From contig JACRPQ010000019.1 of the NCBI GenBank assembly GCA_016223135.1, positions 1-57,025 of the forward strand: 57,025 bases of DNA, in the 5' to 3' direction. Below the pieces are notes generated by a model, which saw nothing but the letters and a program-made list of their open reading frames with translations, searched no databases and was not told where the DNA came from. Of the stretch, positions 1 to 57,025 are shown one piece after another; within the stretch, counting starts at the first letter, position 1, and every line of letters begins with the position of its first letter. The translations under genes and the position numbers were made by a program. Source of the stretch: Chloroflexota bacterium (GTDB taxonomy: Bacteria; Chloroflexota; Anaerolineae; Anaerolineales; Villigracilaceae).

Positions 1-1
1 G

Positions 2-2041
2 CCTCTGGCGGCGTATTCATTGCCGGAGGGACGCACTTATGACCAGGCTCACAATACTGGCTACATCGACTGGAGTGGTTCTGCCCAGTATGTGTACATC
101 ACCCATCGCGATGGATCCTCGCTTCCACCCGAGGAAGGTGGTACGTTTTGTGGTTCCAATTGTTCCGAGTGGGTTACACGGCTGGGCAATGGTGGGGTTG
201 CCAGCGGTTCCTTTGACCGCGATGTTTCATACTTCGAGATCATGGTCGGCTTCACGCCTGACTCAAGTGTGGGCAATGCCGTGTTGCGGGCATGTTCCTC
301 TGTGGATACATGGTACTTGCAAACAGGCTCTGGACTCCCAGGGTTTGTGAGTATGGCGATTGCTGTTCCAGCTGGCTGTCGTTCCTGGTCCCTGACCGCA
401 TCAGGTGGATATGTGGATTTTCGTTCCATTGACGTGGAATACATCGGTCCACCGTCCACTGCCACACCCACCCCGTCGCGGACACCCACGTTCACACCGA
501 CCATAACTCGCACGCCGACAGCAACCTTTACACCCAGTCTGACGCCGACGTTGACCTTCACGCCGACCATGACGTATACGCCCACGGCGACCTTCACCAA
601 TACGCCGTCGCCCACACCCACTCCGTTGCCGCCTCAAATTACAGGCGTGGTAGTTTGTGATCTATGGGGCGATGCTGGTTGGTGCAGGGGGGATGAAACA
701 TTGGAACTCACCGCCAGTGATCCACAGGGATTAGATGTGACGATCACTGGTGATTTGAACGGTCAACCGTTTACCTGTGGCGCTTCCTGTGACTTGCCTT
801 TGCCAGAAGGAACTGGTACAGCCAACTACACTGTGACATCCACCAGTGGGCGAGCTGCGAGTGGTTCGTCCACCTGGCAGCGGGATTGGACGCCACCTGA
901 TCTTGAAGTCAACCTACCGCCTGTGGATGGCAGAAATGGATGGTATGTCTCGGAGGTGGATCTGTCTGCAACGGCAACAGATGTGATCTCTGGACTTTCA
1001 TCCCTGCTGGCAAGCGCTGATGGTGGAGCAAGTTGGATCACTCCACCGATGCACTTCACAGATGGGTCACATGCTGTCCTGATATATGCCAGGGATGTGG
1101 CTGGAAATGAGGTGACGGTATCCAAGGTAATCCGCATAGACACGGTTCCTCCGGTCGCTCAAATCACATCCCATTCCAATGGAGAGGTTGTGCAGGGTGA
1201 TGTACGCTTCGCTGGAAGTTTGGTGGATGGCATGTCCGGTCCGGATGGAGGTGAAGTCTCGGTTGACGGAGGAAATACCTGGCAGGCAGTCTCGATGAGC
1301 GCAGGAGATGGCTGGTCTTATATCTGGCATTCCGGTGAAGTGCCCAATGGCGAGTACACCATCCAGATGCGTGGCAGGGATCGCGCCGGCAATGTTGGCG
1401 ATTTGGTTTCGATTGCGTTGACTGTGGACAATGCCCCGCCCGCCGTGTCCATCACAGAACGGTGGTGGATTTGGGAAAACGGAACTCTGAAGGTTTCCCC
1501 CAATCACTTTCCGATTGCCAGCATCCAGGTGACCATCCGTGATCCGCGAAAGCGTTGGAAGGAGTTGGTGTTGGACTTTGATCCCGGCAGGAATTCCTAT
1601 GTAGTGAAATGGGATCGGCGCTTTGGGGATGGAACGTTGGCGCCAGTTGGGGAATACCCAGTTCTGGCAGAAGCTTGTGATGTAAATGGGTTATGCGGAC
1701 AGGATGCGGGCAGGATCGTGATCCCAGAGGTGGCAACATTGACTGCCACTCTGACTCCATCTCCAACAGCGACCAGCACTTTGATGCCTTCGATAACGCC
1801 GGTGGCAACACAAATACCGCCAACAACGACCTTGGTATTGAGCACACCTGTACCAGAGGAGATAACTGAACCTGCTCAGTCCTCCCTGCCACTTTGGCAG
1901 ATCATTGGCTTGTTGGGATTGTTTATGGTGATCGCGTCTGCCAGTGTAGTTGACCCTCGCCCCAAAGCGCTGGAAAGATTGGGTGAAACGTTCAGGAACA
2001 TGTCTGAACGCTCAAAAGACGAATCTATTAATAACAAATAA
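2..2041 (+). CDS. Cell-surface protein with Thr-Pro linker and Ig-like domains (5' partial)
   Basis: The frame is open to the left edge of the window, so this is the C-terminal part of a longer protein; a TTG at 20 is only the first possible start seen. The order is an N-terminal beta-rich segment, a linker of about 60 residues made of T-P-T/F repeats (roughly residues 145-205), then two or more Ig/Big-like beta-sandwich repeats with phrases such as DTVPP and DNAPP, a second short Thr/Pro stretch, and one hydrophobic helix near the C-terminus (PLWQIIGLLGLF) followed by a charged tail. Thr-Pro linkers of this kind are common in exported proteins of Anaerolineae. It is probably anchored in the membrane and exposed outside. 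The function is unknown. Confidence 0.8.
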   Translation, partial: PLAAYSLPEGRTYDQAHNTGYIDWSGSAQYVYITHRDGSSLPPEEGGTFCGSNCSEWVTRLGNGGVASGSFDRDVSYFEIMVGFTPDSSVGNAVLRACSSVDTWYLQTGSGLPGFVSMAIAVPAGCRSWSLTASGGYVDFRSIDVEYIGPPSTATPTPSRTPTFTPTITRTPTATFTPSLTPTLTFTPTMTYTPTATFTNTPSPTPTPLPPQITGVVVCDLWGDAGWCRGDETLELTASDPQGLDVTITGDLNGQPFTCGASCDLPLPEGTGTANYTVTSTSGRAASGSSTWQRDWTPPDLEVNLPPVDGRNGWYVSEVDLSATATDVISGLSSLLASADGGASWITPPMHFTDGSHAVLIYARDVAGNEVTVSKVIRIDTVPPVAQITSHSNGEVVQGDVRFAGSLVDGMSGPDGGEVSVDGGNTWQAVSMSAGDGWSYIWHSGEVPNGEYTIQMRGRDRAGNVGDLVSIALTVDNAPPAVSITERWWIWENGTLKVSPNHFPIASIQVTIRDPRKRWKELVLDFDPGRNSYVVKWDRRFGDGTLAPVGEYPVLAEACDVNGLCGQDAGRIVIPEVATLTATLTPSPTATSTLMPSITPVATQIPPTTTLVLSTPVPEEITEPAQSSLPLWQIIGLLGLFMVIASASVVDPRPKALERLGETFRNMSERSKDESINNK

Positions 2042-2064
2042 CGAAAAGGAAAAGGAAAAGAAAA

Positions 2065-2613
2065 ATGGAAATACTTCTTGCTATTGTGGTGGCATCCGCC
2101 GTGATCTTCTTTGGCGCATTGATCAGTATGGGAAACGAACGCCAAAGACGGGCATTAGACAACTTGCGCGAACAGGTCTTTTTATGGGCTGTAAATGATT
2201 TGCAGATCAAGAGAGAGAAATTGGCGCGTGATGTCAAGGTTGAACATCCGTTGGGCTGGTTCAAAAATGTGATTTCAAAAACATGTAACCTTGAAGGAGA
2301 TTTTCAGTTAGTTGAAGTCTTTGAAAGTCCTGCAATGATGGTATGCACCTATTCCGAATCAGGAAAAAATATTATCCTGACACCATTATCTCCTGATGCA
2401 ATACGCAGGCTGGCGTATAAGAATCATAGTCGGATAACCAAATTTGCCGATGGAAATCCATTATTGACCCTTCCGCGCAACGTCGCGGTGAAGGAAGTAT
2501 CTGTGTTGAATGGCGGTTTTCTTTTTGATCTGGAATTACCACTTGCATGGAAGGGGCTGACTGGACGGGATGTACTACATATGGATCGTTTATGGGTGTA
2601 TGCGTTGCCCTAG
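2065..2613 (+). CDS. Hypothetical membrane-anchored protein
   Basis: I do not recognise this 182-residue protein. It starts with a hydrophobic helix (about residues 2-22) and then carries a soluble mixed alpha/beta domain, so it is probably a single-pass anchored protein. A purine-rich AAGGAAAAGGAAAAG run just before the ATG serves as ribosome binding site. It lies 23 nt after the surface protein and may be transcribed with it. Confidence 0.65.
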   Translation: MEILLAIVVASAVIFFGALISMGNERQRRALDNLREQVFLWAVNDLQIKREKLARDVKVEHPLGWFKNVISKTCNLEGDFQLVEVFESPAMMVCTYSESGKNIILTPLSPDAIRRLAYKNHSRITKFADGNPLLTLPRNVAVKEVSVLNGGFLFDLELPLAWKGLTGRDVLHMDRLWVYALP

Positions 2614-2763
2614 TTACTGCACCTGGGTTAGCTTCCTGCCGACCGCTCGAATAACCTTTACCATATCTTTATAGTCGCTTTACACCCTTTTCAACCACCA
2701 ATCCTATACTGGTGTCATAAAACAACACACAACCGTGTGAAACATCAAAATAGGAGATTATCC

Positions 2764-3603
2764 ATGAACAAAACTTTAAGTATGACCCTGACCGTTATTG
2801 CAGTCATTGCGCTGGCTGCAGTCGTCTTCTTCGCGGGGAGCATGTATGCCCGCGCGAACGCCTTTGGACCGTCCATGATGAGCGGTTACGGTTGGAACAA
2901 TAACAATGCCTACGGACCTTCCATGATGAATGGTGGCGGACCCAATATGATGGGTGGCAACGGTGGAATGATGAATGGCAGTACTGGAATGGGACCCAAC
3001 ATGATGGGCGGATACGGCTACAATCCCACCAACGTTACTCCTCTCACCATTGACCAGACGAAAGCCGCCGCTGAGAAATATATGGCGAATCTGGATAATT
3101 CCGATCTGGAGGTTGCCGAGATCATGATCTTCGATAACAACGGCTATGTGATCGTCAAGGAAATCAGCACGGGGATCGGCGCCTTCGAGTTGCTTGTAGA
3201 CCCCACTTCGCAGATTGTCTACCCTGAGCATGGTCCAAACATGATGTGGAACCTGAAATACAGCGGACTCAATCACCAATACATGATGGGCGTCAACGGT
3301 GGAATGATGGGCATGATGGGCGGCAATAATGGAATGATGAATGGTTGGAACAGCGCCACCCCACTAGATGTCACTGCTGAACTGACAGTCACTCCCGAAC
3401 AGGCTGTTCAATACGCCCAGCAATATCTTGATACAAATTATGCGGGTGCAACCGCCGCGACTGATCCTGCACAGTTCTATGGTTATTACACTCTTGATTT
3501 CGAGAAGGATGGCAAGATCATTGGCATGTTAAGTGTCAATGGCTACAGTGGACAAATCTTCCTGCACACCTGGCATGGGACCTTCATCGAGGAAACCGAG
3601 TAA
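2764..3603 (+). CDS. Exported Met-rich protein with PepSY-like repeats
   Basis: The ATG at 2764 is chosen because AGGAG lies 7 nt upstream; the frame also opens at a GTG at 2737. The product (279 residues) has an N-terminal signal or anchor helix (about 5-28), then a Gly/Asn/Met-rich segment with many MM pairs, followed by two alpha/beta repeats (about 95-170 and 210-279) that look like PepSY domains, split by a second Met-rich stretch. Methionine clusters of this type bind Cu(I) in periplasmic proteins, so a role in copper binding at the envelope is inferred. The response regulator and Met-rich sensor kinase downstream support this. Confidence 0.7.
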   Translation: MNKTLSMTLTVIAVIALAAVVFFAGSMYARANAFGPSMMSGYGWNNNNAYGPSMMNGGGPNMMGGNGGMMNGSTGMGPNMMGGYGYNPTNVTPLTIDQTKAAAEKYMANLDNSDLEVAEIMIFDNNGYVIVKEISTGIGAFELLVDPTSQIVYPEHGPNMMWNLKYSGLNHQYMMGVNGGMMGMMGGNNGMMNGWNSATPLDVTAELTVTPEQAVQYAQQYLDTNYAGATAATDPAQFYGYYTLDFEKDGKIIGMLSVNGYSGQIFLHTWHGTFIEETE

Positions 3604-3620
3604 GACTCGGACTCAAACTA

Positions 3621-3656
3621 TAAGATGCGCCGAGATAAGCCATTCGGCGCATCTTA
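3621..3656 (+). terminator. Intrinsic terminator after the Met-rich gene
   Basis: A 13-bp perfect stem (TAAGATGCGCCGA pairing with TCGGCGCATCTTA) with a 10-nt loop is followed by a short T-rich tail. It separates the Met-rich gene from the two-component pair. Confidence 0.8.
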
Positions 3657-3723
3657 ATTTATGCAGGTGAAGTTACAATACTGGCAAACTCCTCAACCAA
3701 TTATCCAACTATAAGAGTAGCAC

Positions 3724-4407
3724 ATGACAAAAATCCTGGTCATCGACGACGAGCCTTCCATCGTCAATCTTGTTACCGCCTATCTCAAGCCCGAAGGCTA
3801 TGAGATTTACACAGCGACGGATGGTCCGTCGGGTCTTAAGTCTGCCCGTGCTTTCAAGCCCGAACTCATCATCCTGGATATCATGCTTCCTGGCATGGAT
3901 GGAATTGAACTGCTCTCACGCTTGCGCCGCGAATCAGAAGTGTATGTAATTCTGTTGACCGCGAAAACCGAAGAGACCGACAAGGTTGTTGGTCTTTCCG
4001 TTGGCGCAGACGATTATGTGACCAAACCTTTCAGCCCGCGCGAATTGGTGGCACGAGTCAAAGCCGCGATCAGGCGCATTCAAACGGGATCAGGTTCAGG
4101 GTTCGAAACGAGCGTGCTGTCCTTTCGTCATTTACATATGGATGTTGGCGCACGCATCGTTAAGGTCGATGATCAAGAGATTGAATTGACCGCCATTGAA
4201 TTCGATTTGTTGAAGGCGCTGGCTGAAAACCGCGGCAGGGTACTCACACGCGAGCAGTTGCTGGAGAAAGTATGGGGCGGCGAATACTTTGGCGAAATGC
4301 GCGTCGTGGATGTGCATCTCGGACATGTCCGTCAGAAGTTGGGACATGAAGATTTAATCGCGACGGTGCGCGGCGTCGGTTATAGATTTGAAGATGAACC
4401 GTTGTAA
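3724..4407 (+). CDS. OmpR/PhoB-family response regulator
   Basis: The 227-residue product has an N-terminal receiver domain with the acidic pair in VIDDE, the phosphoacceptor Asp52 in LDIMLPGMDG, and the conserved Lys in VTKPFSP. A C-terminal winged-helix DNA-binding domain follows (about 130-225: ELTAIEFDLL, RVLTREQLLEKVWG, RVVDVHLGHVRQKL). It is followed after 7 nt by its histidine kinase, so the two form an operon. Given the Met-rich sensor and the neighbouring copper genes, a metal-stress response is inferred but not shown. Confidence 0.93.
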   Translation: MTKILVIDDEPSIVNLVTAYLKPEGYEIYTATDGPSGLKSARAFKPELIILDIMLPGMDGIELLSRLRRESEVYVILLTAKTEETDKVVGLSVGADDYVTKPFSPRELVARVKAAIRRIQTGSGSGFETSVLSFRHLHMDVGARIVKVDDQEIELTAIEFDLLKALAENRGRVLTREQLLEKVWGGEYFGEMRVVDVHLGHVRQKLGHEDLIATVRGVGYRFEDEPL

Positions 4408-4414
4408 GTGAGGA

Positions 4415-5548
4415 ATGATGATTGATTATTTCCGACGTCGCTTGGGCGCAAGGCTGTTACTGTCCTATCTTGTAATTATCGTGGTCGGGGTGTTGGTATT
4501 GGTGATCGCTAGTCAATTCATCCTGCCAACATCCTTTAACCGCCACATGAATGGAATGATGGATGGCGGCATGGGAATGGGGATGGGTATGAACAATTCG
4601 ATGGGACAACTGTATGTGGATTTCCGCGCCAGTTTCAACGAAGCCCTGACGTATGCAACGCTGGCAGCCATGCTCGCCGCATCCATTCTCAGCTTATTCT
4701 TCAGTCGCAGTGTGATCGCTCCCGTCCATGCCATGTCGCTTGCCACACAACGAATTGCCGACGGGCAATATGACGAGCGCGTGCAAGTCAATGGCAATGA
4801 CGAACTCGCACAACTTGCAGTATATTTCAATCAGATGGCTGAAAAGCTAAATGAGGTTGAAACCATGCGTCGCCAACTGATCGGTGATGTCAGCCACGAA
4901 TTGCGCACGCCGCTCACCGCCATCAAAGGTTCGATGGAAGGATTGATGGACGGTGTCCTGCCCGCGACAGACGAGACCTATCAACAGGTCCATGCAGAAG
5001 CAGAGCGGCTTAATCGCCTCGTAAACGATCTGCAGGAACTCAGCCGCGTTGAAGCCCGCGCCTATCAACTGGATATTCGCCCATTGGATGCTTCCACGCT
5101 GGTACGAACGGTGACCAAGCGCCTTTTCCCTCACGCGGAATCAAAACGCATCACACTCGACTTTGAACTGTCTCCTGACCTTCCACATGTTCTGGCTGAT
5201 GAAGATCGCGCCGTGCAAGTGTTGACCAACCTAACAGGCAATGCTTTGCAATACACGCCAGACGGTGGTAGAGTCACCATTTCCGCAAAGAGGATCAGTA
5301 ATGCGATCCAATTTTCCGTTCGTGACACGGGGATTGGAATACCGCCCGAACATCTTTCGCACATCTTCGACCGCTTCTATCGCGTGGACAAATCCCGTTC
5401 ACGTCAGACAGGTGGTGGAAGCGGCATCGGCTTGACGATCGCGCGCGCCCTCATCGAAGCGCACGGCGGACGTATCTGGGTAGAGTCGGCAGGTGAAGAG
5501 CTGGGAAGCGTATTCAACTTCACAATACCCATCGCAAAATCAAAATAG
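4415..5548 (+). CDS. Sensor histidine kinase with Met-rich extracellular loop
   Basis: The product (377 residues) has two membrane helices (about 12-36 and 80-96) enclosing a short external loop. A HAMP domain follows, then HisKA with His161 in GDVSHELRTPLTAIKG, and a HATPase domain with N-box (LTGNALQYTPDGG), G1 (DTGIGIP) and G2 (GGGSGIGL). The loop at residues 45-63 holds eight methionines (HMNGMMDGGMGMGMGMNN), a composition that suits direct sensing of Cu(I) or Ag(I). The start is ATG 4415 with GTGAGGA upstream; an in-frame second ATG follows immediately. Confidence 0.92.
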   Translation: MMIDYFRRRLGARLLLSYLVIIVVGVLVLVIASQFILPTSFNRHMNGMMDGGMGMGMGMNNSMGQLYVDFRASFNEALTYATLAAMLAASILSLFFSRSVIAPVHAMSLATQRIADGQYDERVQVNGNDELAQLAVYFNQMAEKLNEVETMRRQLIGDVSHELRTPLTAIKGSMEGLMDGVLPATDETYQQVHAEAERLNRLVNDLQELSRVEARAYQLDIRPLDASTLVRTVTKRLFPHAESKRITLDFELSPDLPHVLADEDRAVQVLTNLTGNALQYTPDGGRVTISAKRISNAIQFSVRDTGIGIPPEHLSHIFDRFYRVDKSRSRQTGGGSGIGLTIARALIEAHGGRIWVESAGEELGSVFNFTIPIAKSK

Positions 5549-5580
5549 CGGCAGGATTGTGCAATCTCGCCGCTATTTTG
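5541..5580. terminator. Bidirectional terminator between convergent operons
   Basis: A perfect 12-bp inverted repeat (CAAAATAGCGGC and GCCGCTATTTTG) spans the stop codon of the kinase gene. A/T-rich flanks on both arms let it end transcription of the kinase operon from the left and of the DUF1573-like gene from the right. Confidence 0.8.
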
Positions 5581-5593
5581 ACTCTTGTGGATT

Positions 5594-6064
5594 TTATGGA
5601 ATCCAATTAGACAATACGTTCACGATCATATCTGGATTTTCAGGGTCATTCGTCTTAAGATGAACCGCAAAGTTATGCGGACCGTCCATGCCTGCGTGCA
5701 TCATAAACACGCTAGACTCGATGATCGTGCTTTCGCCAGGTTTAAGTACCATCGAACCGATGGTCAGTTGAGGAGGTCAGCACCCCTCCACGACTTCAAC
5801 ATATGGGTCTTCCTTGAAACGCAGTGTGCCATCACCCGTATTGGTGACTTTGATGGCGAAAGTCTTCTCGACGTTGAACTTCACATCGCCGTAATCGATC
5901 AGTTGCTGATCCACCGCAATGGATGGCGTCCCTCCTCCATTGCCACCGCCTTGGTTGGCAAAGAAAAACGCCGCCGCTGCCAGAAGAATCCCACCGAGTG
6001 CGACAAACAACCAGGGGAAATTCTTCTTTCTCTGCTTTTGATACTTCTTATTTTTTTTGCTCAT
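5594..6064 (-). CDS. DUF1573-like membrane protein, candidate selenoprotein (in-frame TGA at 5777-5779)
   Basis: From ATG 6064 (strong AAGGAGG upstream) the frame encodes a basic N-terminus, one membrane helix (about 17-36) and a beta-rich domain, and meets TGA right after ...VEVVEGC. The same frame then continues for 61 codons (starting PPQLTIGSMVLKPGES) with no other stop to TAA at 5594. This extension completes a DUF1573-type Ig-like fold, ending in H-L-K-T-N-D-P-E-N-P and LSNW. Read through, the product has 156 residues with position 96 encoded by TGA, giving a Cys-Sec pair. A hairpin with a GUU apical loop sits 19 nt after the TGA. Selenocysteine fits best; a nonsense mutation or sequencing error is the alternative. 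The gene is last in the cupredoxin operon, 9 nt after the CuA-cytochrome gene. Confidence 0.72.
5748..5779 (-). promoter_or_regulatory. Candidate bacterial SECIS element
   Basis: On the minus strand the TGA (5779-5777) is followed by 12 nt and then a perfect 7-bp stem (ACCATCG with CGATGGT) closed by the three-base loop GTT. The loop begins 20 nt after the TGA. This fits the general bSECIS rules as I know them: loop 16-37 nt from the UGA, short loop, G in the first loop positions. No selA, selB, selC or selD gene is present in the window. Confidence 0.6.
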
Positions 6065-6073
6065 TGAGCCTCC

Positions 6074-7081
6074 TTACTTTTGATATTCAAACTGGAACGA
6101 ATAGATGTACGCAATCAGGTCCCAGATTTGTTCTTCAGTAAAAATTACGCCCCACATGGGCATGCCTGTTCCCATGCCACCGCGCAAGATTTTCCCTTGC
6201 AATAATGCTGGGCTCGCGCCAAGTATTCGACTTGGATCGGTGAAATCAACAGGGGTTTGCATGACCATATCCGTTGCGCCTTCCATTGTTTGCATGGAGG
6301 CTTCGCCCGCTTCGGCAAGGTCGTCGGCAAAGACGCCGTCGCCCGCGCCGTTTTCGCCGTGACACGCCGCACAGTTTTGGGCGTAGAGTTCTTTTCCGTT
6401 GGCAAGCGATTCAGGTGTGGTATTGGATTGCCAAAGATAGGCAACTGCATCCCACTTTTGGGATTCGGTTAAGGATGTGTCCGATAAGTCGGTGAAGACC
6501 TGGTAGGGGGAGTGAGAAAGATAGTAATCGAGTGATTGGTCGATTGGTAAATTAGCTCCAAGTAATTGACCATTCATTGCTGATGGCTTTTCATTTGGAA
6601 TAACAGGCGAGTCGTGCGGAGCGTCAATGTCCAGGTCGAGAGAAACGTAGAGGGGAACAGAAGCAGGCTCGGATGAGCCCCCTGCGGTGATGATATCCGA
6701 ACCGCCTGTTACTTCTATCGTGCCGCGCATGCGCCAGTGATTGAGTCCACACCAACGGGTGCAGAAGAAGGTATAGATCCCAGGCTTGTCGAAGGTCAAC
6801 GTGATCTCGGTGACTTTGCCGGGGAGGATGTCCACACTTTGCATGTCCATCTGACCGACTGCAAAGCCATGCACAACATCATCGGAGGTGAGTTTCAAAT
6901 GAAGGGGCTTGCCCGTTTCTGCTTGAATCACATCGGGGTTCCAGCCGCCATCCTCCGCCATGCGGGCGTGGATCAAAGGCGTGCGCGCCCAAAGAAACAA
7001 TGGAGCACCAACGGCAAGGAGTATCCCTGTGATAATCAGGATGCGTGAGATGAGTTCGGGACGTTTCATAGCAATAACCAT
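6074..7081 (-). CDS. CuA-type cupredoxin fused to cytochrome c
   Basis: The 335-residue protein has an N-terminal membrane helix (about 12-30), a cupredoxin domain with an upstream His in DDVVHGF and the CuA ligand set C-x3-C-G-x2-H-x2-M (CTRWCGLNHWRM), a linker, and a C-terminal mono-heme cytochrome c domain (CAACHGENGAGDG, with a Met ligand probably in the GTGMPMWG region). It resembles cytochrome oxidase subunit II with a fused heme, but no oxidase subunit I is present. It should pass electrons outside the membrane. Two ATGs are possible (7081 and 7069, the latter giving MKRPELIS). Its 5' end overlaps the iron-sulfur gene by up to 16 nt. Confidence 0.85.
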   Translation of the reverse strand: MVIAMKRPELISRILIITGILLAVGAPLFLWARTPLIHARMAEDGGWNPDVIQAETGKPLHLKLTSDDVVHGFAVGQMDMQSVDILPGKVTEITLTFDKPGIYTFFCTRWCGLNHWRMRGTIEVTGGSDIITAGGSSEPASVPLYVSLDLDIDAPHDSPVIPNEKPSAMNGQLLGANLPIDQSLDYYLSHSPYQVFTDLSDTSLTESQKWDAVAYLWQSNTTPESLANGKELYAQNCAACHGENGAGDGVFADDLAEAGEASMQTMEGATDMVMQTPVDFTDPSRILGASPALLQGKILRGGMGTGMPMWGVIFTEEQIWDLIAYIYSFQFEYQK

Positions 7082-8418
7082 AGCATGATGGATGTGGCGA
7101 CGAAGCAGTAGACGATGACAGGGATTGTGGACGTCCCCGCTTCATTCACCTTTTGGGCTGTTCGCGCCGACCAGACCAATCCTACGACCAGAGCGAGTGT
7201 CTGCGCGGGCGCAAGGATCGTGGTGAGCATGGGCTGCCATGCGGCATTTGCGGTGCCAAACAAATTCCAGCCAAGCGCCAGCGGATCGGACAATGCGGCG
7301 AGAATGTAAGAAGCATTTGTTAGAACGAAGGATAGACTGAAAGCAACCCAGAACATGAGTCCCAGTGGGATGAGAGCAGTGGAAAGAGACATGAAGCGTT
7401 GTTTGAGAGATTGCCTGCCTTTGGTTGTCATAATCCCCAAAGTGAAAAGCCCAGGCAGGACGATAAAGATGATCGCAAGAAAAATTACTGCATACATGAA
7501 CCATGCGCCTGTACCGACGTTGTATGCCGCGTCTTTGAGTGTGCCCCACGGACCAAGCAACACGCCCGCGTAGATCATGGCGGCGCCAAACATAATGAAG
7601 GCTTTGAAGGCTTCGTCGAGTCGCGCTGTCGGTTTGGCAAGGTCAGCAGAGAAAGGGCGTAGGTTGACCGCGATATTGTCGTGCGGGCAGGTGCGGATAC
7701 ATTCCATACAAAGTCCGCAATAGGTGTTCTTGGTCATGCCGCCGGGGAAGACATCCCACGGACAGCCGTAGCCCGCGTCCGAGCCGTTGTAGCAGGGCTT
7801 GCCCACACACTTCACGCAAACTTGTTTATCTTTGATGCGTAGTTCGATGGGCGCGGTTTGTGAATACAAGCCGATGAATCCACCCACGGGACAGAGATAA
7901 CGGCAGAAGGCGCGGCGCTCGAAGATGGCGCTCAGTCCGATTGCGACAAAGAGCATGGCAGCCAGGACAATGCCAGTGATGTTTGGGGTAGTGAGCAGGG
8001 CACTGCTAAAGAGAGCCAGAAGGAGAAACGAAATGTTCTGCATCCAGATATTGCGGAACATTTTTGGCACACGGAGATTCAACCATTTCGGTCGTTTATC
8101 TGGCGGGGCAAGGATCGCGCCGCGTTGCAGCCATTCCCCTGGAAGCGGGATCGGACAGACCGCGCACCAGCCGCGTCCGAAGAAGGGGACCGCGACGAGA
8201 ATGAGGATCGCCCACCACGCGATCCAAACAAAGACAATGCTGAAGTTGTGACTGCCGACAGGCGTTCCGATGAGTCCCGCAAGGATGGCAAAGATGTAAC
8301 CGACCAGCATGACGATAAAGACTGCCAATTGCGGGTAACGGCTTTTGAGAGTGTTCTTTATAAAAGGGATACGGGTAAGTTCGATGCGGTTCATGTTAGG
8401 AAGCAATATTTCTTTCAT
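7066..8418 (-). CDS. NosR/NapH/CcoG-like polytopic 4Fe-4S membrane protein
   Basis: The 450-residue product has about eight membrane helices and four Cys clusters: GRGWCAVCPIPLPGE, RRAFCRYLCPVGG, CVKCVGKPCYNG...YGCPW, and CGLCMECIRTCPHD. The last resembles a ferredoxin [4Fe-4S] site. Such proteins carry electrons from quinol towards periplasmic copper enzymes (NosR, NapH) or reduce copper during oxidase assembly (CcoG). Here it sits between two CuA-type proteins, which supports an electron-transfer or copper-delivery role. A second ATG at 8394 lies one base after the upstream stop and is an equally plausible start. Confidence 0.85.
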   Translation of the reverse strand: MKEILLPNMNRIELTRIPFIKNTLKSRYPQLAVFIVMLVGYIFAILAGLIGTPVGSHNFSIVFVWIAWWAILILVAVPFFGRGWCAVCPIPLPGEWLQRGAILAPPDKRPKWLNLRVPKMFRNIWMQNISFLLLALFSSALLTTPNITGIVLAAMLFVAIGLSAIFERRAFCRYLCPVGGFIGLYSQTAPIELRIKDKQVCVKCVGKPCYNGSDAGYGCPWDVFPGGMTKNTYCGLCMECIRTCPHDNIAVNLRPFSADLAKPTARLDEAFKAFIMFGAAMIYAGVLLGPWGTLKDAAYNVGTGAWFMYAVIFLAIIFIVLPGLFTLGIMTTKGRQSLKQRFMSLSTALIPLGLMFWVAFSLSFVLTNASYILAALSDPLALGWNLFGTANAAWQPMLTTILAPAQTLALVVGLVWSARTAQKVNEAGTSTIPVIVYCFVATSIMLWLLL

Positions 8419-8875
8419 CTTTCTTCTTACTTTGATTCAGGAAAGACGAAAGAGGAAAGAAGCCAATGACTGCAAGAGACGCCAACCCTATTGAGCGATA
8501 AAGCCAATCGTTTGTGCCAACGGTTATTTTCCCGATCATGAAGGGATGCATGGCTCCGCAAGTGACGTTACAGCGGAAACGGAAGGAACCGGGTTTGTCG
8601 GCAACGAAGGTTAACCTGGCGCTTTGTCCGGGGTCAGCTTCGACGGAAATGTCGTAACCATCCACATATAGCCCATGAACAACATCTGTGCTGACCAGTT
8701 TGATGGTCACGGTGTCGCCAGCGTTGACCTTCAGTTCGGAGGGGGAATAGGCATATTGGCGCGCGTCCACCTCAAAGGTCCGCTCCTGAGGCGCAACGGC
8801 TGGAACTGGCAGAGGCGCGAACGCGACCACCAGTCCAGCCATCACGAGAAGGAGAAGAGAGAAATGAAGGCGCAT
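8396..8875 (-). CDS. Membrane-anchored CuA-type cupredoxin
   Basis: I place the start at ATG 8875 (MRLHFSLLLL), 4 nt after the stop of the PCYCGC gene; the frame opens further upstream inside that gene. The 159-residue product has a signal/anchor helix (about 5-25), a cupredoxin domain with His in DVVHGLYVDG, a full CuA ligand set (CNVTCGAMHPFM), and a second membrane helix near the C-terminus. It is related to cytochrome oxidase subunit II and to the cupredoxin half of the next-but-one gene. Confidence 0.85.
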   Translation of the reverse strand: MRLHFSLLLLVMAGLVVAFAPLPVPAVAPQERTFEVDARQYAYSPSELKVNAGDTVTIKLVSTDVVHGLYVDGYDISVEADPGQSARLTFVADKPGSFRFRCNVTCGAMHPFMIGKITVGTNDWLYRSIGLASLAVIGFFPLSSFLNQSKKKDERNIAS

Positions 8876-8879
8876 GAGA

Positions 8880-9326
8880 TTAGGGGATGTTGGAGGGTCC
8901 GTACTTGGAATACGTTGCGTCGATGTAAACCCTGGCATCCTGCGGACTTTTGCCATCCCGCAACATGCGCATCACATCCTGGGTGATGTCCACGCAGATG
9001 GAACAGCCGAGGGCATGGTTGTCGAAGGTGATGTTGTTTTTGTCATCGATGTTCGAGACGTAGCAATCGTAATTGGAAGTGTGACCGATGTCGCCGCATC
9101 CGCAATAGCAGGGAATGTCCTGCATGATGTCTGGGTTGGCGGTATTGAACTGGTAGGCTTCCTGCACTGCCACAGGCGCGGACTGAACTTCCATTGGCAT
9201 TTGGTCGAGCGGCATCATGGCAAGATGCGCGTCATCAGGGTTGGAAGTGGAGCAGGCAGAAACCGCAGTAGCGGTCAGCGCCAAAATAACGAGAAGGAAA
9301 AGGAACTTTCGGGTCTTTGAAAACAT
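8880..9326 (-). CDS. PCYCGC-motif lipoprotein
   Basis: The 148-residue product starts with a lipoprotein signal peptide ending in the lipobox AVSAC. The mature part has the hallmark PCYCGCGDIGH motif, further cysteines (DCYV, CSICVD) and a helical C-terminus. The PCYCGC family is thought to bind metal at the outer face of the membrane. It is the first gene of a five-gene operon (this gene, cupredoxin, NosR-like, CuA-cytochrome c, DUF1573-like). GGAGGA precedes the ATG, and a promoter of the shared palindrome type lies upstream. Confidence 0.88.
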   Translation of the reverse strand: MFSKTRKFLFLLVILALTATAVSACSTSNPDDAHLAMMPLDQMPMEVQSAPVAVQEAYQFNTANPDIMQDIPCYCGCGDIGHTSNYDCYVSNIDDKNNITFDNHALGCSICVDITQDVMRMLRDGKSPQDARVYIDATYSKYGPSNIP

Positions 9327-9354
9327 ATTGGGTCCTCCGTGTTCGGATGACCCA

Positions 9355-9423
9355 ATAGTAGTCTGACCATTAAGTTATCTCCAGCGCAGTACGGCGGGTG
9401 GGGATATACGCCAAATGGCTTAT
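9355..9423 (-). promoter_or_regulatory. Shared-layout promoter of the PCYCGC/CuA operon
   Basis: Reading the minus strand: palindrome 9423-9406 (ATAAGCCATTTGGCGTAT), 17 nt, TGCGCT at 9388-9383, 22 nt, and -10 hexamer TACTAT at 9360-9355. The start codon is 29 nt further on. The layout matches eight other promoters in the window. Confidence 0.75.
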
Positions 9424-9450
9424 GATGAATGTCATCTGACGAAAGGTCAT

Positions 9451-9750
9451 TTACGATGCTATCACTTGCGCTTGATAATTGTGACGTCCATCGTTCCCTG
9501 CTCCAATTACCGCCTGGATCAGCATCTCGGCAGAGACCATATTCTCATCGAAGTAAACTTCCGCCATGCGCATGTTCAACATCACATCAGCGTCATGGAC
9601 GCCATCCAGTAACAGAAGTCCATTACGTACCCTTGTGGCACAGTTGAGACAGCCCATCCCTGAAACGGACAGCAGGATTCGGTTGGCAGACTGGATGACA
9701 TGATCCAGCGCGGACTTTTGGATCGGTTCAACGTGACAATTGTCGCTCAT
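9451..9750 (-). CDS. Heavy-metal-associated (HMA) domain protein, CopZ-like
   Basis: The 99-residue protein carries one HMA ferredoxin-like domain with the metal site GMGCLNCATR (Cys pair two residues apart), preceded by about 25 extra residues. Small HMA proteins deliver Cu(I) between proteins in the cytoplasm. AAAGGA lies before the ATG. It follows a YHS-domain gene by 12 nt and shares its promoter. Confidence 0.85.
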   Translation of the reverse strand: MSDNCHVEPIQKSALDHVIQSANRILLSVSGMGCLNCATRVRNGLLLLDGVHDADVMLNMRMAEVYFDENMVSAEMLIQAVIGAGNDGRHNYQAQVIAS

Positions 9751-9762
9751 AATGGTTTCCTT

Positions 9763-9966
9763 TTAATTGTGTTGTTTTACGGGATAGTGCTGGACTTTCC
9801 TTGCCTTCTCTCCCAATTCGGGCTTGGCAAAGGTTTTTGGGGAACGTTCAAACTGAGCCTGGCATTGCGGACAGCACAGAAAATAGTTCACACCTTCGAA
9901 CTCGATGGTGATATGGGCTTTGCCGCGATTGACGCGTTTTCCACAGACGGGATCTTTGAATGACAT
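9763..9966 (-). CDS. YHS-domain protein
   Basis: The 67-residue protein is a YHS domain with KDPVCGKRV near the start and YFLCCPQCQAQFE, giving a Cys plus Cys-x2-Cys metal site. YHS domains are found in heavy-metal ATPases and as small stand-alone proteins that bind copper or related metals. It leads a two-gene operon with the HMA protein and has its own promoter of the shared type. Confidence 0.85.
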   Translation of the reverse strand: MSFKDPVCGKRVNRGKAHITIEFEGVNYFLCCPQCQAQFERSPKTFAKPELGEKARKVQHYPVKQHN

Positions 9967-9999
9967 ATCGAAACTCCTTGGTTGTGATCTGACGGTTGG

Positions 10000-10069
10000 A
10001 TTGTAGAGTCGCTACTGGAATTATTGAAGCGCAGAATGGCTTGATGTAGGAATAAGCAATTCTGCGTAT
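10000..10069 (-). promoter_or_regulatory. Shared-layout promoter of the YHS-HMA operon
   Basis: Minus strand: palindrome 10069-10052 (ATACGCAGAATTGCTTAT), 18 nt, TGCGCT at 10033-10028, 22 nt, and TACAAT at 10005-10000. The start codon is at 9966. Confidence 0.73.
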
Positions 10070-10084
10070 CGCCCTTCTAAAAAA

Positions 10085-10111
10085 AACAGGCTCCGATTTT
10101 TGGAGCCTGTT
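10085..10111 (-). terminator. Intrinsic terminator of the multicopper oxidase gene
   Basis: On the minus strand a perfect 10-bp stem (AACAGGCTCC with GGAGCCTGTT) has a 7-nt loop and runs into a T tract. It lies 6 nt after the oxidase stop codon. Confidence 0.9.
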
Positions 10112-10116
10112 CCTAC

Positions 10117-11730
10117 TCAACCTTTGATCCTGTAGTTTCGCATCATGCCCGCATCCTCATGTTCGAGATTGTGGCAGTGATAAAGATATATCCCTGTGTA
10201 ATTCTCGAAGCGCACAAGCACCCGAACGGTTTCGCCTGGCATCACCAGCACGGTATCCTTCCAACCCTCGTCCACAAAGCCGCCGCTCAATTCTTGATAC
10301 GCGGATTCAAATCCGCGCGCGATCTGCCTCTCAAGCACTTGGAATTGCACGCCGTGGATGTGCATGGGATGCGGCATTTCCATATTCATCATGCCCATTC
10401 CCATGCCACCCCCGCTGCCTTCGAGATTGACAAACTCCCAAACTTCCAGGTCGTTCAGCCGCACGATCTCATCCTGCGCCACTGCGTCCATCTCGAACAG
10501 GCGGTTGTTGATGGTGTGAACCATGCCCTGCATTGCCAGCCTGAACGAGCGCGGATTGTTTCCATTGACTGCATCGTTCACAGCATGTCGTTCAATCGTG
10601 GAGAGTTGCGAGGGCAACGGGTTCACGTCCGCTCCTTTCTCGCCGATCATCAAACGCAGGATGTCGAACGGCGTACCATTTGGCAATCCAGAACTGCCCA
10701 TCATCCCGCCGCCCATCATGCCGCCTCCACCGCTGAAATCGGTATATGGCAGGCTGACCAATTTCATTTCACTGCCTGCATTTCTTCCGCTGAAATCCGC
10801 CCACAACTCCACGCGTTCGCCAGGTCCCATCGTGATGTAGTCGCGGGTCACGGGTGTTTCCAGTAAGCCGCCGTCGGTGGCGATCACGGTCAGGGGTGTG
10901 CCATCCTGCCAGGCGAATTTATAGATGCGCGAGTTTGAGCCGTTCAGCAGGCGCAAGCGGTATGCGCTGGCTTTGACATCCAGTGTTGCATTGGGTGAAC
11001 CATTGACTAAAATCGTGTCGCCCAGAAATCCGATCATCGAATCCATCATGCCGTTTGCCAGATAGACCATTTGGTTTTGCGAATCAAAAATACGATCCTG
11101 AATCACCAGCGGCAGATCATACTCGCCCGCAGGCAAACCCAGCGCGGCTTCCTCTTCGTCACTGACGATGAACAAGCCCGCCAGCCCGTAATAGACTTGG
11201 GGTCCTGTCAACTGGTGCGGATGAGGATGGAACCAATACATGCCCGCGCGGTTGATCACCTGAAAATCATAGTCAAAACTTTTCCCAGGCGCGACAGCAT
11301 AGCGCGGATGCCCATCCATCTCTTCTGGAATTTTCAACCCATGCCAGTGGATGATGGTCGGGTCGGGTAATTCGTTGTTCAACCGAACCTGGACTCGTTG
11401 TCCCTGTTTCACCCTGAAAATTGGACCCAAATACGAGCCGCTCAACGTTTGGATGAAATCCCCGCCTCCCTCCTTAACCGAAGCCTGATACCGCCAAACG
11501 GGCGTTTCCTTCCCCGAAAAAATGGGGAGCGTGCCGCGCCCAGCCGTCAGTTCCGCAGACAGAATCGGAAGATCAGGCAAAGGGGTAAGCGGAGTCGGGA
11601 AGACAGGAGCCGCTGTCGGGTTGGTTGAGGCGGACGGGAGAAGTCCGCAGGCGCTGAGGAACGCCCCTCCCGCGCCAAGTCCCATCAGTTTAAGAACGTC
11701 TCTCCGCGAAATTTGAGTCGAGTTGGTCAT
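10117..11730 (-). CDS. Tat-exported multicopper oxidase (CueO-like)
   Basis: The 537-residue product begins with a Tat signal (SRRDVLKLMGLGAGGAFLSAC) whose C may also be lipidated. Three cupredoxin domains follow, with all four copper motifs: IHWHG, WFHPHPHQ, HPMHIHG and YHCHNLEHEDAGMM. A GGGGMMGGGMMG loop and a second GMGMGMMNMEM loop recall the Met-rich segment of CueO, which oxidises Cu(I). A role in copper detoxification outside the membrane is likely; laccase or metallo-oxidase activity on other substrates is possible. It is a single gene with its own terminator. Confidence 0.9.
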   Translation of the reverse strand: MTNSTQISRRDVLKLMGLGAGGAFLSACGLLPSASTNPTAAPVFPTPLTPLPDLPILSAELTAGRGTLPIFSGKETPVWRYQASVKEGGGDFIQTLSGSYLGPIFRVKQGQRVQVRLNNELPDPTIIHWHGLKIPEEMDGHPRYAVAPGKSFDYDFQVINRAGMYWFHPHPHQLTGPQVYYGLAGLFIVSDEEEAALGLPAGEYDLPLVIQDRIFDSQNQMVYLANGMMDSMIGFLGDTILVNGSPNATLDVKASAYRLRLLNGSNSRIYKFAWQDGTPLTVIATDGGLLETPVTRDYITMGPGERVELWADFSGRNAGSEMKLVSLPYTDFSGGGGMMGGGMMGSSGLPNGTPFDILRLMIGEKGADVNPLPSQLSTIERHAVNDAVNGNNPRSFRLAMQGMVHTINNRLFEMDAVAQDEIVRLNDLEVWEFVNLEGSGGGMGMGMMNMEMPHPMHIHGVQFQVLERQIARGFESAYQELSGGFVDEGWKDTVLVMPGETVRVLVRFENYTGIYLYHCHNLEHEDAGMMRNYRIKG

Positions 11731-11820
11731 TGTTTTTGCTCCATAATGTATATTCAGGTCGGCAGTATAGTTTGTGCCTATAAAGATAGTGTGAAGAATT
11801 CAAAAAGAGAATATCAAGAA

Positions 11821-11848
11821 CGACACCCGAAGTCACCTTCGGATGTCG
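11821..11848 (-). terminator. Terminator of the DoxX gene
   Basis: An inverted repeat (CGACACCCGAAG and CTTCGGATGTCG, one mismatch) with a 4-nt loop lies after the DoxX stop on the minus strand and is followed by TTCTTGATATTCTC. Confidence 0.6.
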
Positions 11849-11879
11849 CTTGAGGAGGAGAGATGCGCCGAACGAAGAA

Positions 11880-12449
11880 TTACTTTTTTTGGAAGATCAA
11901 TCCAGGTTGCCAGGGTGTGCCAACCTGAACCAGAAGCCAGCGGTCGAGTCCGATCCAGCCTGAGGTTTTCCAGGCAAGGATGAGCAGGATCGAGAGGATC
12001 AGGAAGACAGGATTGACAGAAGCCGAGCCCGCCATCATAAAATTCCAATTCATAAAACCGCCAATAAAAGCGGAGAACCAGATGAAGATGCCCAGGATCA
12101 GCGCCGCGCCCACCAGCAATTCGCCCACCGCCACGAGTTTGGCGAACCAGACGTAATTGCCGCTGTCCAGCATAAACTGGATGAAATTGCGATACCAGTC
12201 GAAGGCGATCAATGGGCGGGCAGGTGCATCGGGAATAACGATGGCGCGCTCCCAGAAGCCCTTCAATGCTTCGCCGCCCTGCATCCAGGCGGGGTTGGTG
12301 ATCTTGCCCCAACCCGATTCGATCCATTGGTATCCCAGATACAGACGGATGGCAAGCCAGAGCCAGGCAAACGCCTTGCCTTCGAACAGGGTTTTCGTAA
12401 AGGGAACATCAGCGAGTTGATATTCCCGGGATAAGGTTTGAGTAGTCAT
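11880..12449 (-). CDS. DoxX/DoxD-family membrane protein
   Basis: The 189-residue protein has four hydrophobic helices and the family features R-x-Y-L-G-Y-Q-W-x2-S-G-W-G-K near the first helix and a W-x3-G-W-I-G-L-D-R-W end. DoxD is the small subunit of thiosulfate:quinone oxidoreductase in archaea, and bacterial DoxX members act in redox or thiol stress. No DoxA subunit is seen here. AAAGGAG precedes the ATG, and the gene has a promoter of the shared type. Confidence 0.8.
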   Translation of the reverse strand: MTTQTLSREYQLADVPFTKTLFEGKAFAWLWLAIRLYLGYQWIESGWGKITNPAWMQGGEALKGFWERAIVIPDAPARPLIAFDWYRNFIQFMLDSGNYVWFAKLVAVGELLVGAALILGIFIWFSAFIGGFMNWNFMMAGSASVNPVFLILSILLILAWKTSGWIGLDRWLLVQVGTPWQPGLIFQKK

Positions 12450-12490
12450 TTTTTCTCCTTTGAGGATGAATTTTGTCTTGCTTTGAACTC

Positions 12491-12559
12491 ATCTTACAAC
12501 TCCCATGAAATAATCAACAGCGCATTTCGACCTGTTTCGAAATGCGCTGATTTGCTTAT
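12491..12559 (-). promoter_or_regulatory. Shared-layout promoter of the DoxX gene
   Basis: Minus strand: imperfect palindrome 12559-12542 (ATAAGCAAATCAGCGCAT), 17 nt, TGCGCT at 12524-12519, 22 nt, and TAAGAT at 12496-12491. One half-site is degenerate but the spacing is exact. The AGCGCATTTCGA inverted repeat that contains the box also appears to end the upstream YHS gene. Confidence 0.65.
12518..12550 (-). terminator. Hairpin after the YHS gene, overlapping the DoxX promoter
   Basis: CAGCGCATTTCGA pairs with TCGAAATGCGCTG across a short loop to form a strong stem about 50 nt after the YHS stop. It overlaps the TGCGCT box and part of the palindrome of the next promoter, so terminator and promoter share bases. 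Confidence 0.6.
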
Positions 12560-12598
12560 GATATTTATCAGGAATGATTTCCTGATTGTCATATTGAA

Positions 12599-12808
12599 TT
12601 AATCAAGAGGGTGTTCGATTTCACCAGCCATAAAAGGGTCGGGATTCAAAAGAAATACATCCAAACATGCCTGCGTACAGAAATATATCCTCTCGCCGTG
12701 ATACTCTGCGCTGGGATATTTGGATGGATCCTTGATTTTTCCTCCACAAGCCGTTATATATTCCGGTTGTGGAGGGGCAGGGAGGATTTCGTTTTGGTCC
12801 AACGTCAT
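12599..12808 (-). CDS. YHS-domain protein
   Basis: The 69-residue protein carries a YHS-like domain: TACGGKIKDP for the first Cys and YFCTQACLDVF for the second pair. It lacks the usual D-P-V-C opening, so it is a divergent member. It is the last gene of the long copA operon and its ATG overlaps the stop of the gene upstream (4 nt). Confidence 0.75.
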   Translation of the reverse strand: MTLDQNEILPAPPQPEYITACGGKIKDPSKYPSAEYHGERIYFCTQACLDVFLLNPDPFMAGEIEHPLD

Positions 12809-13011
12809 TGTTTTCCCTTTCCATGATGTTGATTTTCATTCCTGAGCCAGAAGATAGTCACAGCGGTCGCGGTTCCAATCATGCCAGCCAGAACCATCAG
12901 ACCGGATGCCGAGCCGAATAACATCCTCCATAATACGGCGAAAAAGATCACGCCAATGACAAATGCCGCAATGTAGGAAAGGTTTGGCATATGGATTTTT
13001 TCGTGTTTCAT
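12805..13011 (-). CDS. Small two-helix membrane protein
   Basis: The 68-residue protein has two hydrophobic helices (about 10-30 and 36-54) and a C-terminal tail with HHGKGKQ. I do not recognise a family. It sits between the cupredoxin-like gene and a YHS gene in the copA operon and may help with copper handling, but this rests on context only. Confidence 0.65.
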   Translation of the reverse strand: MKHEKIHMPNLSYIAAFVIGVIFFAVLWRMLFGSASGLMVLAGMIGTATAVTIFWLRNENQHHGKGKQ

Positions 13012-13032
13012 TTTTACATGTTCCTTTCGTCA

Positions 13033-13410
13033 TTATTCCACGATCAACTTGCCACGTAACATTCCCATCTGGCATTGGAAGCCATATTCGCCAGATTGTT
13101 CGGGGGTGAATTCCAGTGTCACTTGTTCGCCCTCTGGCAGCAAAGCATTCTGATTGAAGTCAGGGAACAACACTTTCTCAGAACACGCTGAACTTTCCTG
13201 GCGTGTGAACGTCAACCGCACAGGGCGTCCTTTTTGCACCACGATCACATCGGGTGTGTATCCGCCCTTGACCGTGACTGCCACCTCCTGTGCGCCAGAT
13301 GCAGATACCGCAACACGCGTCTGCGCCTTGGGGGCAAACCAGAAATACCAGGCGATCAATACGGTCAACGCGATTCCCGAAAGAATCACAAAGATTTGGA
13401 TTTGAGTCAT
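13033..13410 (-). CDS. Membrane-anchored cupredoxin-like protein
   Basis: The 125-residue product has an N-terminal anchor helix (about 5-24) and a cupredoxin fold with YTPDVIVVQKGRPVRL, a Cys in SSACSEKV and FQCQMGMLRGKLIV at the end. It resembles small cupredoxins often found next to CopA pumps. The ligands Cys-Gln-x-Cys-Gln-Met-x-Met differ from classical blue-copper sites. It is in the copA operon, 1 nt after the methyltransferase gene's end. Confidence 0.78.
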   Translation of the reverse strand: MTQIQIFVILSGIALTVLIAWYFWFAPKAQTRVAVSASGAQEVAVTVKGGYTPDVIVVQKGRPVRLTFTRQESSACSEKVLFPDFNQNALLPEGEQVTLEFTPEQSGEYGFQCQMGMLRGKLIVE

Positions 13411-13411
13411 A

Positions 13412-14062
13412 TCAAGTTCCTTTCATTGCTTGGATGATGGATAACGGACCGAACACCGTGACGAAGTTCTCCGCTTCTTTTATAGACCCGAAGCCTGCCT
13501 CTGCCACGAAGCGCGGGATCAAACCGTCGAAGTTATCGGCGGTTTCCTCGAGACGACGCATGTAGGTCGTCATGAAACGTGTCGTTGAAGAATGCGGTGC
13601 GCCAAAGTCAAGCACATACAATTCTCCATCTGGTTTGAGCACACGATGGATTTCCTTGAATGCGAGTCGTTTATCGTCCGTGATGAGGTGGTGAATGACC
13701 AGGCTGGTGACTACTCTGTCGAAGGTGGAATCAGGATAGGGCAGGGAGGAGGCGAGTCCTTCATCCCATTGAATATCCGAACCGCGAGATTTATCTAGCG
13801 CAATTTTCAATACATCAGGGTCGCCATCCACGCCTGTAACCTGCGCGTTCGGATGGATTTTTTTGAGCATGATGGTGAGCGTACCTGTGCCGCAGCCGAG
13901 ATCGAGAACCTTCATGCCTGGACGAATGTTCGCGTGTTGGATCAACCTTTGTTTAAAAGTTTCCTCGCGCATGACCCATTTGAGCAGAGGATCATACAAT
14001 GGCGTGAGCCAGCGAAAGCTCAAGGCAGGGATATAACGTTTTTTACCAGATGCTTGCCTCAT
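13412..14062 (-). CDS. Class I SAM-dependent methyltransferase (UbiE-like)
   Basis: The 216-residue protein has motif I VLDLGCGTGTLTIML, an acidic loop after beta-2 (GVDGDPDVL), and LYVLDFGAPH in the position of motif III. This is the Methyltransf_11/UbiE type. The substrate is unknown. It overlaps the Lgt-like gene by 20 nt inside the copA operon, an unusual partner for a small-molecule methylase. Confidence 0.82.
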   Translation of the reverse strand: MRQASGKKRYIPALSFRWLTPLYDPLLKWVMREETFKQRLIQHANIRPGMKVLDLGCGTGTLTIMLKKIHPNAQVTGVDGDPDVLKIALDKSRGSDIQWDEGLASSLPYPDSTFDRVVTSLVIHHLITDDKRLAFKEIHRVLKPDGELYVLDFGAPHSSTTRFMTTYMRRLEETADNFDGLIPRFVAEAGFGSIKEAENFVTVFGPLSIIQAMKGT

Positions 14063-14789
14063 TTGGTTCGATCCTTTCCCATTGTCTCAACAAGACAATG
14101 CAAATAATAAGAACAAGCAACCCCATCACTTGCGCGGCGCGATAACCATCCAGCCAGAGTACACTGTCGCCGCGGAAGGCTTCGAGAAAGACTCGCGCCA
14201 GCGCGGAAAGAGAGACGAACTGCGCAAAGCGAATTCCTGGCGCGTGGGCTGGAAGAACTTTTGGAAGCACGAGTGTAAAGATCGCCAGCGCAAGAAAGAT
14301 TTCATAAAGTTGCGTTGGGTGACGATAATCAGACCACACGTACATTGCCCAGGGGACACGAGACGGCGAGCCGTAGGCATTTCCGCTGAGCAGGTGGGAG
14401 ACACCAATTGAGATCATGAAGAATGCCAACCCAGGCGTGAGCGCATCCAATGATCGGCGAAACGGAAGTTTCTGACGATATCCATATATCAAGGCTGTGG
14501 ACATACCGATTAGAAAACCCCCGATGGGAGAAAGCGTGCTTGTGCTCAGCGAGAACAAGCCCAATGGATTTGCCACATAAACTGAGGCGTATTGCGCAGC
14601 ATAGACAAGCCTTGCTCCGAGAATCCCGCCGAGCAATCCGTACCCAATCAGGTTATTGATTTTCTCCTTGTTTAAACCAAGGCGGGCGGCTTCACGCTCG
14701 GTGAATGTTGAGCCGATCCAAAAACCAATGAACAACATCAACAATGGCATTTGAAGCAGGAAGGGTCCAAGTCGAAGGTAAGGGAACAT
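14043..14789 (-). CDS. Lgt-like membrane protein (divergent prolipoprotein diacylglyceryl transferase)
   Basis: The 248-residue protein has about seven membrane helices and the Lgt landmarks GGxLG, P-x-G-G-F-L-x-G, GNAYGSPS and HPTQLYEI. The usual G-R-x-G-N-F-x-N stretch, whose Arg is essential in E. coli Lgt, reads GVSHLLSGN here. It may therefore be a paralogue with altered function and not the housekeeping enzyme. It sits in the copA operon between TlpA and the methyltransferase. Confidence 0.75.
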   Translation of the reverse strand: MFPYLRLGPFLLQMPLLMLFIGFWIGSTFTEREAARLGLNKEKINNLIGYGLLGGILGARLVYAAQYASVYVANPLGLFSLSTSTLSPIGGFLIGMSTALIYGYRQKLPFRRSLDALTPGLAFFMISIGVSHLLSGNAYGSPSRVPWAMYVWSDYRHPTQLYEIFLALAIFTLVLPKVLPAHAPGIRFAQFVSLSALARVFLEAFRGDSVLWLDGYRAAQVMGLLVLIICIVLLRQWERIEPNEASIW

Positions 14790-15340
14790 TACTCGCCCTC
14801 CCGTAATAGCTCTTCCACCTTGGATTGAATCAATGCCTCGCTCATGGGTCCGCCGACCACAACGGAACGAATTACTCCCTTGCGATCAATGAAGTACGAA
14901 GTCGGCAGGGCAGTGATGCGATACAGGTTCCCAGTCGCATTATCGCGGTCGAGCGCGATGGGAAAAGTCAAACCGATTTCTTTTGCAAAATCAGCCGCGG
15001 CTTGTTCTGAATCCTGGGCGGTGAGGTTCAAGCCGATCACCACAAAGCCAATGTCCTTGTAACTTCGATACGCTTTTTCGATGGCTGGCATTTCCAGACG
15101 GCAGGGTGGGCACCACGATGTCCAGAAGTTGACCAGCACCACCTTGCCGCGTAAATCGGAAAGCGCAACTGTGCTGCCGTCCAACAGGTCGAGGGCGAAG
15201 TTGGGCGCAGTGAAGCCTTCTTTGGCAACTGCATCCTGCTGCGCTTTAGGCCGGTCGGGCGAGACGCGCGAGAAAACAGTCCAGAACATTCCGAGAATCA
15301 AAGCCCAGGTCATCCACGTGATAAAGCGGGAGTTTTTCAT
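14789..15340 (-). CDS. TlpA/ResA-like membrane-anchored thioredoxin
   Basis: The 183-residue product has a membrane anchor (about 7-23) and a thioredoxin fold of the AhpC/TlpA type, with active site WTSWCPPCRLEMP and the cis-Pro region ALPTSYFID. It should reduce disulfides outside the membrane, for example on copper sites or apocytochrome c. It overlaps its neighbours by 1 nt on both sides, so translation is tightly coupled. Confidence 0.9.
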   Translation of the reverse strand: MKNSRFITWMTWALILGMFWTVFSRVSPDRPKAQQDAVAKEGFTAPNFALDLLDGSTVALSDLRGKVVLVNFWTSWCPPCRLEMPAIEKAYRSYKDIGFVVIGLNLTAQDSEQAAADFAKEIGLTFPIALDRDNATGNLYRITALPTSYFIDRKGVIRSVVVGGPMSEALIQSKVEELLREGE

Positions 15341-15654
15341 TATGGTGTTCCAGACAGTGATTGCAGTTTTTCCCGCAGCATATGGACAGTGGGAAATCCC
15401 TTGACGCCTTCAGGCGTGGAATAGACGCGGCAACTCATCGAATACGTTTCGCGTTCCTCATGCCATAAATCCATACCATCAACACGAAAATGAGGGGAAC
15501 CGAGGAATTTCAAACGCTCCGCATCTTCATCGGTCTCTACTTTCACCATTTCCACAGAGGCGGAGATTCCCTCCTCTTGTAAAGCAGTCCGAAGACTTTC
15601 CAAACCAGCTTCCCAGGAGGGACAACCATCGAAATAGAGAAGTTCAATTTTCAT
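15340..15654 (-). CDS. Small thioredoxin-fold protein
   Basis: The 104-residue protein starts MKIELLYFDGCPSWE, typical of a group of small thioredoxin-like proteins with one N-terminal Cys. A second Cys lies in SMSCRVY. These are often seen near mercury, arsenic or copper resistance genes. Function is not established. It is the gene right after copA. Confidence 0.75.
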   Translation of the reverse strand: MKIELLYFDGCPSWEAGLESLRTALQEEGISASVEMVKVETDEDAERLKFLGSPHFRVDGMDLWHEERETYSMSCRVYSTPEGVKGFPTVHMLREKLQSLSGTP

Positions 15655-15660
15655 AACAGC

Positions 15661-18297
15661 TCACTTTACACTAAACTTCGGTCTGAAGCCTCGCAGGCGG
15701 TTGGCATTGCCAACTACGGTCACGGATGAGAATGCCATTGCTGCCCCCGCGATCAATGGGCTGAGCAACAATCCAAAGAACGGGAACAATACTCCCATAG
15801 CAACAGGGATACCCAACACGTTGTATATAAAGGCGCCAAATAGGTTTTGGTAGATGTTGGTCATGGTAGCGCGGCTGACTTCGATGGCAGTCACCACACC
15901 TTTGAGACTGCCCTTGATCAGCGTGATGTCCGAGGCTTCGATGGCGACATCCGTGCCTGTTCCGATGGCGAGACCGACATCCGCTTGTGCGAGCGCGGGG
16001 GCATCATTGATGCCATCGCCAACCATCGCGACTTTTTTGTTTTCCGCTTGCAACAGGTGAACGTTGTTTGCCTTATCTTCGGGCAATACTTCCGCCAGCA
16101 CGCGCGTGACCCCAACCTTGCGAGCAATCGCTTCAGCGGTGCGGCGATTATCGCCGGTGATCATCACAACTTCAATGCCCATACCTTGCAGAGCTTTGAT
16201 CGCTTCGGCAGAATCTTCCTTGACCGTGTCTGCCACGGCAACAATACCAGCGGCTTTGCCGTCAATTGCGACGAACATTGGGGTCTTGCCATCGTCGGCG
16301 AGCGATTTGGATCTATTCTCCAACTCGCCCAGCGCGATGTTCTCTCGGTTCATCAACTTGAGATTGCCAATCAGGATATTTCGTCCTTCAACCTTCGCGG
16401 AAACGCCATGTCCAGGGATGGCTTCAAAATCCTGCACATCGGTCAATTCCAGTTTTCGCGCCTGTGCTCCGTCCACAATGGCTTGCGCCAGGGGATGTTC
16501 ACTGACCTTCTCAACGGATGCCACCAGGCGCAACAACTGATGGCTGTTACCATTCATGGAATTGGTAAGGATGACATCCGTTAACTCAGGCTTTCCCTTT
16601 GTAATCGTGCCCGTCTTATCCAACACCACGGTTTGAATGGCTCGCGCAGTTTGCAGGGCTTCGCCAGAGCGGATGAGAATCCCATGTTCCGCACCTTTGC
16701 CAATGCCGACCATCAAGCTCATGGGCGTGGCAAGACCCAAAGCGCAGGGGCAGGCAATGATGAGCACGGTTACACTGGTAACGAGTGCATATACCAATTG
16801 CGGTTGAGGTCCAATCACGAACCAAATGACGAACGTCCACACGGCGAGAATCATCACGATGGGTACGAAATAACCAGAGATGGTATCGGCAAGACGGGCA
16901 ATTGGTGCTTTGGAATTTTGCGCGTCCTGCACCATCTTCACGATCTGCGCGAGAGCCGTATCCTTGCCGACCTTCGTGGCGCGGAATTTGAACGCGCCTG
17001 TCTTGTTCAAGGTCGCTCCGATCACCTCATCTCCCTGTTTCTTGGAAACTGGCAACGACTCACCCGTCAGCATCGACTCATCCACGGCAGAACTGCCTTC
17101 GACGATAACGCCATCCACGGGTATTTTCTCACCGGGACGGACCTGGATCACATCGCCGACCAACACTTCTTCTACAGGCAGATCAAGTTCTTTTCCATTG
17201 CGAATCACGCGGGCAGTCTTCGCTTGTAGACCCAACAATTTCTTGATCGCCGCGCTGGATTGTCCCTTGGCGCGTAGTTCAAGTGCCTGCCCCAACACAA
17301 CCAATGCAATGACAACTGCAACTACATCGTAAAACGGCTCGGATGTCCCTTCAGGAAACACGGACGGAAATGCAATGGCAAACGTTGAATACAACCATGC
17401 CGCGCCGGTACCGAGCGCGATCAAGGTGTTCATGTTGGCTGAGCGATGTTTGAAGGCCGCCCACGCACCTGTGAAAAAGTCATACCCGGAATAGAACAAC
17501 ACAGGTAGTGTTGCAACGGCGGAAAGAACCCATGACCATCGGATGGTCTCCATTGACAAATCCCGGATGCCGGGAACGTATTGCGGGTATGCGAATAACA
17601 ACACCGGAATGGAAACAATTGCCGAGAACCAGAACATTCTCATCAGCCGGATGTATTCACGGGCATGTGCCTCTTCTTGTTTGTCTATTGGCGCGCCAGT
17701 CAGCGCAGGACGTGGCTTGTATCCCCAAGCCTCAATGGCTGCATTCAATTGTACAAGGGTTGCCTTTTGGGGGAGATAATCCACGCTCGCTTCCTGTGTG
17801 GCAATGTTGACCGTTGCGCTTAATACGCCATCTGTGGACTTCAGTTCATCCTCGATGAACTTCACACAGGAGGCACAACGCAGGTTCTCGATTCCGATTT
17901 TGAGATTCGACCCGCCAGGTTGAAACCCCGCCAAGCGGATGACTGCCGCCATTTGCGGAATGTTCACCTTTTTGGAATCATATTCCACCTGCAACACACC
18001 CGCACCTGCATTGGTGGTTACTTGATGAACGCCCTCCAGGGCGCGCAAACCAGATTCCAGGGCGGTGACAGGTTTGTAAAACGGCAGATCGGCGACGGGT
18101 AGTTCGATGCGGGTGAGCGTCCGTTCGGGATTAAAACCCGTTGTTGCCGAAGTCATCACATAATGGTGCGGGTCGATATCGAACTGTTCCACGCAGGATT
18201 GTGAGCAAAAATACAACGTCTGCCCCATGTGTTCGCGCTCGGCGAAGGCACTTTGGGGTTCAATTTCCATTCCACATACAGGGTCACGGACAGTCAT
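15661..18297 (-). CDS. copA: Copper-translocating P1B-type ATPase with N-terminal YHS domain
   Basis: The 878-residue pump begins with a YHS domain ([20 protein letters not shown]), then a degenerate HMA repeat without Cys pair (about 60-130), then an HMA domain with RCASCVKF. The ATPase core has LTGESLPV, the CPC metal site [11 protein letters not shown], the phosphorylation motif [16 protein letters not shown] and [14 protein letters not shown] is the Cu(I) exporter signature. It is the first gene of an eight-gene operon reaching to 12599 and has a promoter of the shared type 30 nt upstream. Confidence 0.96.
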
Positions 18298-18326
18298 GGT
18301 TGCCTACCTTTTATAAAGATGCCAAT

Positions 18327-18395
18327 AGTGTATATCCAATAGACGATGGCAGGGAGCGGATTTCAGCCTAGTGGTATATAAGCAAAATAGCCTAT
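18327..18395 (-). promoter_or_regulatory. Shared-layout promoter of the copA operon
   Basis: Minus strand: palindrome 18395-18378 (ATAGGCTATTTTGCTTAT), 17 nt, TCCGCT at 18360-18355, 22 nt, and TACACT at 18332-18327, then ATG at 18297. Confidence 0.74.
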
Positions 18396-18408
18396 CTTCC
18401 GACAGGCT
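18389..18408 (-). terminator. Terminator after the zinc-ribbon gene, overlapping the copA palindrome
   Basis: On the minus strand AGCCTGTC pairs with GATAGGCT around a GGAA tetraloop (8 bp with one G-U) and is followed by ATTTT. The 3' arm is part of the copA promoter palindrome. Confidence 0.6.
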
Positions 18409-18430
18409 ACTTTGAGAACGCGAGGTTACT

Positions 18431-18784
18431 TTACTTCAAGGAATTGCCGCAGTAGGGGCAAGTCTGCCAATCGGCTTGGGTGCCCTTTCCGCAGTTGGAG
18501 CAGGGCGTCAGGGATGAGGCTTGGGGAGGATTTCCTGTATTTCGCACCAGGGATGCGACACCAAACCCAATGAGCACGAGGATGCCGATGGGGATGAGCC
18601 ACATGAAGATCATGCCCAATCCCATTCCGAACCAGCCGAAGGGAGAGTAGCCCCAGTTACCCATCATGCCATAACCGCCCATCATGCCATATCCACGGTT
18701 GCCCCATATCATGCCGCCTCCGAAAAGGAACAGAGCAGCAAGAACAGCTACGATGCCAACGATCCACCAGTTACCTTTTTTCAT
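18431..18784 (-). CDS. Met/Gly-rich membrane protein with C-terminal zinc ribbon
   Basis: The 117-residue product has two membrane helices (about 7-26 and 52-82) flanking an external segment rich in Gly, Tyr and Met (GYGMMGGYGMMGNWGY). It ends in a cytoplasmic zinc ribbon (PCSNCGKG...TCPYCGN). The Met-rich loop suggests Cu(I) contact outside the cell and the ribbon a regulatory or docking end inside. It follows the related small gene by 12 nt. Confidence 0.72.
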   Translation of the reverse strand: MKKGNWWIVGIVAVLAALFLFGGGMIWGNRGYGMMGGYGMMGNWGYSPFGWFGMGLGMIFMWLIPIGILVLIGFGVASLVRNTGNPPQASSLTPCSNCGKGTQADWQTCPYCGNSLK

Positions 18785-18796
18785 TTTGACTTCCTT

Positions 18797-18970
18797 TCAT
18801 AAAGTTTGTCCGCAGTGCGGGCAGTTTTTCCAGTCGTTTTGCGCAGCCTGTCCACATTTGTGGCAGGTACGGCTTGCAACGGGCTTGAGCGCATTGACCA
18901 GATTATTGCCAGAAACGCTGTAGACGATCAAACCGACAAGTACTAAAGGGACGATCCACATGAGAAACAT
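18797..18970 (-). CDS. Small membrane protein with zinc ribbon
   Basis: I set the start at ATG 18970 because AAAGGAG lies 6 nt upstream; the frame is open to 18994. The 57-residue product has one helix (about 4-20) and a zinc ribbon (TCHKCGQA...NCPHCGQ) like the next gene. The upstream region holds TTTACA and TATTCT as a possible ordinary promoter, without the shared palindrome. Confidence 0.68.
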   Translation of the reverse strand: MFLMWIVPLVLVGLIVYSVSGNNLVNALKPVASRTCHKCGQAAQNDWKNCPHCGQTL

Positions 18971-19070
18971 ACTGTACTCCTTTCGATGATCCAAGAATAC
19001 CCGGCATGATTAAAGAATGTGTAAAGGCACGGCAAAGAGTGATTGAAGATTTTGTTTCGGCAAATTGTCT

Positions 19071-19101
19071 AAAATAAAATAACCTGCCCAGTGGGCAGGT
19101 T
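19071..19101 (-). terminator. Intrinsic terminator of the YHS gene
   Basis: A perfect 9-bp stem (AACCTGCCC with GGGCAGGTT) and a 3-nt loop are followed on the minus strand by ATTTTATTTTAG. Confidence 0.85.
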
Positions 19102-19123
19102 ACCTGAGGAGAAGAGGATGGAA

Positions 19124-19303
19124 TTAATGATGATGCGCGTGTTCATGAGTCTTGCTGAGATACTTCTCGGGATCGGCATCAAACGCCTTCTTGCAGCCAA
19201 GCGAGCAAAAATAATACGTTTGCCCCTTGTATTCGGATGTGCCGGCAGCAGTAGCGGGGTCGATATCCATGTGGCAAACGGGGTCATGTACAGTGGTTGT
19301 CAT
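19124..19303 (-). CDS. YHS-domain protein with His tail
   Basis: The start at ATG 19303 follows AAAGGAG; the frame opens upstream without a good site. The 59-residue protein is a YHS domain (HDPVCHMDI, YFCSLGCKKAF) with a C-terminal THEHAHHH that could add metal binding. It is a single gene with its own shared-type promoter and a terminator. Confidence 0.85.
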   Translation of the reverse strand: MTTTVHDPVCHMDIDPATAAGTSEYKGQTYYFCSLGCKKAFDADPEKYLSKTHEHAHHH

Positions 19304-19325
19304 AAGCTGGTCTCCTTTCCTTTGT

Positions 19326-19394
19326 ATTATGCAATTAATAGACAGCCTCAACGAGAGCCATATTACTGAGGCTCTTATAGGCAATTCTGCCTAT
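19326..19394 (-). promoter_or_regulatory. Shared-layout promoter of the His-tailed YHS gene
   Basis: Minus strand: palindrome 19394-19377 (ATAGGCAGAATTGCCTAT), 17 nt, GGCTCT at 19359-19354, 22 nt, and CATAAT at 19331-19326. A hairpin (AGCCTCA with TGAGGCT, about 19344-19373) that may end the upstream rhodanese gene overlaps the spacer. Confidence 0.72.
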
Positions 19395-19395
19395 T

Positions 19396-19818
19396 CTATT
19401 TCTCGATTTCGCGTCCTGTCTGTTCCCATGCCACCATGCCGTCTTCGAGATTCCAGATATTGGTATACCCGAGCGAAACAAGTTCCTCTGCCGCAATTGC
19501 GCTCATGCGACCACTGCGGCAATACAGAACGATCCTTGCATTTTTATCCGCTGGCAACTGCGCCAGATTTTCCGGCGCACTGATCTGGTCGTAGGGAATG
19601 GACAGGTCTGTATCGGCAATGTTCCCTGCGAAAGGAGTATGCACATTGACAAGGATAAGATCCGTGTTCTTCAACATCGTGTCCAAATCGACAGGAGTGA
19701 TGTTTTTATAGGAACCGTCAACGGTTGTAACCTCTTTGCCCGTAATCTCTTCGACGCTGCTCTGGCAGGCGGTCAGTGTCACAAGCAGAAACAAGGATAT
19801 GAGGAGTATCTGTTTCAT
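19396..19818 (-). CDS. Rhodanese-like lipoprotein
   Basis: The 140-residue product has a lipoprotein signal (LVTLTACQ) and one rhodanese domain with the active loop CRSGRMS. Such domains carry sulfur as a persulfide. It lies outside the membrane, is the last gene after CcdA and DsbA (4-nt overlap with DsbA), and may share in thiol chemistry there. Confidence 0.88.
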   Translation of the reverse strand: MKQILLISLFLLVTLTACQSSVEEITGKEVTTVDGSYKNITPVDLDTMLKNTDLILVNVHTPFAGNIADTDLSIPYDQISAPENLAQLPADKNARIVLYCRSGRMSAIAAEELVSLGYTNIWNLEDGMVAWEQTGREIEK

Positions 19819-20561
19819 GGAATTTTTCCAGCCAACTCAAGATCGATGATCTGTTTGAACGCTTCAAGAGGTTGCGCGCCAACGATTGCCAGCCCGTTGA
19901 TGAAAAATGTTGGGGTGGATTGAACGCCAAGGTTGAGCGCAAAATCCATATCCTGTTGGATGGCGTCCTTATATTTACCTGAATTGAGACACTCCTCGAA
20001 AGTGACTGCATCCAAATTGAGGTCAGCGGCGATCTGCAGGTACAACTCACGCCCAAGTTTGTCCTGATTCTCAAAAATCCTGTCATGGTAATCCCAGAAG
20101 GCCCCCTGTTCGTTGGCGCACATCGAGGCTTCCGCCGATGGAAGGGCTTCGGGATGAATGGATGTCAGGGGAAGATGACGATAGACAAAACGGATTTGAC
20201 CGGGATACGCCGCCAGCAATTGTGCAGCCGTCTCATCCTGGAAGCGTTTGCAGAACGGGCACTGAAAGTCGCTGAACTCGACAATTACGATGGGTGCATC
20301 CACCGGTCCCTGGCTGGGAAAGCCTTCGAATGGGATTTCATAACGGGTGAATTGCGGTGCCTGTGTCGCTGCCGGGGCTTCGACAATGGGTCCCTGGGCA
20401 ACAGATGGATTATTGACAATCGCTTGTTGTGAACGGGGGGCAAGCCCCCAGACAACATAACCCGTCAATATGCCGATGGCAAAAGCCAGTATCACCAGGA
20501 CCGAATAAAAATGGGTTCGTTTAAAGGTGATGGTATCTTCCGAATTAATGGGGGAATCCAT
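19815..20561 (-). CDS. DsbA/BdbD-like membrane-anchored thiol oxidoreductase
   Basis: The 248-residue protein has a membrane anchor (about 19-38) and a DsbA-type thioredoxin fold with active site CPFC in EFSDFQCPFCKRFQDE, a helical insert, and TPTFFINGL near the end (cis-Pro). It should form or exchange disulfides outside the membrane. It is transcribed with the CcdA homologue 22 nt upstream. Confidence 0.9.
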   Translation of the reverse strand: MDSPINSEDTITFKRTHFYSVLVILAFAIGILTGYVVWGLAPRSQQAIVNNPSVAQGPIVEAPAATQAPQFTRYEIPFEGFPSQGPVDAPIVIVEFSDFQCPFCKRFQDETAAQLLAAYPGQIRFVYRHLPLTSIHPEALPSAEASMCANEQGAFWDYHDRIFENQDKLGRELYLQIAADLNLDAVTFEECLNSGKYKDAIQQDMDFALNLGVQSTPTFFINGLAIVGAQPLEAFKQIIDLELAGKIP

Positions 20562-20583
20562 AAGGGTATCTTCTCTAAAAATA

Positions 20584-21345
20584 TTATGATCTTTGTATCG
20601 TGTGCCCGCTCAGATAACCAAGATAGGCAGGCACGAGCGGCAGGACGCAAGGTGAAAGAAATGACAATAGACCGGCAAGGATGGCGGTGAAGTATGTCGG
20701 CGCGGCAGAGAACAGGGTAAACTTTTCGATATATAGACCATTCTTGAATGCCCAGATCGCTATCAGACTCATTGTGTTCGTAAGAAGCAGAACACCAATG
20801 GCAATGATGAAAACACCGCTGGCAATTTTGAAATACTTTTGATAGGGTCGCATGCGTTTGATCCAGCCTGAAGCGCGCTCCAAACCAAGCGCCATCGCCA
20901 GGAAGGGAAGCCCCAAACCAAGCGAGTACCCTGAAGATAGCCACATCGCCTGTCCGACCGTTTGCTGGCTGAGCCCCATTGTTAGGATTGCGCCCAGTGT
21001 GGCACCAATGCATGGGCTCCAACCTGCTGCAAAGAAAATGCCCATTAACGCCGAGCCACCATAGGTTCCGCGCTGACCTGTGTATTCCGTCCGGGTATCA
21101 TAATAAAACCAGGGAAGGCGAATTACATCCAGAGTCGCCAGTCCGAACATGATCACGATCACGCCGCCTAATTGCGCGATAACCCGTTTGTATGCGCCGA
21201 ACAATTGACCCAGCGCCGTCACCGAGCCGCCCCAGCCGATTACAAACACCAATGAGAAGCCGAGGACGAAGAGCAGCGCATGTAAAAATATTTTCAAACG
21301 TTCTGTTTGGGATGGAAAGGGGGGAATCGCAGTATCAGAGGTCAT
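20584..21345 (-). CDS. CcdA-family thiol transporter with permuted order
   Basis: CcdA moves reducing power across the membrane for thioredoxin-like partners. The 253-residue protein has the family blocks HALLFVLGFSLVFV, GWSPCIGATLG and SLGLGLPFLAMAL, but the block that normally opens the protein (LSFLSPCVLPLVPAYLGYLSG) is at the very C-terminus (about 226-246). The N-terminus begins where the second helix usually starts. Both membrane cysteines are kept. This looks like a circular permutation; gene order with DsbA and rhodanese supports the role. Confidence 0.85.
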   Translation of the reverse strand: MTSDTAIPPFPSQTERLKIFLHALLFVLGFSLVFVIGWGGSVTALGQLFGAYKRVIAQLGGVIVIMFGLATLDVIRLPWFYYDTRTEYTGQRGTYGGSALMGIFFAAGWSPCIGATLGAILTMGLSQQTVGQAMWLSSGYSLGLGLPFLAMALGLERASGWIKRMRPYQKYFKIASGVFIIAIGVLLLTNTMSLIAIWAFKNGLYIEKFTLFSAAPTYFTAILAGLLSFLSPCVLPLVPAYLGYLSGHTIQRS

Positions 21346-21376
21346 GAGTCTTCCTTTTCAATAAGGATATAACATC

Positions 21377-21445
21377 ATGATACGCAAATCCCCGCCCCTG
21401 CATGAGCGCAGGATGGCGGGGAAATCGGTAGGCAAAATGGCTTAT
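21377..21445 (-). promoter_or_regulatory. Shared-layout promoter of the ccdA-dsbA-rhodanese operon
   Basis: Minus strand: palindrome 21445-21428 (ATAAGCCATTTTGCCTAC), 17 nt, TGCGCT at 21410-21405, 22 nt, and TATCAT at 21382-21377, with ATG at 21345. A GCGGGG inverted repeat in the spacer may also end the kinase transcript. Confidence 0.74.
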
Positions 21446-21458
21446 GACCTTTATCGCT

Positions 21459-23153
21459 TTACAAGCGAATTTCGATCCTGGTTCCCTGTCCTTGGGTGGA
21501 CTCAATTCCCAGCCGTGCCCCGATCAGGTCCGCACGTTCATGAATACCGAGCAGTCCAAAATGCCCGTTGGGAGCAAATTCCGTCGGGCTGGCAGGAGCG
21601 ACAAAGCCGTGGCCATTATCAGAGATCATCAGTGTTATTTCCGAATCAGAATAACGGATGGACAAGTCGGCACGAGTCGCCCCGGAATGTTTAGCCACAT
21701 TATTGAGCGCTTCCTGCGCAATGCGATATAGCGACAATTCCACCTCGCGCGAGAGACGACGTTCGTTACCGGTTTTTTGAAAATCAACGATCAGAGAATT
21801 AACCTGGCTGATCTCCCGCGCCAGCATTTCCAACGCAGTGACCAGTCCCAGATCTTCGAGATAAATGGGACGCAGCGCCCGCGTCAGGCGGCGCAGATTT
21901 TCGATGGTCTGCTCCGCCAGATTTTCGAGTTCCTTAAGGGATTGTTTTCCATTTTGATCCTTGACCGATCTCTGCGCCAGTTGCACCCGTTGTTTCAATG
22001 CAATGACCGCCTGAATGGTGTCGTCATGCAGTTCCCGCGCCAGTCTGGCACGTTCCTCTTCCTGTGCCGAAGTGATCGCGCCGATGTAATCGTGCAATCC
22101 CTCCTGAGCCGCCTGCACTTTACGCGACATTTCGGTCAATTCCATTTGCAGGTGTTGGACCTCAGATATGCCGCCAACTGACTCCTTTATGGCTTCGAAA
22201 TCCCCCCATGCCAGCGCCGCCGCCTTGGACTCAAGTTTTTGCAGGGGCTGGACGATCTGTTTGGCGCCGAACCAGATGGCAATCAATGCCAGGATGAAGG
22301 CAGGCACCATTACCAGCGGAGCCATCTGGGTCAATTGCAGGGAGGGGCTGATCACCATTTCCCATTCCTCCTCCGTGATCAATGCCCAGCCTGCAGTTTC
22401 AATGGGGCTATAGGCGACTACATGTTCCGTCGCTTCCTTTTTCACATACAGAACGCCACTCCTGCCTGCCAGAGCTTCCGCCACTCCAGGATGGTCCGCA
22501 TCCAGGCTTTCGCGTTCGAGCGCACCGCTGACGAACAAAATACGGCGGGAATTATCCAATAGATAGATGGTCACGTGACTGCCCGCCGGGTAGGTGGGTG
22601 TCAGGGTTTCGGACGCGAGTGTCTCGGGTGAAAACGCGCCGGCGACAATCACATCGCGGGAGTCAGAATAGGCTGAGATGATGACAAAGAGTTGGTTGGA
22701 GTTTGGATCCAGGGTCGGGTCGGAGAAAACAAATTGAGGGCTGGATGAAGAAGCGAGTTTGACCGACCTGGAGTTTTGAGATACCCATCCCCAAAATCTG
22801 TCATTCCCCGTTTTCTCGATTAAGTGTCCATCCGTATTTAGAAAGGCAATCCCCCCGTTGAAATCCTTTGCCAGGTCGGTGGTGGTGGCAAATATATCCT
22901 TGAAGGAAATATCCTCGGATGCCAGCACCGCCATGCTCGAAACAGTCGCCATGCGATGATGAAGTTCGGATTGCAGCGCTGCGGCGGCGGACTGCACGGC
23001 GCGTTCGTCACGTTCCCCGACCAGGGTGCGCATGTCCTGCTGGTGCATGTTGACCCCGCCGAACGCAATGAACAATAACAAAAGCGTCAGCGGCAGAACC
23101 GTGACGGCAAAGAGTTGCGTCAGACCGCGCCAGCCTGGCAGGATTCGTTTCAT
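21459..23153 (-). CDS. NarX/DegS-like sensor histidine kinase
   Basis: The 564-residue protein has helices at about 13-31 and 278-296 that enclose a double-Cache-like external sensor (about 40-275). A coupling helix follows, then HisKA_3 with His376 (LARELHDDTIQAV) and a HATPase domain (AQEALNNVAKHSGA, DNGHGF). Its ligand is unknown. Its start overlaps the response regulator's stop by 4 nt, so the two are made together. It is a plausible input for the shared promoters of this cluster. Confidence 0.92.
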   Translation of the reverse strand: MKRILPGWRGLTQLFAVTVLPLTLLLLFIAFGGVNMHQQDMRTLVGERDERAVQSAAAALQSELHHRMATVSSMAVLASEDISFKDIFATTTDLAKDFNGGIAFLNTDGHLIEKTGNDRFWGWVSQNSRSVKLASSSSPQFVFSDPTLDPNSNQLFVIISAYSDSRDVIVAGAFSPETLASETLTPTYPAGSHVTIYLLDNSRRILFVSGALERESLDADHPGVAEALAGRSGVLYVKKEATEHVVAYSPIETAGWALITEEEWEMVISPSLQLTQMAPLVMVPAFILALIAIWFGAKQIVQPLQKLESKAAALAWGDFEAIKESVGGISEVQHLQMELTEMSRKVQAAQEGLHDYIGAITSAQEEERARLARELHDDTIQAVIALKQRVQLAQRSVKDQNGKQSLKELENLAEQTIENLRRLTRALRPIYLEDLGLVTALEMLAREISQVNSLIVDFQKTGNERRLSREVELSLYRIAQEALNNVAKHSGATRADLSIRYSDSEITLMISDNGHGFVAPASPTEFAPNGHFGLLGIHERADLIGARLGIESTQGQGTRIEIRL

Positions 23154-23839
23154 TCTTCTGGAATATTGCCCGAGCTTTGTGAGATCAACCCCAGCGCCAC
23201 CCCGCGCATGACAGCCTCGGTGCGGCTGTTGGATTGCAGTTTGGCGAAGATGTGCGCAAGATGTCCCTGCACGGTGCGGTCGCTGATATTCAGTTGCACA
23301 CCGATGGATTTGTTGGTGAACCCCTTCGCCGCGAGTCGCAGCACATCCAGTTCACGGTCAGTTAATGGTTCGACGATCTTTTTTTCCGGTCCTTTGAAGA
23401 TGGTGGACATCAACTTGCTGGTGATGGATGGATCGAGTGCAGACTTACCTTCATAGACATCACGCACCGCCTGGATCAGCTCATCCGCCTGCCCAGTTTT
23501 GAGGACATAGCCATTTGCACCTGCCTGCAAAACCGCCATCACGTAGGGATCATCGTTATAAGCGGTCAGGATTAACACGCCCACTTCGGGCAGATGGGCA
23601 CGCACCCAGCGTGTGACTTCAATACCGCTGGCTTTGGGCATCTGAATATCAAGCACGGCAACATCCGGCTTGTGTTTTTGGATTAAGACCTGCGCCTCCT
23701 CCCCGTCTCCTGCCTCGGCAATGACCTGGAGGTCGGTCGCACTCTCAAGCAGTTGTCGCACCCCTGCACGGACGATATGGTGGTCATCCGCCAGGAGAAT
23801 GCGTATTTTGGTTTTTGATTTGCTCGATGACTTTGGCAT
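23150..23839 (-). CDS. NarL/FixJ-family response regulator
   Basis: The 229-residue protein has a receiver domain with phospho-Asp64 (VAVLDIQMPKASG) and a C-terminal LuxR-type helix-turn-helix (LTDRELDVLRLAAKGFTNKSIG, RTVQGHLAHIFAKLQ). NarL-type regulators bind inverted heptamers spaced by 2 nt, the same geometry as the TAGGCAA-NN-TTGCCTA core found upstream of many genes here. It is therefore the leading candidate regulator of that regulon. Its first 18 codons overlap the end of the DUF2085 gene. Confidence 0.92.
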   Translation of the reverse strand: MPKSSSKSKTKIRILLADDHHIVRAGVRQLLESATDLQVIAEAGDGEEAQVLIQKHKPDVAVLDIQMPKASGIEVTRWVRAHLPEVGVLILTAYNDDPYVMAVLQAGANGYVLKTGQADELIQAVRDVYEGKSALDPSITSKLMSTIFKGPEKKIVEPLTDRELDVLRLAAKGFTNKSIGVQLNISDRTVQGHLAHIFAKLQSNSRTEAVMRGVALGLISQSSGNIPEE

Positions 23840-24554
23840 GGCTTAATGTATCCAATTGCTGATTATAAACTTGTGATTGATTAATGAACGGGAAGGCAAG
23901 CCAGACAAGACCCAGCCCCGCCAAAAGCCCGGTAAGGAAGCGCATGAGCGAGTTGAACGATCCCAGCGCATCACCGGCGTAAAACGTTGCAGGAAAGGTG
24001 TTGTTTGTCAACACTGCCAGCCATGCATTTGTATCACGAAATCCATTTCCGATACCGGCAAAATCGCTGACCATGTGTGTTCCACCATCCAGCGCCATCG
24101 GCAGCAGGAGCAGAACAAATCCCCACCAACTCAAAGTCTTTATCGTGTGTCGGAAGGGATACCACAATGCCGCAAAAAGCCAGACGCTGGTATAGAACGA
24201 GATCATGCGATCCGACCACGCCACCTTCCAGCCCATCGGTTCGTTGCCGATGAATTGGCGCAGGATCATGGGATTGGATGTGTTCTGCCAGACCGCCTGG
24301 ATTTCGCCCAGGGAATACATGGTCTTTTCGCCGAACCAAAAGAGGGAGCGTTCCGGGAGTTGGTGGCAGAAGAACGAGTAAATGAAGTAGACCGCCCTGC
24401 CTGCACCCGTCCAGCCGATCTGCATGAAAACCGGCGCAAGGAAGGGAACAAATACCCAAACACCATAGATGGTCAGAAAAACGGCAAACCAATGAGTGCC
24501 TATCCACTGAAAGGCATTCGTTATTTTAGGGGCATTCAAGGTGGTTGTTGACAT
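23784..24554 (-). CDS. DUF2085 membrane protein
   Basis: The 256-residue protein has about five membrane helices and the DUF2085 features FCHQLPERS, a cytosolic loop with YSLGEI and DGGTHMVSDF. The conserved Cys-His and Asp residues suggest a metal or redox site in the membrane, but the function is unknown. It overlaps the response-regulator gene by 56 nt, an unusually long overlap. Confidence 0.82.
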   Translation of the reverse strand: MSTTTLNAPKITNAFQWIGTHWFAVFLTIYGVWVFVPFLAPVFMQIGWTGAGRAVYFIYSFFCHQLPERSLFWFGEKTMYSLGEIQAVWQNTSNPMILRQFIGNEPMGWKVAWSDRMISFYTSVWLFAALWYPFRHTIKTLSWWGFVLLLLPMALDGGTHMVSDFAGIGNGFRDTNAWLAVLTNNTFPATFYAGDALGSFNSLMRFLTGLLAGLGLVWLAFPFINQSQVYNQQLDTLSHAKVIEQIKNQNTHSPGG

Positions 24555-24563
24555 TTTATTCCC

Positions 24564-25142
24564 TCATGGGGCGTTTGGTTCAGGGGCGCGATTGAGGTTG
24601 GCGCGGTAAAAAGCTTTGGCTAAATCCATGTCGAAGATCTCGAACCTTTGAATCCGCCCCCAGGAGGTTAATGCGACCGGAACATCAATGGAATTCCAGG
24701 GATAGGCAATCAGCTTCACTCCACCCAGGTCGTTAATGACCGTGCGGATCTGTGATTTCAACTCCGCGCATCCCGTCTCATTCAGCAGGTCGCAGTTGTA
24801 CCAGATGATCACATACCCGTGCTCCAGGTTATGGACAAGATAAGCAGCAGGATATGTATAAATATTCTCTTCATAAAACCCCGCCTGGGCTTCGGTTGCA
24901 TAATGCAATCCGGATGTTGGCGGGTCGGAATTATATTGTCCCGGGTCAGAGTCGGTGGGGAGATGCGGATCGCTCTTCATAATGGCAACTGCCTCCCCTG
25001 CGGCTGGTTTAATCCCCTGCCAGACCATGACTCCAAGGATCACCAATACGGCGAGTCCGGTTCCGCCCCAGATGATGCCTGCAAGCAGTTTTTGTTTTCT
25101 ATTTCTTTGTTGAATGTGTTGTCGTCTTTGTTTGTTGTTCAT
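24564..25142 (-). CDS. DUF3105 membrane-anchored protein
   Basis: The 192-residue protein has a basic N-terminus, a membrane helix (about 19-42), and the DUF3105 features YNSDPPTSGLHY and VHNLEHGYVIIWY. The Cys pair in CDLLNETGC is possibly structural. The role of the family is unknown. It sits in the operon led by the two-domain multicopper oxidase. Confidence 0.85.
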   Translation of the reverse strand: MNNKQRRQHIQQRNRKQKLLAGIIWGGTGLAVLVILGVMVWQGIKPAAGEAVAIMKSDPHLPTDSDPGQYNSDPPTSGLHYATEAQAGFYEENIYTYPAAYLVHNLEHGYVIIWYNCDLLNETGCAELKSQIRTVINDLGGVKLIAYPWNSIDVPVALTSWGRIQRFEIFDMDLAKAFYRANLNRAPEPNAP

Positions 25143-25205
25143 GAATTCACTCTGCCGGCTGGAAAGCAGGCGTCACATCGGGTAACGCCTGCCTTCGACG
25201 GCTGA

Positions 25206-25607
25206 TTATTGCACTTTGAACTCGATATCTTCCTTGTAATCCAGACCATCCTTGCGGACATACACGGTAATCTTCCAATTGCCGCTCATGCTGAAGTTGG
25301 CATTGATGGAATAGCGCCCTTCACCCTGCTCAGTGGCGAGACCGCTCATCCCCATGCCGGTCATGTCCGTGTGGTCGGCAGAAACATCCACAGTCGCACC
25401 CTCGATGGGCTTGCCATCTCCATCCGTGATCGTCAGGATCAATTCCATGTTGCCCATCATGGCAGGATTGGGATTGGTCTCAATCTGGATATTTACCGGA
25501 CTCGACGATCCTGACTCGACCGGGGCGGCAGGCTGTGCGGAGCTGCCGCAAGCCGCCAATACACCTGCCAGTAAAACCAACATACTGATAAAGAACATCT
25601 TTCGCAT
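25206..25607 (-). CDS. FixH/YtkA-like lipoprotein
   Basis: I set the start at ATG 25607 because AAGGAGAG precedes it. The 133-residue product has a lipobox (VLAAC) and an Ig-like domain of the YtkA/FixH type (NPAMMGNMELILTITD... FSMSGNWKITVYV). Its many Met and His residues (ADHTDMTGMGMSG) suggest copper contact. FixH-like proteins help assemble copper sites in oxidases. Confidence 0.78.
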   Translation of the reverse strand: MRKMFFISMLVLLAGVLAACGSSAQPAAPVESGSSSPVNIQIETNPNPAMMGNMELILTITDGDGKPIEGATVDVSADHTDMTGMGMSGLATEQGEGRYSINANFSMSGNWKITVYVRKDGLDYKEDIEFKVQ

Positions 25608-25629
25608 TTTTACTCTCTCCTTGAGTATT

Positions 25630-26706
25630 TTATTCAACGACTTCGATCATCAACATCAAACCACCTGGTTCAACATTGTCGTTGGTGGTGTGGTGCAGGA
25701 TGTGACAGTGCAACATCCATTGTCCGGTCTCTGTGGCGACGAACTCAATGTCGTAGCGTTCTCCCGGTGCGACACTGACCGTGTCCTTGGTCAACTGTGC
25801 CACCTCGGGGACAGGATGCCCATCCGTCGCCACGATCCTGAAGGGTACACCATGCAGATGCATCGGATGAATGAATTGACCAATGGCAATGAAGCGCAGC
25901 CGAACCAGATCGCCTTTCTTGACAGTGATGGTTTCGGTGGCAGGGAAGGACTTGCCGTTGATCGTGAAGTAATTGGGCTCCATCCCACTCATGGGCATGG
26001 CGGCATACGTTTGCCCATCCGTCATACGCCATTCCGAGATCATCAGGGTTTTATCCACAACGGGTGGATTGGCATCCGGTTCCTTTGGGTCAATGATGAA
26101 GGGCGCATAAAGCCCGGCGCCAACCTGCACATCGCCCTCATAATGCGAGTGATACATGAACGTCCCAGCCGGCTTGGCGGTGAACTCGTAAGTAAACGTC
26201 TCACCCGGCTGGATCGGATCCTGGGTAACGCCCGGAACGCCGTCCATTGCATTTGGGACTTCGACTCCATGCCAGTGGATCGTAGTTGGATCGGGTAATT
26301 CGTTCTTTACGATCACCCGAACCTGATCACCTTCCGTAACGCGGATCATCGGTCCGGGAACGGTTCCGTTATATGTGAATGCGGTGACGGTCACTCCATC
26401 CAGGATTTCCCATTGAACAGCCTTGGTGGTTAACTCAAAGACCTTGACGCCATCTTCCAGGCGGTATTCCAAGGGCTGTCCGCCATCAGCTTCGGTGGCA
26501 GGCTGGACGTTGGGAGCAGTGATCGGCTCCATCATATGAGCCGCTTCGGGGTTTTCCATCATCATGCTGCCCGGGGTGGGCGTCCCATCCGCCATACCTG
26601 AATTGTCATTATTCATGGGCATGTCCCCATTGGAGGCTGTGGCTGGCGCGCAAGCCGATAATATCAAAGCGAGACTCGTTATTGTAAAAAATAAAATCTT
26701 CTTCAT
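25630..26706 (-). CDS. Two-domain multicopper oxidase (lipoprotein)
   Basis: The 358-residue product has a lipobox (ALILSAC), a Met-rich linker (about 25-60) and two cupredoxin domains. Copper motifs are IHWHG and MYHSH in domain 1 and HPMHLHG and LHCHILHH in domain 2. The type-1 Cys is in domain 2 and not in domain 1, unlike copper nitrite reductase, so it is nearer to two-domain laccases. It should oxidise Cu(I) or phenolic substrates outside the membrane. It leads a six-gene operon that ends with the NarX/NarL-like pair. Confidence 0.88.
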   Translation of the reverse strand: MKKILFFTITSLALILSACAPATASNGDMPMNNDNSGMADGTPTPGSMMMENPEAAHMMEPITAPNVQPATEADGGQPLEYRLEDGVKVFELTTKAVQWEILDGVTVTAFTYNGTVPGPMIRVTEGDQVRVIVKNELPDPTTIHWHGVEVPNAMDGVPGVTQDPIQPGETFTYEFTAKPAGTFMYHSHYEGDVQVGAGLYAPFIIDPKEPDANPPVVDKTLMISEWRMTDGQTYAAMPMSGMEPNYFTINGKSFPATETITVKKGDLVRLRFIAIGQFIHPMHLHGVPFRIVATDGHPVPEVAQLTKDTVSVAPGERYDIEFVATETGQWMLHCHILHHTTNDNVEPGGLMLMIEVVE

Positions 26707-26739
26707 TATGGTTCCTCTGCAAAGTTGGAATAGTGCTTG

Positions 26740-26808
26740 AATATAAGGATTTCCCCTTGATCCATCCAGCGCAATTTGACGCGGGAATCCATAGGCAATA
26801 TTGCCTAT
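26740..26808 (-). promoter_or_regulatory. Shared-layout promoter of the two-domain oxidase operon
   Basis: Minus strand: perfect palindrome 26808-26791 (ATAGGCAATATTGCCTAT), 17 nt, TGCGCT at 26773-26768, 22 nt, and TATATT at 26745-26740, with ATG at 26706. This is the best palindrome of the set, and the operon encodes the NarL-type regulator, which would allow autoregulation. Confidence 0.77.
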
Positions 26809-26815
26809 GTGAATA

Positions 26816-27169
26816 TCAGACAGAAACTGCCGCCCTGATATCCAATGCCTCTTTGATGGAGGCGACCAACTTTTTATCTATCCGTTGGGATGGGTCATCG
26901 GCAATGGAGAAGCGCGTTTGTCCGTCACTTCCGTGCAGGATCAGTGGGACAGGTTCAGCAGACTCCCCATAAACCATTAGAACAACCATCTGGCAATCAC
27001 AGTCCGCTGTGCCATGATGCGGGCAGGGACAATCCTGCTGGGTATGTCGCGCGGTATGCAGGTCAAAGGTTTGCAAAGCCCGCAAACCACCTTGCAATAA
27101 TTTTTTCTTCGCTGCCTGCAAAGCCATGTCGCAGGGCAGATCAACAATCAGGAAGGAAGATGTGGTCAT
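26816..27169 (-). CDS. Hypothetical protein with Cys/His metal-binding motif
   Basis: I do not recognise this 117-residue soluble protein. A central segment DCPCPHHGTADCDCQ packs four cysteines and two histidines and looks like a metal site. The rest is mixed alpha/beta. GAGGTG precedes the ATG, and a promoter of the shared type controls it, so it is likely part of the same metal or redox response. Confidence 0.65.
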   Translation of the reverse strand: MTTSSFLIVDLPCDMALQAAKKKLLQGGLRALQTFDLHTARHTQQDCPCPHHGTADCDCQMVVLMVYGESAEPVPLILHGSDGQTRFSIADDPSQRIDKKLVASIKEALDIRAAVSV

Positions 27170-27198
27170 GGAACACCTCTATCATTTGGATGTTCTCC

Positions 27199-27267
27199 AT
27201 TGTAGGTATGTTTCCAATCGAATAGGAGAGCCGCGTGGCGTATTCGGGCTTAGGCAATATTGCCTAT
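27199..27267 (-). promoter_or_regulatory. Shared-layout promoter of the Cys/His protein gene
   Basis: Minus strand: palindrome 27267-27250 (ATAGGCAATATTGCCTAA), 17 nt, GGCTCT at 27232-27227, 22 nt, and TACAAT at 27204-27199, with ATG at 27169. Confidence 0.75.
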
Positions 27268-27270
27268 AAG

Positions 27271-27302
27271 AAATCCCCTGTCATTGTACCGACAGGGGAT
27301 TT
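27271..27302 (-). terminator. Intrinsic terminator of the beta-propeller gene
   Basis: A perfect 12-bp stem (AAATCCCCTGTC with GACAGGGGATTT) and an 8-nt loop lie after the propeller gene; the 3' flank on the minus strand is TTTCTTAT. Confidence 0.8.
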
Positions 27303-27325
27303 CTTGGGCTGCAAACTTCAGATTC

Positions 27326-28438
27326 TCACGGCATGGGCATATTCATGCCACCCTCCGGGATTTCAAGTTGAATTTCCGCAGGGGCATTCCCCGGCGCGGG
27401 AAGCGGCGAGAAGCTAATGCCATTGGGCGCCATGCCCGTTGGGACGGTGGCGACAACCGCCATTTTTTCCAAGTCAATGACCGATACCGTGTCTTCATAG
27501 ATATTCGATATGTAGGCGTATTGGCTCGATGGATCAATCACGACTCCGTGTGCGCCCTGCCCTGTTTCAATGGTTGCAATCACCTGGAAAGTCGCGACAT
27601 CCACAACCGACACAGTGGTGCTTGGGGTATCCTTTGTCCCCTGATTGGCGGTCAGAACAAACTTGTTGTTGGGGGTCACAAAAACCTGGATCGGACCTCC
27701 GCCCACATCCACCTTGCCGACCAGTTCCTGCGCAGCAACGTCCACCTTGCCAAGCGCGTTTTCGCCGTTGAGGGAGAAGTAAACAAACTCCCCGTCGGGC
27801 GAAAAGCCCACTTGAACAGGATGCTCGCCAACTTCTATATCGGCGACCTTTACATCCTGCGCGGTGTCAATCACGCTCAGGGTGGTGGATTTGGCATTGG
27901 CAACGTAAACCCACATCCCGTCGGGGCTGACGCGCAAACCGTGCGGATACTCGCCGACCGGGATCGTGGCAATGGCAGACATCGCTTCCACATCAATCAC
28001 AGTGACCGTATTATCCCCGCCGTTCGTGGCATACGCTTTTTTGCCATCGGGTGTCAGCACGATATGTGCGGGCATCATCCCAGTTGGCACGACACCATGA
28101 ACCTCAAAAGTGACGGCATCGATCTTAATCGCCAGTGAGTCGTGCCCGCTCACCGCCCAGACGGTTTTGCCATCCGGGGCAACCTGTAGGTTGTGGGCGC
28201 CCTCGACTCCGGTAAGCGTGGTCAGGACTTGATTCGTTGCCGCATTGATCACGGTAATGCTGTTGCCCTCCTCGTCTGCCACCCAAACTGTTCCATCCAA
28301 TCCTGCAACGGGTTGATCCGGTTGGGTCTGGGCGGGTTGTTCGGTCATTTCAGGTTTCGCCGGCGCGCCACATGCACTCAAGACAACCGTGGCGATGATC
28401 AGCGCGGGCATAATCTTCCAAATCAAAAACTTATTCAT
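27326..28438 (-). CDS. YncE-like beta-propeller lipoprotein
   Basis: The start at ATG 28438 follows AAGGAG; a TTG three codons earlier is in frame. The 370-residue product has a lipobox (VVLSAC) and seven YVTN-type repeats of about 42 residues (VTVIDVEAMSAIATIPVG, LSVIDTAQDVKVADIEVG and so on), which form a propeller outside the membrane. Similar proteins occur next to copper oxidases and nitrite reductases. The C-terminal tail is Met/Pro-rich (GGMNMPMP). The exact role is unknown. Confidence 0.85.
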   Translation of the reverse strand: MNKFLIWKIMPALIIATVVLSACGAPAKPEMTEQPAQTQPDQPVAGLDGTVWVADEEGNSITVINAATNQVLTTLTGVEGAHNLQVAPDGKTVWAVSGHDSLAIKIDAVTFEVHGVVPTGMMPAHIVLTPDGKKAYATNGGDNTVTVIDVEAMSAIATIPVGEYPHGLRVSPDGMWVYVANAKSTTLSVIDTAQDVKVADIEVGEHPVQVGFSPDGEFVYFSLNGENALGKVDVAAQELVGKVDVGGGPIQVFVTPNNKFVLTANQGTKDTPSTTVSVVDVATFQVIATIETGQGAHGVVIDPSSQYAYISNIYEDTVSVIDLEKMAVVATVPTGMAPNGISFSPLPAPGNAPAEIQLEIPEGGMNMPMP

Positions 28439-28507
28439 ATGGTTCAACTCCTTCTGGTTGGATCGAATATCGTCCGCACTTATACAGCACCCACCCTCAA
28501 GTTGAAC

Positions 28508-28525
28508 ATACGCATTTTTGCCTAA
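28508..28525 (-). promoter_or_regulatory. Degenerate copy of the shared palindrome
   Basis: TTAGGCAAAAATGCGTAT on the minus strand matches the palindrome at most positions and lies 70 nt before the propeller start codon. The TGCGCT-like box and -10 are not at the standard spacing, so membership is uncertain. Confidence 0.45.
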
Positions 28526-28563
28526 TACGTCATGCTTTATCCAAATTACTCACAAATTCGATT

Positions 28564-28770
28564 TCAAACTTTATCTTCTTCAATTCGAACATATTGATCG
28601 GGAACACGTTCAAAAAGATGTTTGCAGACCTCGGAGCAAAAGTAATAAGTCCTCCCTTTGTGAACAACCTGAAAGGGCGGGTTCTTTGGATCGACTTTCA
28701 TTTCACACACAGGATCGATTTCAAACTCCTGCCCGGTCGGATAAAATTTCCGCATATTAAAACTATTCAT
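28564..28770 (-). CDS. YHS-domain protein
   Basis: The 68-residue protein has an extra N-terminal stretch and then a YHS domain (IDPVCEMKV, YFCSEVCKHLF). AGGAG lies 12 nt before the ATG; a second ATG at 28755 is possible. It is one of four stand-alone YHS genes in the window and shows no shared-type promoter at the usual distance. Confidence 0.82.
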   Translation of the reverse strand: MNSFNMRKFYPTGQEFEIDPVCEMKVDPKNPPFQVVHKGRTYYFCSEVCKHLFERVPDQYVRIEEDKV

Positions 28771-28926
28771 GATACTTCTAGTCTCCTATTGGCTCACCGC
28801 ATGAAGAACAAAAGCGAGCGTTCGATTCGTTTTGAGTTCCCCTCGATCACACATGGAAACTACTTAACGGCTGAAAATCCTACCCGATGAATGTAAAAAA
28901 CACATGAAGAATTATCGAAGATCAAC

Positions 28927-28995
28927 ATAGGCAGTTTTGCCTACGCTTTGTTCAGCCACTTGGCGCAAGACGCCGCCCACTGCAAGGGCTATGAT
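28927..28995 (+). promoter_or_regulatory. Shared-layout promoter of the Rieske/transpeptidase operon
   Basis: Plus strand: palindrome 28927-28944 (ATAGGCAGTTTTGCCTAC), 17 nt, GGCGCA at 28962-28967, 22 nt, and TATGAT at 28990-28995, with ATG at 29017. It is the only copy reading to the right. Confidence 0.74.
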
Positions 28996-29016
28996 GACAC
29001 AAAAGGAATATTTTCG

Positions 29017-29490
29017 ATGAAACGATTCTTCATTCCATTTGTGGCATTCCTGCTCGGCTCGGCGCTGATCGCCTCGTTCTACATCGGCATCCTCACCTGG
29101 GCGCAGGGCTGGGACTACGCCTCATCTCAATTCATCCGTGACCGTTGGTATGTCATCCCGATCATCCTCGGCTTTGGTATCCAAGCCGCGCTCTATTCCA
29201 TCCTGCGATTCCGCCTGTTCATTCCAGTTACATCCACAGGACATGCCGGCTCAATGATAGGCGCGAGCGGAGGCACATCCGCCACTGCGATGGTCGCGTG
29301 TTGCATTCATCATGTCACCGATGTTTTACCCATTCTTGGTTTGAGTGCGGCGGCAAGTTTTCTCACCCGTTATCAACGCCCCTTCATGCTTATCGGACTC
29401 GCCATGAACCTCATCGGAATTGGCGTCATGCTCTTCGTGCTTTATCGTGAACGACAAAAACTTCAACCTGTACTTCTGGAGACAAAATGA
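29017..29490 (+). CDS. Polytopic membrane protein of unknown function
   Basis: AAAAGGA supports ATG 29017; the frame is open to 28948. The 157-residue protein has four membrane helices and a conserved-looking segment GASGGTSATAMVACCIHHVTD, with paired Cys and His in a helix that could hold a metal. I do not recognise the family with certainty. It is the first gene of a five-gene operon. Confidence 0.7.
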   Translation: MKRFFIPFVAFLLGSALIASFYIGILTWAQGWDYASSQFIRDRWYVIPIILGFGIQAALYSILRFRLFIPVTSTGHAGSMIGASGGTSATAMVACCIHHVTDVLPILGLSAAASFLTRYQRPFMLIGLAMNLIGIGVMLFVLYRERQKLQPVLLETK

Positions 29491-29966
29491 AACGACTCTT
29501 ACTTCCCGCCCTTATTATTTTGACTTTTGTTATCACAGCCTGTTCAGCGACTTTATCCCCGCTTCCAACCCAGCCGCCATCTGATCCTGTTTCGACGGTA
29601 TCAGCCTCCCCCGAATTTGACTCTGCCACCCGCATGGACGACCAGGGAGCGATTATCTTTGAAGTCACCCCACTTAACTTGGACTCAGCGACTACCGAAT
29701 CTGTTGAGTTCAATATTGTCCTGACCACCCATTCGATTGACCTGAGCATGGATCTAGCCGCAACTGCAACGCTCTTAACCGATACAGGAGTCAGCGTGAA
29801 TTCAACCCTCTGGGATGCGCCGCGCGGTGGTCATCATGTGGAAGGAAAATTGATTTTTCCAGCGGCGCAGGATGGTAAATCCATTCTGGATGGAGCGACA
29901 AAGCTCACCCTCACCATTACCAACGTGGATGCCCCCACCCGCATCTTTGAATGGGAGTTGAAATAG
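29487..29966 (+). CDS. Lipoprotein with predicted beta-sandwich domain
   Basis: The ATG overlaps the previous stop (ATGA). The 159-residue product has a lipobox (FVITAC), a Pro/Ser linker and a beta-rich domain with DAPRGGHHVEGKLIFPA. His-His and Met residues are present, but no known metal motif is clear. Function unknown; the coupling to a Rieske gene suggests an envelope redox role. Confidence 0.65.
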   Translation: MKRLLLPALIILTFVITACSATLSPLPTQPPSDPVSTVSASPEFDSATRMDDQGAIIFEVTPLNLDSATTESVEFNIVLTTHSIDLSMDLAATATLLTDTGVSVNSTLWDAPRGGHHVEGKLIFPAAQDGKSILDGATKLTLTITNVDAPTRIFEWELK

Positions 29967-29978
29967 CAAGAGGAAGAA

Positions 29979-30476
29979 ATGGCGCACAAAACAGATATCA
30001 GCCGTCGTGACTTCATCAAATCGGTTGCCGGGTTCGTCGGAATGCTCATCGGCATTGGGATCGGTCTTCCCTCCATTTTGTATCTTCTTTCGCCATCGCT
30101 TGAAAAAACGCAAGACGATTTAATCATCGATCTTGGCTCGCTTGAAAGATATCCGATTGGCATTCCAACCCGGTTTGAATTTACCCGCACCAGGGTCAAC
30201 GGATGGGAACGGACGGCAACCAACTATGGCTTGTTCGTTCTGCGTAAGAGTGAAAGTGAAGTAAGGGTATTCTCTAACATTTGCACCCACCTTGGCTGTC
30301 GTGTTACCTGGCATCCTGACCAGGGACATTACATCAGTCCCTGCCATGACGGTCATTTTGATATGGTTGGTAATGTGGTCAGCGGTCCGCCGCCGCGTCC
30401 TCTGGATGAATTCACTGCTGAAATAAAAAATGGCAATCTCATTGTTTCCCTTCCGCCTGTAAAGCGGAAAGGGTAA
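29979..30476 (+). CDS. Rieske iron-sulfur protein
   Basis: The 165-residue product has a Tat-type N-terminus (SRRDFIKSVAGF) that remains as a membrane anchor, and a Rieske domain with both ligand boxes CTHLGC and SPCHDGHF, which bind a [2Fe-2S] cluster. It resembles the iron-sulfur subunit of cytochrome bc or QcrA complexes, but no cytochrome b gene is nearby. It may pass electrons to the copper proteins of this cluster. Confidence 0.92.
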   Translation: MAHKTDISRRDFIKSVAGFVGMLIGIGIGLPSILYLLSPSLEKTQDDLIIDLGSLERYPIGIPTRFEFTRTRVNGWERTATNYGLFVLRKSESEVRVFSNICTHLGCRVTWHPDQGHYISPCHDGHFDMVGNVVSGPPPRPLDEFTAEIKNGNLIVSLPPVKRKG

Positions 30477-30488
30477 AGGAAGGTTCAC

Positions 30489-30722
30489 ATGAATAAACGT
30501 CATATCTGGATCATGCTGCTTGGCTGCTTGCTTCCCATTCTGGGTCTGGCAGCTGTCCTGCTCCTGAAAGTCCCCATCAATACAGTCGTCTATGTGGGGC
30601 TGGCATTGCTTTGCCCGCTGGCTCATTTTTTCATGATGGGCAACATGCACAATCACAACAGCCAGCCGGACCAGCATCACGATCATTCCGTCCATGACAA
30701 GACATCCACTCACTCGCCGTGA
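30489..30722 (+). CDS. Small DUF2933-like membrane protein with His-rich tail
   Basis: The 77-residue product has two short hydrophobic helices, CPLAHFFMM at the end of the second, and a tail with many His residues (MHNHNSQPDQHHDHSVHD). I compare it with DUF2933 proteins found next to copper genes; this is from memory. GGAAGG precedes the ATG. Confidence 0.65.
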   Translation: MNKRHIWIMLLGCLLPILGLAAVLLLKVPINTVVYVGLALLCPLAHFFMMGNMHNHNSQPDQHHDHSVHDKTSTHSP

Positions 30723-31788
30723 TTTTCTAAAGATCGCCGCATTGGGCGCCGGCGCACTTGCCTTTCGACCATTTACCTGGCAGGGGATTTCAGAATTACA
30801 ACAGTCGGAACTGTTGGGGCGTATCACGGTTGGCAAGGTGGATGTATATGCGCGCCCAGATGGGAATGAACAGATCGTGGGCGCTCTGTATGAGGATCAG
30901 GTTATCCCCTGGATTCGGGAAGTGGTTGGAACCATGCCCGGCAGGATCAATCAACGCTGGGTCGAGACTCCCTATGGTTATGTGTGGGGCGGAAACCTGC
31001 AACCCGTGCGCAACCTGCCAAATTCGCCAGTGTCCACTCTGCCAAGTACGAGTCTGGGACCTGGCATGTGGGTTGAAGTCACCGTTCCTTATGTAGACTT
31101 GATTCTCGATAATCCGCCATCGCGCGCACCGTGGCTCCAATACCGCGAATCGATTGGGCTGCCGGCGCGGTTCGTCTATAGTCAGGTGGTCTGGGTGGAT
31201 CAGATTCGCGCCGAAGCGGATGGAAGAGTCTGGTATCGGTTGAATGAACGCTTTGGATCCGGCGACCTGTTCTGGGGTCCGGCTGAGGCGTTTCGTCCAC
31301 TGACTGCGGATGAAATCGCTCCCGTTAACCCGGAAGCGGAAGAAAAAAGGATCGTGGTCAATATTGATTATCAAACCTTATCGTGCTATGAGGGAAAGAA
31401 TGAGGTGTATTTCGCGCGTATTTCCAGTGGTGCACTGTACGATGCATGGGGCAATCCTGTGGATGCATGGGCGACCCCGGTAGGCGAATTCCCGATCTGG
31501 CGGAAGGCGATCTCCTTGCCATTAAGCGGTGGAAGTGCATCAGCAGGCTGGAGTCTGCCGGCTGTTGGGTGGGTCAGTTTATTCGTTGGCTCCGGTGTGG
31601 CAATCCATTCCACCTATTGGCACAACAATTATGGTGAACCCTCCTCACGAGGATGCGTCAACGCCAGCCCGGAGGATGCAAAATGGATCTTTCGCTGGTC
31701 TCAACCACTTGTATCTTACGACCCTGGGGATGTTACCGTGGAGATGCCAGGTGGAACCCGGGTGAGCGTTGAAAAGAAAGAGTTTTAG
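30694..31788 (+). CDS. Tat-exported L,D-transpeptidase (YkuD)
   Basis: The start overlaps the previous gene by 29 nt. The 364-residue product has a Tat signal (TRRDFLKIAALGAGALAF), an SH3-like middle region, and a YkuD catalytic domain with HSTYWHN and SSRGCVNAS holding the His and Cys of the active site. It cross-links peptidoglycan or anchors proteins to it. The enzyme is an unexpected end to a Rieske operon. Confidence 0.88.
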   Translation: MTRHPLTRRDFLKIAALGAGALAFRPFTWQGISELQQSELLGRITVGKVDVYARPDGNEQIVGALYEDQVIPWIREVVGTMPGRINQRWVETPYGYVWGGNLQPVRNLPNSPVSTLPSTSLGPGMWVEVTVPYVDLILDNPPSRAPWLQYRESIGLPARFVYSQVVWVDQIRAEADGRVWYRLNERFGSGDLFWGPAEAFRPLTADEIAPVNPEAEEKRIVVNIDYQTLSCYEGKNEVYFARISSGALYDAWGNPVDAWATPVGEFPIWRKAISLPLSGGSASAGWSLPAVGWVSLFVGSGVAIHSTYWHNNYGEPSSRGCVNASPEDAKWIFRWSQPLVSYDPGDVTVEMPGGTRVSVEKKEF

Positions 31789-31852
31789 CCTATAGCATGA
31801 AGGGATAAGTAGGAGCGTTCATGCTGAATTAATTTGACTCGGTAATCTGAGA

Positions 31853-32710
31853 TTACTTCCAGGCATCTTCATAATCTGTTACATATTGCCTGAATGTGAT
31901 CGGGCTAATCCCAGTTAATCGCTCGACTTCATCTGTGATCGGTTCCGCCATTCCGAAACGTGTGGATGTGTACAAACCCGTCATCACCAGGGCAAACATG
32001 AAAGGCGTACCCCTGCGTATCGTCTCGATCAGGAAATAAAGCGGGTTCGGGTTGCGGTAGGTGATTCTTCGTCCCAATACCTCGCTCATGATCCTGGCTG
32101 CTTCCCAATAATCCAAGCGTTCACTGCCAGTCAGGTCGTAGTTCCTGCCGGCATGTCCATCCTCCAGCAAAGCCACCGCCGCCACCGCCCCGATGTCGCG
32201 CGCATCGACAAAGGCGGTTTTTGCCTTTCCCACCGGCACAAAAATCTCATTTCTTTCCTTGATCTCACGGCGATGGGTGGTATTCAGATTCTGCATAAAG
32301 AAACTACAGCGTAAAAAGGTTGTTTGCATGTTGATTGCCTTCAAATAGGTCTCCACCTTGTAGTGGGGGACATATTTTGTGTTCTCGATCCCGATCAGGG
32401 AGAGAAACACGGCATGGGTTACACCCGCGCGTTTGGCGGCATCCATCGAAGGAGCCATATCCCGCTGGATGTTCGTGATATGCGGTGGACGCATGTAGAA
32501 CATCTTCTGTACGCCCTTGAATGTTGCCTCGTAGGTGGTTGGGTCGGTAAAGTCAAAGCGAACCGCCTCGACTGAATCGCCAAGGCGCTCCCTGAGTTTG
32601 TTCACATCCATATCCGCCGCGCGCACATTCCCACCTCTGGCGAGTATTTGCCGTACGACTTCCGTGCCGACATTGCCCAGCGCGCCGATTACCAATATGG
32701 GGGCTGACAT
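31853..32710 (-). CDS. NmrA-like NAD(P)-binding reductase
   Basis: The 285-residue protein starts with a Rossmann motif (ILVIGALGNVGTEVVRQIL) and has an NmrA/atypical-SDR layout. AGGAG lies before the ATG. Members act as NAD(P)H sensors or quinone/azo reductases. It is divergent from the TetR gene and may be its target. Confidence 0.8.
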   Translation of the reverse strand: MSAPILVIGALGNVGTEVVRQILARGGNVRAADMDVNKLRERLGDSVEAVRFDFTDPTTYEATFKGVQKMFYMRPPHITNIQRDMAPSMDAAKRAGVTHAVFLSLIGIENTKYVPHYKVETYLKAINMQTTFLRCSFFMQNLNTTHRREIKERNEIFVPVGKAKTAFVDARDIGAVAAVALLEDGHAGRNYDLTGSERLDYWEAARIMSEVLGRRITYRNPNPLYFLIETIRRGTPFMFALVMTGLYTSTRFGMAEPITDEVERLTGISPITFRQYVTDYEDAWK

Positions 32711-32725
32711 TCATTTGCTCCTGGC

Positions 32726-32754
32726 TTGACTGTATATAGACCAGTCGTTATAAT
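32726..32754 (+). promoter_or_regulatory. tetR promoter with operator-like sequence in the spacer
   Basis: TTGACT (32726-32731), 17 nt, and TATAAT (32749-32754) make a strong promoter. The spacer contains TATATAGACCAGTCGT, which resembles the LmrA/YxaF operator as I recall it. CCAG-CAGTCGT is repeated just downstream. Confidence 0.6.
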
Positions 32755-32812
32755 AATCCAGCAGTCGTCTTTTGGAAAGATGACAAAAGACATCTTTTGG
32801 ACGGAGATAGAC

Positions 32813-33373
32813 ATGAGCAATGCCCGCGAACAAATCCTGCAAACCACCTGCGCCCTGCTGGAAAAACAGGGCTATCACGGCACCGGATTGAACGAGATCA
32901 TCAAGGAAAGCGGTTCCCCCAAAGGCTCGTTGTACTATTATTTTCCAGAGGGCAAGGAACAGATCACGGCAGAGGCGGTGCTTCAATCTGGAAACCAAAC
33001 TGCCGAACGGATTCGCCAGGGATTAACAGAAAGTTCCAACGCCGCCAAGGCAGTTTCTGACTTCATTCTGAATATTGCGGAACATGTCGAACGATCTGGT
33101 TTTGCGGCGGGCAGTCCGTTGACGGCTGTGGCGATGGAGACTGCGACCACCTCGCCGCGGATTAATGCAGCCTGCCACGAAGCGTATCAAATGTTGAAAT
33201 CCGCCTTCCATGACAAGTTAATTGAATGTGGGTATTCGAAAACAAAGGCTGATGAACTGGCGACTTTCATTGTTTCTGCCATCGAAGGCGGGATCATCCT
33301 GAGTCGCACATCGCATACTACCGACCCGCTGCGCCTGGTGGCAAAACAGTTGAAGGTCCTATTGGCTTTGTAG
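32813..33373 (+). CDS. TetR-family regulator (LmrA/YxaF-like)
   Basis: GGAG supports ATG 32813; the frame opens at 32726. The 186-residue protein has the TetR N-terminal helix-turn-helix (GTGLNEIIKESGSPKGSLYYYFP) and a ligand-binding C-terminal domain. The SPKGSLYYYFP form is typical of the LmrA/YxaF group, which regulates quinone- or drug-responsive genes. It probably controls itself and the divergent reductase. Confidence 0.88.
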   Translation: MSNAREQILQTTCALLEKQGYHGTGLNEIIKESGSPKGSLYYYFPEGKEQITAEAVLQSGNQTAERIRQGLTESSNAAKAVSDFILNIAEHVERSGFAAGSPLTAVAMETATTSPRINAACHEAYQMLKSAFHDKLIECGYSKTKADELATFIVSAIEGGIILSRTSHTTDPLRLVAKQLKVLLAL

Positions 33374-33411
33374 TTAAGGATAATTTCAAAAAGGAACTCA
33401 AAGGAGTGTAT

Positions 33412-34041
33412 ATGAAGATCGTAGTATTTGGTGCATCGCGTGGGGTTGGCTTGGAAGTGGTCAAGCAGGCTTTGGAAGCAGGTCACTTGGTGACTGCGTT
33501 CGTGCGATCCCCGGAAAAATTTACTGTCACCCATACCAACCTAACCGTCGTCAAGGGCGACTCGATGGACGCCGAAGCTGTCGAGAAGGCGATTGCCGGG
33601 CAGGATGCCGTCATCAGCGCCCTGGGACCGACCCGTCCACCCGTTCCCCACATGATGGAGATTTCGGCAAAAAACATAGTAGCCGGGATGAAGAAGCATG
33701 GTGTGCGCCGGCTGGTATCCACGACTGGTGCTGGAGTGCGCCAGCCGGAAGATCAACCCAAATTTATTGATCACCTCATCGGATTTCTGCTCAATCTATT
33801 GGCAAAAGATGTGGTGCTGGACTCTGCCGCAAATGTGAAGGTGATTCGGGAGTCTGATTTGAATTGGACGGTAGTGAGGTTCCCGCGCCTGGTGGATGGC
33901 GAACATAAAGGCAGATATCAGATTGGGTATGTAAGCAAGAGTTCGGGTACGCAACTTTCCCGCGCAGATGGTGCGGACTTTGTATTGAAGGAACTGACCG
34001 AAATGAAATGGTTGAAGAAATTACCAGTGACGAGTTATTGA
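33412..34041 (+). CDS. NAD(P)-binding epimerase/reductase-like protein
   Basis: The ATG at 33412 has AAAGGAG 5 nt upstream. The 209-residue protein has a Rossmann motif (IVVFGASRGVGLEVVKQAL) and resembles BVR-B/YwnB-type SDRs that reduce flavin or quinone-like substrates. It follows tetR by 38 nt and is likely in the same transcript. Confidence 0.82.
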   Translation: MKIVVFGASRGVGLEVVKQALEAGHLVTAFVRSPEKFTVTHTNLTVVKGDSMDAEAVEKAIAGQDAVISALGPTRPPVPHMMEISAKNIVAGMKKHGVRRLVSTTGAGVRQPEDQPKFIDHLIGFLLNLLAKDVVLDSAANVKVIRESDLNWTVVRFPRLVDGEHKGRYQIGYVSKSSGTQLSRADGADFVLKELTEMKWLKKLPVTSY

Positions 34042-34078
34042 CTTAAATTGGTCGGATTTGACTTATCCTAGTTGAAAA

Positions 34079-34107
34079 GAATAGCGCCTAATGACAAGGC
34101 GCTGTTC
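34079..34107 (+). terminator. Intrinsic terminator of the tetR transcript
   Basis: An 11-bp stem (GAATAGCGCCT with AGGCGCTGTTC, one G-U) and a 7-nt loop are followed by a long T tract. Confidence 0.9.
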
Positions 34108-34506
34108 TTTTTTTATCCAATTCTAAGTCCATAATTAGGCAAAACCGGGCTTGTGGTCACCATATACGGTTCCTTTATGACAACATAGTGAATACTAAAT
34201 TGGGTAACCAAACCTGTCCTACTATTTCTAAGACAGCTATCACTGCTTGGTTTAAAACGACTTCCTTGCCGACAGGGTAGCAACACCTAGGCATCAAACT
34301 TATTAAAATTGGACCGTTGAAGCCAATACTGCGATTTTCCGCCTCACAACCGCAATCTGATCTGTCCGGCGGGGTACATATCTGGTATACGGGTATAAGT
34401 TTCGACCCGCCTGGAATATGCCGCAAGATTAAGCGTTCCTGATTCCATCCGCTGCACGAGGATAAATTGCAAGGTTCATTCCGTCAAAATTGCTGCCCCC
34501 AAATCA
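34108..34506. other. Intergenic stretch without a recognisable gene
   Basis: About 400 nt with no convincing coding signal. A minus-strand frame at 34175-34426 has odd composition and no ribosome binding site, and I do not accept it. A single TAGGCAA half-site lies near 34137. I see no tRNA. Confidence 0.6.
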
Positions 34507-34534
34507 TTGACACATTTCACATCAGTAGTAGAAT
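34507..34534 (+). promoter_or_regulatory. Sigma-70-type promoter of the arginine operon
   Basis: TTGACA at 34507-34512, a 16-nt spacer, and TAGAAT at 34529-34534. Transcription would start near 34541, just before the ATG of the leader ORF. Confidence 0.72.
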
Positions 34535-34544
34535 AGCGCCCAAT

Positions 34545-34640
34545 ATGTTCAGCCTGTTTGCATTGCCTCGCTCCCGTCGTCCCAAGCCTGCTTCTCTTCG
34601 AGAAGGTCGGGCATTTTTGGTTTGGATGACGGAACGGTGA
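34545..34640 (+). CDS. Arg-rich leader peptide of the arginine operon
   Basis: A 31-codon ORF begins MFSLFALPRSRRPKP, includes LREGR, and ends in MTER. Six codons are Arg (CGC, CGT, CGT, CGA, CGG, CGG), one directly before the stop. The ATG is only a few nt from the predicted transcript start, so translation would be nearly leaderless. A strong terminator follows 39 nt after the stop, and argG follows that. This is the arrangement of a ribosome-mediated attenuator responding to charged tRNA-Arg. Translation is not proven. Confidence 0.6.
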   Translation: MFSLFALPRSRRPKPASLREGRAFLVWMTER

Positions 34641-34679
34641 ACGCAAGCGCGCGCTGATACGCACATACAGGTCAACCCA

Positions 34680-34716
34680 AACAGCCCTCCTTCTCGGAGG
34701 GCTGTTTTTATTTTTT
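34680..34716 (+). terminator. Attenuator terminator before argG
   Basis: A perfect 11-bp stem (AACAGCCCTCC with GGAGGGCTGTT), 5-nt loop and TTTATTTTTT tail. CGAGAAGG at 34599-34606, inside the leader ORF at an Arg codon, is fully complementary to CCTTCTCG at 34689-34696 in this hairpin, offering a competing antiterminator pairing. Confidence 0.85.
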
Positions 34717-34796
34717 CTGCTTGGGCAGTCTCTAAAGTTTTTTCCTGACAACAAAGGAAACCTCCAGGATCTCAGGCAGAACTACAAGGAGTAATC

Positions 34797-36068
34797 ATGA
34801 ATCCAAAACCGAAACCGCAAGTGAAGAAAGTGGTCCTCGCCTATTCCGGCGGATTGGACACCTCCGTCATCGTGCCGTGGCTCAAAGAAAACTACGGCTG
34901 CGAAGTGGTCTGCTTTTGCGCGGACGTGGGGCAGGGCGATGAAGACCTGGCGGGGCTGGAGCAAAAAGCCCTGCGGAGCGGCGCCAGCCAGTTTGTTCTG
35001 CACGACATGAAAGAGGAATTCGTCACCGAGTATCTCTTCCCTCTGCTCAGGATGGGGGCGGTTTATGAACACAAGTATTTATTGGGAACTTCCGCTGCGC
35101 GCCCCTTAATTGCCAAACACCTCGTGGAGGTGGCTCACCAGGTCGGCGCGGATGCGGTGGCGCACGGCGCGACCGGCAAAGGCAACGACCAGGTTCGTTT
35201 TGAACTTACCGTCATGGCGCTCGACCCGCGCCTGAAGATTATCGCTCCGTGGCGGGAGTGGGAAATCCGCTCGCGCGAAGACGCGCTTGCCTACGCCGCT
35301 CAACACAACATCCCCGTCACCGCGACCATCAAATCCATTTACAGCCGCGATTCGAATCTCTGGCATCTTTCGCATGAAGGCGGCTTGCTCGAAGACCCGT
35401 GGAACGAACCCGAAGAGAGCATGTACCAAATTTCCACCTCGCCTGAAAACGCGCCCGACGAACCCGAATACGTCGAAATCGAATTCGAATGCGGCAATCC
35501 GGTGGCGGTCAACGGAGAAAAACTTTCGCCCGTGAAAATCATTGAAACGCTCAACGCCATCGGCGGCGCGCACGGCATTGGGCGCGTGGACCTGGTCGAG
35601 AACCGCCTGGTGGGCATGAAATCGCGCGGCGTCTATGAGACGCCCGGCGGCGCCATTCTGTTCTTCGCGCACCGCGAACTCGAATCCCTCGTCCTCGACC
35701 GCGAGACCATGCACTTCAAAGAAATGGCGGCGGTCAAATACGCCGAACTAACCTACTATGGCTTATGGTTCACTCCCCTGCGCGAAGCGCTCGACGCCTT
35801 TGTCAACGCCACGCAGGGTCCCGTCACCGGCACGGTGCGCCTCAAACTCTACAAGGGCAACATCATCTCCGCCGGACGCAAATCGCCCTTCAGCCTCTAC
35901 CGCGAAGACTTCGCCACCTTTGGTCAGGAAGACGTTTACGACCAGAGCCATGCCGAGGGTTTCATCCGCCTCTTCGGGCTCAGCCTGAAAGTGCGCGCGC
36001 TGAACGGACTGCCTGTTTCGGGTCTCGACATGCCGAAGCCCGATTACAGCAGATTTAAGAGAGATTAG
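34797..36068 (+). CDS. argG: Argininosuccinate synthase
   Basis: The 423-residue enzyme joins citrulline and aspartate using ATP. It has the P-loop-like pyrophosphatase motif [34 protein letters not shown] and the [17 protein letters not shown] block. AAGGAG lies 5 nt before the ATG. It opens the arginine operon, downstream of the candidate attenuator. Length is slightly above the usual 400-410 residues. Confidence 0.97.
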
Positions 36069-36133
36069 ATGTATACAAGTACACACGTAAACAAGTAAAC
36101 GGGTGTACCTGTGTACCTGCGTACTTGTGTACT
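36069..36133 (+). repeat. Octamer tandem repeat hairpin between argG and argH
   Basis: Eight 8-nt units of the type GTAYACAR are arranged as four direct units followed by four complementary ones (GTATACAA, GTACACAC ... GTGTACCT, GTGTACTT), so the RNA can fold into a long hairpin. A related array lies after lysX. Confidence 0.75.
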
Positions 36134-36151
36134 TCTTTTCCTGGAGGCACT

Positions 36152-37558
36152 ATGACCCTATGGGGCAGCCGATTTACGCAATCCTTAGACTCCCGCGCCT
36201 GGACGCTGAACGCCTCCCTGCCTGTTGACCGGCGGATGGCGCTTCAGGATGTGGAAGGGAGCCGCGCCTGGGCAGACGCGCTGCACCGCGCCGGCATTCT
36301 CTCGGATGAAGAACACGCTTCCATCTCCCTCGGGCTGGATACCATTCGAAAAGAATTCGCTTCGGGTGAGTTTATCTTCCAACCTTCCGACGAAGACATT
36401 CACACTGCCGTGGAAAGACGACTGAACGAACTCATCGGGAGCGCCGCCGGCAAACTCCACACAGGGCGCAGCCGCAACGACCAAGTGGCGACCGATTTCA
36501 GGTTGTGGATGCTACAAACCATCCCCGAATTGGACGCAGCCGTCGCCAATCTCCAATCTGCCCTTGTGGAGCGGGCTGAAGAGGCAGGCGAGACGTTGAT
36601 GCCCGGCTACACTCACTTGCAGCGCGCTCAACCCGTCCCGCTGGCGCATTGGTGGTTGAGTCACTATTGGTCGCTGCAGCGCGACCGTGCCCGGCTGAAA
36701 GATTTGACCGTCCGCGTCTCTGTCTTGCCGCTGGGTTCCGGCGCGCTGGCTGGCACGCCCTTCAACATAGACCGCCTCGCGCTGGCTGAGTCGCTGGGTT
36801 TTGCGCAAGTTTCGCAAAACAGCATGGACGCGGTCTCTGACCGGGATTTCGCCGCCGAATATCTGTTTTGCGCGGCAATGCTTGGAATCCATTTGAGCAA
36901 ACTTGCCGAGCAAGTCGTTTTGTACACCAGCGCCGAATTCGGGTTCTTTGAACTCTCGGACGCCTTTTCAACGGGTTCGAGCCTGATGCCGCAAAAGAAG
37001 AATGCGGATGTCTTCGAACTGACGCGCGGCAAGGCGGGAACGCTGCTCGGTCTGCTGACGGGATTGCTGGCAACGCTCAAAGGTTTGCCCTCCGCCTACG
37101 ACAAGGATTTGCAGGAGGACAAAGCGCCCGTCTTTCAGGCAACGGATACGCTGCTGGCGATTCTGCCCGTCATCGCGGAGGCGCTGCGAACCCTCACGAG
37201 CAAGCCTGAACGAATGCGCGCCGCGATTGACTCGACGATGATGGCGACCGATTTGGCGGATTATCTCGTCCGCAAAGGCGTGCCGTTTCGGGAGGCTCAT
37301 GCAATAGCGGGCAAGGCGGTGCGGCTGGCGGAGGAGAAACAGGTCAAATTGGAGGAACTGCCTCTCGAAGCGTATCAGGCTCTCGGCGGCGCCCTCCCGA
37401 AAGAACATCGGGACAATGTGAGCGAGTCGAAGGGTCCGTTTGAAGCGGATGTGTACGAGGTCTTCGATCCGCTGCGCTCTGTCGAACGAAGAAACGCGAT
37501 TGGCGGCGCGAGTCTCCAATCCGTCAAAAATCAAATTCAAAATATCAAAGGAGTATAA
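36152..37558 (+). CDS. argH: Argininosuccinate lyase
   Basis: GGAGG lies 4 nt before ATG 36152; the frame opens at 36125 in the repeat. The 468-residue enzyme splits argininosuccinate to arginine and fumarate. It has [21 protein letters not shown]-like [12 protein letters not shown] and the fumarase-superfamily signature [12 protein letters not shown]. It is the second gene of the operon. Confidence 0.96.
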
Positions 37559-37561
37559 ACA

Positions 37562-37732
37562 ATGTCAACCATCTCTTGCCCTGAATGTGCCGCGGAAATC
37601 ACGCTCGCTGCGGGGACCGAAGTCGGCGAGATTATCGTCTGCCCCGATTGCGGCGTGGATTTGGAAATCGTCGCGCTCGAGCCTGCCGCCGCGCAGTTGG
37701 CGCCGATGGAACAGGAAGATTGGGGGGAATAG
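37562..37732 (+). CDS. lysW: LysW-type amino-group carrier protein
   Basis: A 56-residue acidic protein with a zinc ribbon (SCPECAAE and VCPDCGVD) and the C-terminal EDWGE motif. LysW carries the substrate on its terminal Glu, so that the alpha-amino group of glutamate (for arginine) or aminoadipate (for lysine) is protected during biosynthesis. AAAGGAG precedes the ATG by 8 nt. Its position next to argG, argH and argC indicates arginine synthesis. Confidence 0.95.
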
Positions 37733-37747
37733 GAAATGCAGAATTCA

Positions 37748-37795
37748 AAATGGTGAATGCAGAATGCGTCACTCATCATTCTGCGTTCACCATTT
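37748..37795 (+). repeat. Hairpin-forming repeat between lysW and lysX
   Basis: AAATGGTGAATGCAGAATG and CATTCTGCGTTCACCATTT are inverted copies (18 of 19 match) with a 10-nt loop. The arms are made of GAATGNN-type heptads also seen after argC, before lysZ and before lysK. Confidence 0.85.
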
Positions 37796-37808
37796 CTTTG
37801 GAGTTGCT

Positions 37809-38675
37809 ATGCAGCGAAGACTCAAAATTGGCGTCCTTTACTCCCGTGTGCGCGTGGAGGAGAAATGGATTTTCGGCGCGCTGGAGAAGCGCGGAATGGA
37901 TTATGAACGTCTCGATGACCGCGCGGTGCATTTCGATTTGGAGGATCCCGCGCCGTGGAGGCAGTATGACGTGGTCTTGGAGCGCAGCATCAGTTATTAC
38001 AACGGTTTGTATGCGCTGCGGCTGCTGAACGCCTTCGGCGTGCCGACGGTCAATACCGCGTCGGTGGCGGAGATTTGCGGCGACAAGTTGATGACGAGCG
38101 CGGCACTGGCGCGCGAGGGCGTGCCTCAGCCGCGCAATGCCGCCGCCTTCAGCGTCGAGGCGGCATTGGAGGCGATTGAAACGTTCGGCTATCCGGTGGT
38201 GCTAAAGCCGGTGGTCGGCTCGTGGGGGCGGCTGCTGGCAAAGGTCAATGACCGCGAGGCGGCGGAGGCAATCCTGGAGCACAAGTCCACGCTGGGGTCG
38301 GCGCAGCATTCGATCTTCTATATTCAGGAATATATCGAGAAGCCGGGGCGCGACATCCGCGCGATTGTCATCGGCGAGCGCGTGGTGACGGCGATGTATC
38401 GCAAGTCGGAACATTGGATTACGAACACGGCGCGGGGCGGGAGCGGCGAGTTGTGTCCCATCACGCCTGAAATCGAGGAGATGTGTTTGCGCGCGGCAAA
38501 GGCGGTGGGCGGCGGCGTCCTCGGCGTGGATTTGGTCGAACATCCCGAAAGAGGGCTGATGGTCAATGAGATTAATCACACGATGGAGTTTCACACCATG
38601 CAGCCGCTGAGCGGAATTGATATTGCCGGGGAGATTGTGGAGTATACGGCGGGTGTGGCGAGGATGAAGGGGTAG
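37809..38675 (+). CDS. lysX: LysW ligase (LysX/ArgX)
   Basis: The 288-residue ATP-grasp enzyme attaches glutamate (or aminoadipate) to the end of LysW. It has the RimK-like motifs [43 protein letters not shown] and the C-terminal [13 protein letters not shown] block. GGAG precedes ATG 37809. Operon context favours the glutamate-specific ArgX role; the sequence alone does not settle which substrate is used. Confidence 0.93.
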
Positions 38676-38800
38676 ACAGGTATACAAGTACACAGGTAGA
38701 CAGGTAGACAGGTAGACAGGTACACAGGTAGACAGGTACACAGATAGACAGGCTGTGTACGTGTGTACGTGTTTACATGTGTACATGTACTTGCCTACGT
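38676..38800 (+). repeat. Octamer tandem repeat array between lysX and argC
   Basis: About nine copies of an ACAGGTAG-like 8-mer (38676-38752) are followed by loosely complementary GTGTACGT/ACATGTAC units (to 38800), so the spacer can fold back on itself. Same repeat family as 36069-36133. Confidence 0.8.
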
Positions 38801-38818
38801 AGCCACTGAACAGGAGCA

Positions 38819-39865
38819 ATGATTGTCATGAAAACAACGGTATCCATCGTCGGCGGTTCGGGGTATGGGGGAGGAGAATTGTTGAGACTGCTGTTGGCGC
38901 ATCCGCGCATGGAGGTGAAGCAGGCGACCTCGCGCTCGCATGTGGGCGAATATGTGTATCAGGTTCATCCGAATCTGCGAAAGCGGACTTCGCTGCGGTT
39001 TAGCGACCCGTCGCAACTTGAGCCTGTGGATGTGCTGTTCCTCGCCCAGCCGCACGGACAGGCGCAGCAGCACATTGAAGAGTATGCCCAACTCGCGCCG
39101 AAGATAATTGATTTATCGGCGGACTTCCGCTTGCGCGATGCGGCATTCTACGAAAAATGGTATGGCGCGAAACACGCCGCGCCGCAGTGGCTGGGAAAAT
39201 TCGTGTACGGTCTGCCCGAACTGCATCGCGCCGAACTGGCGGCGGCAAAGTATGTCAGCGGGGTGGGATGCAACGCCACGGCAGGTAATCTCGCCCTGCT
39301 GCCGCTGGTCAAGGCGCAGTTGCTGGATTTGTCTGCGTCGATATTGATTGAAATCAAGGTCGGTTCATCGGAGGCGGGGGCGGAAGGAAATGCAGGTTCG
39401 CTCCACGCCGAACGCGCCAATGTCATTCGCACGTTTTCCGCCTTTGGTCATCGCCACACGGCGGAGGTCATTCAGGAGATGGGCGTGACGGAGGTCTCGC
39501 TGACCATGACCGCCGTGGACCTGGTGCGCGGGGCGCTGGCAACCGCTCATGCCAAAGTGAAGCCCGGCGTGACGACCAAAGATTTGTGGAAGGCGTATCG
39601 CGCCGCGGCAAATGAAAATCCGTTTGTGCGCGTGGTGAAGGAACAACGCGGAATTTACCGAGCGCCCGACCCAAAGATTCTGGCTGGTTCGAACTACGCC
39701 GATTTGGGATTTGAACTGGACGAAAGCAACGGGCATGTCGTTTCCATCTGCGCCATTGACAATCTGATGAAAGGCGCGGCAGGCTCGGCGGTGCAATGCC
39801 TGAACCTGATGATGGGCTGGGAGGAGACGCTGGGGTTGGAGTTTATGGGATTGCATCCCATTTAA
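38819..39865 (+). CDS. argC: [LysW]-glutamyl-phosphate reductase (ArgC/LysY type)
   Basis: The 348-residue enzyme reduces the carrier-bound acyl phosphate to the semialdehyde with NADPH. It has an N-terminal Rossmann motif (VSIVGGSGYGGGELLRLL) and the active-site Cys in SGVGCNATAGNLAL. AGGAG lies 2 nt before ATG 38819 and 11 nt before ATG 38828, so the second start (MKTTVSIV) may be the real one. Confidence 0.94.
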   Translation: MIVMKTTVSIVGGSGYGGGELLRLLLAHPRMEVKQATSRSHVGEYVYQVHPNLRKRTSLRFSDPSQLEPVDVLFLAQPHGQAQQHIEEYAQLAPKIIDLSADFRLRDAAFYEKWYGAKHAAPQWLGKFVYGLPELHRAELAAAKYVSGVGCNATAGNLALLPLVKAQLLDLSASILIEIKVGSSEAGAEGNAGSLHAERANVIRTFSAFGHRHTAEVIQEMGVTEVSLTMTAVDLVRGALATAHAKVKPGVTTKDLWKAYRAAANENPFVRVVKEQRGIYRAPDPKILAGSNYADLGFELDESNGHVVSICAIDNLMKGAAGSAVQCLNLMMGWEETLGLEFMGLHPI

Positions 39866-39902
39866 TGCAGAAGGCGGAATGCAGAATGCAGAAGGCAGGC
39901 TC
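39866..39902 (+). repeat. Heptad repeat after argC
   Basis: Short tandem GCAGAA(T/G)G(C/G) units follow the argC stop directly. They are the same family as the repeats at 37748, 40340 and 42387. Confidence 0.6.
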
Positions 39903-39904
39903 CA

Positions 39905-40270
39905 TCATTTTCTGTTCCGCTTTGCTGTTTTTACCGATGCTACAAAGATGGCAATCAACTCCTCCGTTTCCTTTTGCAGGTCTCCTAACTTTTCTGGTTT
40001 TATCACGCCGCCTTCAATGAGTAATTCCAGCCAATACCCGGTCTCGTCCAATTCCTGTAGACTCCCTTCCATTTTGCTGATGAAGTCGGCTGGAGATTTG
40101 GCGCGGCAAGCCTCACGATATTGGGCGCCCACCGATGTCCCGCTGCGCAGGACCTGTTTTCCAATCACTTGTGCTTCGCCGCTTCTGGGCAAACGTTGGT
40201 ATAGCCTGATGATGCGCAGCGCAAACTGTTTGGTTCGAAGGCGTAAGTCAGATGATGGTTGGTCGGTCAC
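39905..40270 (-). CDS. Four-helix bundle protein (S23/IVS family)
   Basis: I choose GTG 40270 because AGAGGA lies 7 nt upstream; the frame stays open to 40351 inside repeat sequence. The 121-residue protein has the family features QFALRIIRLYQRLP, SGTSVGAQYREACRAKS and DFISKMEGSLQELDETGYWLE. Such genes occur in 23S rRNA intervening sequences and scattered in genomes; function is unknown. It is antisense inside the arginine operon, between argC and lysZ, flanked on both sides by heptad repeats. Confidence 0.85.
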   Translation of the reverse strand: MTDQPSSDLRLRTKQFALRIIRLYQRLPRSGEAQVIGKQVLRSGTSVGAQYREACRAKSPADFISKMEGSLQELDETGYWLELLIEGGVIKPEKLGDLQKETEELIAIFVASVKTAKRNRK

Positions 40271-40334
40271 GGGAATGTCCTCTTGAATGTAGGAATTGGA
40301 ATACGCAATGACAAATTTTATCTTCAAAATTCCG

Positions 40335-40378
40335 CACTCATCATTTTGCATTCATCATTCTGCATTCATCATTCACCT
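40335..40378 (+). repeat. Heptad repeat before lysZ
   Basis: CATCATT-type 7-mers (TCATCATTTTGCATTCATCA and following) in tandem, complementary in sense to the GAATG units after argC, so the two arms frame the S23 gene. Confidence 0.7.
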
Positions 40379-40390
40379 GGAGGCTTTACG

Positions 40391-41203
40391 ATGCAATCAA
40401 TCACCGTAGCCAAACTCGGCGGGACGGAGGGGGTGGATTTTTCAGCCATTTGCGCTGACGCCGCAGCGTTGTGGAAGCAAGGCGCAAGGCTGGTCTTGGT
40501 GCATGGCGGTTCGGCGGAAGCCAACGCGCTGGGCGAAGCGCTGGGCGCGCCGCCGAAGATGATTACCTCGCCTTCGGGGTACACCTCCCGCTACACCGAC
40601 CGCAGGACGCTGGAAATCTTTTTGATGGCAGTGAACGGCAAGGTCAACTCGCTGTTGACGGAGCAATTGCACATGCTGGGAGTCAACGCTTTCGGGTTGT
40701 GCGGATTGGACGGCAAACTCATCCAAGCCGCGCGCAAGGATTCGATTCAAAGCGTTGAAAACGGAAAGCGCAAAATCATCCGCGACGATTACACAGGGAA
40801 GATAGAAAGAGTAAACAGCAAATTGTTATTGGCGCTTTTAGAAATGGGCTGTCTGCCCGTCATTGCGCCGGTGGCGGTGAGCGAAAAGGGCGAGGCGCTC
40901 AACGTGGACGCCGACCGCGCCGCAGCCATGGTCGCCTCGGCGCTCAAGGCGGAGACGCTCATTCTCTTAACGGCGGCGCCCGGGCTGATGAAAAATTTTC
41001 CAGACGAGTCCACGCTCATTCGGCATCTGCCGCAGAGTCAACTGTCGGCGGCGGGCGAAGCGGCGCAGGGACGCATGAAGAAGAAAGTGTTGGGAGCGGA
41101 AGAGGCGCTCAGGGGCGGAGTCAGGCGCGTCGTCATCGCGGATGGACGGATTCAAAATCCAATTTCAAATGCCTTATCAGGAAACGGAACGGTCATTCAA
41201 TGA
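40391..41203 (+). CDS. lysZ: [LysW]-glutamate kinase (LysZ/ArgB family)
   Basis: GGAGG lies 7 nt before ATG 40391; the frame extends upstream in repeat sequence. The 270-residue amino-acid kinase has VAKLGG, LVLVHGGSAEAN, the loop GYTSRYTDRRTLEIF, INV-like LNVDADRAAAMVA and GRMKKKVLGAEEAL. It phosphorylates the side-chain carboxyl of LysW-bound glutamate. It overlaps lysJ by 4 nt. Confidence 0.94.
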   Translation: MQSITVAKLGGTEGVDFSAICADAAALWKQGARLVLVHGGSAEANALGEALGAPPKMITSPSGYTSRYTDRRTLEIFLMAVNGKVNSLLTEQLHMLGVNAFGLCGLDGKLIQAARKDSIQSVENGKRKIIRDDYTGKIERVNSKLLLALLEMGCLPVIAPVAVSEKGEALNVDADRAAAMVASALKAETLILLTAAPGLMKNFPDESTLIRHLPQSQLSAAGEAAQGRMKKKVLGAEEALRGGVRRVVIADGRIQNPISNALSGNGTVIQ

Positions 41204-42390
41204 ACGCACAACAAATCATCGAAATTGAAAACGCGCACGGAGCGGGAACGTATGCCAAGCAGCCGCTGGTCATCGTGCGCGGACAGGGCGCGTCGTTGTT
41301 CGACGCCGACGGCGTGGAATATTTGGATTGCTCGTCGGGACATGGCGTTGCCAATCTCGGTCACGCCCACCCGAAAGTTGCCGAAGCCATCTTCAGGCAG
41401 GCTTCCACGCTGATCACGCTTTTTGAGACGTTCCCGAACGACCAGCGCGCCGCGTTGATGCAAAAGATGACGGCGCTGGTGGACGGCTTGGATCGAGTCT
41501 TCCTGTGCAATTCGGGGACGGAGGCGGTGGAGGCGGCGTTGAAATTCGCCCGCCTCTCCACCGGACGCCGGAACGTGGTCGCCGCCATGCGAGCCTTTCA
41601 CGGGCGGACGTTTGGTTCGCTCTCGGCGACATTCAACAAAAAGTATCGGGAGGGGTTCGAGCCGCTTGTCCCCGGCTTCAGCCATGTGCCGTTTAATAAC
41701 ATCGAGGCGCTGGAGAAAGCGGTGAACGAAGAAACCGCCGCGCTGATTTTGGAAGCGGTGCAGGGCGAAGGCGGCGTGCATCCCGCCCGCGCCGAGTACC
41801 TTCAAGCGGCGCGGCAGATTTGCGACGAGCGCGGCGCGCTGCTCATCGTGGACGAAGTGCAAAGCGGTTTTGGGCGGACGGGCAGGATGTTCGCCATTCA
41901 GCATTTTGGCGTCACGCCCGATTTGTTGTGCTGCGCCAAGTCGTTGGCGGGCGGCGTGCCGATAGGCGCCGTCCTGCTCGGAAAAAGCGTGCAGAACCTG
42001 ACGCCGGGCGCGCACGCTTCGACCTTTGGCGGGAATCCGCTTTCGTGCGCGGCGGCGGTCGCGGCGCTAACCGTGATGGAAGAAGAAGACCTGCCCGGAC
42101 AGGCGGCGGCGAAGGGCAAGTATCTGATGGAAAAACTGCGCGCCATTGAATCGCCGCACATCCGTGAAGTGCGCGGCATGGGCTTGATGATTGGAATTGA
42201 AATGAAGCAGAAAGTCACGCCATATCTCAAAGCGCTGCAAGAGAAGCGGATTCTGGCGTTGAACGCCGGCATGACGGTCATCCGTCTTCTTCCGCCATTG
42301 GTCATCACGTATGAGCAGATTGACTACTTGGCGGAAGCGCTGGCGGAAGTGTTGGCGATGGAGATGCAGAATGATGGAAATGCAGAATGA
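41200..42390 (+). CDS. lysJ: [LysW]-ornithine-forming aminotransferase (LysJ/ArgD family)
   Basis: The 396-residue PLP enzyme has the class III features LDCSSGHGVANLGHAHP, NSGTEAVEAALK, LLIVDEVQSGFGRTG and the PLP-binding Lys in CAKSLAGGVPIG. It converts carrier-bound glutamate semialdehyde to carrier-bound ornithine. The start ATG overlaps the lysZ stop (ATGA). Confidence 0.94.
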   Translation: MNAQQIIEIENAHGAGTYAKQPLVIVRGQGASLFDADGVEYLDCSSGHGVANLGHAHPKVAEAIFRQASTLITLFETFPNDQRAALMQKMTALVDGLDRVFLCNSGTEAVEAALKFARLSTGRRNVVAAMRAFHGRTFGSLSATFNKKYREGFEPLVPGFSHVPFNNIEALEKAVNEETAALILEAVQGEGGVHPARAEYLQAARQICDERGALLIVDEVQSGFGRTGRMFAIQHFGVTPDLLCCAKSLAGGVPIGAVLLGKSVQNLTPGAHASTFGGNPLSCAAAVAALTVMEEEDLPGQAAAKGKYLMEKLRAIESPHIREVRGMGLMIGIEMKQKVTPYLKALQEKRILALNAGMTVIRLLPPLVITYEQIDYLAEALAEVLAMEMQNDGNAE

Positions 42391-42463
42391 TGAATGGTGA
42401 ATGGTGAATGGTGAATGGTAAATGGTAAATGGTAAATAGTGAATGGTAATTGGTGAATGGTGA
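42387..42463 (+). repeat. Heptad tandem repeat before lysK
   Basis: About eleven near-perfect copies of a 7-mer (GTGAATG with variants GTAAATG, GTAATTG) run up to the lysK start codon and replace a normal ribosome binding site region. Confidence 0.85.
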
Positions 42464-43555
42464 ATGATGGATGCAGAGAACTTTGAAACGTTGATTGGTT
42501 TGGTCTCACAATACAGTCCTTCGGGGCAGGAACGCCAGGCGGTGGAGTGGCTGGTCGCGCGGATGAAGTCGCTCGGTTATGACAACGCGTTTGTGGATGA
42601 GGCAGGCAACGCCGTCGGCGTGATGGGACGGGGAGCGAAGCAGGTCGTATTGCTGGGTCATATTGATACGGTGCCGGGGGAAATCAAAGTCGCCCTCACC
42701 CCTATCCCCTCTCCCACAGGGAGAGGGGAAATCCTCTACGGGCGCGGGGCGGTGGACGCCAAAGGTCCGCTGGCATGTTTTGTGGATGCCGTGGCGCAGG
42801 TCGGCGCGGTGGAGGGATGGCAGTTTGTGGTCATTGGCGCGGTGGAGGAGGAACGCAACTCAGAGGGCGCCCGCTTTGCGGCGGGACAATATCAGCCTGA
42901 TTTTGCCGTCATCGGCGAACCCAATCAATGGGAGCGCGTCGCTTTGGGATACAAAGGCAGCGCCTGGAGCAGCGTTACCGTCAAACGCGGGCAGACTCAC
43001 ACCGCCAGCGGCGAGCAGACCGCGGCGGAAGCGGCTATCGAAGCGTGGCTGAAAATCAAAACATACGTGGATTCATTCAACATGGATAAGCGCAGGGTCT
43101 TCGACAAATTACTGCTCACGTTGCGCGGCATGGAATCCGGACAAGACGGCTTCGAGCAGTGGGCGCGGCTGAACGTGGGAGTCCGTTTGCCGCTGGAGGT
43201 TTCGCCAAGCGAGTGGTATTCCAAATTGGAAGAGACCCTAAAAGTCTTAGAGACCTTTAGGGTCTTCGTCGAGCCAGCGGGATTCGCCGTCCCTGCGTGG
43301 GAGGGCGGGAAAAACAATCCGCTGGTGCGCGCTTTCTTGAGCGGAATCCGCTCACAGGGCGGAGAGCCGCGTTTTGTCTATAAAACGGGCACCGCCGACG
43401 TGAACATCGTCGCGCCGGTTTGGAAGTGTCCTGCCGTGGTGTATGGTCCGGGGGATTCAAATTTGGACCACACGCCAAACGAGCATATTGAGTTGAAAGA
43501 ATACGCCAGCGCAGTGCAGGTTTTGCGGAAGACGCTGAAGAATCTGACCGGTTGA
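42464..43555 (+). CDS. lysK: [LysW]-ornithine hydrolase (LysK/ArgE family)
   Basis: The 363-residue M20 metallopeptidase releases ornithine from LysW. It has LLGHIDTVPG (metal His and Asp), YGRGAVDAKGPLACF and GAVEEERNSEGARF (catalytic Glu pair). Two palindromic repeats are inserted in frame: one encodes LTPIPSPTGRGE between the first and second metal motifs, the other TLKVLETFRV in the later part. The start lies at the end of a heptad repeat with no clear ribosome binding site. Confidence 0.93.
   Translation: MMDAENFETLIGLVSQYSPSGQERQAVEWLVARMKSLGYDNAFVDEAGNAVGVMGRGAKQVVLLGHIDTVPGEIKVALTPIPSPTGRGEILYGRGAVDAKGPLACFVDAVAQVGAVEGWQFVVIGAVEEERNSEGARFAAGQYQPDFAVIGEPNQWERVALGYKGSAWSSVTVKRGQTHTASGEQTAAEAAIEAWLKIKTYVDSFNMDKRRVFDKLLLTLRGMESGQDGFEQWARLNVGVRLPLEVSPSEWYSKLEETLKVLETFRVFVEPAGFAVPAWEGGKNNPLVRAFLSGIRSQGGEPRFVYKTGTADVNIVAPVWKCPAVVYGPGDSNLDHTPNEHIELKEYASAVQVLRKTLKNLTG
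42690..42731 (+). repeat. REP-like palindrome inside lysK (1)
   Basis: CCCCTCTCCC, aca, GGGAGAGGGG (42706-42728) with the flanking CCCTCACCCCTATC is a recognisable dispersed repeat type, translated here as LTPIPSPTGRGE. Confidence 0.8.
43233..43265 (+). repeat. REP-like palindrome inside lysK (2)
   Basis: AGACCCTAAAAGTCT, tag, AGACCTTTAGGGTCT form an inverted repeat (14 of 15), read in frame as part of the peptidase. Confidence 0.8.
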
Positions 43556-43598
43556 GGGTGCGTCTTCGCCTCCGCTCCACCTGCCGCTGTGGATATGC

Positions 43599-44744
43599 CT
43601 ACTTCATCAGTGGTTCTGCAGGCGGACAAACCTCCTGCGCCGCCGCCGCCATCGCTGGCGCGGACGCGGCTTGCGAATACCATTTCTTTTGCAGCCAGAA
43701 CGCCACGTTGACCAAGCCAATCATGACCGGCACTTCCACCAACGGACCAATCACCGCCGCAAATGCCGCCCCACTGCCGATTCCAAAGACCGCCACCGCC
43801 ACCGCGATTGCCAGTTCAAAGTTATTGCTGGCGGCAGTGAACGAGAGTGTGGTCGTCTTCGAGTAGTCCGCGCCGAGGCGGTGCCCCATAAAGAACGAGA
43901 CGAGGAACATCAGCACGAAATAGAACAGGAGCGGGATGGCAATCCGCACCACGTCCAGCGGGATTTGCACAATCAGATTGCCCTTGAGCGAGAACATGAC
44001 CACAATCGTGAACAGCAGGGCAATCAATGTCAATGGGCTGACCTTGGGGACAAAGTTTTTGTAATACCACTCCTTGCCCTTGGCACGCACCAAAATCAGA
44101 CGGGTGAAAAAGCCAGCCAGAAACGGAATCCCCAAATAGATGAAGACGCTTTTGGCGATCTCACTGATGGTGATGTCCACCACTGCTCCGCTTAGACCAA
44201 ACAACGGCGGAAGTTTGGTAATGAAAACCCAGGCGTACACGCTGTAGAACAGCACCTGAAAGACGCTGTTGAACGCCACCAGCCCTGCGGCATATTCCGT
44301 GTCGCCATGCGCCAGTTCGTTCCAGACGATGACCATCGCGATACAGCGCGCCAGACCAATCATAATCAAGCCAGCCGCATATTCCGGATAGCCGCGCAGA
44401 AAGACAATCGCGAGCGCAAACATCAGCGCGGGACCAATGACCCAGTTCTGGATGAGCGATAGCGTCAACACTTTCTTGTTGCGGAAGACATCTCCCAACT
44501 CTTCATATTTGACTTTGGTGAAGGGCGGGTACATCATCAGGATCAAGCCAATGGCGATGGGAATGTTGGTCGTGCCAATCGAGACGGCGGCGTTGAAGGC
44601 TTGGACGCCTTCGGGGAAGAGAAATCCAATCAGCACGCCCAGCGCCATGGCGAGGAAAATCCACAACGTCAGGTAGCGGTCAAGGAAGGACAGTTGCTTG
44701 CTCAGGCTTTGCGCCGGCGCTTTGGTTACTGCAACTTCAGACAT
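43599..44744 (-). CDS. Arsenite efflux permease, ACR3 family
   Basis: TTGGAGG lies 6 nt before ATG 44744; the frame opens at 44813. The 381-residue protein has ten membrane helices and ACR3 features ([27 protein letters not shown] with the transport Cys, and [17 protein letters not shown]). It pumps arsenite out of the cell. It is last in an arsR-arsC-acr3 operon and converges with lysK. Confidence 0.94.
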
Positions 44745-44764
44745 GAAAAGCCTCCAAAGGTAGA

Positions 44765-44815
44765 ATGTAGGGCAAGTCTCTGACTTGCCGCGCAAATCAG
44801 AGATTCGCCCCACGC
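44765..44815 (+). repeat. Dispersed repeat at the arsC 3' end
   Basis: GGGCAAGTCTCTGACTTGCC is a hairpin, followed by CAAATCAGAGATTCGCCCCAC, a looser inverted copy. It supplies the arsC stop codon. Confidence 0.6.
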
Positions 44816-45201
44816 AGCAATGGAATAATCACTTTTTCTATCTCATCGCGCACTTTGCGGAAATCGGCGATGTCATTGGTCAGCGCGGGATCGGGAAAAC
44901 TGTGATGGACGCGCTTGCCCTTCCCCAGCCAGACGGGACATTCCTCCGCCGCCGAGTCGCAGACGGTGACGACGAGATCGAAGTCCACGTCCCGAAACTC
45001 ATCCGCCCGCTTCGAGCGACCCTCGTGCTGGATGCCGATTTCTCGGAGCGCTTCCAACGCCTTTGGGTGGACATAGCCCGCAGGCTTCGTCCCCGCGCTG
45101 ACGGCTTCCCATTCATCGCCCAAGCGCGCGTTGACAATCGCCTCCGCCATTTGCGAGCGGCAGGAATTACCGGTGCATAAAAATAAAACTTTGCGCTTCA
45201 T
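44797..45201 (-). CDS. arsC: Arsenate reductase, thioredoxin-coupled
   Basis: The start ATG 45201 follows TTGGAGAATC. The 134-residue protein has the low-molecular-weight phosphatase loop [14 protein letters not shown] and later cysteines in [14 protein letters not shown]. It reduces arsenate to arsenite for the pump. The last codons and stop come from a dispersed repeat (about 44765-44815) that lies between arsC and acr3. Confidence 0.94.
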
Positions 45202-45240
45202 GATTCTCCAATGGTCGGTTTGCTCCAGGTAAAGATTGTG

Positions 45241-45308
45241 TAGCGCGACACATCGTCCCCGAAGGGGATGCATGTCGCCTTGCAAGCGGCGAGATAAATC
45301 TCGCGCTA
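45241..45308 (+). repeat. MITE-like palindromic repeat between arsR and arsC
   Basis: TAGCGCGA at 45241 and TCGCGCTA at 45301 are terminal inverted repeats; between them lie nested hairpins (CCCCGAAGGGG, GCGACA...TGTCGC, GCGAGATAAATCTCGC). The arsR stop codon is inside the right end. Confidence 0.8.
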
Positions 45309-45680
45309 CGGGCAGATCAAACTTTGCGGTCCACAGTTGGGGCGTCGCGGCTGGATACGGTTCGGGTCGAAGAACGCGCCGAATGCGGCGTTGAGTTCGT
45401 CCAACGCGGCGCGGTTGACCGAGTAGTACACCCAGCGCGAATCCACGGCGTCGCGTTCCACATCCACCAAGCCGACGGCGCGTAACTTGCTCAGGTGATG
45501 CGAGATGAGATTGGGCGGCATTTGCAGAGAGTCTCCCAGTTCGCAGTTGCACTGCACGCCTTCCATCAACAGGTTGAAAATAAGCAGACGCTTCGGCTCG
45601 GCGAGGACTTTGAGCCGCTCCGTCAACAGTTCAAGGTTGACGGGGACAGATTTGCTTCCATTTGGAATATAGTTCAACAT
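45306..45680 (-). CDS. arsR: ArsR-family repressor
   Basis: I place the start at ATG 45680, not at 45704, because a near-perfect promoter (TTGACA, 16 nt, TATAAT) covers the upstream ATG; the message would be nearly leaderless. The 124-residue protein has a winged-helix fold (PPNLISHHLSKLRAVGLV) and a Cys-Asn-Cys metal site (GVQCNCELG). Its C-terminus adds CGPQSLICP. It should release the ars operon when arsenite binds. Confidence 0.88.
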   Translation of the reverse strand: MLNYIPNGSKSVPVNLELLTERLKVLAEPKRLLIFNLLMEGVQCNCELGDSLQMPPNLISHHLSKLRAVGLVDVERDAVDSRWVYYSVNRAALDELNAAFGAFFDPNRIQPRRPNCGPQSLICP

Positions 45681-45715
45681 ACGTTGAATTATATTACTAC
45701 TCATGCCATTGTCAA
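45673..45715 (-). promoter_or_regulatory. ars promoter with ArsR operator
   Basis: Minus strand: TTGACA 45715-45710, 16 nt, TATAAT 45693-45688. The imperfect palindrome TTCAACGTATGTTGAA (45688-45673) overlaps the last -10 base and spans the likely transcript start. It matches the TTCAA-N6-TTGAA style of ArsR operators. Confidence 0.75.
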
Positions 45716-45797
45716 TGAATGGCGCAACTCAGGACATGAACTCCGACATTCTGGAACTGAATGAATAAAACGCTGCCGCGTCAGCCTGCCTGCAGGT

Positions 45798-46052
45798 TTA
45801 CGCCTCCTGCATGGCGGCGCTTGCAAGCCAGGTGGTGACTTCGGCGGGGGTGGGAATGCGTCCCGCGCAGACAAGTTTTTCGTTGATGACCAACCCAGGG
45901 GTAGATAGGATGTGGTATGCCATGATGTCTTTGTAATCGGTGACTTTAACAATCTCTGCCTGAAAGCCCATTTCCTCAACGACTTTGCGGGCAATCTGCT
46001 CCACACGTTTACAGTTGGCGCAGCCAGAGCCGAGAATTTTGATAGTAAGCAT
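45798..46052 (-). CDS. Thioredoxin-like small redox protein
   Basis: AAGGAG lies 6 nt before ATG 46052; the frame opens upstream. The 84-residue protein is of the thioredoxin_3 type with active site [11 protein letters not shown] and the cis-Pro region [12 protein letters not shown]. It follows the permease gene and commonly occurs with it in arsenic clusters. Confidence 0.88.
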
Positions 46053-46083
46053 GAGAGTCTCCTTGGGGTTGAAAAGTTGAAGG

Positions 46084-47145
46084 TTACATGACCAGATTGA
46101 ACAGGTAGCCAGTGAGAATGATGGCAGCTGCCACTGTGCCGATGAAAATCGCAATCAACTGCAGCTTGAGCACGCGGCGCAGGATGACCATCTCAGGCAG
46201 GCTGAGACCGACCACCGACATCATAAAAGCGAGAACCGTACCGAGCGACGCGCCCTTTTCCATCAACGCGCTGACGATGGGGATGATGCCTGCCGCATTC
46301 GAGTAAAGCGGCACACCCAAGATGACCGCCGCGGGAACGCTCCACCACGCCTGCTTGCCGAGGATGCCTGCCAGCGCGCTTTCGGGAACGTAGCCGTGAA
46401 TCCCCGCGCCGATGGCAATGCCGACGATCACATATAGCCAGACCTTGCCGACGATCTCTTTTGTGCTTTGCCATGCGATCTGGAAACGTTGTGTCCAGGA
46501 GGGCTGTTCGGGCAGGTTTGCGCCTTTGCCAACCTTGATTTGCCAGACGAAATCTTCCACGTAGCGTTCCAGTTTCAGCCTGCCGATGATGACGCCCGCC
46601 ACGATGGCGATGCTCAAGCCAGAGAGAAGATACAGTCCGGCGATTTTCCAGCCGAACAGACCGAACAACATCACCAGCGCCACTTCATTGACCACCGGTG
46701 CGGAAATCAGAAACGAGAAGGTCACGCCCAACGGAATGCCCGATTCGACAAAACCGATAAAGAGCGGCACAGCCGAACATGAACAGAACGGCGTGATGAT
46801 GCCAAGCGAAGCCGCCAATACGTTGCCCACACCTTCGCGCTTTCCGCCCAGCCAAGCGCGGGTTTGTTCTGCGCTGAAAAAGGAACGCAGCGTTGTGATG
46901 AGAAAAATTATGCCGCCCAAGAGCAGGATGATTTTCGGCACATCGTAGAAAAAGAAAGCCAGCGATTCGCCCAAGCGCGAGCCGCGCGGCAGGGCAAGTA
47001 AGTCATAAGCAATCCAATTCGCAAAGGGCTGGATGACATTGTAGAGCGTGAACCAGATTACCGCGGCGAGCGTGACCAGCCCCCACGAGCGCAGGTCGGC
47101 ATTGGAGAAGGGCGTTTTTTCCTGCTTGGTCAGTTCGGTTTGCAT
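46084..47145 (-). CDS. Permease, ArsP/DUF318 family
   Basis: The start ATG 47145 follows AAGGAGATC; the frame opens at 47178. The 353-residue protein has eight or more membrane helices and the family features [31 protein letters not shown] and [13 protein letters not shown]. ArsP proteins export methylated or organic arsenicals, but related permeases have other roles. It is transcribed with the thioredoxin-like gene. Confidence 0.88.
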
Positions 47146-47259
47146 TCGTAAGATCTCCTTGAATTTGTACTGCGACATTTATGTCGCCTTTAGTTTGCGA
47201 CTTGAAAGTCACATTACTTTTCATTCGTAAAATTGAATGTAGTTTGGCAAAAAAATTTC

Positions 47260-47619
47260 CTACACTTGAAGCAGCGAAACTTCATGCTCGCCCACACAAT
47301 TGGGGCAGGTGCAGGCGTTGACCTTTGCTTGAATCGCCGCGGGGCGCTTGCCCGTGACCGTGCGCATGGCGTCCATCACGCCGAAGATTTCGGGGCGAAT
47401 GACGCGATAAAAGATGTTCAGTCCCTCGCGGCGGACTTCCACCAGCCCTGCTTCTTTTAAGACCATCAACTGCTGGGAGATATATGCCTGACGGTAGCCG
47501 AAGGTCGCTTCCATGTGACAGACACATGCTTCGCCTCCCCGCAACAGGTCGAGGATGGCGAGGCGGACGGGATGCATGAGGACTTTGTACAGTTTGACTT
47601 CTTGTTCGTAGATGTCCAT
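47260..47619 (-). CDS. ArsR-family repressor (second)
   Basis: The 119-residue protein has a winged-helix fold (YRQAYISQQLMVLKEAGLV), the metal motif CVCHME in the ELCV-like position, and an additional C-terminal CTCPNC. It is upstream of the permease gene and has an ArsR-type operator at its own promoter. Confidence 0.9.
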   Translation of the reverse strand: MDIYEQEVKLYKVLMHPVRLAILDLLRGGEACVCHMEATFGYRQAYISQQLMVLKEAGLVEVRREGLNIFYRVIRPEIFGVMDAMRTVTGKRPAAIQAKVNACTCPNCVGEHEVSLLQV

Positions 47620-47630
47620 GTTTCACCTAT

Positions 47631-47646
47631 ATTCAAAATCTTGAAT
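47631..47646 (-). promoter_or_regulatory. ArsR-type operator
   Basis: ATTCAA-AATC-TTGAAT, an inverted repeat, lies 12 nt upstream of the second arsR start codon. Confidence 0.75.
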
Positions 47647-47907
47647 AAGTATACATCCGCGCGAAATTATGTCAAGCATGAGTTTTGTCATGATTCGCAG
47701 GAACAAGCGTCACTACGCTCGTCAGAATTTCCCCCACAGTCACAAAAAAACCATCGAACTTTTCCCGCTATGGAAAAAGCGGCTTCGGGTGGAAAATCAG
47801 GCTGGAATGTTTAGAAATCGTCCCAAAGGTTTTTCAATGCAATCGCGGCTGGAGCAGCGCAGCCTGCGGGACGGTTTTTCAAGCCTATTTCATGAAGGAG
47901 AAGCACT

Positions 47908-48750
47908 ATGTCGAACGAACTGTTAGGCAAGTATGCTTCCGAGGTGTTCGCCGGGCTGGTCGCTCCGCTGGAGGGTGTGGAAGTCTCCGCCATTCCCGCC
48001 GACGACCCGCTGGCGAAAGAGGATGTTCTGGTGCGCATGAACCGCGAGTTGCAGCGCGCCCTGGAAAAGCCCGCCTCGGAACGGCGCTGGGTGATGGTGA
48101 TTGACCTGCGCCGTTGTATCGGCTGTCACGCCTGCACGATTGCCTGCGTGGCGGAGAACAAACTTCCGCCGGGAGTGGTCTATCGCCCCGTGATGACGGA
48201 GGAAGTTGGCACGTATCCCAACGTGACGATGAAGTTCCTCCCGCGCCCGTGTATGCAGTGCGACCTGCCCCCCTGCACGGAAGTCTGCCCGGTGACCGCC
48301 ACTTATAAGAACGAAGAAGGCATCGTGGTGGTGGATTACGAACAGTGTATCGGCTGCCGCGCCTGCATGGCGGCTTGTCCGTATGGGGCGCGCACCTTCG
48401 ACTATGGCTATACCTACGCCGAGCAAGCGCCGACCTTTGACGGCGTCGTCATCGGCGGGGAAACAGCCGCGGGGTACGAGCACGCCAGCCAGGAGTATGG
48501 CGAAGCGTGGAAGCGCGAGGGGCACAGTAGTGAGTCACCCGTCGGCAACGTGCGCAAGTGTCACTTCTGCTTGCACCGCGTCAAGGACGGCATTCTGCCT
48601 GCCTGCGTCACCACCTGCATCGGGCGCGCCACCTACTTCGGCGACGCCAACGACCCCGACTCGCTGGTGGCGGAACTGATTAGCAAACCCAACGTGGTTC
48701 GGCTGAAGGAAGAACTCGGCACCGAACCGCGCGTGTATTACATCGTGTAG
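47908..48750 (+). CDS. 4Fe-4S ferredoxin subunit of a molybdopterin reductase
   Basis: AAGGAGAAGC precedes the ATG. The 280-residue protein has four Cys clusters for four [4Fe-4S] centres: [40 protein letters not shown] and [20 protein letters not shown]. It is the electron-transfer subunit (PsrB/TtrB/ArrB type) and heads a three-gene operon with the membrane and catalytic subunits. Confidence 0.93.
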
Positions 48751-48759
48751 GAGGCGGAG

Positions 48760-49914
48760 ATGTTGAAGAAACTTTCTTACGCGGTCGGCGCGCTTGCCCT
48801 GCTCTTCGGGCTGTGGGGCGTGTATATCCGCCTGTTCGAGGGCGAGCAAAGCGCGAATTATGGCTCCTACATTGGATGGGGATTGTGGGTAGCCATGTAT
48901 CTGTTTTTGGCGGGTCTCGCGGCGGGAGCCTATATGCTTGCCGCCTTCGATTACCTGTTCAACGTGCCGCAGTTCAAAGGCACCGGCAAGACTATGCTCT
49001 GGGCGGCGCTCGTCACCCTGCCGGCGGGTCTCGCCTCCATCGGCATGGACCTCGGTCACATGGAGCGCATTTGGAAGGTCTATCTCCAACCGAATTTCAC
49101 GTCCTTTTTGACGTGGATGGTTTGGGGCTACACCATCTTCCTGATTTTGATTGCAGTCTCGCTCTACTTTGCCTTCACCGCGCCTGAAAAGAAAGCGATG
49201 AAAGCCGTGATGTGGATCGGCTTCGTCGTCTCGATTTTGGTGGCGGGCGGCGTGGGCTTTTTGCTGGGCGGTAACGCGGCGCGTCTCTACTGGCACGTCG
49301 GTTTGCTCCCGGTGCAGTTCCCGGTCTTCGCCATCGCTTCGGGAGCGGGGCTCATGCTGCTCATCGTGGGCTGGTTCATGCCCAACATGGATGAAAAACA
49401 ACGCGGCGACCTGCTCTGGCTGCTCGCCATCATTTCGATTGCGACCAGCGTCGCCAAACTGTACTTCCTGGTTGCCGATTACACCCAATCGCTCTACGGC
49501 GGCGTAACCGACAACCTGATCGCCGTCAACTACGTGCTGAACGGACCTTATGCCTTTATGTTCTGGGGCGTGCAAATCGTCATCGGTCTGCTCATCCCGG
49601 TCATCGTGCTGGCGCAGCCCAAACTGGCAAAGAACGGCACAATCGCCGGCTTGATGGGCGTGTTCCTGCTGATTGGCTACGCCGCCGCGCGCATCCTGAT
49701 TGTGGTGCCTGGGCAGGTAGCGGAGATGATGCCCGGTCAGGCGGAGGCGTTCTACGGTCCGAAACTGACGCTCGATTACACCCCCAGCCTGATGGAATGG
49801 TCGGTCACCTCTGCCGTGATGGGCTTTGCTCTGCTCGGCATTCTGATCGGCATGGATTACCTGCTTGCATACTTCAGCCGCCTGACGGCGCGCTCTACGG
49901 AGGTGAAGAAATGA
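48760..49914 (+). CDS. NrfD/PsrC-like membrane subunit
   Basis: The 384-residue protein has about ten membrane helices and belongs to the NrfD/PsrC quinone-binding family (GLWVAMYLFLAGLAAGAYMLAA near the start). GGAGG lies before the ATG. It should exchange electrons between the quinone pool and the iron-sulfur subunit. The catalytic gene overlaps it by 4 nt. Confidence 0.92.
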   Translation: MLKKLSYAVGALALLFGLWGVYIRLFEGEQSANYGSYIGWGLWVAMYLFLAGLAAGAYMLAAFDYLFNVPQFKGTGKTMLWAALVTLPAGLASIGMDLGHMERIWKVYLQPNFTSFLTWMVWGYTIFLILIAVSLYFAFTAPEKKAMKAVMWIGFVVSILVAGGVGFLLGGNAARLYWHVGLLPVQFPVFAIASGAGLMLLIVGWFMPNMDEKQRGDLLWLLAIISIATSVAKLYFLVADYTQSLYGGVTDNLIAVNYVLNGPYAFMFWGVQIVIGLLIPVIVLAQPKLAKNGTIAGLMGVFLLIGYAAARILIVVPGQVAEMMPGQAEAFYGPKLTLDYTPSLMEWSVTSAVMGFALLGILIGMDYLLAYFSRLTARSTEVKK

Positions 49915-52900
49915 CCACCAAACAAGACAAATCCCTTACGCGGCGCGACTTTCTGAAAATTTCAGGCGTTACTGGCGCAGCCGCTGCGTTTTTTGGCAGC
50001 CTTCCCGCCGCGCAAAAAGTCATCGCCCGAACCATGCAGGAGAGCGCGGGCAACTTCGAAGCCAAGCCCGAAAATCAACTCTACACCGTTTGTCTGCAAT
50101 GCAACACGGGCTGCGGCATCAAGGTCAAAATCCTGGAAGGACTCGCCGCGAAAATTGACGGCAATCCGTATTCCCCCTGGACGCTCTGGCCCCACCCCGC
50201 CTACGAAACTCCCATCAAAGACATGGCGACCATCGAAGGCGCCATCTGCCCGAAGGGACAGGCAGGCATTCAGACGGCGTATGATCCCTACCGCATCCTC
50301 AGCGTGCTGAAGCGTAAACCCGGCACCAAGCGCGGCGAAAACCAGTGGGTCACCATCCCCTTCGAGCAAGCCATCGAAGAAATCGTCGAAGGCGGCGACC
50401 TGTTCGGCGAAGGGCATGTGGACGGTCTGCGCGCCGTCCGCGCTCTGACCGATCCCGAACTAGCCAAGGAAATGGCTGCCGAAGTGACCAAGATTTGGGA
50501 CGAGAAAGACCCGGACAAGAAGAAGGCGCTCGTCAAGGAATTCCAGACCAAGTTCAAAGACCATCTCGATGTGTTGATTGACCCCGAACATCCCGATTTC
50601 GGACCCAAGAACAATCAGTTCATGTTCGTATGGGGACGCATGAAGGGCGGGCGCGAAGACGTGGTGGACCGCTTCGTCAAAGAAGCCTACGGCTCCATCA
50701 ACATGAACGGGCATACCACCGTCTGCCAGGGGTCGCTGTACTTCACCGGCAAGGCGATGAGCGCCAAGTGGAACGAGACCAAAGGTTCCTTCGACAGCGG
50801 CGACAAGTTCTACTGGCAGGTGGATACCGCCAACAGCGAATTTGTCATCTACGTCGGCGTGAACCTGTTCGACGCCAACTACGGTCCCCCGCAGCGCGTT
50901 CCCAAAGCCACCGACGCCTACGTCAACGGGCGCAAATTCGCGGTGGTTGACCCGCGCCTCTCGAAACTCGCCGCCCGCGCCTGGAAGTGGGTTCCCATCA
51001 AACCCGGCGGCGATTCCGCTTTTGCGCTCGGCATGATTCGCTGGATGCTCGAAAACGAGAAGTACAACGCGGCGTATCTGGCGATTGCCAACGTCGCGGC
51101 GCAGACCGCGGCAGGCGAACCGAACTACACCAACGCCTCCTGGCTGGTCAAAATCAAAGACGGCGTACCCGGCAAACACCTGCGCGCCAGCGAGTTGGGC
51201 TTGCTCACCAAGCAAACCGTTCAGAAAGACGGCAAGGATGTGGATGTGTACGTGGATGCGAACGGCGTGGAGTTCCCCGGCGATACCCCGGTGGCGCTCG
51301 TCGGCGGCGTGCCGACTCCCATCAACGTCCTGAACAAAGAAGCGGCGCCCGTCGTCGGCGACCTGCTCTTCAGCGGCAAAGTCGGCGATTTCGAAGTCAA
51401 GACCGGGCTGCAAATCCTGCTCGAATCGGCGCAAGAGCACACCATTGCCGAGTGGGCGGAACTCGCGGGCGTGAGCGAAAACGACATCCTCGAACTCGCC
51501 GCGGAATTCACCTCGCATGGGCGCAAAGCCGCTGTGGATATTCACCGCGGTCCCTCGCAGCACACCAACGGCTTCTACAATAACAATGCCTGGTACATCG
51601 TCAACCTGCTCATCGGCAACTTCGACTATGCCGGCGGATCCATCAAAGCCAGCACCTACGACCGCAAAGGCTCCAAGAAGGGTCAGCCCTTCCCGGTGAC
51701 CAAGATGTTCGGCGAAGAAGAGATGCACGCCTTCGGTCTGGACATGCTGCGCACCAGGACCACCTACGAGAAGTCCACGCTCTTCGATGGGACGTATCCG
51801 ACCCGCCGCCCGTGGTTCCCGATTGCCACCGATATCTATCAGGAAGACATCCCCTCCATCGGCGACGCTTACCCCTACCCCATCAAGATTTTGATGACCT
51901 ACATGGCGGGGCTGCCCTACACCCTGCCCGGCGGACAGAAAGTCATTGAGATTCTCGCCGACACGAAGAAGATTCCGCTCTTCATCGCCAGCGACATCCT
52001 GATCGGCGAAACCAGCATGTACGCCGACTACCTCTTCCCCGACCTCTCGTTCCTCGAACGCTGGGAGTTTCACGGCTCGCATCCCTCCGTGCCGTGGAAG
52101 GTGGAAAACGTCCGCCAGCCCGTCATCAGCATCCCCGGCTGGCAGACCACCAAAGTCTGGGGCGAAGAAATTCCCTACTCGTGGGAAGCGCTGCTGCTGG
52201 CGATTGCCGAAAAACTGGAACTGCCCGGCTTCGGTCCGAACGGACTGGGCGAAGGCATTCCCTACATCCGCCCCGAAGACTTCTATCTGAAGCAGGTGGC
52301 AGACATCGCCTTTGGCGAAAAGGAAGACGGCTCCGATTCCGTCCCCGAAGCGGACGATGAAGAAGTGCGCATCTTTATGGAAGCGCGGCGGCATCTGCCC
52401 AAGAGCGTCTTCGACCCCGAAAAGTGGAAAGCCGCCGTCGGCAATGACGAAAGCCTGTGGCGCAAGGTCATCTACGTCCTCAACCGTGGCGGACGCTACC
52501 AGGCGTTCGAGAAAGCCTATAAAGGCGCGCAGGTGGCGAACAAATACGGGCGGCTCATCAACCTGTATCAGGAAAAGACCGCAACCCTCATCAACACGAT
52601 GACGGGCAAACCGTTCGTGGGCTACACCAAGTACATCCCGGCGGGTCTTTCCACCACCGGCGAGGAAATTCCGCACGAGGGCTACGACCTGCAACTGATT
52701 ACCTTCAAGCCCATGCCCATCGCCAAGTCGCGCGGCATCAGCAACTACTGGGCGCTGGCGGTCATGCCCGAAGGCTACCTGCTCATCAACAGCCGGGACG
52801 CCGCCAAACTGGGCATCCGCGACGGCGACAAGGTACGCATCTCGTCTGCCAGCAACCCCGAAGGCGCGTATGACCTGCAGAACGGGACAAAGCACCCGAT

Positions 52901-53159
52901 TGAAGGCAAAGCCAAAGTGACCGAAGGCATCCGCCCCGGCGTGGTGGCGTTCCCCTTCAGTTTCGGTCACTGGTCCAGCGGCGCGCAGGACGTGGAAATT
53001 GACGGCAAACTCGTCAAAGGCGACGCCCGCCGTGCTGTGCCGCTGATGGCAAACGGCGCCATGCAACTCGACCCCGTGCTCGGCAACACCGGTCTCAGCG
53101 ACCTGGCTGGCGGCTCGTCGGTGTTCTATGACAGCATGGTGAAGGTGGAGAAAGTGTAA
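49911..53159 (+). CDS. Molybdopterin oxidoreductase catalytic subunit (PsrA/TtrA/ArrA type)
   Basis: The start ATG 49911 overlaps the NrfD stop. The 1082-residue protein has a Tat signal (TRRDFLKISGVTGAAAAFFG), a [4Fe-4S] site with Cys61, Cys64 and Cys68 (CLQCNTGC) plus a Cys in AICPKGQAG, and a likely Mo-binding Cys272 in GHTTVCQGSLYF. It fits the subgroup that reduces polysulfide, tetrathionate or arsenate. The arsenic genes nearby make respiratory arsenate reduction possible, but the sequence does not decide this. Confidence 0.9.
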   Translation: MTTKQDKSLTRRDFLKISGVTGAAAAFFGSLPAAQKVIARTMQESAGNFEAKPENQLYTVCLQCNTGCGIKVKILEGLAAKIDGNPYSPWTLWPHPAYETPIKDMATIEGAICPKGQAGIQTAYDPYRILSVLKRKPGTKRGENQWVTIPFEQAIEEIVEGGDLFGEGHVDGLRAVRALTDPELAKEMAAEVTKIWDEKDPDKKKALVKEFQTKFKDHLDVLIDPEHPDFGPKNNQFMFVWGRMKGGREDVVDRFVKEAYGSINMNGHTTVCQGSLYFTGKAMSAKWNETKGSFDSGDKFYWQVDTANSEFVIYVGVNLFDANYGPPQRVPKATDAYVNGRKFAVVDPRLSKLAARAWKWVPIKPGGDSAFALGMIRWMLENEKYNAAYLAIANVAAQTAAGEPNYTNASWLVKIKDGVPGKHLRASELGLLTKQTVQKDGKDVDVYVDANGVEFPGDTPVALVGGVPTPINVLNKEAAPVVGDLLFSGKVGDFEVKTGLQILLESAQEHTIAEWAELAGVSENDILELAAEFTSHGRKAAVDIHRGPSQHTNGFYNNNAWYIVNLLIGNFDYAGGSIKASTYDRKGSKKGQPFPVTKMFGEEEMHAFGLDMLRTRTTYEKSTLFDGTYPTRRPWFPIATDIYQEDIPSIGDAYPYPIKILMTYMAGLPYTLPGGQKVIEILADTKKIPLFIASDILIGETSMYADYLFPDLSFLERWEFHGSHPSVPWKVENVRQPVISIPGWQTTKVWGEEIPYSWEALLLAIAEKLELPGFGPNGLGEGIPYIRPEDFYLKQVADIAFGEKEDGSDSVPEADDEEVRIFMEARRHLPKSVFDPEKWKAAVGNDESLWRKVIYVLNRGGRYQAFEKAYKGAQVANKYGRLINLYQEKTATLINTMTGKPFVGYTKYIPAGLSTTGEEIPHEGYDLQLITFKPMPIAKSRGISNYWALAVMPEGYLLINSRDAAKLGIRDGDKVRISSASNPEGAYDLQNGTKHPIEGKAKVTEGIRPGVVAFPFSFGHWSSGAQDVEIDGKLVKGDARRAVPLMANGAMQLDPVLGNTGLSDLAGGSSVFYDSMVKVEKV

Positions 53160-53205
53160 AGCCGGTTGTCAGTGAACAGTAATCAGTAAACAGTGGTTAG
53201 AAGAA

Positions 53206-53239
53206 GACTTCCGAGGTCTTGGTGACTTCGGAAGTCTTT
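53206..53239 (+). repeat. REP-like palindrome after the molybdopterin operon
   Basis: AAGACTTCCGAGGTC and GACTTCGGAAGTCTT form an inverted repeat that may also end transcription (TTTTG follows). It resembles the second palindrome inside lysK in style. Confidence 0.75.
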
Positions 53240-53283
53240 TGTTTGGGGGAAGCGGGTTTGGTTGTTGGAGTAAAATTAGCCCG

Positions 53284-53931
53284 ATGAACCCTCAGGTCAA
53301 GTCCAAACAGCGCGTTGCCGATTATGGCGAAGTGTTCACCAGCGAGAAAATCGTCAACGATATGCTCGATTTGGTGAAGCAGGAAACCGAGCGGATTGAC
53401 TCGCGCTTCCTGGAACCCGCCTGCGGCACGGGGAATTTTCTCATCGAAATTTTGCGCCGCAAGTTGAACGTGGTCGAAAAAAACTACCGCCGCAGTCAGT
53501 TGGAGTTTGAGCGCTATCTTGTGCTGGCGGTCTCTTCTATTTACGGAATTGATATTTTAGAAGATAACGTGCTGGAATGCCGCAAACGCCTGTTTGAACT
53601 GGCGGACGCGCGCTATACCGCCCTGTTTGGCGCGAAGACCAAAGACGCCTGCCGCGCGGCGATGCGTTATATCTTGAGCCGCAACATCGTTCACGGCGAT
53701 GCGCTTTCATTGCAAACCGTTGGCGAACATCCGCAGCCGATTGTCTTTTCCGAATGGTCGCTGGTGAACGGCAGCCTGCTCAAACGGCGTGATTTTGCTT
53801 TTCACGAGATGGTGCAGCAGGCTTCCATGCGTGAATTACCCTTGTTTTCCGATTTGGGCGAGGAAGTCTTCATTCCAGAGCCGGTCAAGGAATACCCGCC
53901 GGTGCATTTTCTGGAGATTGGAGAAGAATAG
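53284..53931 (+). CDS. N6-DNA-methyltransferase-like protein lacking the NPPY motif
   Basis: The start ATG 53284 gives 215 residues; the frame opens at 53239. It has ADYGEVFTSEKIVNDML and the SAM motif I EPACGTGNFLIEILRRK, plus YGIDILEDNVLECRKRL, as in Type I/IIG adenine methylases. No N-P-P-Y/F motif or target-recognition domain follows; the C-terminus (LFSDLGEEVFIPEPVKEYPPVHFLEIG) is unlike a catalytic domain. It may bind SAM and pair with the methylase downstream. It is 1 nt before the DarT-macro gene. Confidence 0.8.
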   Translation: MNPQVKSKQRVADYGEVFTSEKIVNDMLDLVKQETERIDSRFLEPACGTGNFLIEILRRKLNVVEKNYRRSQLEFERYLVLAVSSIYGIDILEDNVLECRKRLFELADARYTALFGAKTKDACRAAMRYILSRNIVHGDALSLQTVGEHPQPIVFSEWSLVNGSLLKRRDFAFHEMVQQASMRELPLFSDLGEEVFIPEPVKEYPPVHFLEIGEE

Positions 53932-53932
53932 C

Positions 53933-55111
53933 ATGTCCAGGCGCATCGTTAAGAATCTCTACTACATCACGCACATCAACAACCTGCCGTCTTTGTTTGA
54001 GCATGGAATTCTTTCCCACCAGCAGGTGACGAAGCGCGGCGTCCCCTTCACGCCCGTCTATAACGCGGAGATTGTCGCTAACCGCGAAACCCGCCTGACT
54101 CCCGACAAAAAAAGCCTGTGGGAATATGCCAATCTGTATTTTCAGCCGCGCAACCCCATGCTTTACAAAGTGTTGAGCGAAACCGATAAAAAAGACGTGG
54201 TGATTTTGGGAATCAAGCAGCAGGTTTTAGACGTCAAGGGCGCGTTCATCGCTTTGGGCAACGCGGCGCACTCGCTCACAGCGCTGGTGGACGTAAAAAC
54301 CGGGCTGAAAGCCATCAGCAGCGAGTATTGGAACATCCTCAACAGCGACTGGTGGAAGACCGAAGACGGCACCAAGCGCAAAATCATGGCGGAATGTCTC
54401 ATCCCGAACAGCGTTCCGCCCGCCGCGATTCATTCCGTCTATGTCGCCAGCCAGGCTGTGGCGGAACGAATCCGCCCCCTGTTGAGCGGACTGCCGTTTC
54501 CCGTTGAAGTGGTTGTGGAACCGCATCTTTTCTTCCAGCCGCGCCGCCACGAGCGGATCACCGACAGGCTGTTTTGGGTAGACGGCGATATGTTCTTTTC
54601 GCAAATGCAAACCCTCACCGTCAGCGTCAATACGGTGGGCGTGATGGGCAAGGGACTGGCTTCGCGCGCCAAATATCAGTTCCCCGATATGTATGTGGTC
54701 TATCAGGACGTGTGCCGCGATAAACGGCTGGCGATGGGAAAGCCCTACCTGTACAAGCGCGAAGCCTCGCTGGACAGCGACCTTGCCGATGAGCCCTTCA
54801 GCCTGCCCAACCTGAACGCCAACAAATGGTTTTTGCTCTTCCCGACCAAAAATCACTGGAAGGAAGCCTCCGACCCCGCCGGAATTGAAAAAGGCTTACA
54901 GTGGCTGTTGGCAAACTATCAAACCGAAGGAATTCAATCGCTGGCTGTTCCCGCCCTGGGCTGCGGGCTAGGCGGTTTGGATTGGAAGGAGATGGGACCG
55001 CTGATGTGCCGTTATTTTTCCAAAATGGAGATTCAAGTCTCCATCTACCTGCCGCAGGAACAGAACATCCCGCCCGAATATTTGACCAGAGCCTTCTTGT
55101 TGGGAAAATAA
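53933..55111 (+). CDS. DarT-type ADP-ribosyltransferase fused to a macro domain (DarTG-like)
   Basis: Residues 1-200 match DarT (DUF4433): YYITHINNLPSLFEHGIL, LYFQPRNPMLYK, and a likely catalytic Glu154 in MAECLIPNSVPP. Residues 215-380 form a macro domain with VNTVGVMGKGLASRAK and VPALGCGLGGLDW. DarT adds ADP-ribose to bases of single-stranded DNA and the macro protein DarG removes it; the two are normally separate genes. Here both are in one 392-residue chain. The gene lies between two methyltransferase-like genes (1 and 3 nt away), so all three are one operon. Confidence 0.88.
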   Translation: MSRRIVKNLYYITHINNLPSLFEHGILSHQQVTKRGVPFTPVYNAEIVANRETRLTPDKKSLWEYANLYFQPRNPMLYKVLSETDKKDVVILGIKQQVLDVKGAFIALGNAAHSLTALVDVKTGLKAISSEYWNILNSDWWKTEDGTKRKIMAECLIPNSVPPAAIHSVYVASQAVAERIRPLLSGLPFPVEVVVEPHLFFQPRRHERITDRLFWVDGDMFFSQMQTLTVSVNTVGVMGKGLASRAKYQFPDMYVVYQDVCRDKRLAMGKPYLYKREASLDSDLADEPFSLPNLNANKWFLLFPTKNHWKEASDPAGIEKGLQWLLANYQTEGIQSLAVPALGCGLGGLDWKEMGPLMCRYFSKMEIQVSIYLPQEQNIPPEYLTRAFLLGK

Positions 55112-55114
55112 CCC

Positions 55115-56677
55115 ATGCTGACCCCCAACTACAACCCCGACGTGCTCTCCTGCCTTGCCAACCTCTCCAGCGACGAAGTCTTCACCCCGCCCGCTCTCGC
55201 CAATCAAATGCTGGACTTGCTCCCGCTCGACCTGTGGCGCGACCCCAACGCAACCTTCCTTGACCCGTGCTGCAAATCGGGCGTCTTTTTGCGCGAGATT
55301 GCCCGCCGCCTGATGAGCGGGCTGGCAGAGCAAATCCCCGACCGGCAGGAGCGCGCCAATCACATCTTCACCCGTCAGATTTTTGGCATTGCCATCACTG
55401 AAATCACCGCTTTGCTGGCGCGGCGCAGCGTCTATTGCTCCAAAAAGGCAAACGGCAAATACTCCGTCTGTACCGCCTTTGATACCGCCGAAGGCAACAT
55501 CATTTTCAACCGCCTGATTCATCAGTGGGAAGGCGAGCGCTGTAAGTTTTGCGGCGCGAGTTTGCACGAATACGACCGCGACGCAAGCCTGGAAAGTCAC
55601 GCCTACCAGTTCATTCATACCGACGACCCGCAGGAGATTTTCAAGATGAAATTCGATGTCATCATCGGCAATCCGCCCTATCAGTTGAGCGATGGGGGGT
55701 TTGGTGTAAGTGCAAAGCCAATATTCCATTACTTTGTTCAGCAAGCAAAAAAATTGAATCCCACTTTTCTTTCAATGATTATCCCGGCACGATGGTATGC
55801 AGGCGGAAAAGGTTTGGATGAGTTTAGAAATGAGATGTTGAATGACCAAAGGATGAAAATTCTGGTTGACTACGAGTCAAGTAAGGACTGCTTTCAAGGT
55901 GTTAATATAGCAGGTGGAATTTGTTATTTCCTGTGGCAAAAAGATTATTCTGGCGATTGTGAAGTTGTAAATGCCAGTCAAATGACGGAAAATCGCCAAA
56001 CCAGACCATTGAATCAGTTTCCAATTTTCATTCGCTCAAATAAAGCAATTTCTATTGTCAAGAAGGTTTTGGCAAACGCAAAAGACACTTGGGACAATCA
56101 TAATTATCCAAGAAACCCTTTTGGTTTTTCCACAAAAGAAAGGGGCAAAAAACAACCATTTAGTGGGTGTGTTTCGTTATTGAGTAGTCAAGGTATTGGC
56201 TATGTTAGCCGAACTGATTGCGTCAAAAATTCTGAGTTGATTGATAAATACAAAATCATTATTGGTCGTCTCGTACCAAGTAATGGGGAATTGGATGTGA
56301 ATCCAGCAGATGGATACCGTGTCATAACAAATACCCAGATTTTGAAGCCCAATCAAATTCACACCGAATCTTATTTGTTGATAGGCGCTTTTGATACATG
56401 GCAAGAAGCAAAGAATTTCGATGATTTTATAAAACTGAAATTTCCAAGATTCTTACTAAGACAGGCTATATCATCTGTAAATGTTACAAAGGAGTGTTTT
56501 AGGTTTGTTCCTTATGAAGATTTTAGAGAAAGTTGGACAGATGAAAAACTCTACAAAAAATATGGCTTGACTGAAGAAGAAATTGCATTCATTGAAACTA
56601 CTATTCGTCCTATGCCCACTGACACCGGCGAGACGGCAGACGCCGAAGACCGTAACGGAGAGTTGGGCGATGAGTGA
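55115..56677 (+). CDS. Eco57I-type adenine DNA methyltransferase/restriction subunit
   Basis: The 520-residue protein has DEVFTPPALANQMLDLLP, motif I FLDPCCKSGVFLREI, a Cys pair CKFCGAS, and motif IV FDVIIGNPPYQLSD. The second half should be the target-recognition domain. The DNA from about 55690 to 56580 is clearly richer in A/T than the first half, which suggests the recognition domain was exchanged. No nuclease domain is evident in the chain. Confidence 0.86.
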   Translation: MLTPNYNPDVLSCLANLSSDEVFTPPALANQMLDLLPLDLWRDPNATFLDPCCKSGVFLREIARRLMSGLAEQIPDRQERANHIFTRQIFGIAITEITALLARRSVYCSKKANGKYSVCTAFDTAEGNIIFNRLIHQWEGERCKFCGASLHEYDRDASLESHAYQFIHTDDPQEIFKMKFDVIIGNPPYQLSDGGFGVSAKPIFHYFVQQAKKLNPTFLSMIIPARWYAGGKGLDEFRNEMLNDQRMKILVDYESSKDCFQGVNIAGGICYFLWQKDYSGDCEVVNASQMTENRQTRPLNQFPIFIRSNKAISIVKKVLANAKDTWDNHNYPRNPFGFSTKERGKKQPFSGCVSLLSSQGIGYVSRTDCVKNSELIDKYKIIIGRLVPSNGELDVNPADGYRVITNTQILKPNQIHTESYLLIGAFDTWQEAKNFDDFIKLKFPRFLLRQAISSVNVTKECFRFVPYEDFRESWTDEKLYKKYGLTEEEIAFIETTIRPMPTDTGETADAEDRNGELGDE

Positions 56678-56743
56678 GTTCTTCCCGCCCCGCCCGGCTT
56701 GCCGTCCATCTGTCATTTCGAAGCCGCGGATTCCCCCTTCCCC

Positions 56744-56885
56744 TGTCATTTCGAGCCTGCGAAGCAGGCGAGAAATCCTGCCCCTCAACGTAAAGATTTC
56801 TCGCTTCGCTCGAAATGACAAGAAAAGCGCTTGAAATGACAAGAAAAAGCACTCGAAATGACAAGAAAAAACGCTCGAAATGACA
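56744..56885 (+). repeat. MITE/REP-like inverted repeat with tandem 21-22-mers
   Basis: TGTCATTTCGAGC (56744-56756) and GCTCGAAATGACA (56808-56820) frame an inverted element; then about four units of CGAAATGACAAGAAAAxxGC-type sequence follow in tandem to 56885. A partial extra copy of the left end lies at 56711. Confidence 0.85.
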
Positions 56886-56954
56886 ACTGACCTGCTCTGG
56901 AAAATGTGACCAAGTAAAATGAGAGTCGAGCGCCCTAAAAAGGAGCCAAACTCT

Positions 56955-57025
56955 ATGAACCGAAAAAAGCCCGAACAGATTGTCAAACTCTTGCGGAAAG
57001 CCGAGGAAGCATTGGCGCAAGGCAA
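56955..57025 (+). CDS. IS3-type transposase OrfA (3' partial)
   Basis: The ATG follows AAGGAG. The visible N-terminus MNRKKPEQIVKLLRKAEEAL matches helix-turn-helix OrfA proteins of IS3-family elements. The rest is beyond the window. The left end of the element may begin near 56903 after the tandem repeats. Confidence 0.7.
   Translation, partial: MNRKKPEQIVKLLRKAEEALAQG

Follow-up and report, generated by a model that had tools for sequence, protein, structure and literature searches.

A putative selenoprotein with a Cys-Sec pair encoded beside CuA-type cupredoxin genes in Chloroflexota

The window, the whole stretch of 57,025 nucleotides that was analysed from a Chloroflexota bacterium, carries on its minus strand a gene whose reading frame contains a single TGA at residue 96. 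As far as sequence can show, this gene almost certainly encodes a selenoprotein, with selenocysteine (Sec) directly after a cysteine. A preliminary description of the window had proposed such a protein, and its proposal was upheld on three counts: in 4 of 67 named loci the codon at the TGA column encodes Cys, the genome contains the Sec genes, and the hairpin downstream of the TGA covaries. The product would be a membrane-anchored, extracytoplasmic selenoprotein, the anchoring being predicted. Its fold is probably that of an ASH/PapD-like domain distantly related to DUF1573, and its function may, tentatively, lie in copper or redox service to CuA sites.

The gene and its in-frame TGA

The features of the gene are as follows.

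5594 to 6064, minus strand: putative selenoprotein gene, 156 codons and TAA (read-through translation, AlphaFold2, relatives)
5777 to 5779, minus strand: in-frame TGA, residue 96, predicted selenocysteine in the motif GCUPP (TGA in 63 and a Cys codon in 4 of 67 named loci)
5748 to 5764, minus strand: bSECIS-type hairpin ACCAUCG-GUU-CGAUGGU, 7 bp, 17 nt (position, fold, covariation, frozen synonymous sites)
6069 to 6074, minus strand: ribosome-binding site AGGAGG, read directly, sharing one base with the stop of the upstream gene, which ends at 6074

Translation would start at ATG (6064-6062) and stop at TAA (5596-5594), giving a read-through product of 156 residues in which the only TGA stands in the context EGC-U-PPQ. 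The ordinary code ends the gene at residue 95 and so hides it. The frame past the TGA is open and fits the protein family, as the preliminary description held, although it runs for 60 codons to the stop and not the 61 given there. The plus-strand reading of the same stretch matched no family and was discarded.

Comparison of the read-through protein with 101 related genomes gave 36 matches in 31 genomes, of which 33 (29 genomes) contain exactly one TGA. The remaining three are a decayed remnant (G025) and matches to N-terminal residues only in G023 and G091, the latter spanning residues 3-48. A profile search of a 400-genome sample of the phylum gave 33 match rows, with one TGA in 26 rows from 20 genomes. 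The seven rows lacking a TGA comprise the second half of a copy split across two frames in G203 (L075), the G025 remnant, a canonical CGC DUF1573 protein in G477, and four weak or partial matches. TGA-less matches in G023, G454, G385, G207 and G352 were set aside as partial or other proteins. The G025 remnant (L038, 2775-2945) is that of a third copy and lies directly after an HMA-like gene.

The codon at the Sec column is TGA in 63, TGT in three and TGC in one of the 67 named loci, which are partly near-copies (54 are non-redundant below 97% identity). Among them are the named strain Thermanaerothrix daxensis GNS-1 (L124; Anaerolineales, Chloroflexota) and Leptolinea sp. HRD-7 (L134), the latter with a complete genome. 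The statement of the preliminary description that homologues carry Cys-Cys where this protein would carry Cys-Sec thus proved right for the four Cys-form loci. Members in other families of the phylum retain GCUPP or GCUP together with M-x3-M-x3-H, while much else has diverged. No relatives were found in viral contigs.

The downstream hairpin and the selenocysteine machinery

A spacer of 12 nt separates the TGA from the hairpin, and one of 19 nt separates it from the GUU loop (5757-5755, minus strand), in agreement with the preliminary description; the structure of the hairpin is conserved by covariation. The fold of a single 56-nt sequence is unremarkable (z -1.7; 12 of 200 shuffles equally stable) and unconvincing alone, so that the case for the hairpin is carried by conservation. 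For this purpose 90 distinct sequences were chosen by protein motif, ignoring the hairpin, and the 86 with TGA yielded 71 distinct hairpin stretches; the set does not include the DUF1573 TGA rows L158 (G220) and L160 (G114), which the motif script missed, or the frame-split copy in G203. Across the 71 stretches, 97.8% of cells at the seven pairs are standard pairs, and four of the seven pairs have changed on both sides (A-U to G-C; C-G to U-A; A-U to G-C; C-G to A-U or G-C). There are 40 double-change cells; the 500 shuffles average 8.0 (sd 2.2) and none has as many, and slid structures have at most 14. Kinship among the sequences inflates these counts, although the changes fall in distant lineages nonetheless. 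Two other measures, how many pairs carry a double change and how many further pair types occur, do not exceed the shuffles, of which 97 and 110 of 500, respectively, score as high. The outermost pair is missing in 7 and the innermost in 4 of the 71 hairpins, and L017, L025, L061 and L062 have a different structure as their best 33-nt fold.

Codon usage points the same way. The hairpin codons are nearly invariant (ACC 63/63, ATC 75/75, GGT 82/82, TCG 73/76) and flanking codons vary more; judged from these counts, synonymous sites within the hairpin are frozen. The Cys forms use other codons and have lost the hairpin: their 33-nt folds range from -1.7 to -2.3 kcal/mol (three distinct sequences), compared with -6.6 to -14.7 kcal/mol for the 71 Sec-form sequences.

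The window's own genome contains selA, selB (295.6 bits, over the cut-off), tRNA-Sec (70.2 bits) and selD, which settles in the affirmative the check on Sec machinery that the preliminary description had proposed. Its selD itself has an in-frame TGA (L035, G000:C1:218290-219225), and Sec-type SelD is known. Among 24 genomes of the 67 loci, namely those of all four Cys forms and of 20 Sec forms picked for spread, selA was found in 20/20 Sec-form and 0/4 Cys-form genomes, and a strong tRNA-Sec (at least 61.9 bits) in 18/20 and 0/4, respectively. In the two exceptions, L095 and L139, tRNA-Sec scored 46 bits and 51 bits on pieces, and both genomes have selA. Because weak RF01852 matches occur in all 101 related genomes, counting was restricted to strong ones (at least about 60 bits), and these are present in 27 of the 29 gene-bearing relatives but were not found in G058 and G062. 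For selB, matches at E 0.001 occur in all 101 genomes, in our opinion because EF-Tu and other translational GTPases match, and 80 of the 101 pass the cut-off. Among the 29 gene-bearing relatives 25 do so, with G051, G058, G062 and G100 lacking it. In the phylum sample tRNA-Sec was found in 17 of 20 gene-bearing genomes (not in G212, G220 or G344), and the base rate is 296 of 400, a comparison which assumes that both searches drew one identical 400-genome sample; with so high a base rate, co-occurrence across the phylum is weak and is no evidence alone. The assemblies lacking tRNA-Sec or selB are 72-93% complete where completeness is stated.

In a tree of 112 columns with 35 open forks and a midpoint root, the four Cys forms make up one clade (support 100/95) beside Sec forms and hence represent one event, best read as a change from Sec to Cys where the Sec machinery is absent. 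In the Sec forms, SelB carrying Sec-tRNA would bind the hairpin 19 nt downstream and thereby let UGA96 be read as selenocysteine; without SelB at the hairpin, translation would stop and leave a 95-residue stump.

Two other readings of the TGA were weighed. The codon could be a true stop, or a TGC or TGT altered by an error of sequencing or assembly, and the downstream part could then be decayed or mis-assembled. Decayed copies do exist, such as the G025 remnant beside an HMA gene and the frame-split G203 copy, and TGA is an ordinary stop in this genome, ending 5 of 20 hand-picked window genes. However, dozens of separate assemblies, that of a named strain included, share the identical TGA, and pooled pN/pS is 0.13 downstream of the TGA and 0.21 upstream (55 comparisons with the window gene, by simple ungapped counts and not independent of one another). 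By this measure the 60 codons past the TGA are under purifying selection, and a true stop or an error is extremely improbable. The decoding of UGA as another amino acid, for example Trp through a changed code or a suppressor, would also leave the frame open. Against it, the residue that replaces the TGA in relatives is Cys and not Trp, and the hairpin and selA track the TGA. The gene's own reading frame ends with TGA in 6 of the 63 Sec-form loci, so that UGA would act as a stop within the same message as the recoded UGA. This reading too is given scarcely any credence, and Sec remains the preferred assignment.

Fold, DUF1573 and known selenoproteins

The protein consists of a basic N-terminus, a helix at residues 18-38, a Gly-rich linker and an ASH/PapD-like domain at about residues 47-156. 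AlphaFold2 (mean pLDDT 86.7) predicts the same helix, taken as a membrane anchor, followed from residue 49 on by strands that form an Ig-like domain. The alignment behind this prediction omits L078 and L131 of the 54 non-redundant loci. Foldseek and VIA group this predicted fold with ASH/PapD/MSP domains. The nearest solved fold is 2qsv of Porphyromonas gingivalis, whose function is unknown (VIA Z 13.1, rmsd 2.6 over 108 residues, 20% identity), and it has only the fold in common with the present protein. A sequence search of solved structures (E <=1) returned HYDIN, other ciliary proteins, OCRL and a cadherin, none of which was retained. On the model, the fold is ASH/PapD-like and distantly that of DUF1573.

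The DUF1573 label of the preliminary description applies loosely. The window protein scores 19.6 bits against DUF1573 (PF07610), short of the gathering cut-off of 26.1, and distant Sec relatives pass it (e.g., G126 with 44.5 bits and G265 with 39.4 bits). A HYDIN-type Ig model is matched by 53/53 and DUF1573 by 50/53 of the aligned members (E 0.01), and the window protein lies below the cut-offs of both models. No NCBIfam model, selenoprotein models included, was matched over its cut-off, the one match at E <=1 being choice_anch_D (20.2 of 45 bits), and PADLOC gave no match.

Profile-profile comparison of five canonical DUF1573 domains with 19 members of the present family shows the canonical Cys proteins (e.g., L149-L151, L068) to have a homologous domain (E 1.4e-17, 98 columns). 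The canonical domains have a CGC(T) motif, whereas the present family has GC-U/C-PP, and they are without its FxMHxGMxGxH motif. In the profile alignment, the present Cys pairs with the second Cys of the canonical CGC, and the window family has Glu where the canonical motif begins. With GC aligned to the second half of CGC, Sec falls on the next residue (canonical Thr). Across the 90 distinct sequences, Met122, Met126 and His130 are present in 90, His123 in 87 and Met105 in 79; Met122 and Met126 belonged to the criteria by which these sequences were picked.

A DUF1573 selenoprotein is already in print, and the Sec site of the present protein differs from it. The selenoprotein OS_HP2 was assigned to pfam07610 with the motif UxC (PMC2398784), and a DUF1573 selenoprotein with the motif UGC stands in tables of PMC9312934 and PMC13188914. 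It has the family assignment in common with the present protein, since distant members pass the DUF1573 cut-off. In the published motif, as far as these sources give it, Sec comes first, whereas here Sec directly follows Cys (GCU), so that the window protein lies outside the UxC/UGC pattern of OS_HP2; this comparison was by motif only, and the U of OS_HP2 is by interpretation the first Cys of CGC. As to the point of the preliminary description that the protein is not among the classical selenoproteins, a DUF1573 selenoprotein is known, and the GCU form is absent from the consulted parts of the three papers just cited (PMC1976440 and PMC12013261 lie outside this comparison). Titles and the starts of abstracts on selenoproteins of Chloroflexota or Anaerolineae, and on DUF1573 and copper, included none on the present protein, and a term search of the main text of the deep-Sep paper (PMC12013277) found neither DUF1573 nor Chloroflex-. 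Use of Sec in Anaerolineales is known from a formate dehydrogenase and a Sec translation factor (PMC4959059, in the part consulted). The present gene would thus add a widespread Chloroflexota selenoprotein (present in 29 of the 101 relatives and in 20 of the 400 phylum genomes) and, relative to two review tables in the portions seen, a new Sec motif for its family.

Gene neighbourhood and possible function

Upstream of the gene lie four further genes on the same strand.

6074 to 7081, minus strand: CuA-type cupredoxin-cytochrome c fusion with C-x3-C-x3-H-x2-M, CTRWCGLNHWRM (Pfam COX2, Cytochrom_C; translation)
7066 to 8418, minus strand: NapH-like membrane protein with 4Fe-4S motifs (Pfam Fer4_5; NCBIfam napH subfamily E 6.8e-10, below cut-off)
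8396 to 8956, minus strand: second CuA-type cupredoxin, CNVTCGAMHPFM (Pfam Cupredoxin_1, COX2; translation)
8880 to 9326, minus strand: PCYCGC protein (PF13798), Cys form (Pfam E 4.8e-27; translation)

The term CuA-type is our reading of the C-x3-C-x3-H-x2-M motif. In 46 of the 64 loci with enough sequence, near-copies included, the closest gene upstream on the same strand is a homologue of the CuA-cytochrome c gene. Of the 54 non-redundant loci, 47 have CuA-type homologues, 38 have Fer4_5 and 36 have PCYCGC, almost always on the same strand; these counts are lower bounds, since loci truncated by contig ends were included. Among ten distant loci searched with short flanks, Fer4_5 occurs at L059 and L061 and PCYCGC at L063, L066, L067 and L076, with neither at L060, L064, L065 or L077. 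Downstream of the window gene, on the opposite strand, are a histidine kinase and a response regulator. The window's own genome has another Sec-form copy (L036, G000:C19:324759-325217), beside which stand PCYCGC, cupredoxin, Fer4_5 and CuA-cytochrome c genes of its own, the same neighbours as at the window copy. Further along the window, 9451-18297 holds a series of genes for copper proteins (HMA protein, multicopper oxidase, cupredoxin, YHS-HMA P-type ATPase), interspersed with methyltransferase, LGT-like and AhpC/TSA-Redoxin genes.

The protein may be a copper or redox factor serving CuA sites, a tentative reading that we hold at somewhat less than an even chance. Its active site would be the vicinal pair Cys95-Sec96 with the conserved Met122, Met126 and His130 and the nearly conserved His123 and Met105. 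We infer that it could load, or keep reduced, the two CuA-type cupredoxin proteins of the same gene cluster, the selenolate and thiolate with Met and His either binding Cu(I) as soft ligands or supplying the reducing power by which the Cys pairs of CuA sites are opened. The copper role, put as a "copper-cluster protein" in the preliminary description, is a guess from the CuA-type neighbours, the copper genes further along the window and the conserved Met and His residues.

Sco and PCuAC are CuA assembly factors, and the likeness to them lies in the proposed extracytoplasmic copper or redox service to CuA sites. Sco has a thioredoxin fold, in contrast to the Ig fold of the window protein, and with E values up to 1 the window protein has no Pfam match to either Sco or PCuAC. 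The same genome encodes five Sco homologues that pass the cut-off, which are therefore other candidates for CuA loading. A narrower proposal, that an Ig-fold metallochaperone with selenolate as a copper ligand carries Cu(I) to CuA by its vicinal Cys-Sec pair and Met/His residues, is ancestral in Chloroflexota and has gone back to Cys-Cys in a lineage without selA, is on the whole unlikely.

A selenoprotein for general thiol/selenol redox, partnering thioredoxin-like, DsbA- or CcdA-type or PCYCGC proteins and taking no part in copper delivery, is only slightly less likely than the copper role. Most predicted selenoproteins resemble thiol oxidoreductases, according to the part of PMC9312934 consulted. 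AhpC/TSA-Redoxin, DsbA-like and DsbD_TM genes are present in the window (14789-15340 and 19815-21345), homologues of them stand beside some relatives, and the distant forms L063, L066, L067 and L076 have PCYCGC homologues nearby. However, the fold is Ig-like rather than thioredoxin, a plain redox pair has no need of conserved Met and His, and the commonest neighbours are homologues of CuA proteins. Service in an iron-uptake redox module like FtrABCD is improbable. That system comprises a cupredoxin, an Ftr1 permease and a NapH-like ferredoxin, and a cupredoxin and a NapH-like ferredoxin are indeed in the cluster; FTR1 homologues occur in 8 of the 67 loci, in L087 directly downstream of the selenoprotein gene (6408-7268). 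Yet FTR1 lies within the fetched flanks in only 4 of the 54 non-redundant loci, and the window gene is followed instead by the kinase and regulator genes on the other strand.

If the copper role is true, it would link selenium to how CuA-type electron-transfer proteins are assembled. The Sec and Cys versions of the protein that occur in nature allow a comparison of what selenium contributes.

A rhodanese-like protein in G454 (L069, around 1843) also has an in-frame TGA, which reads through as YCTUPNEES, and may be another selenoprotein.
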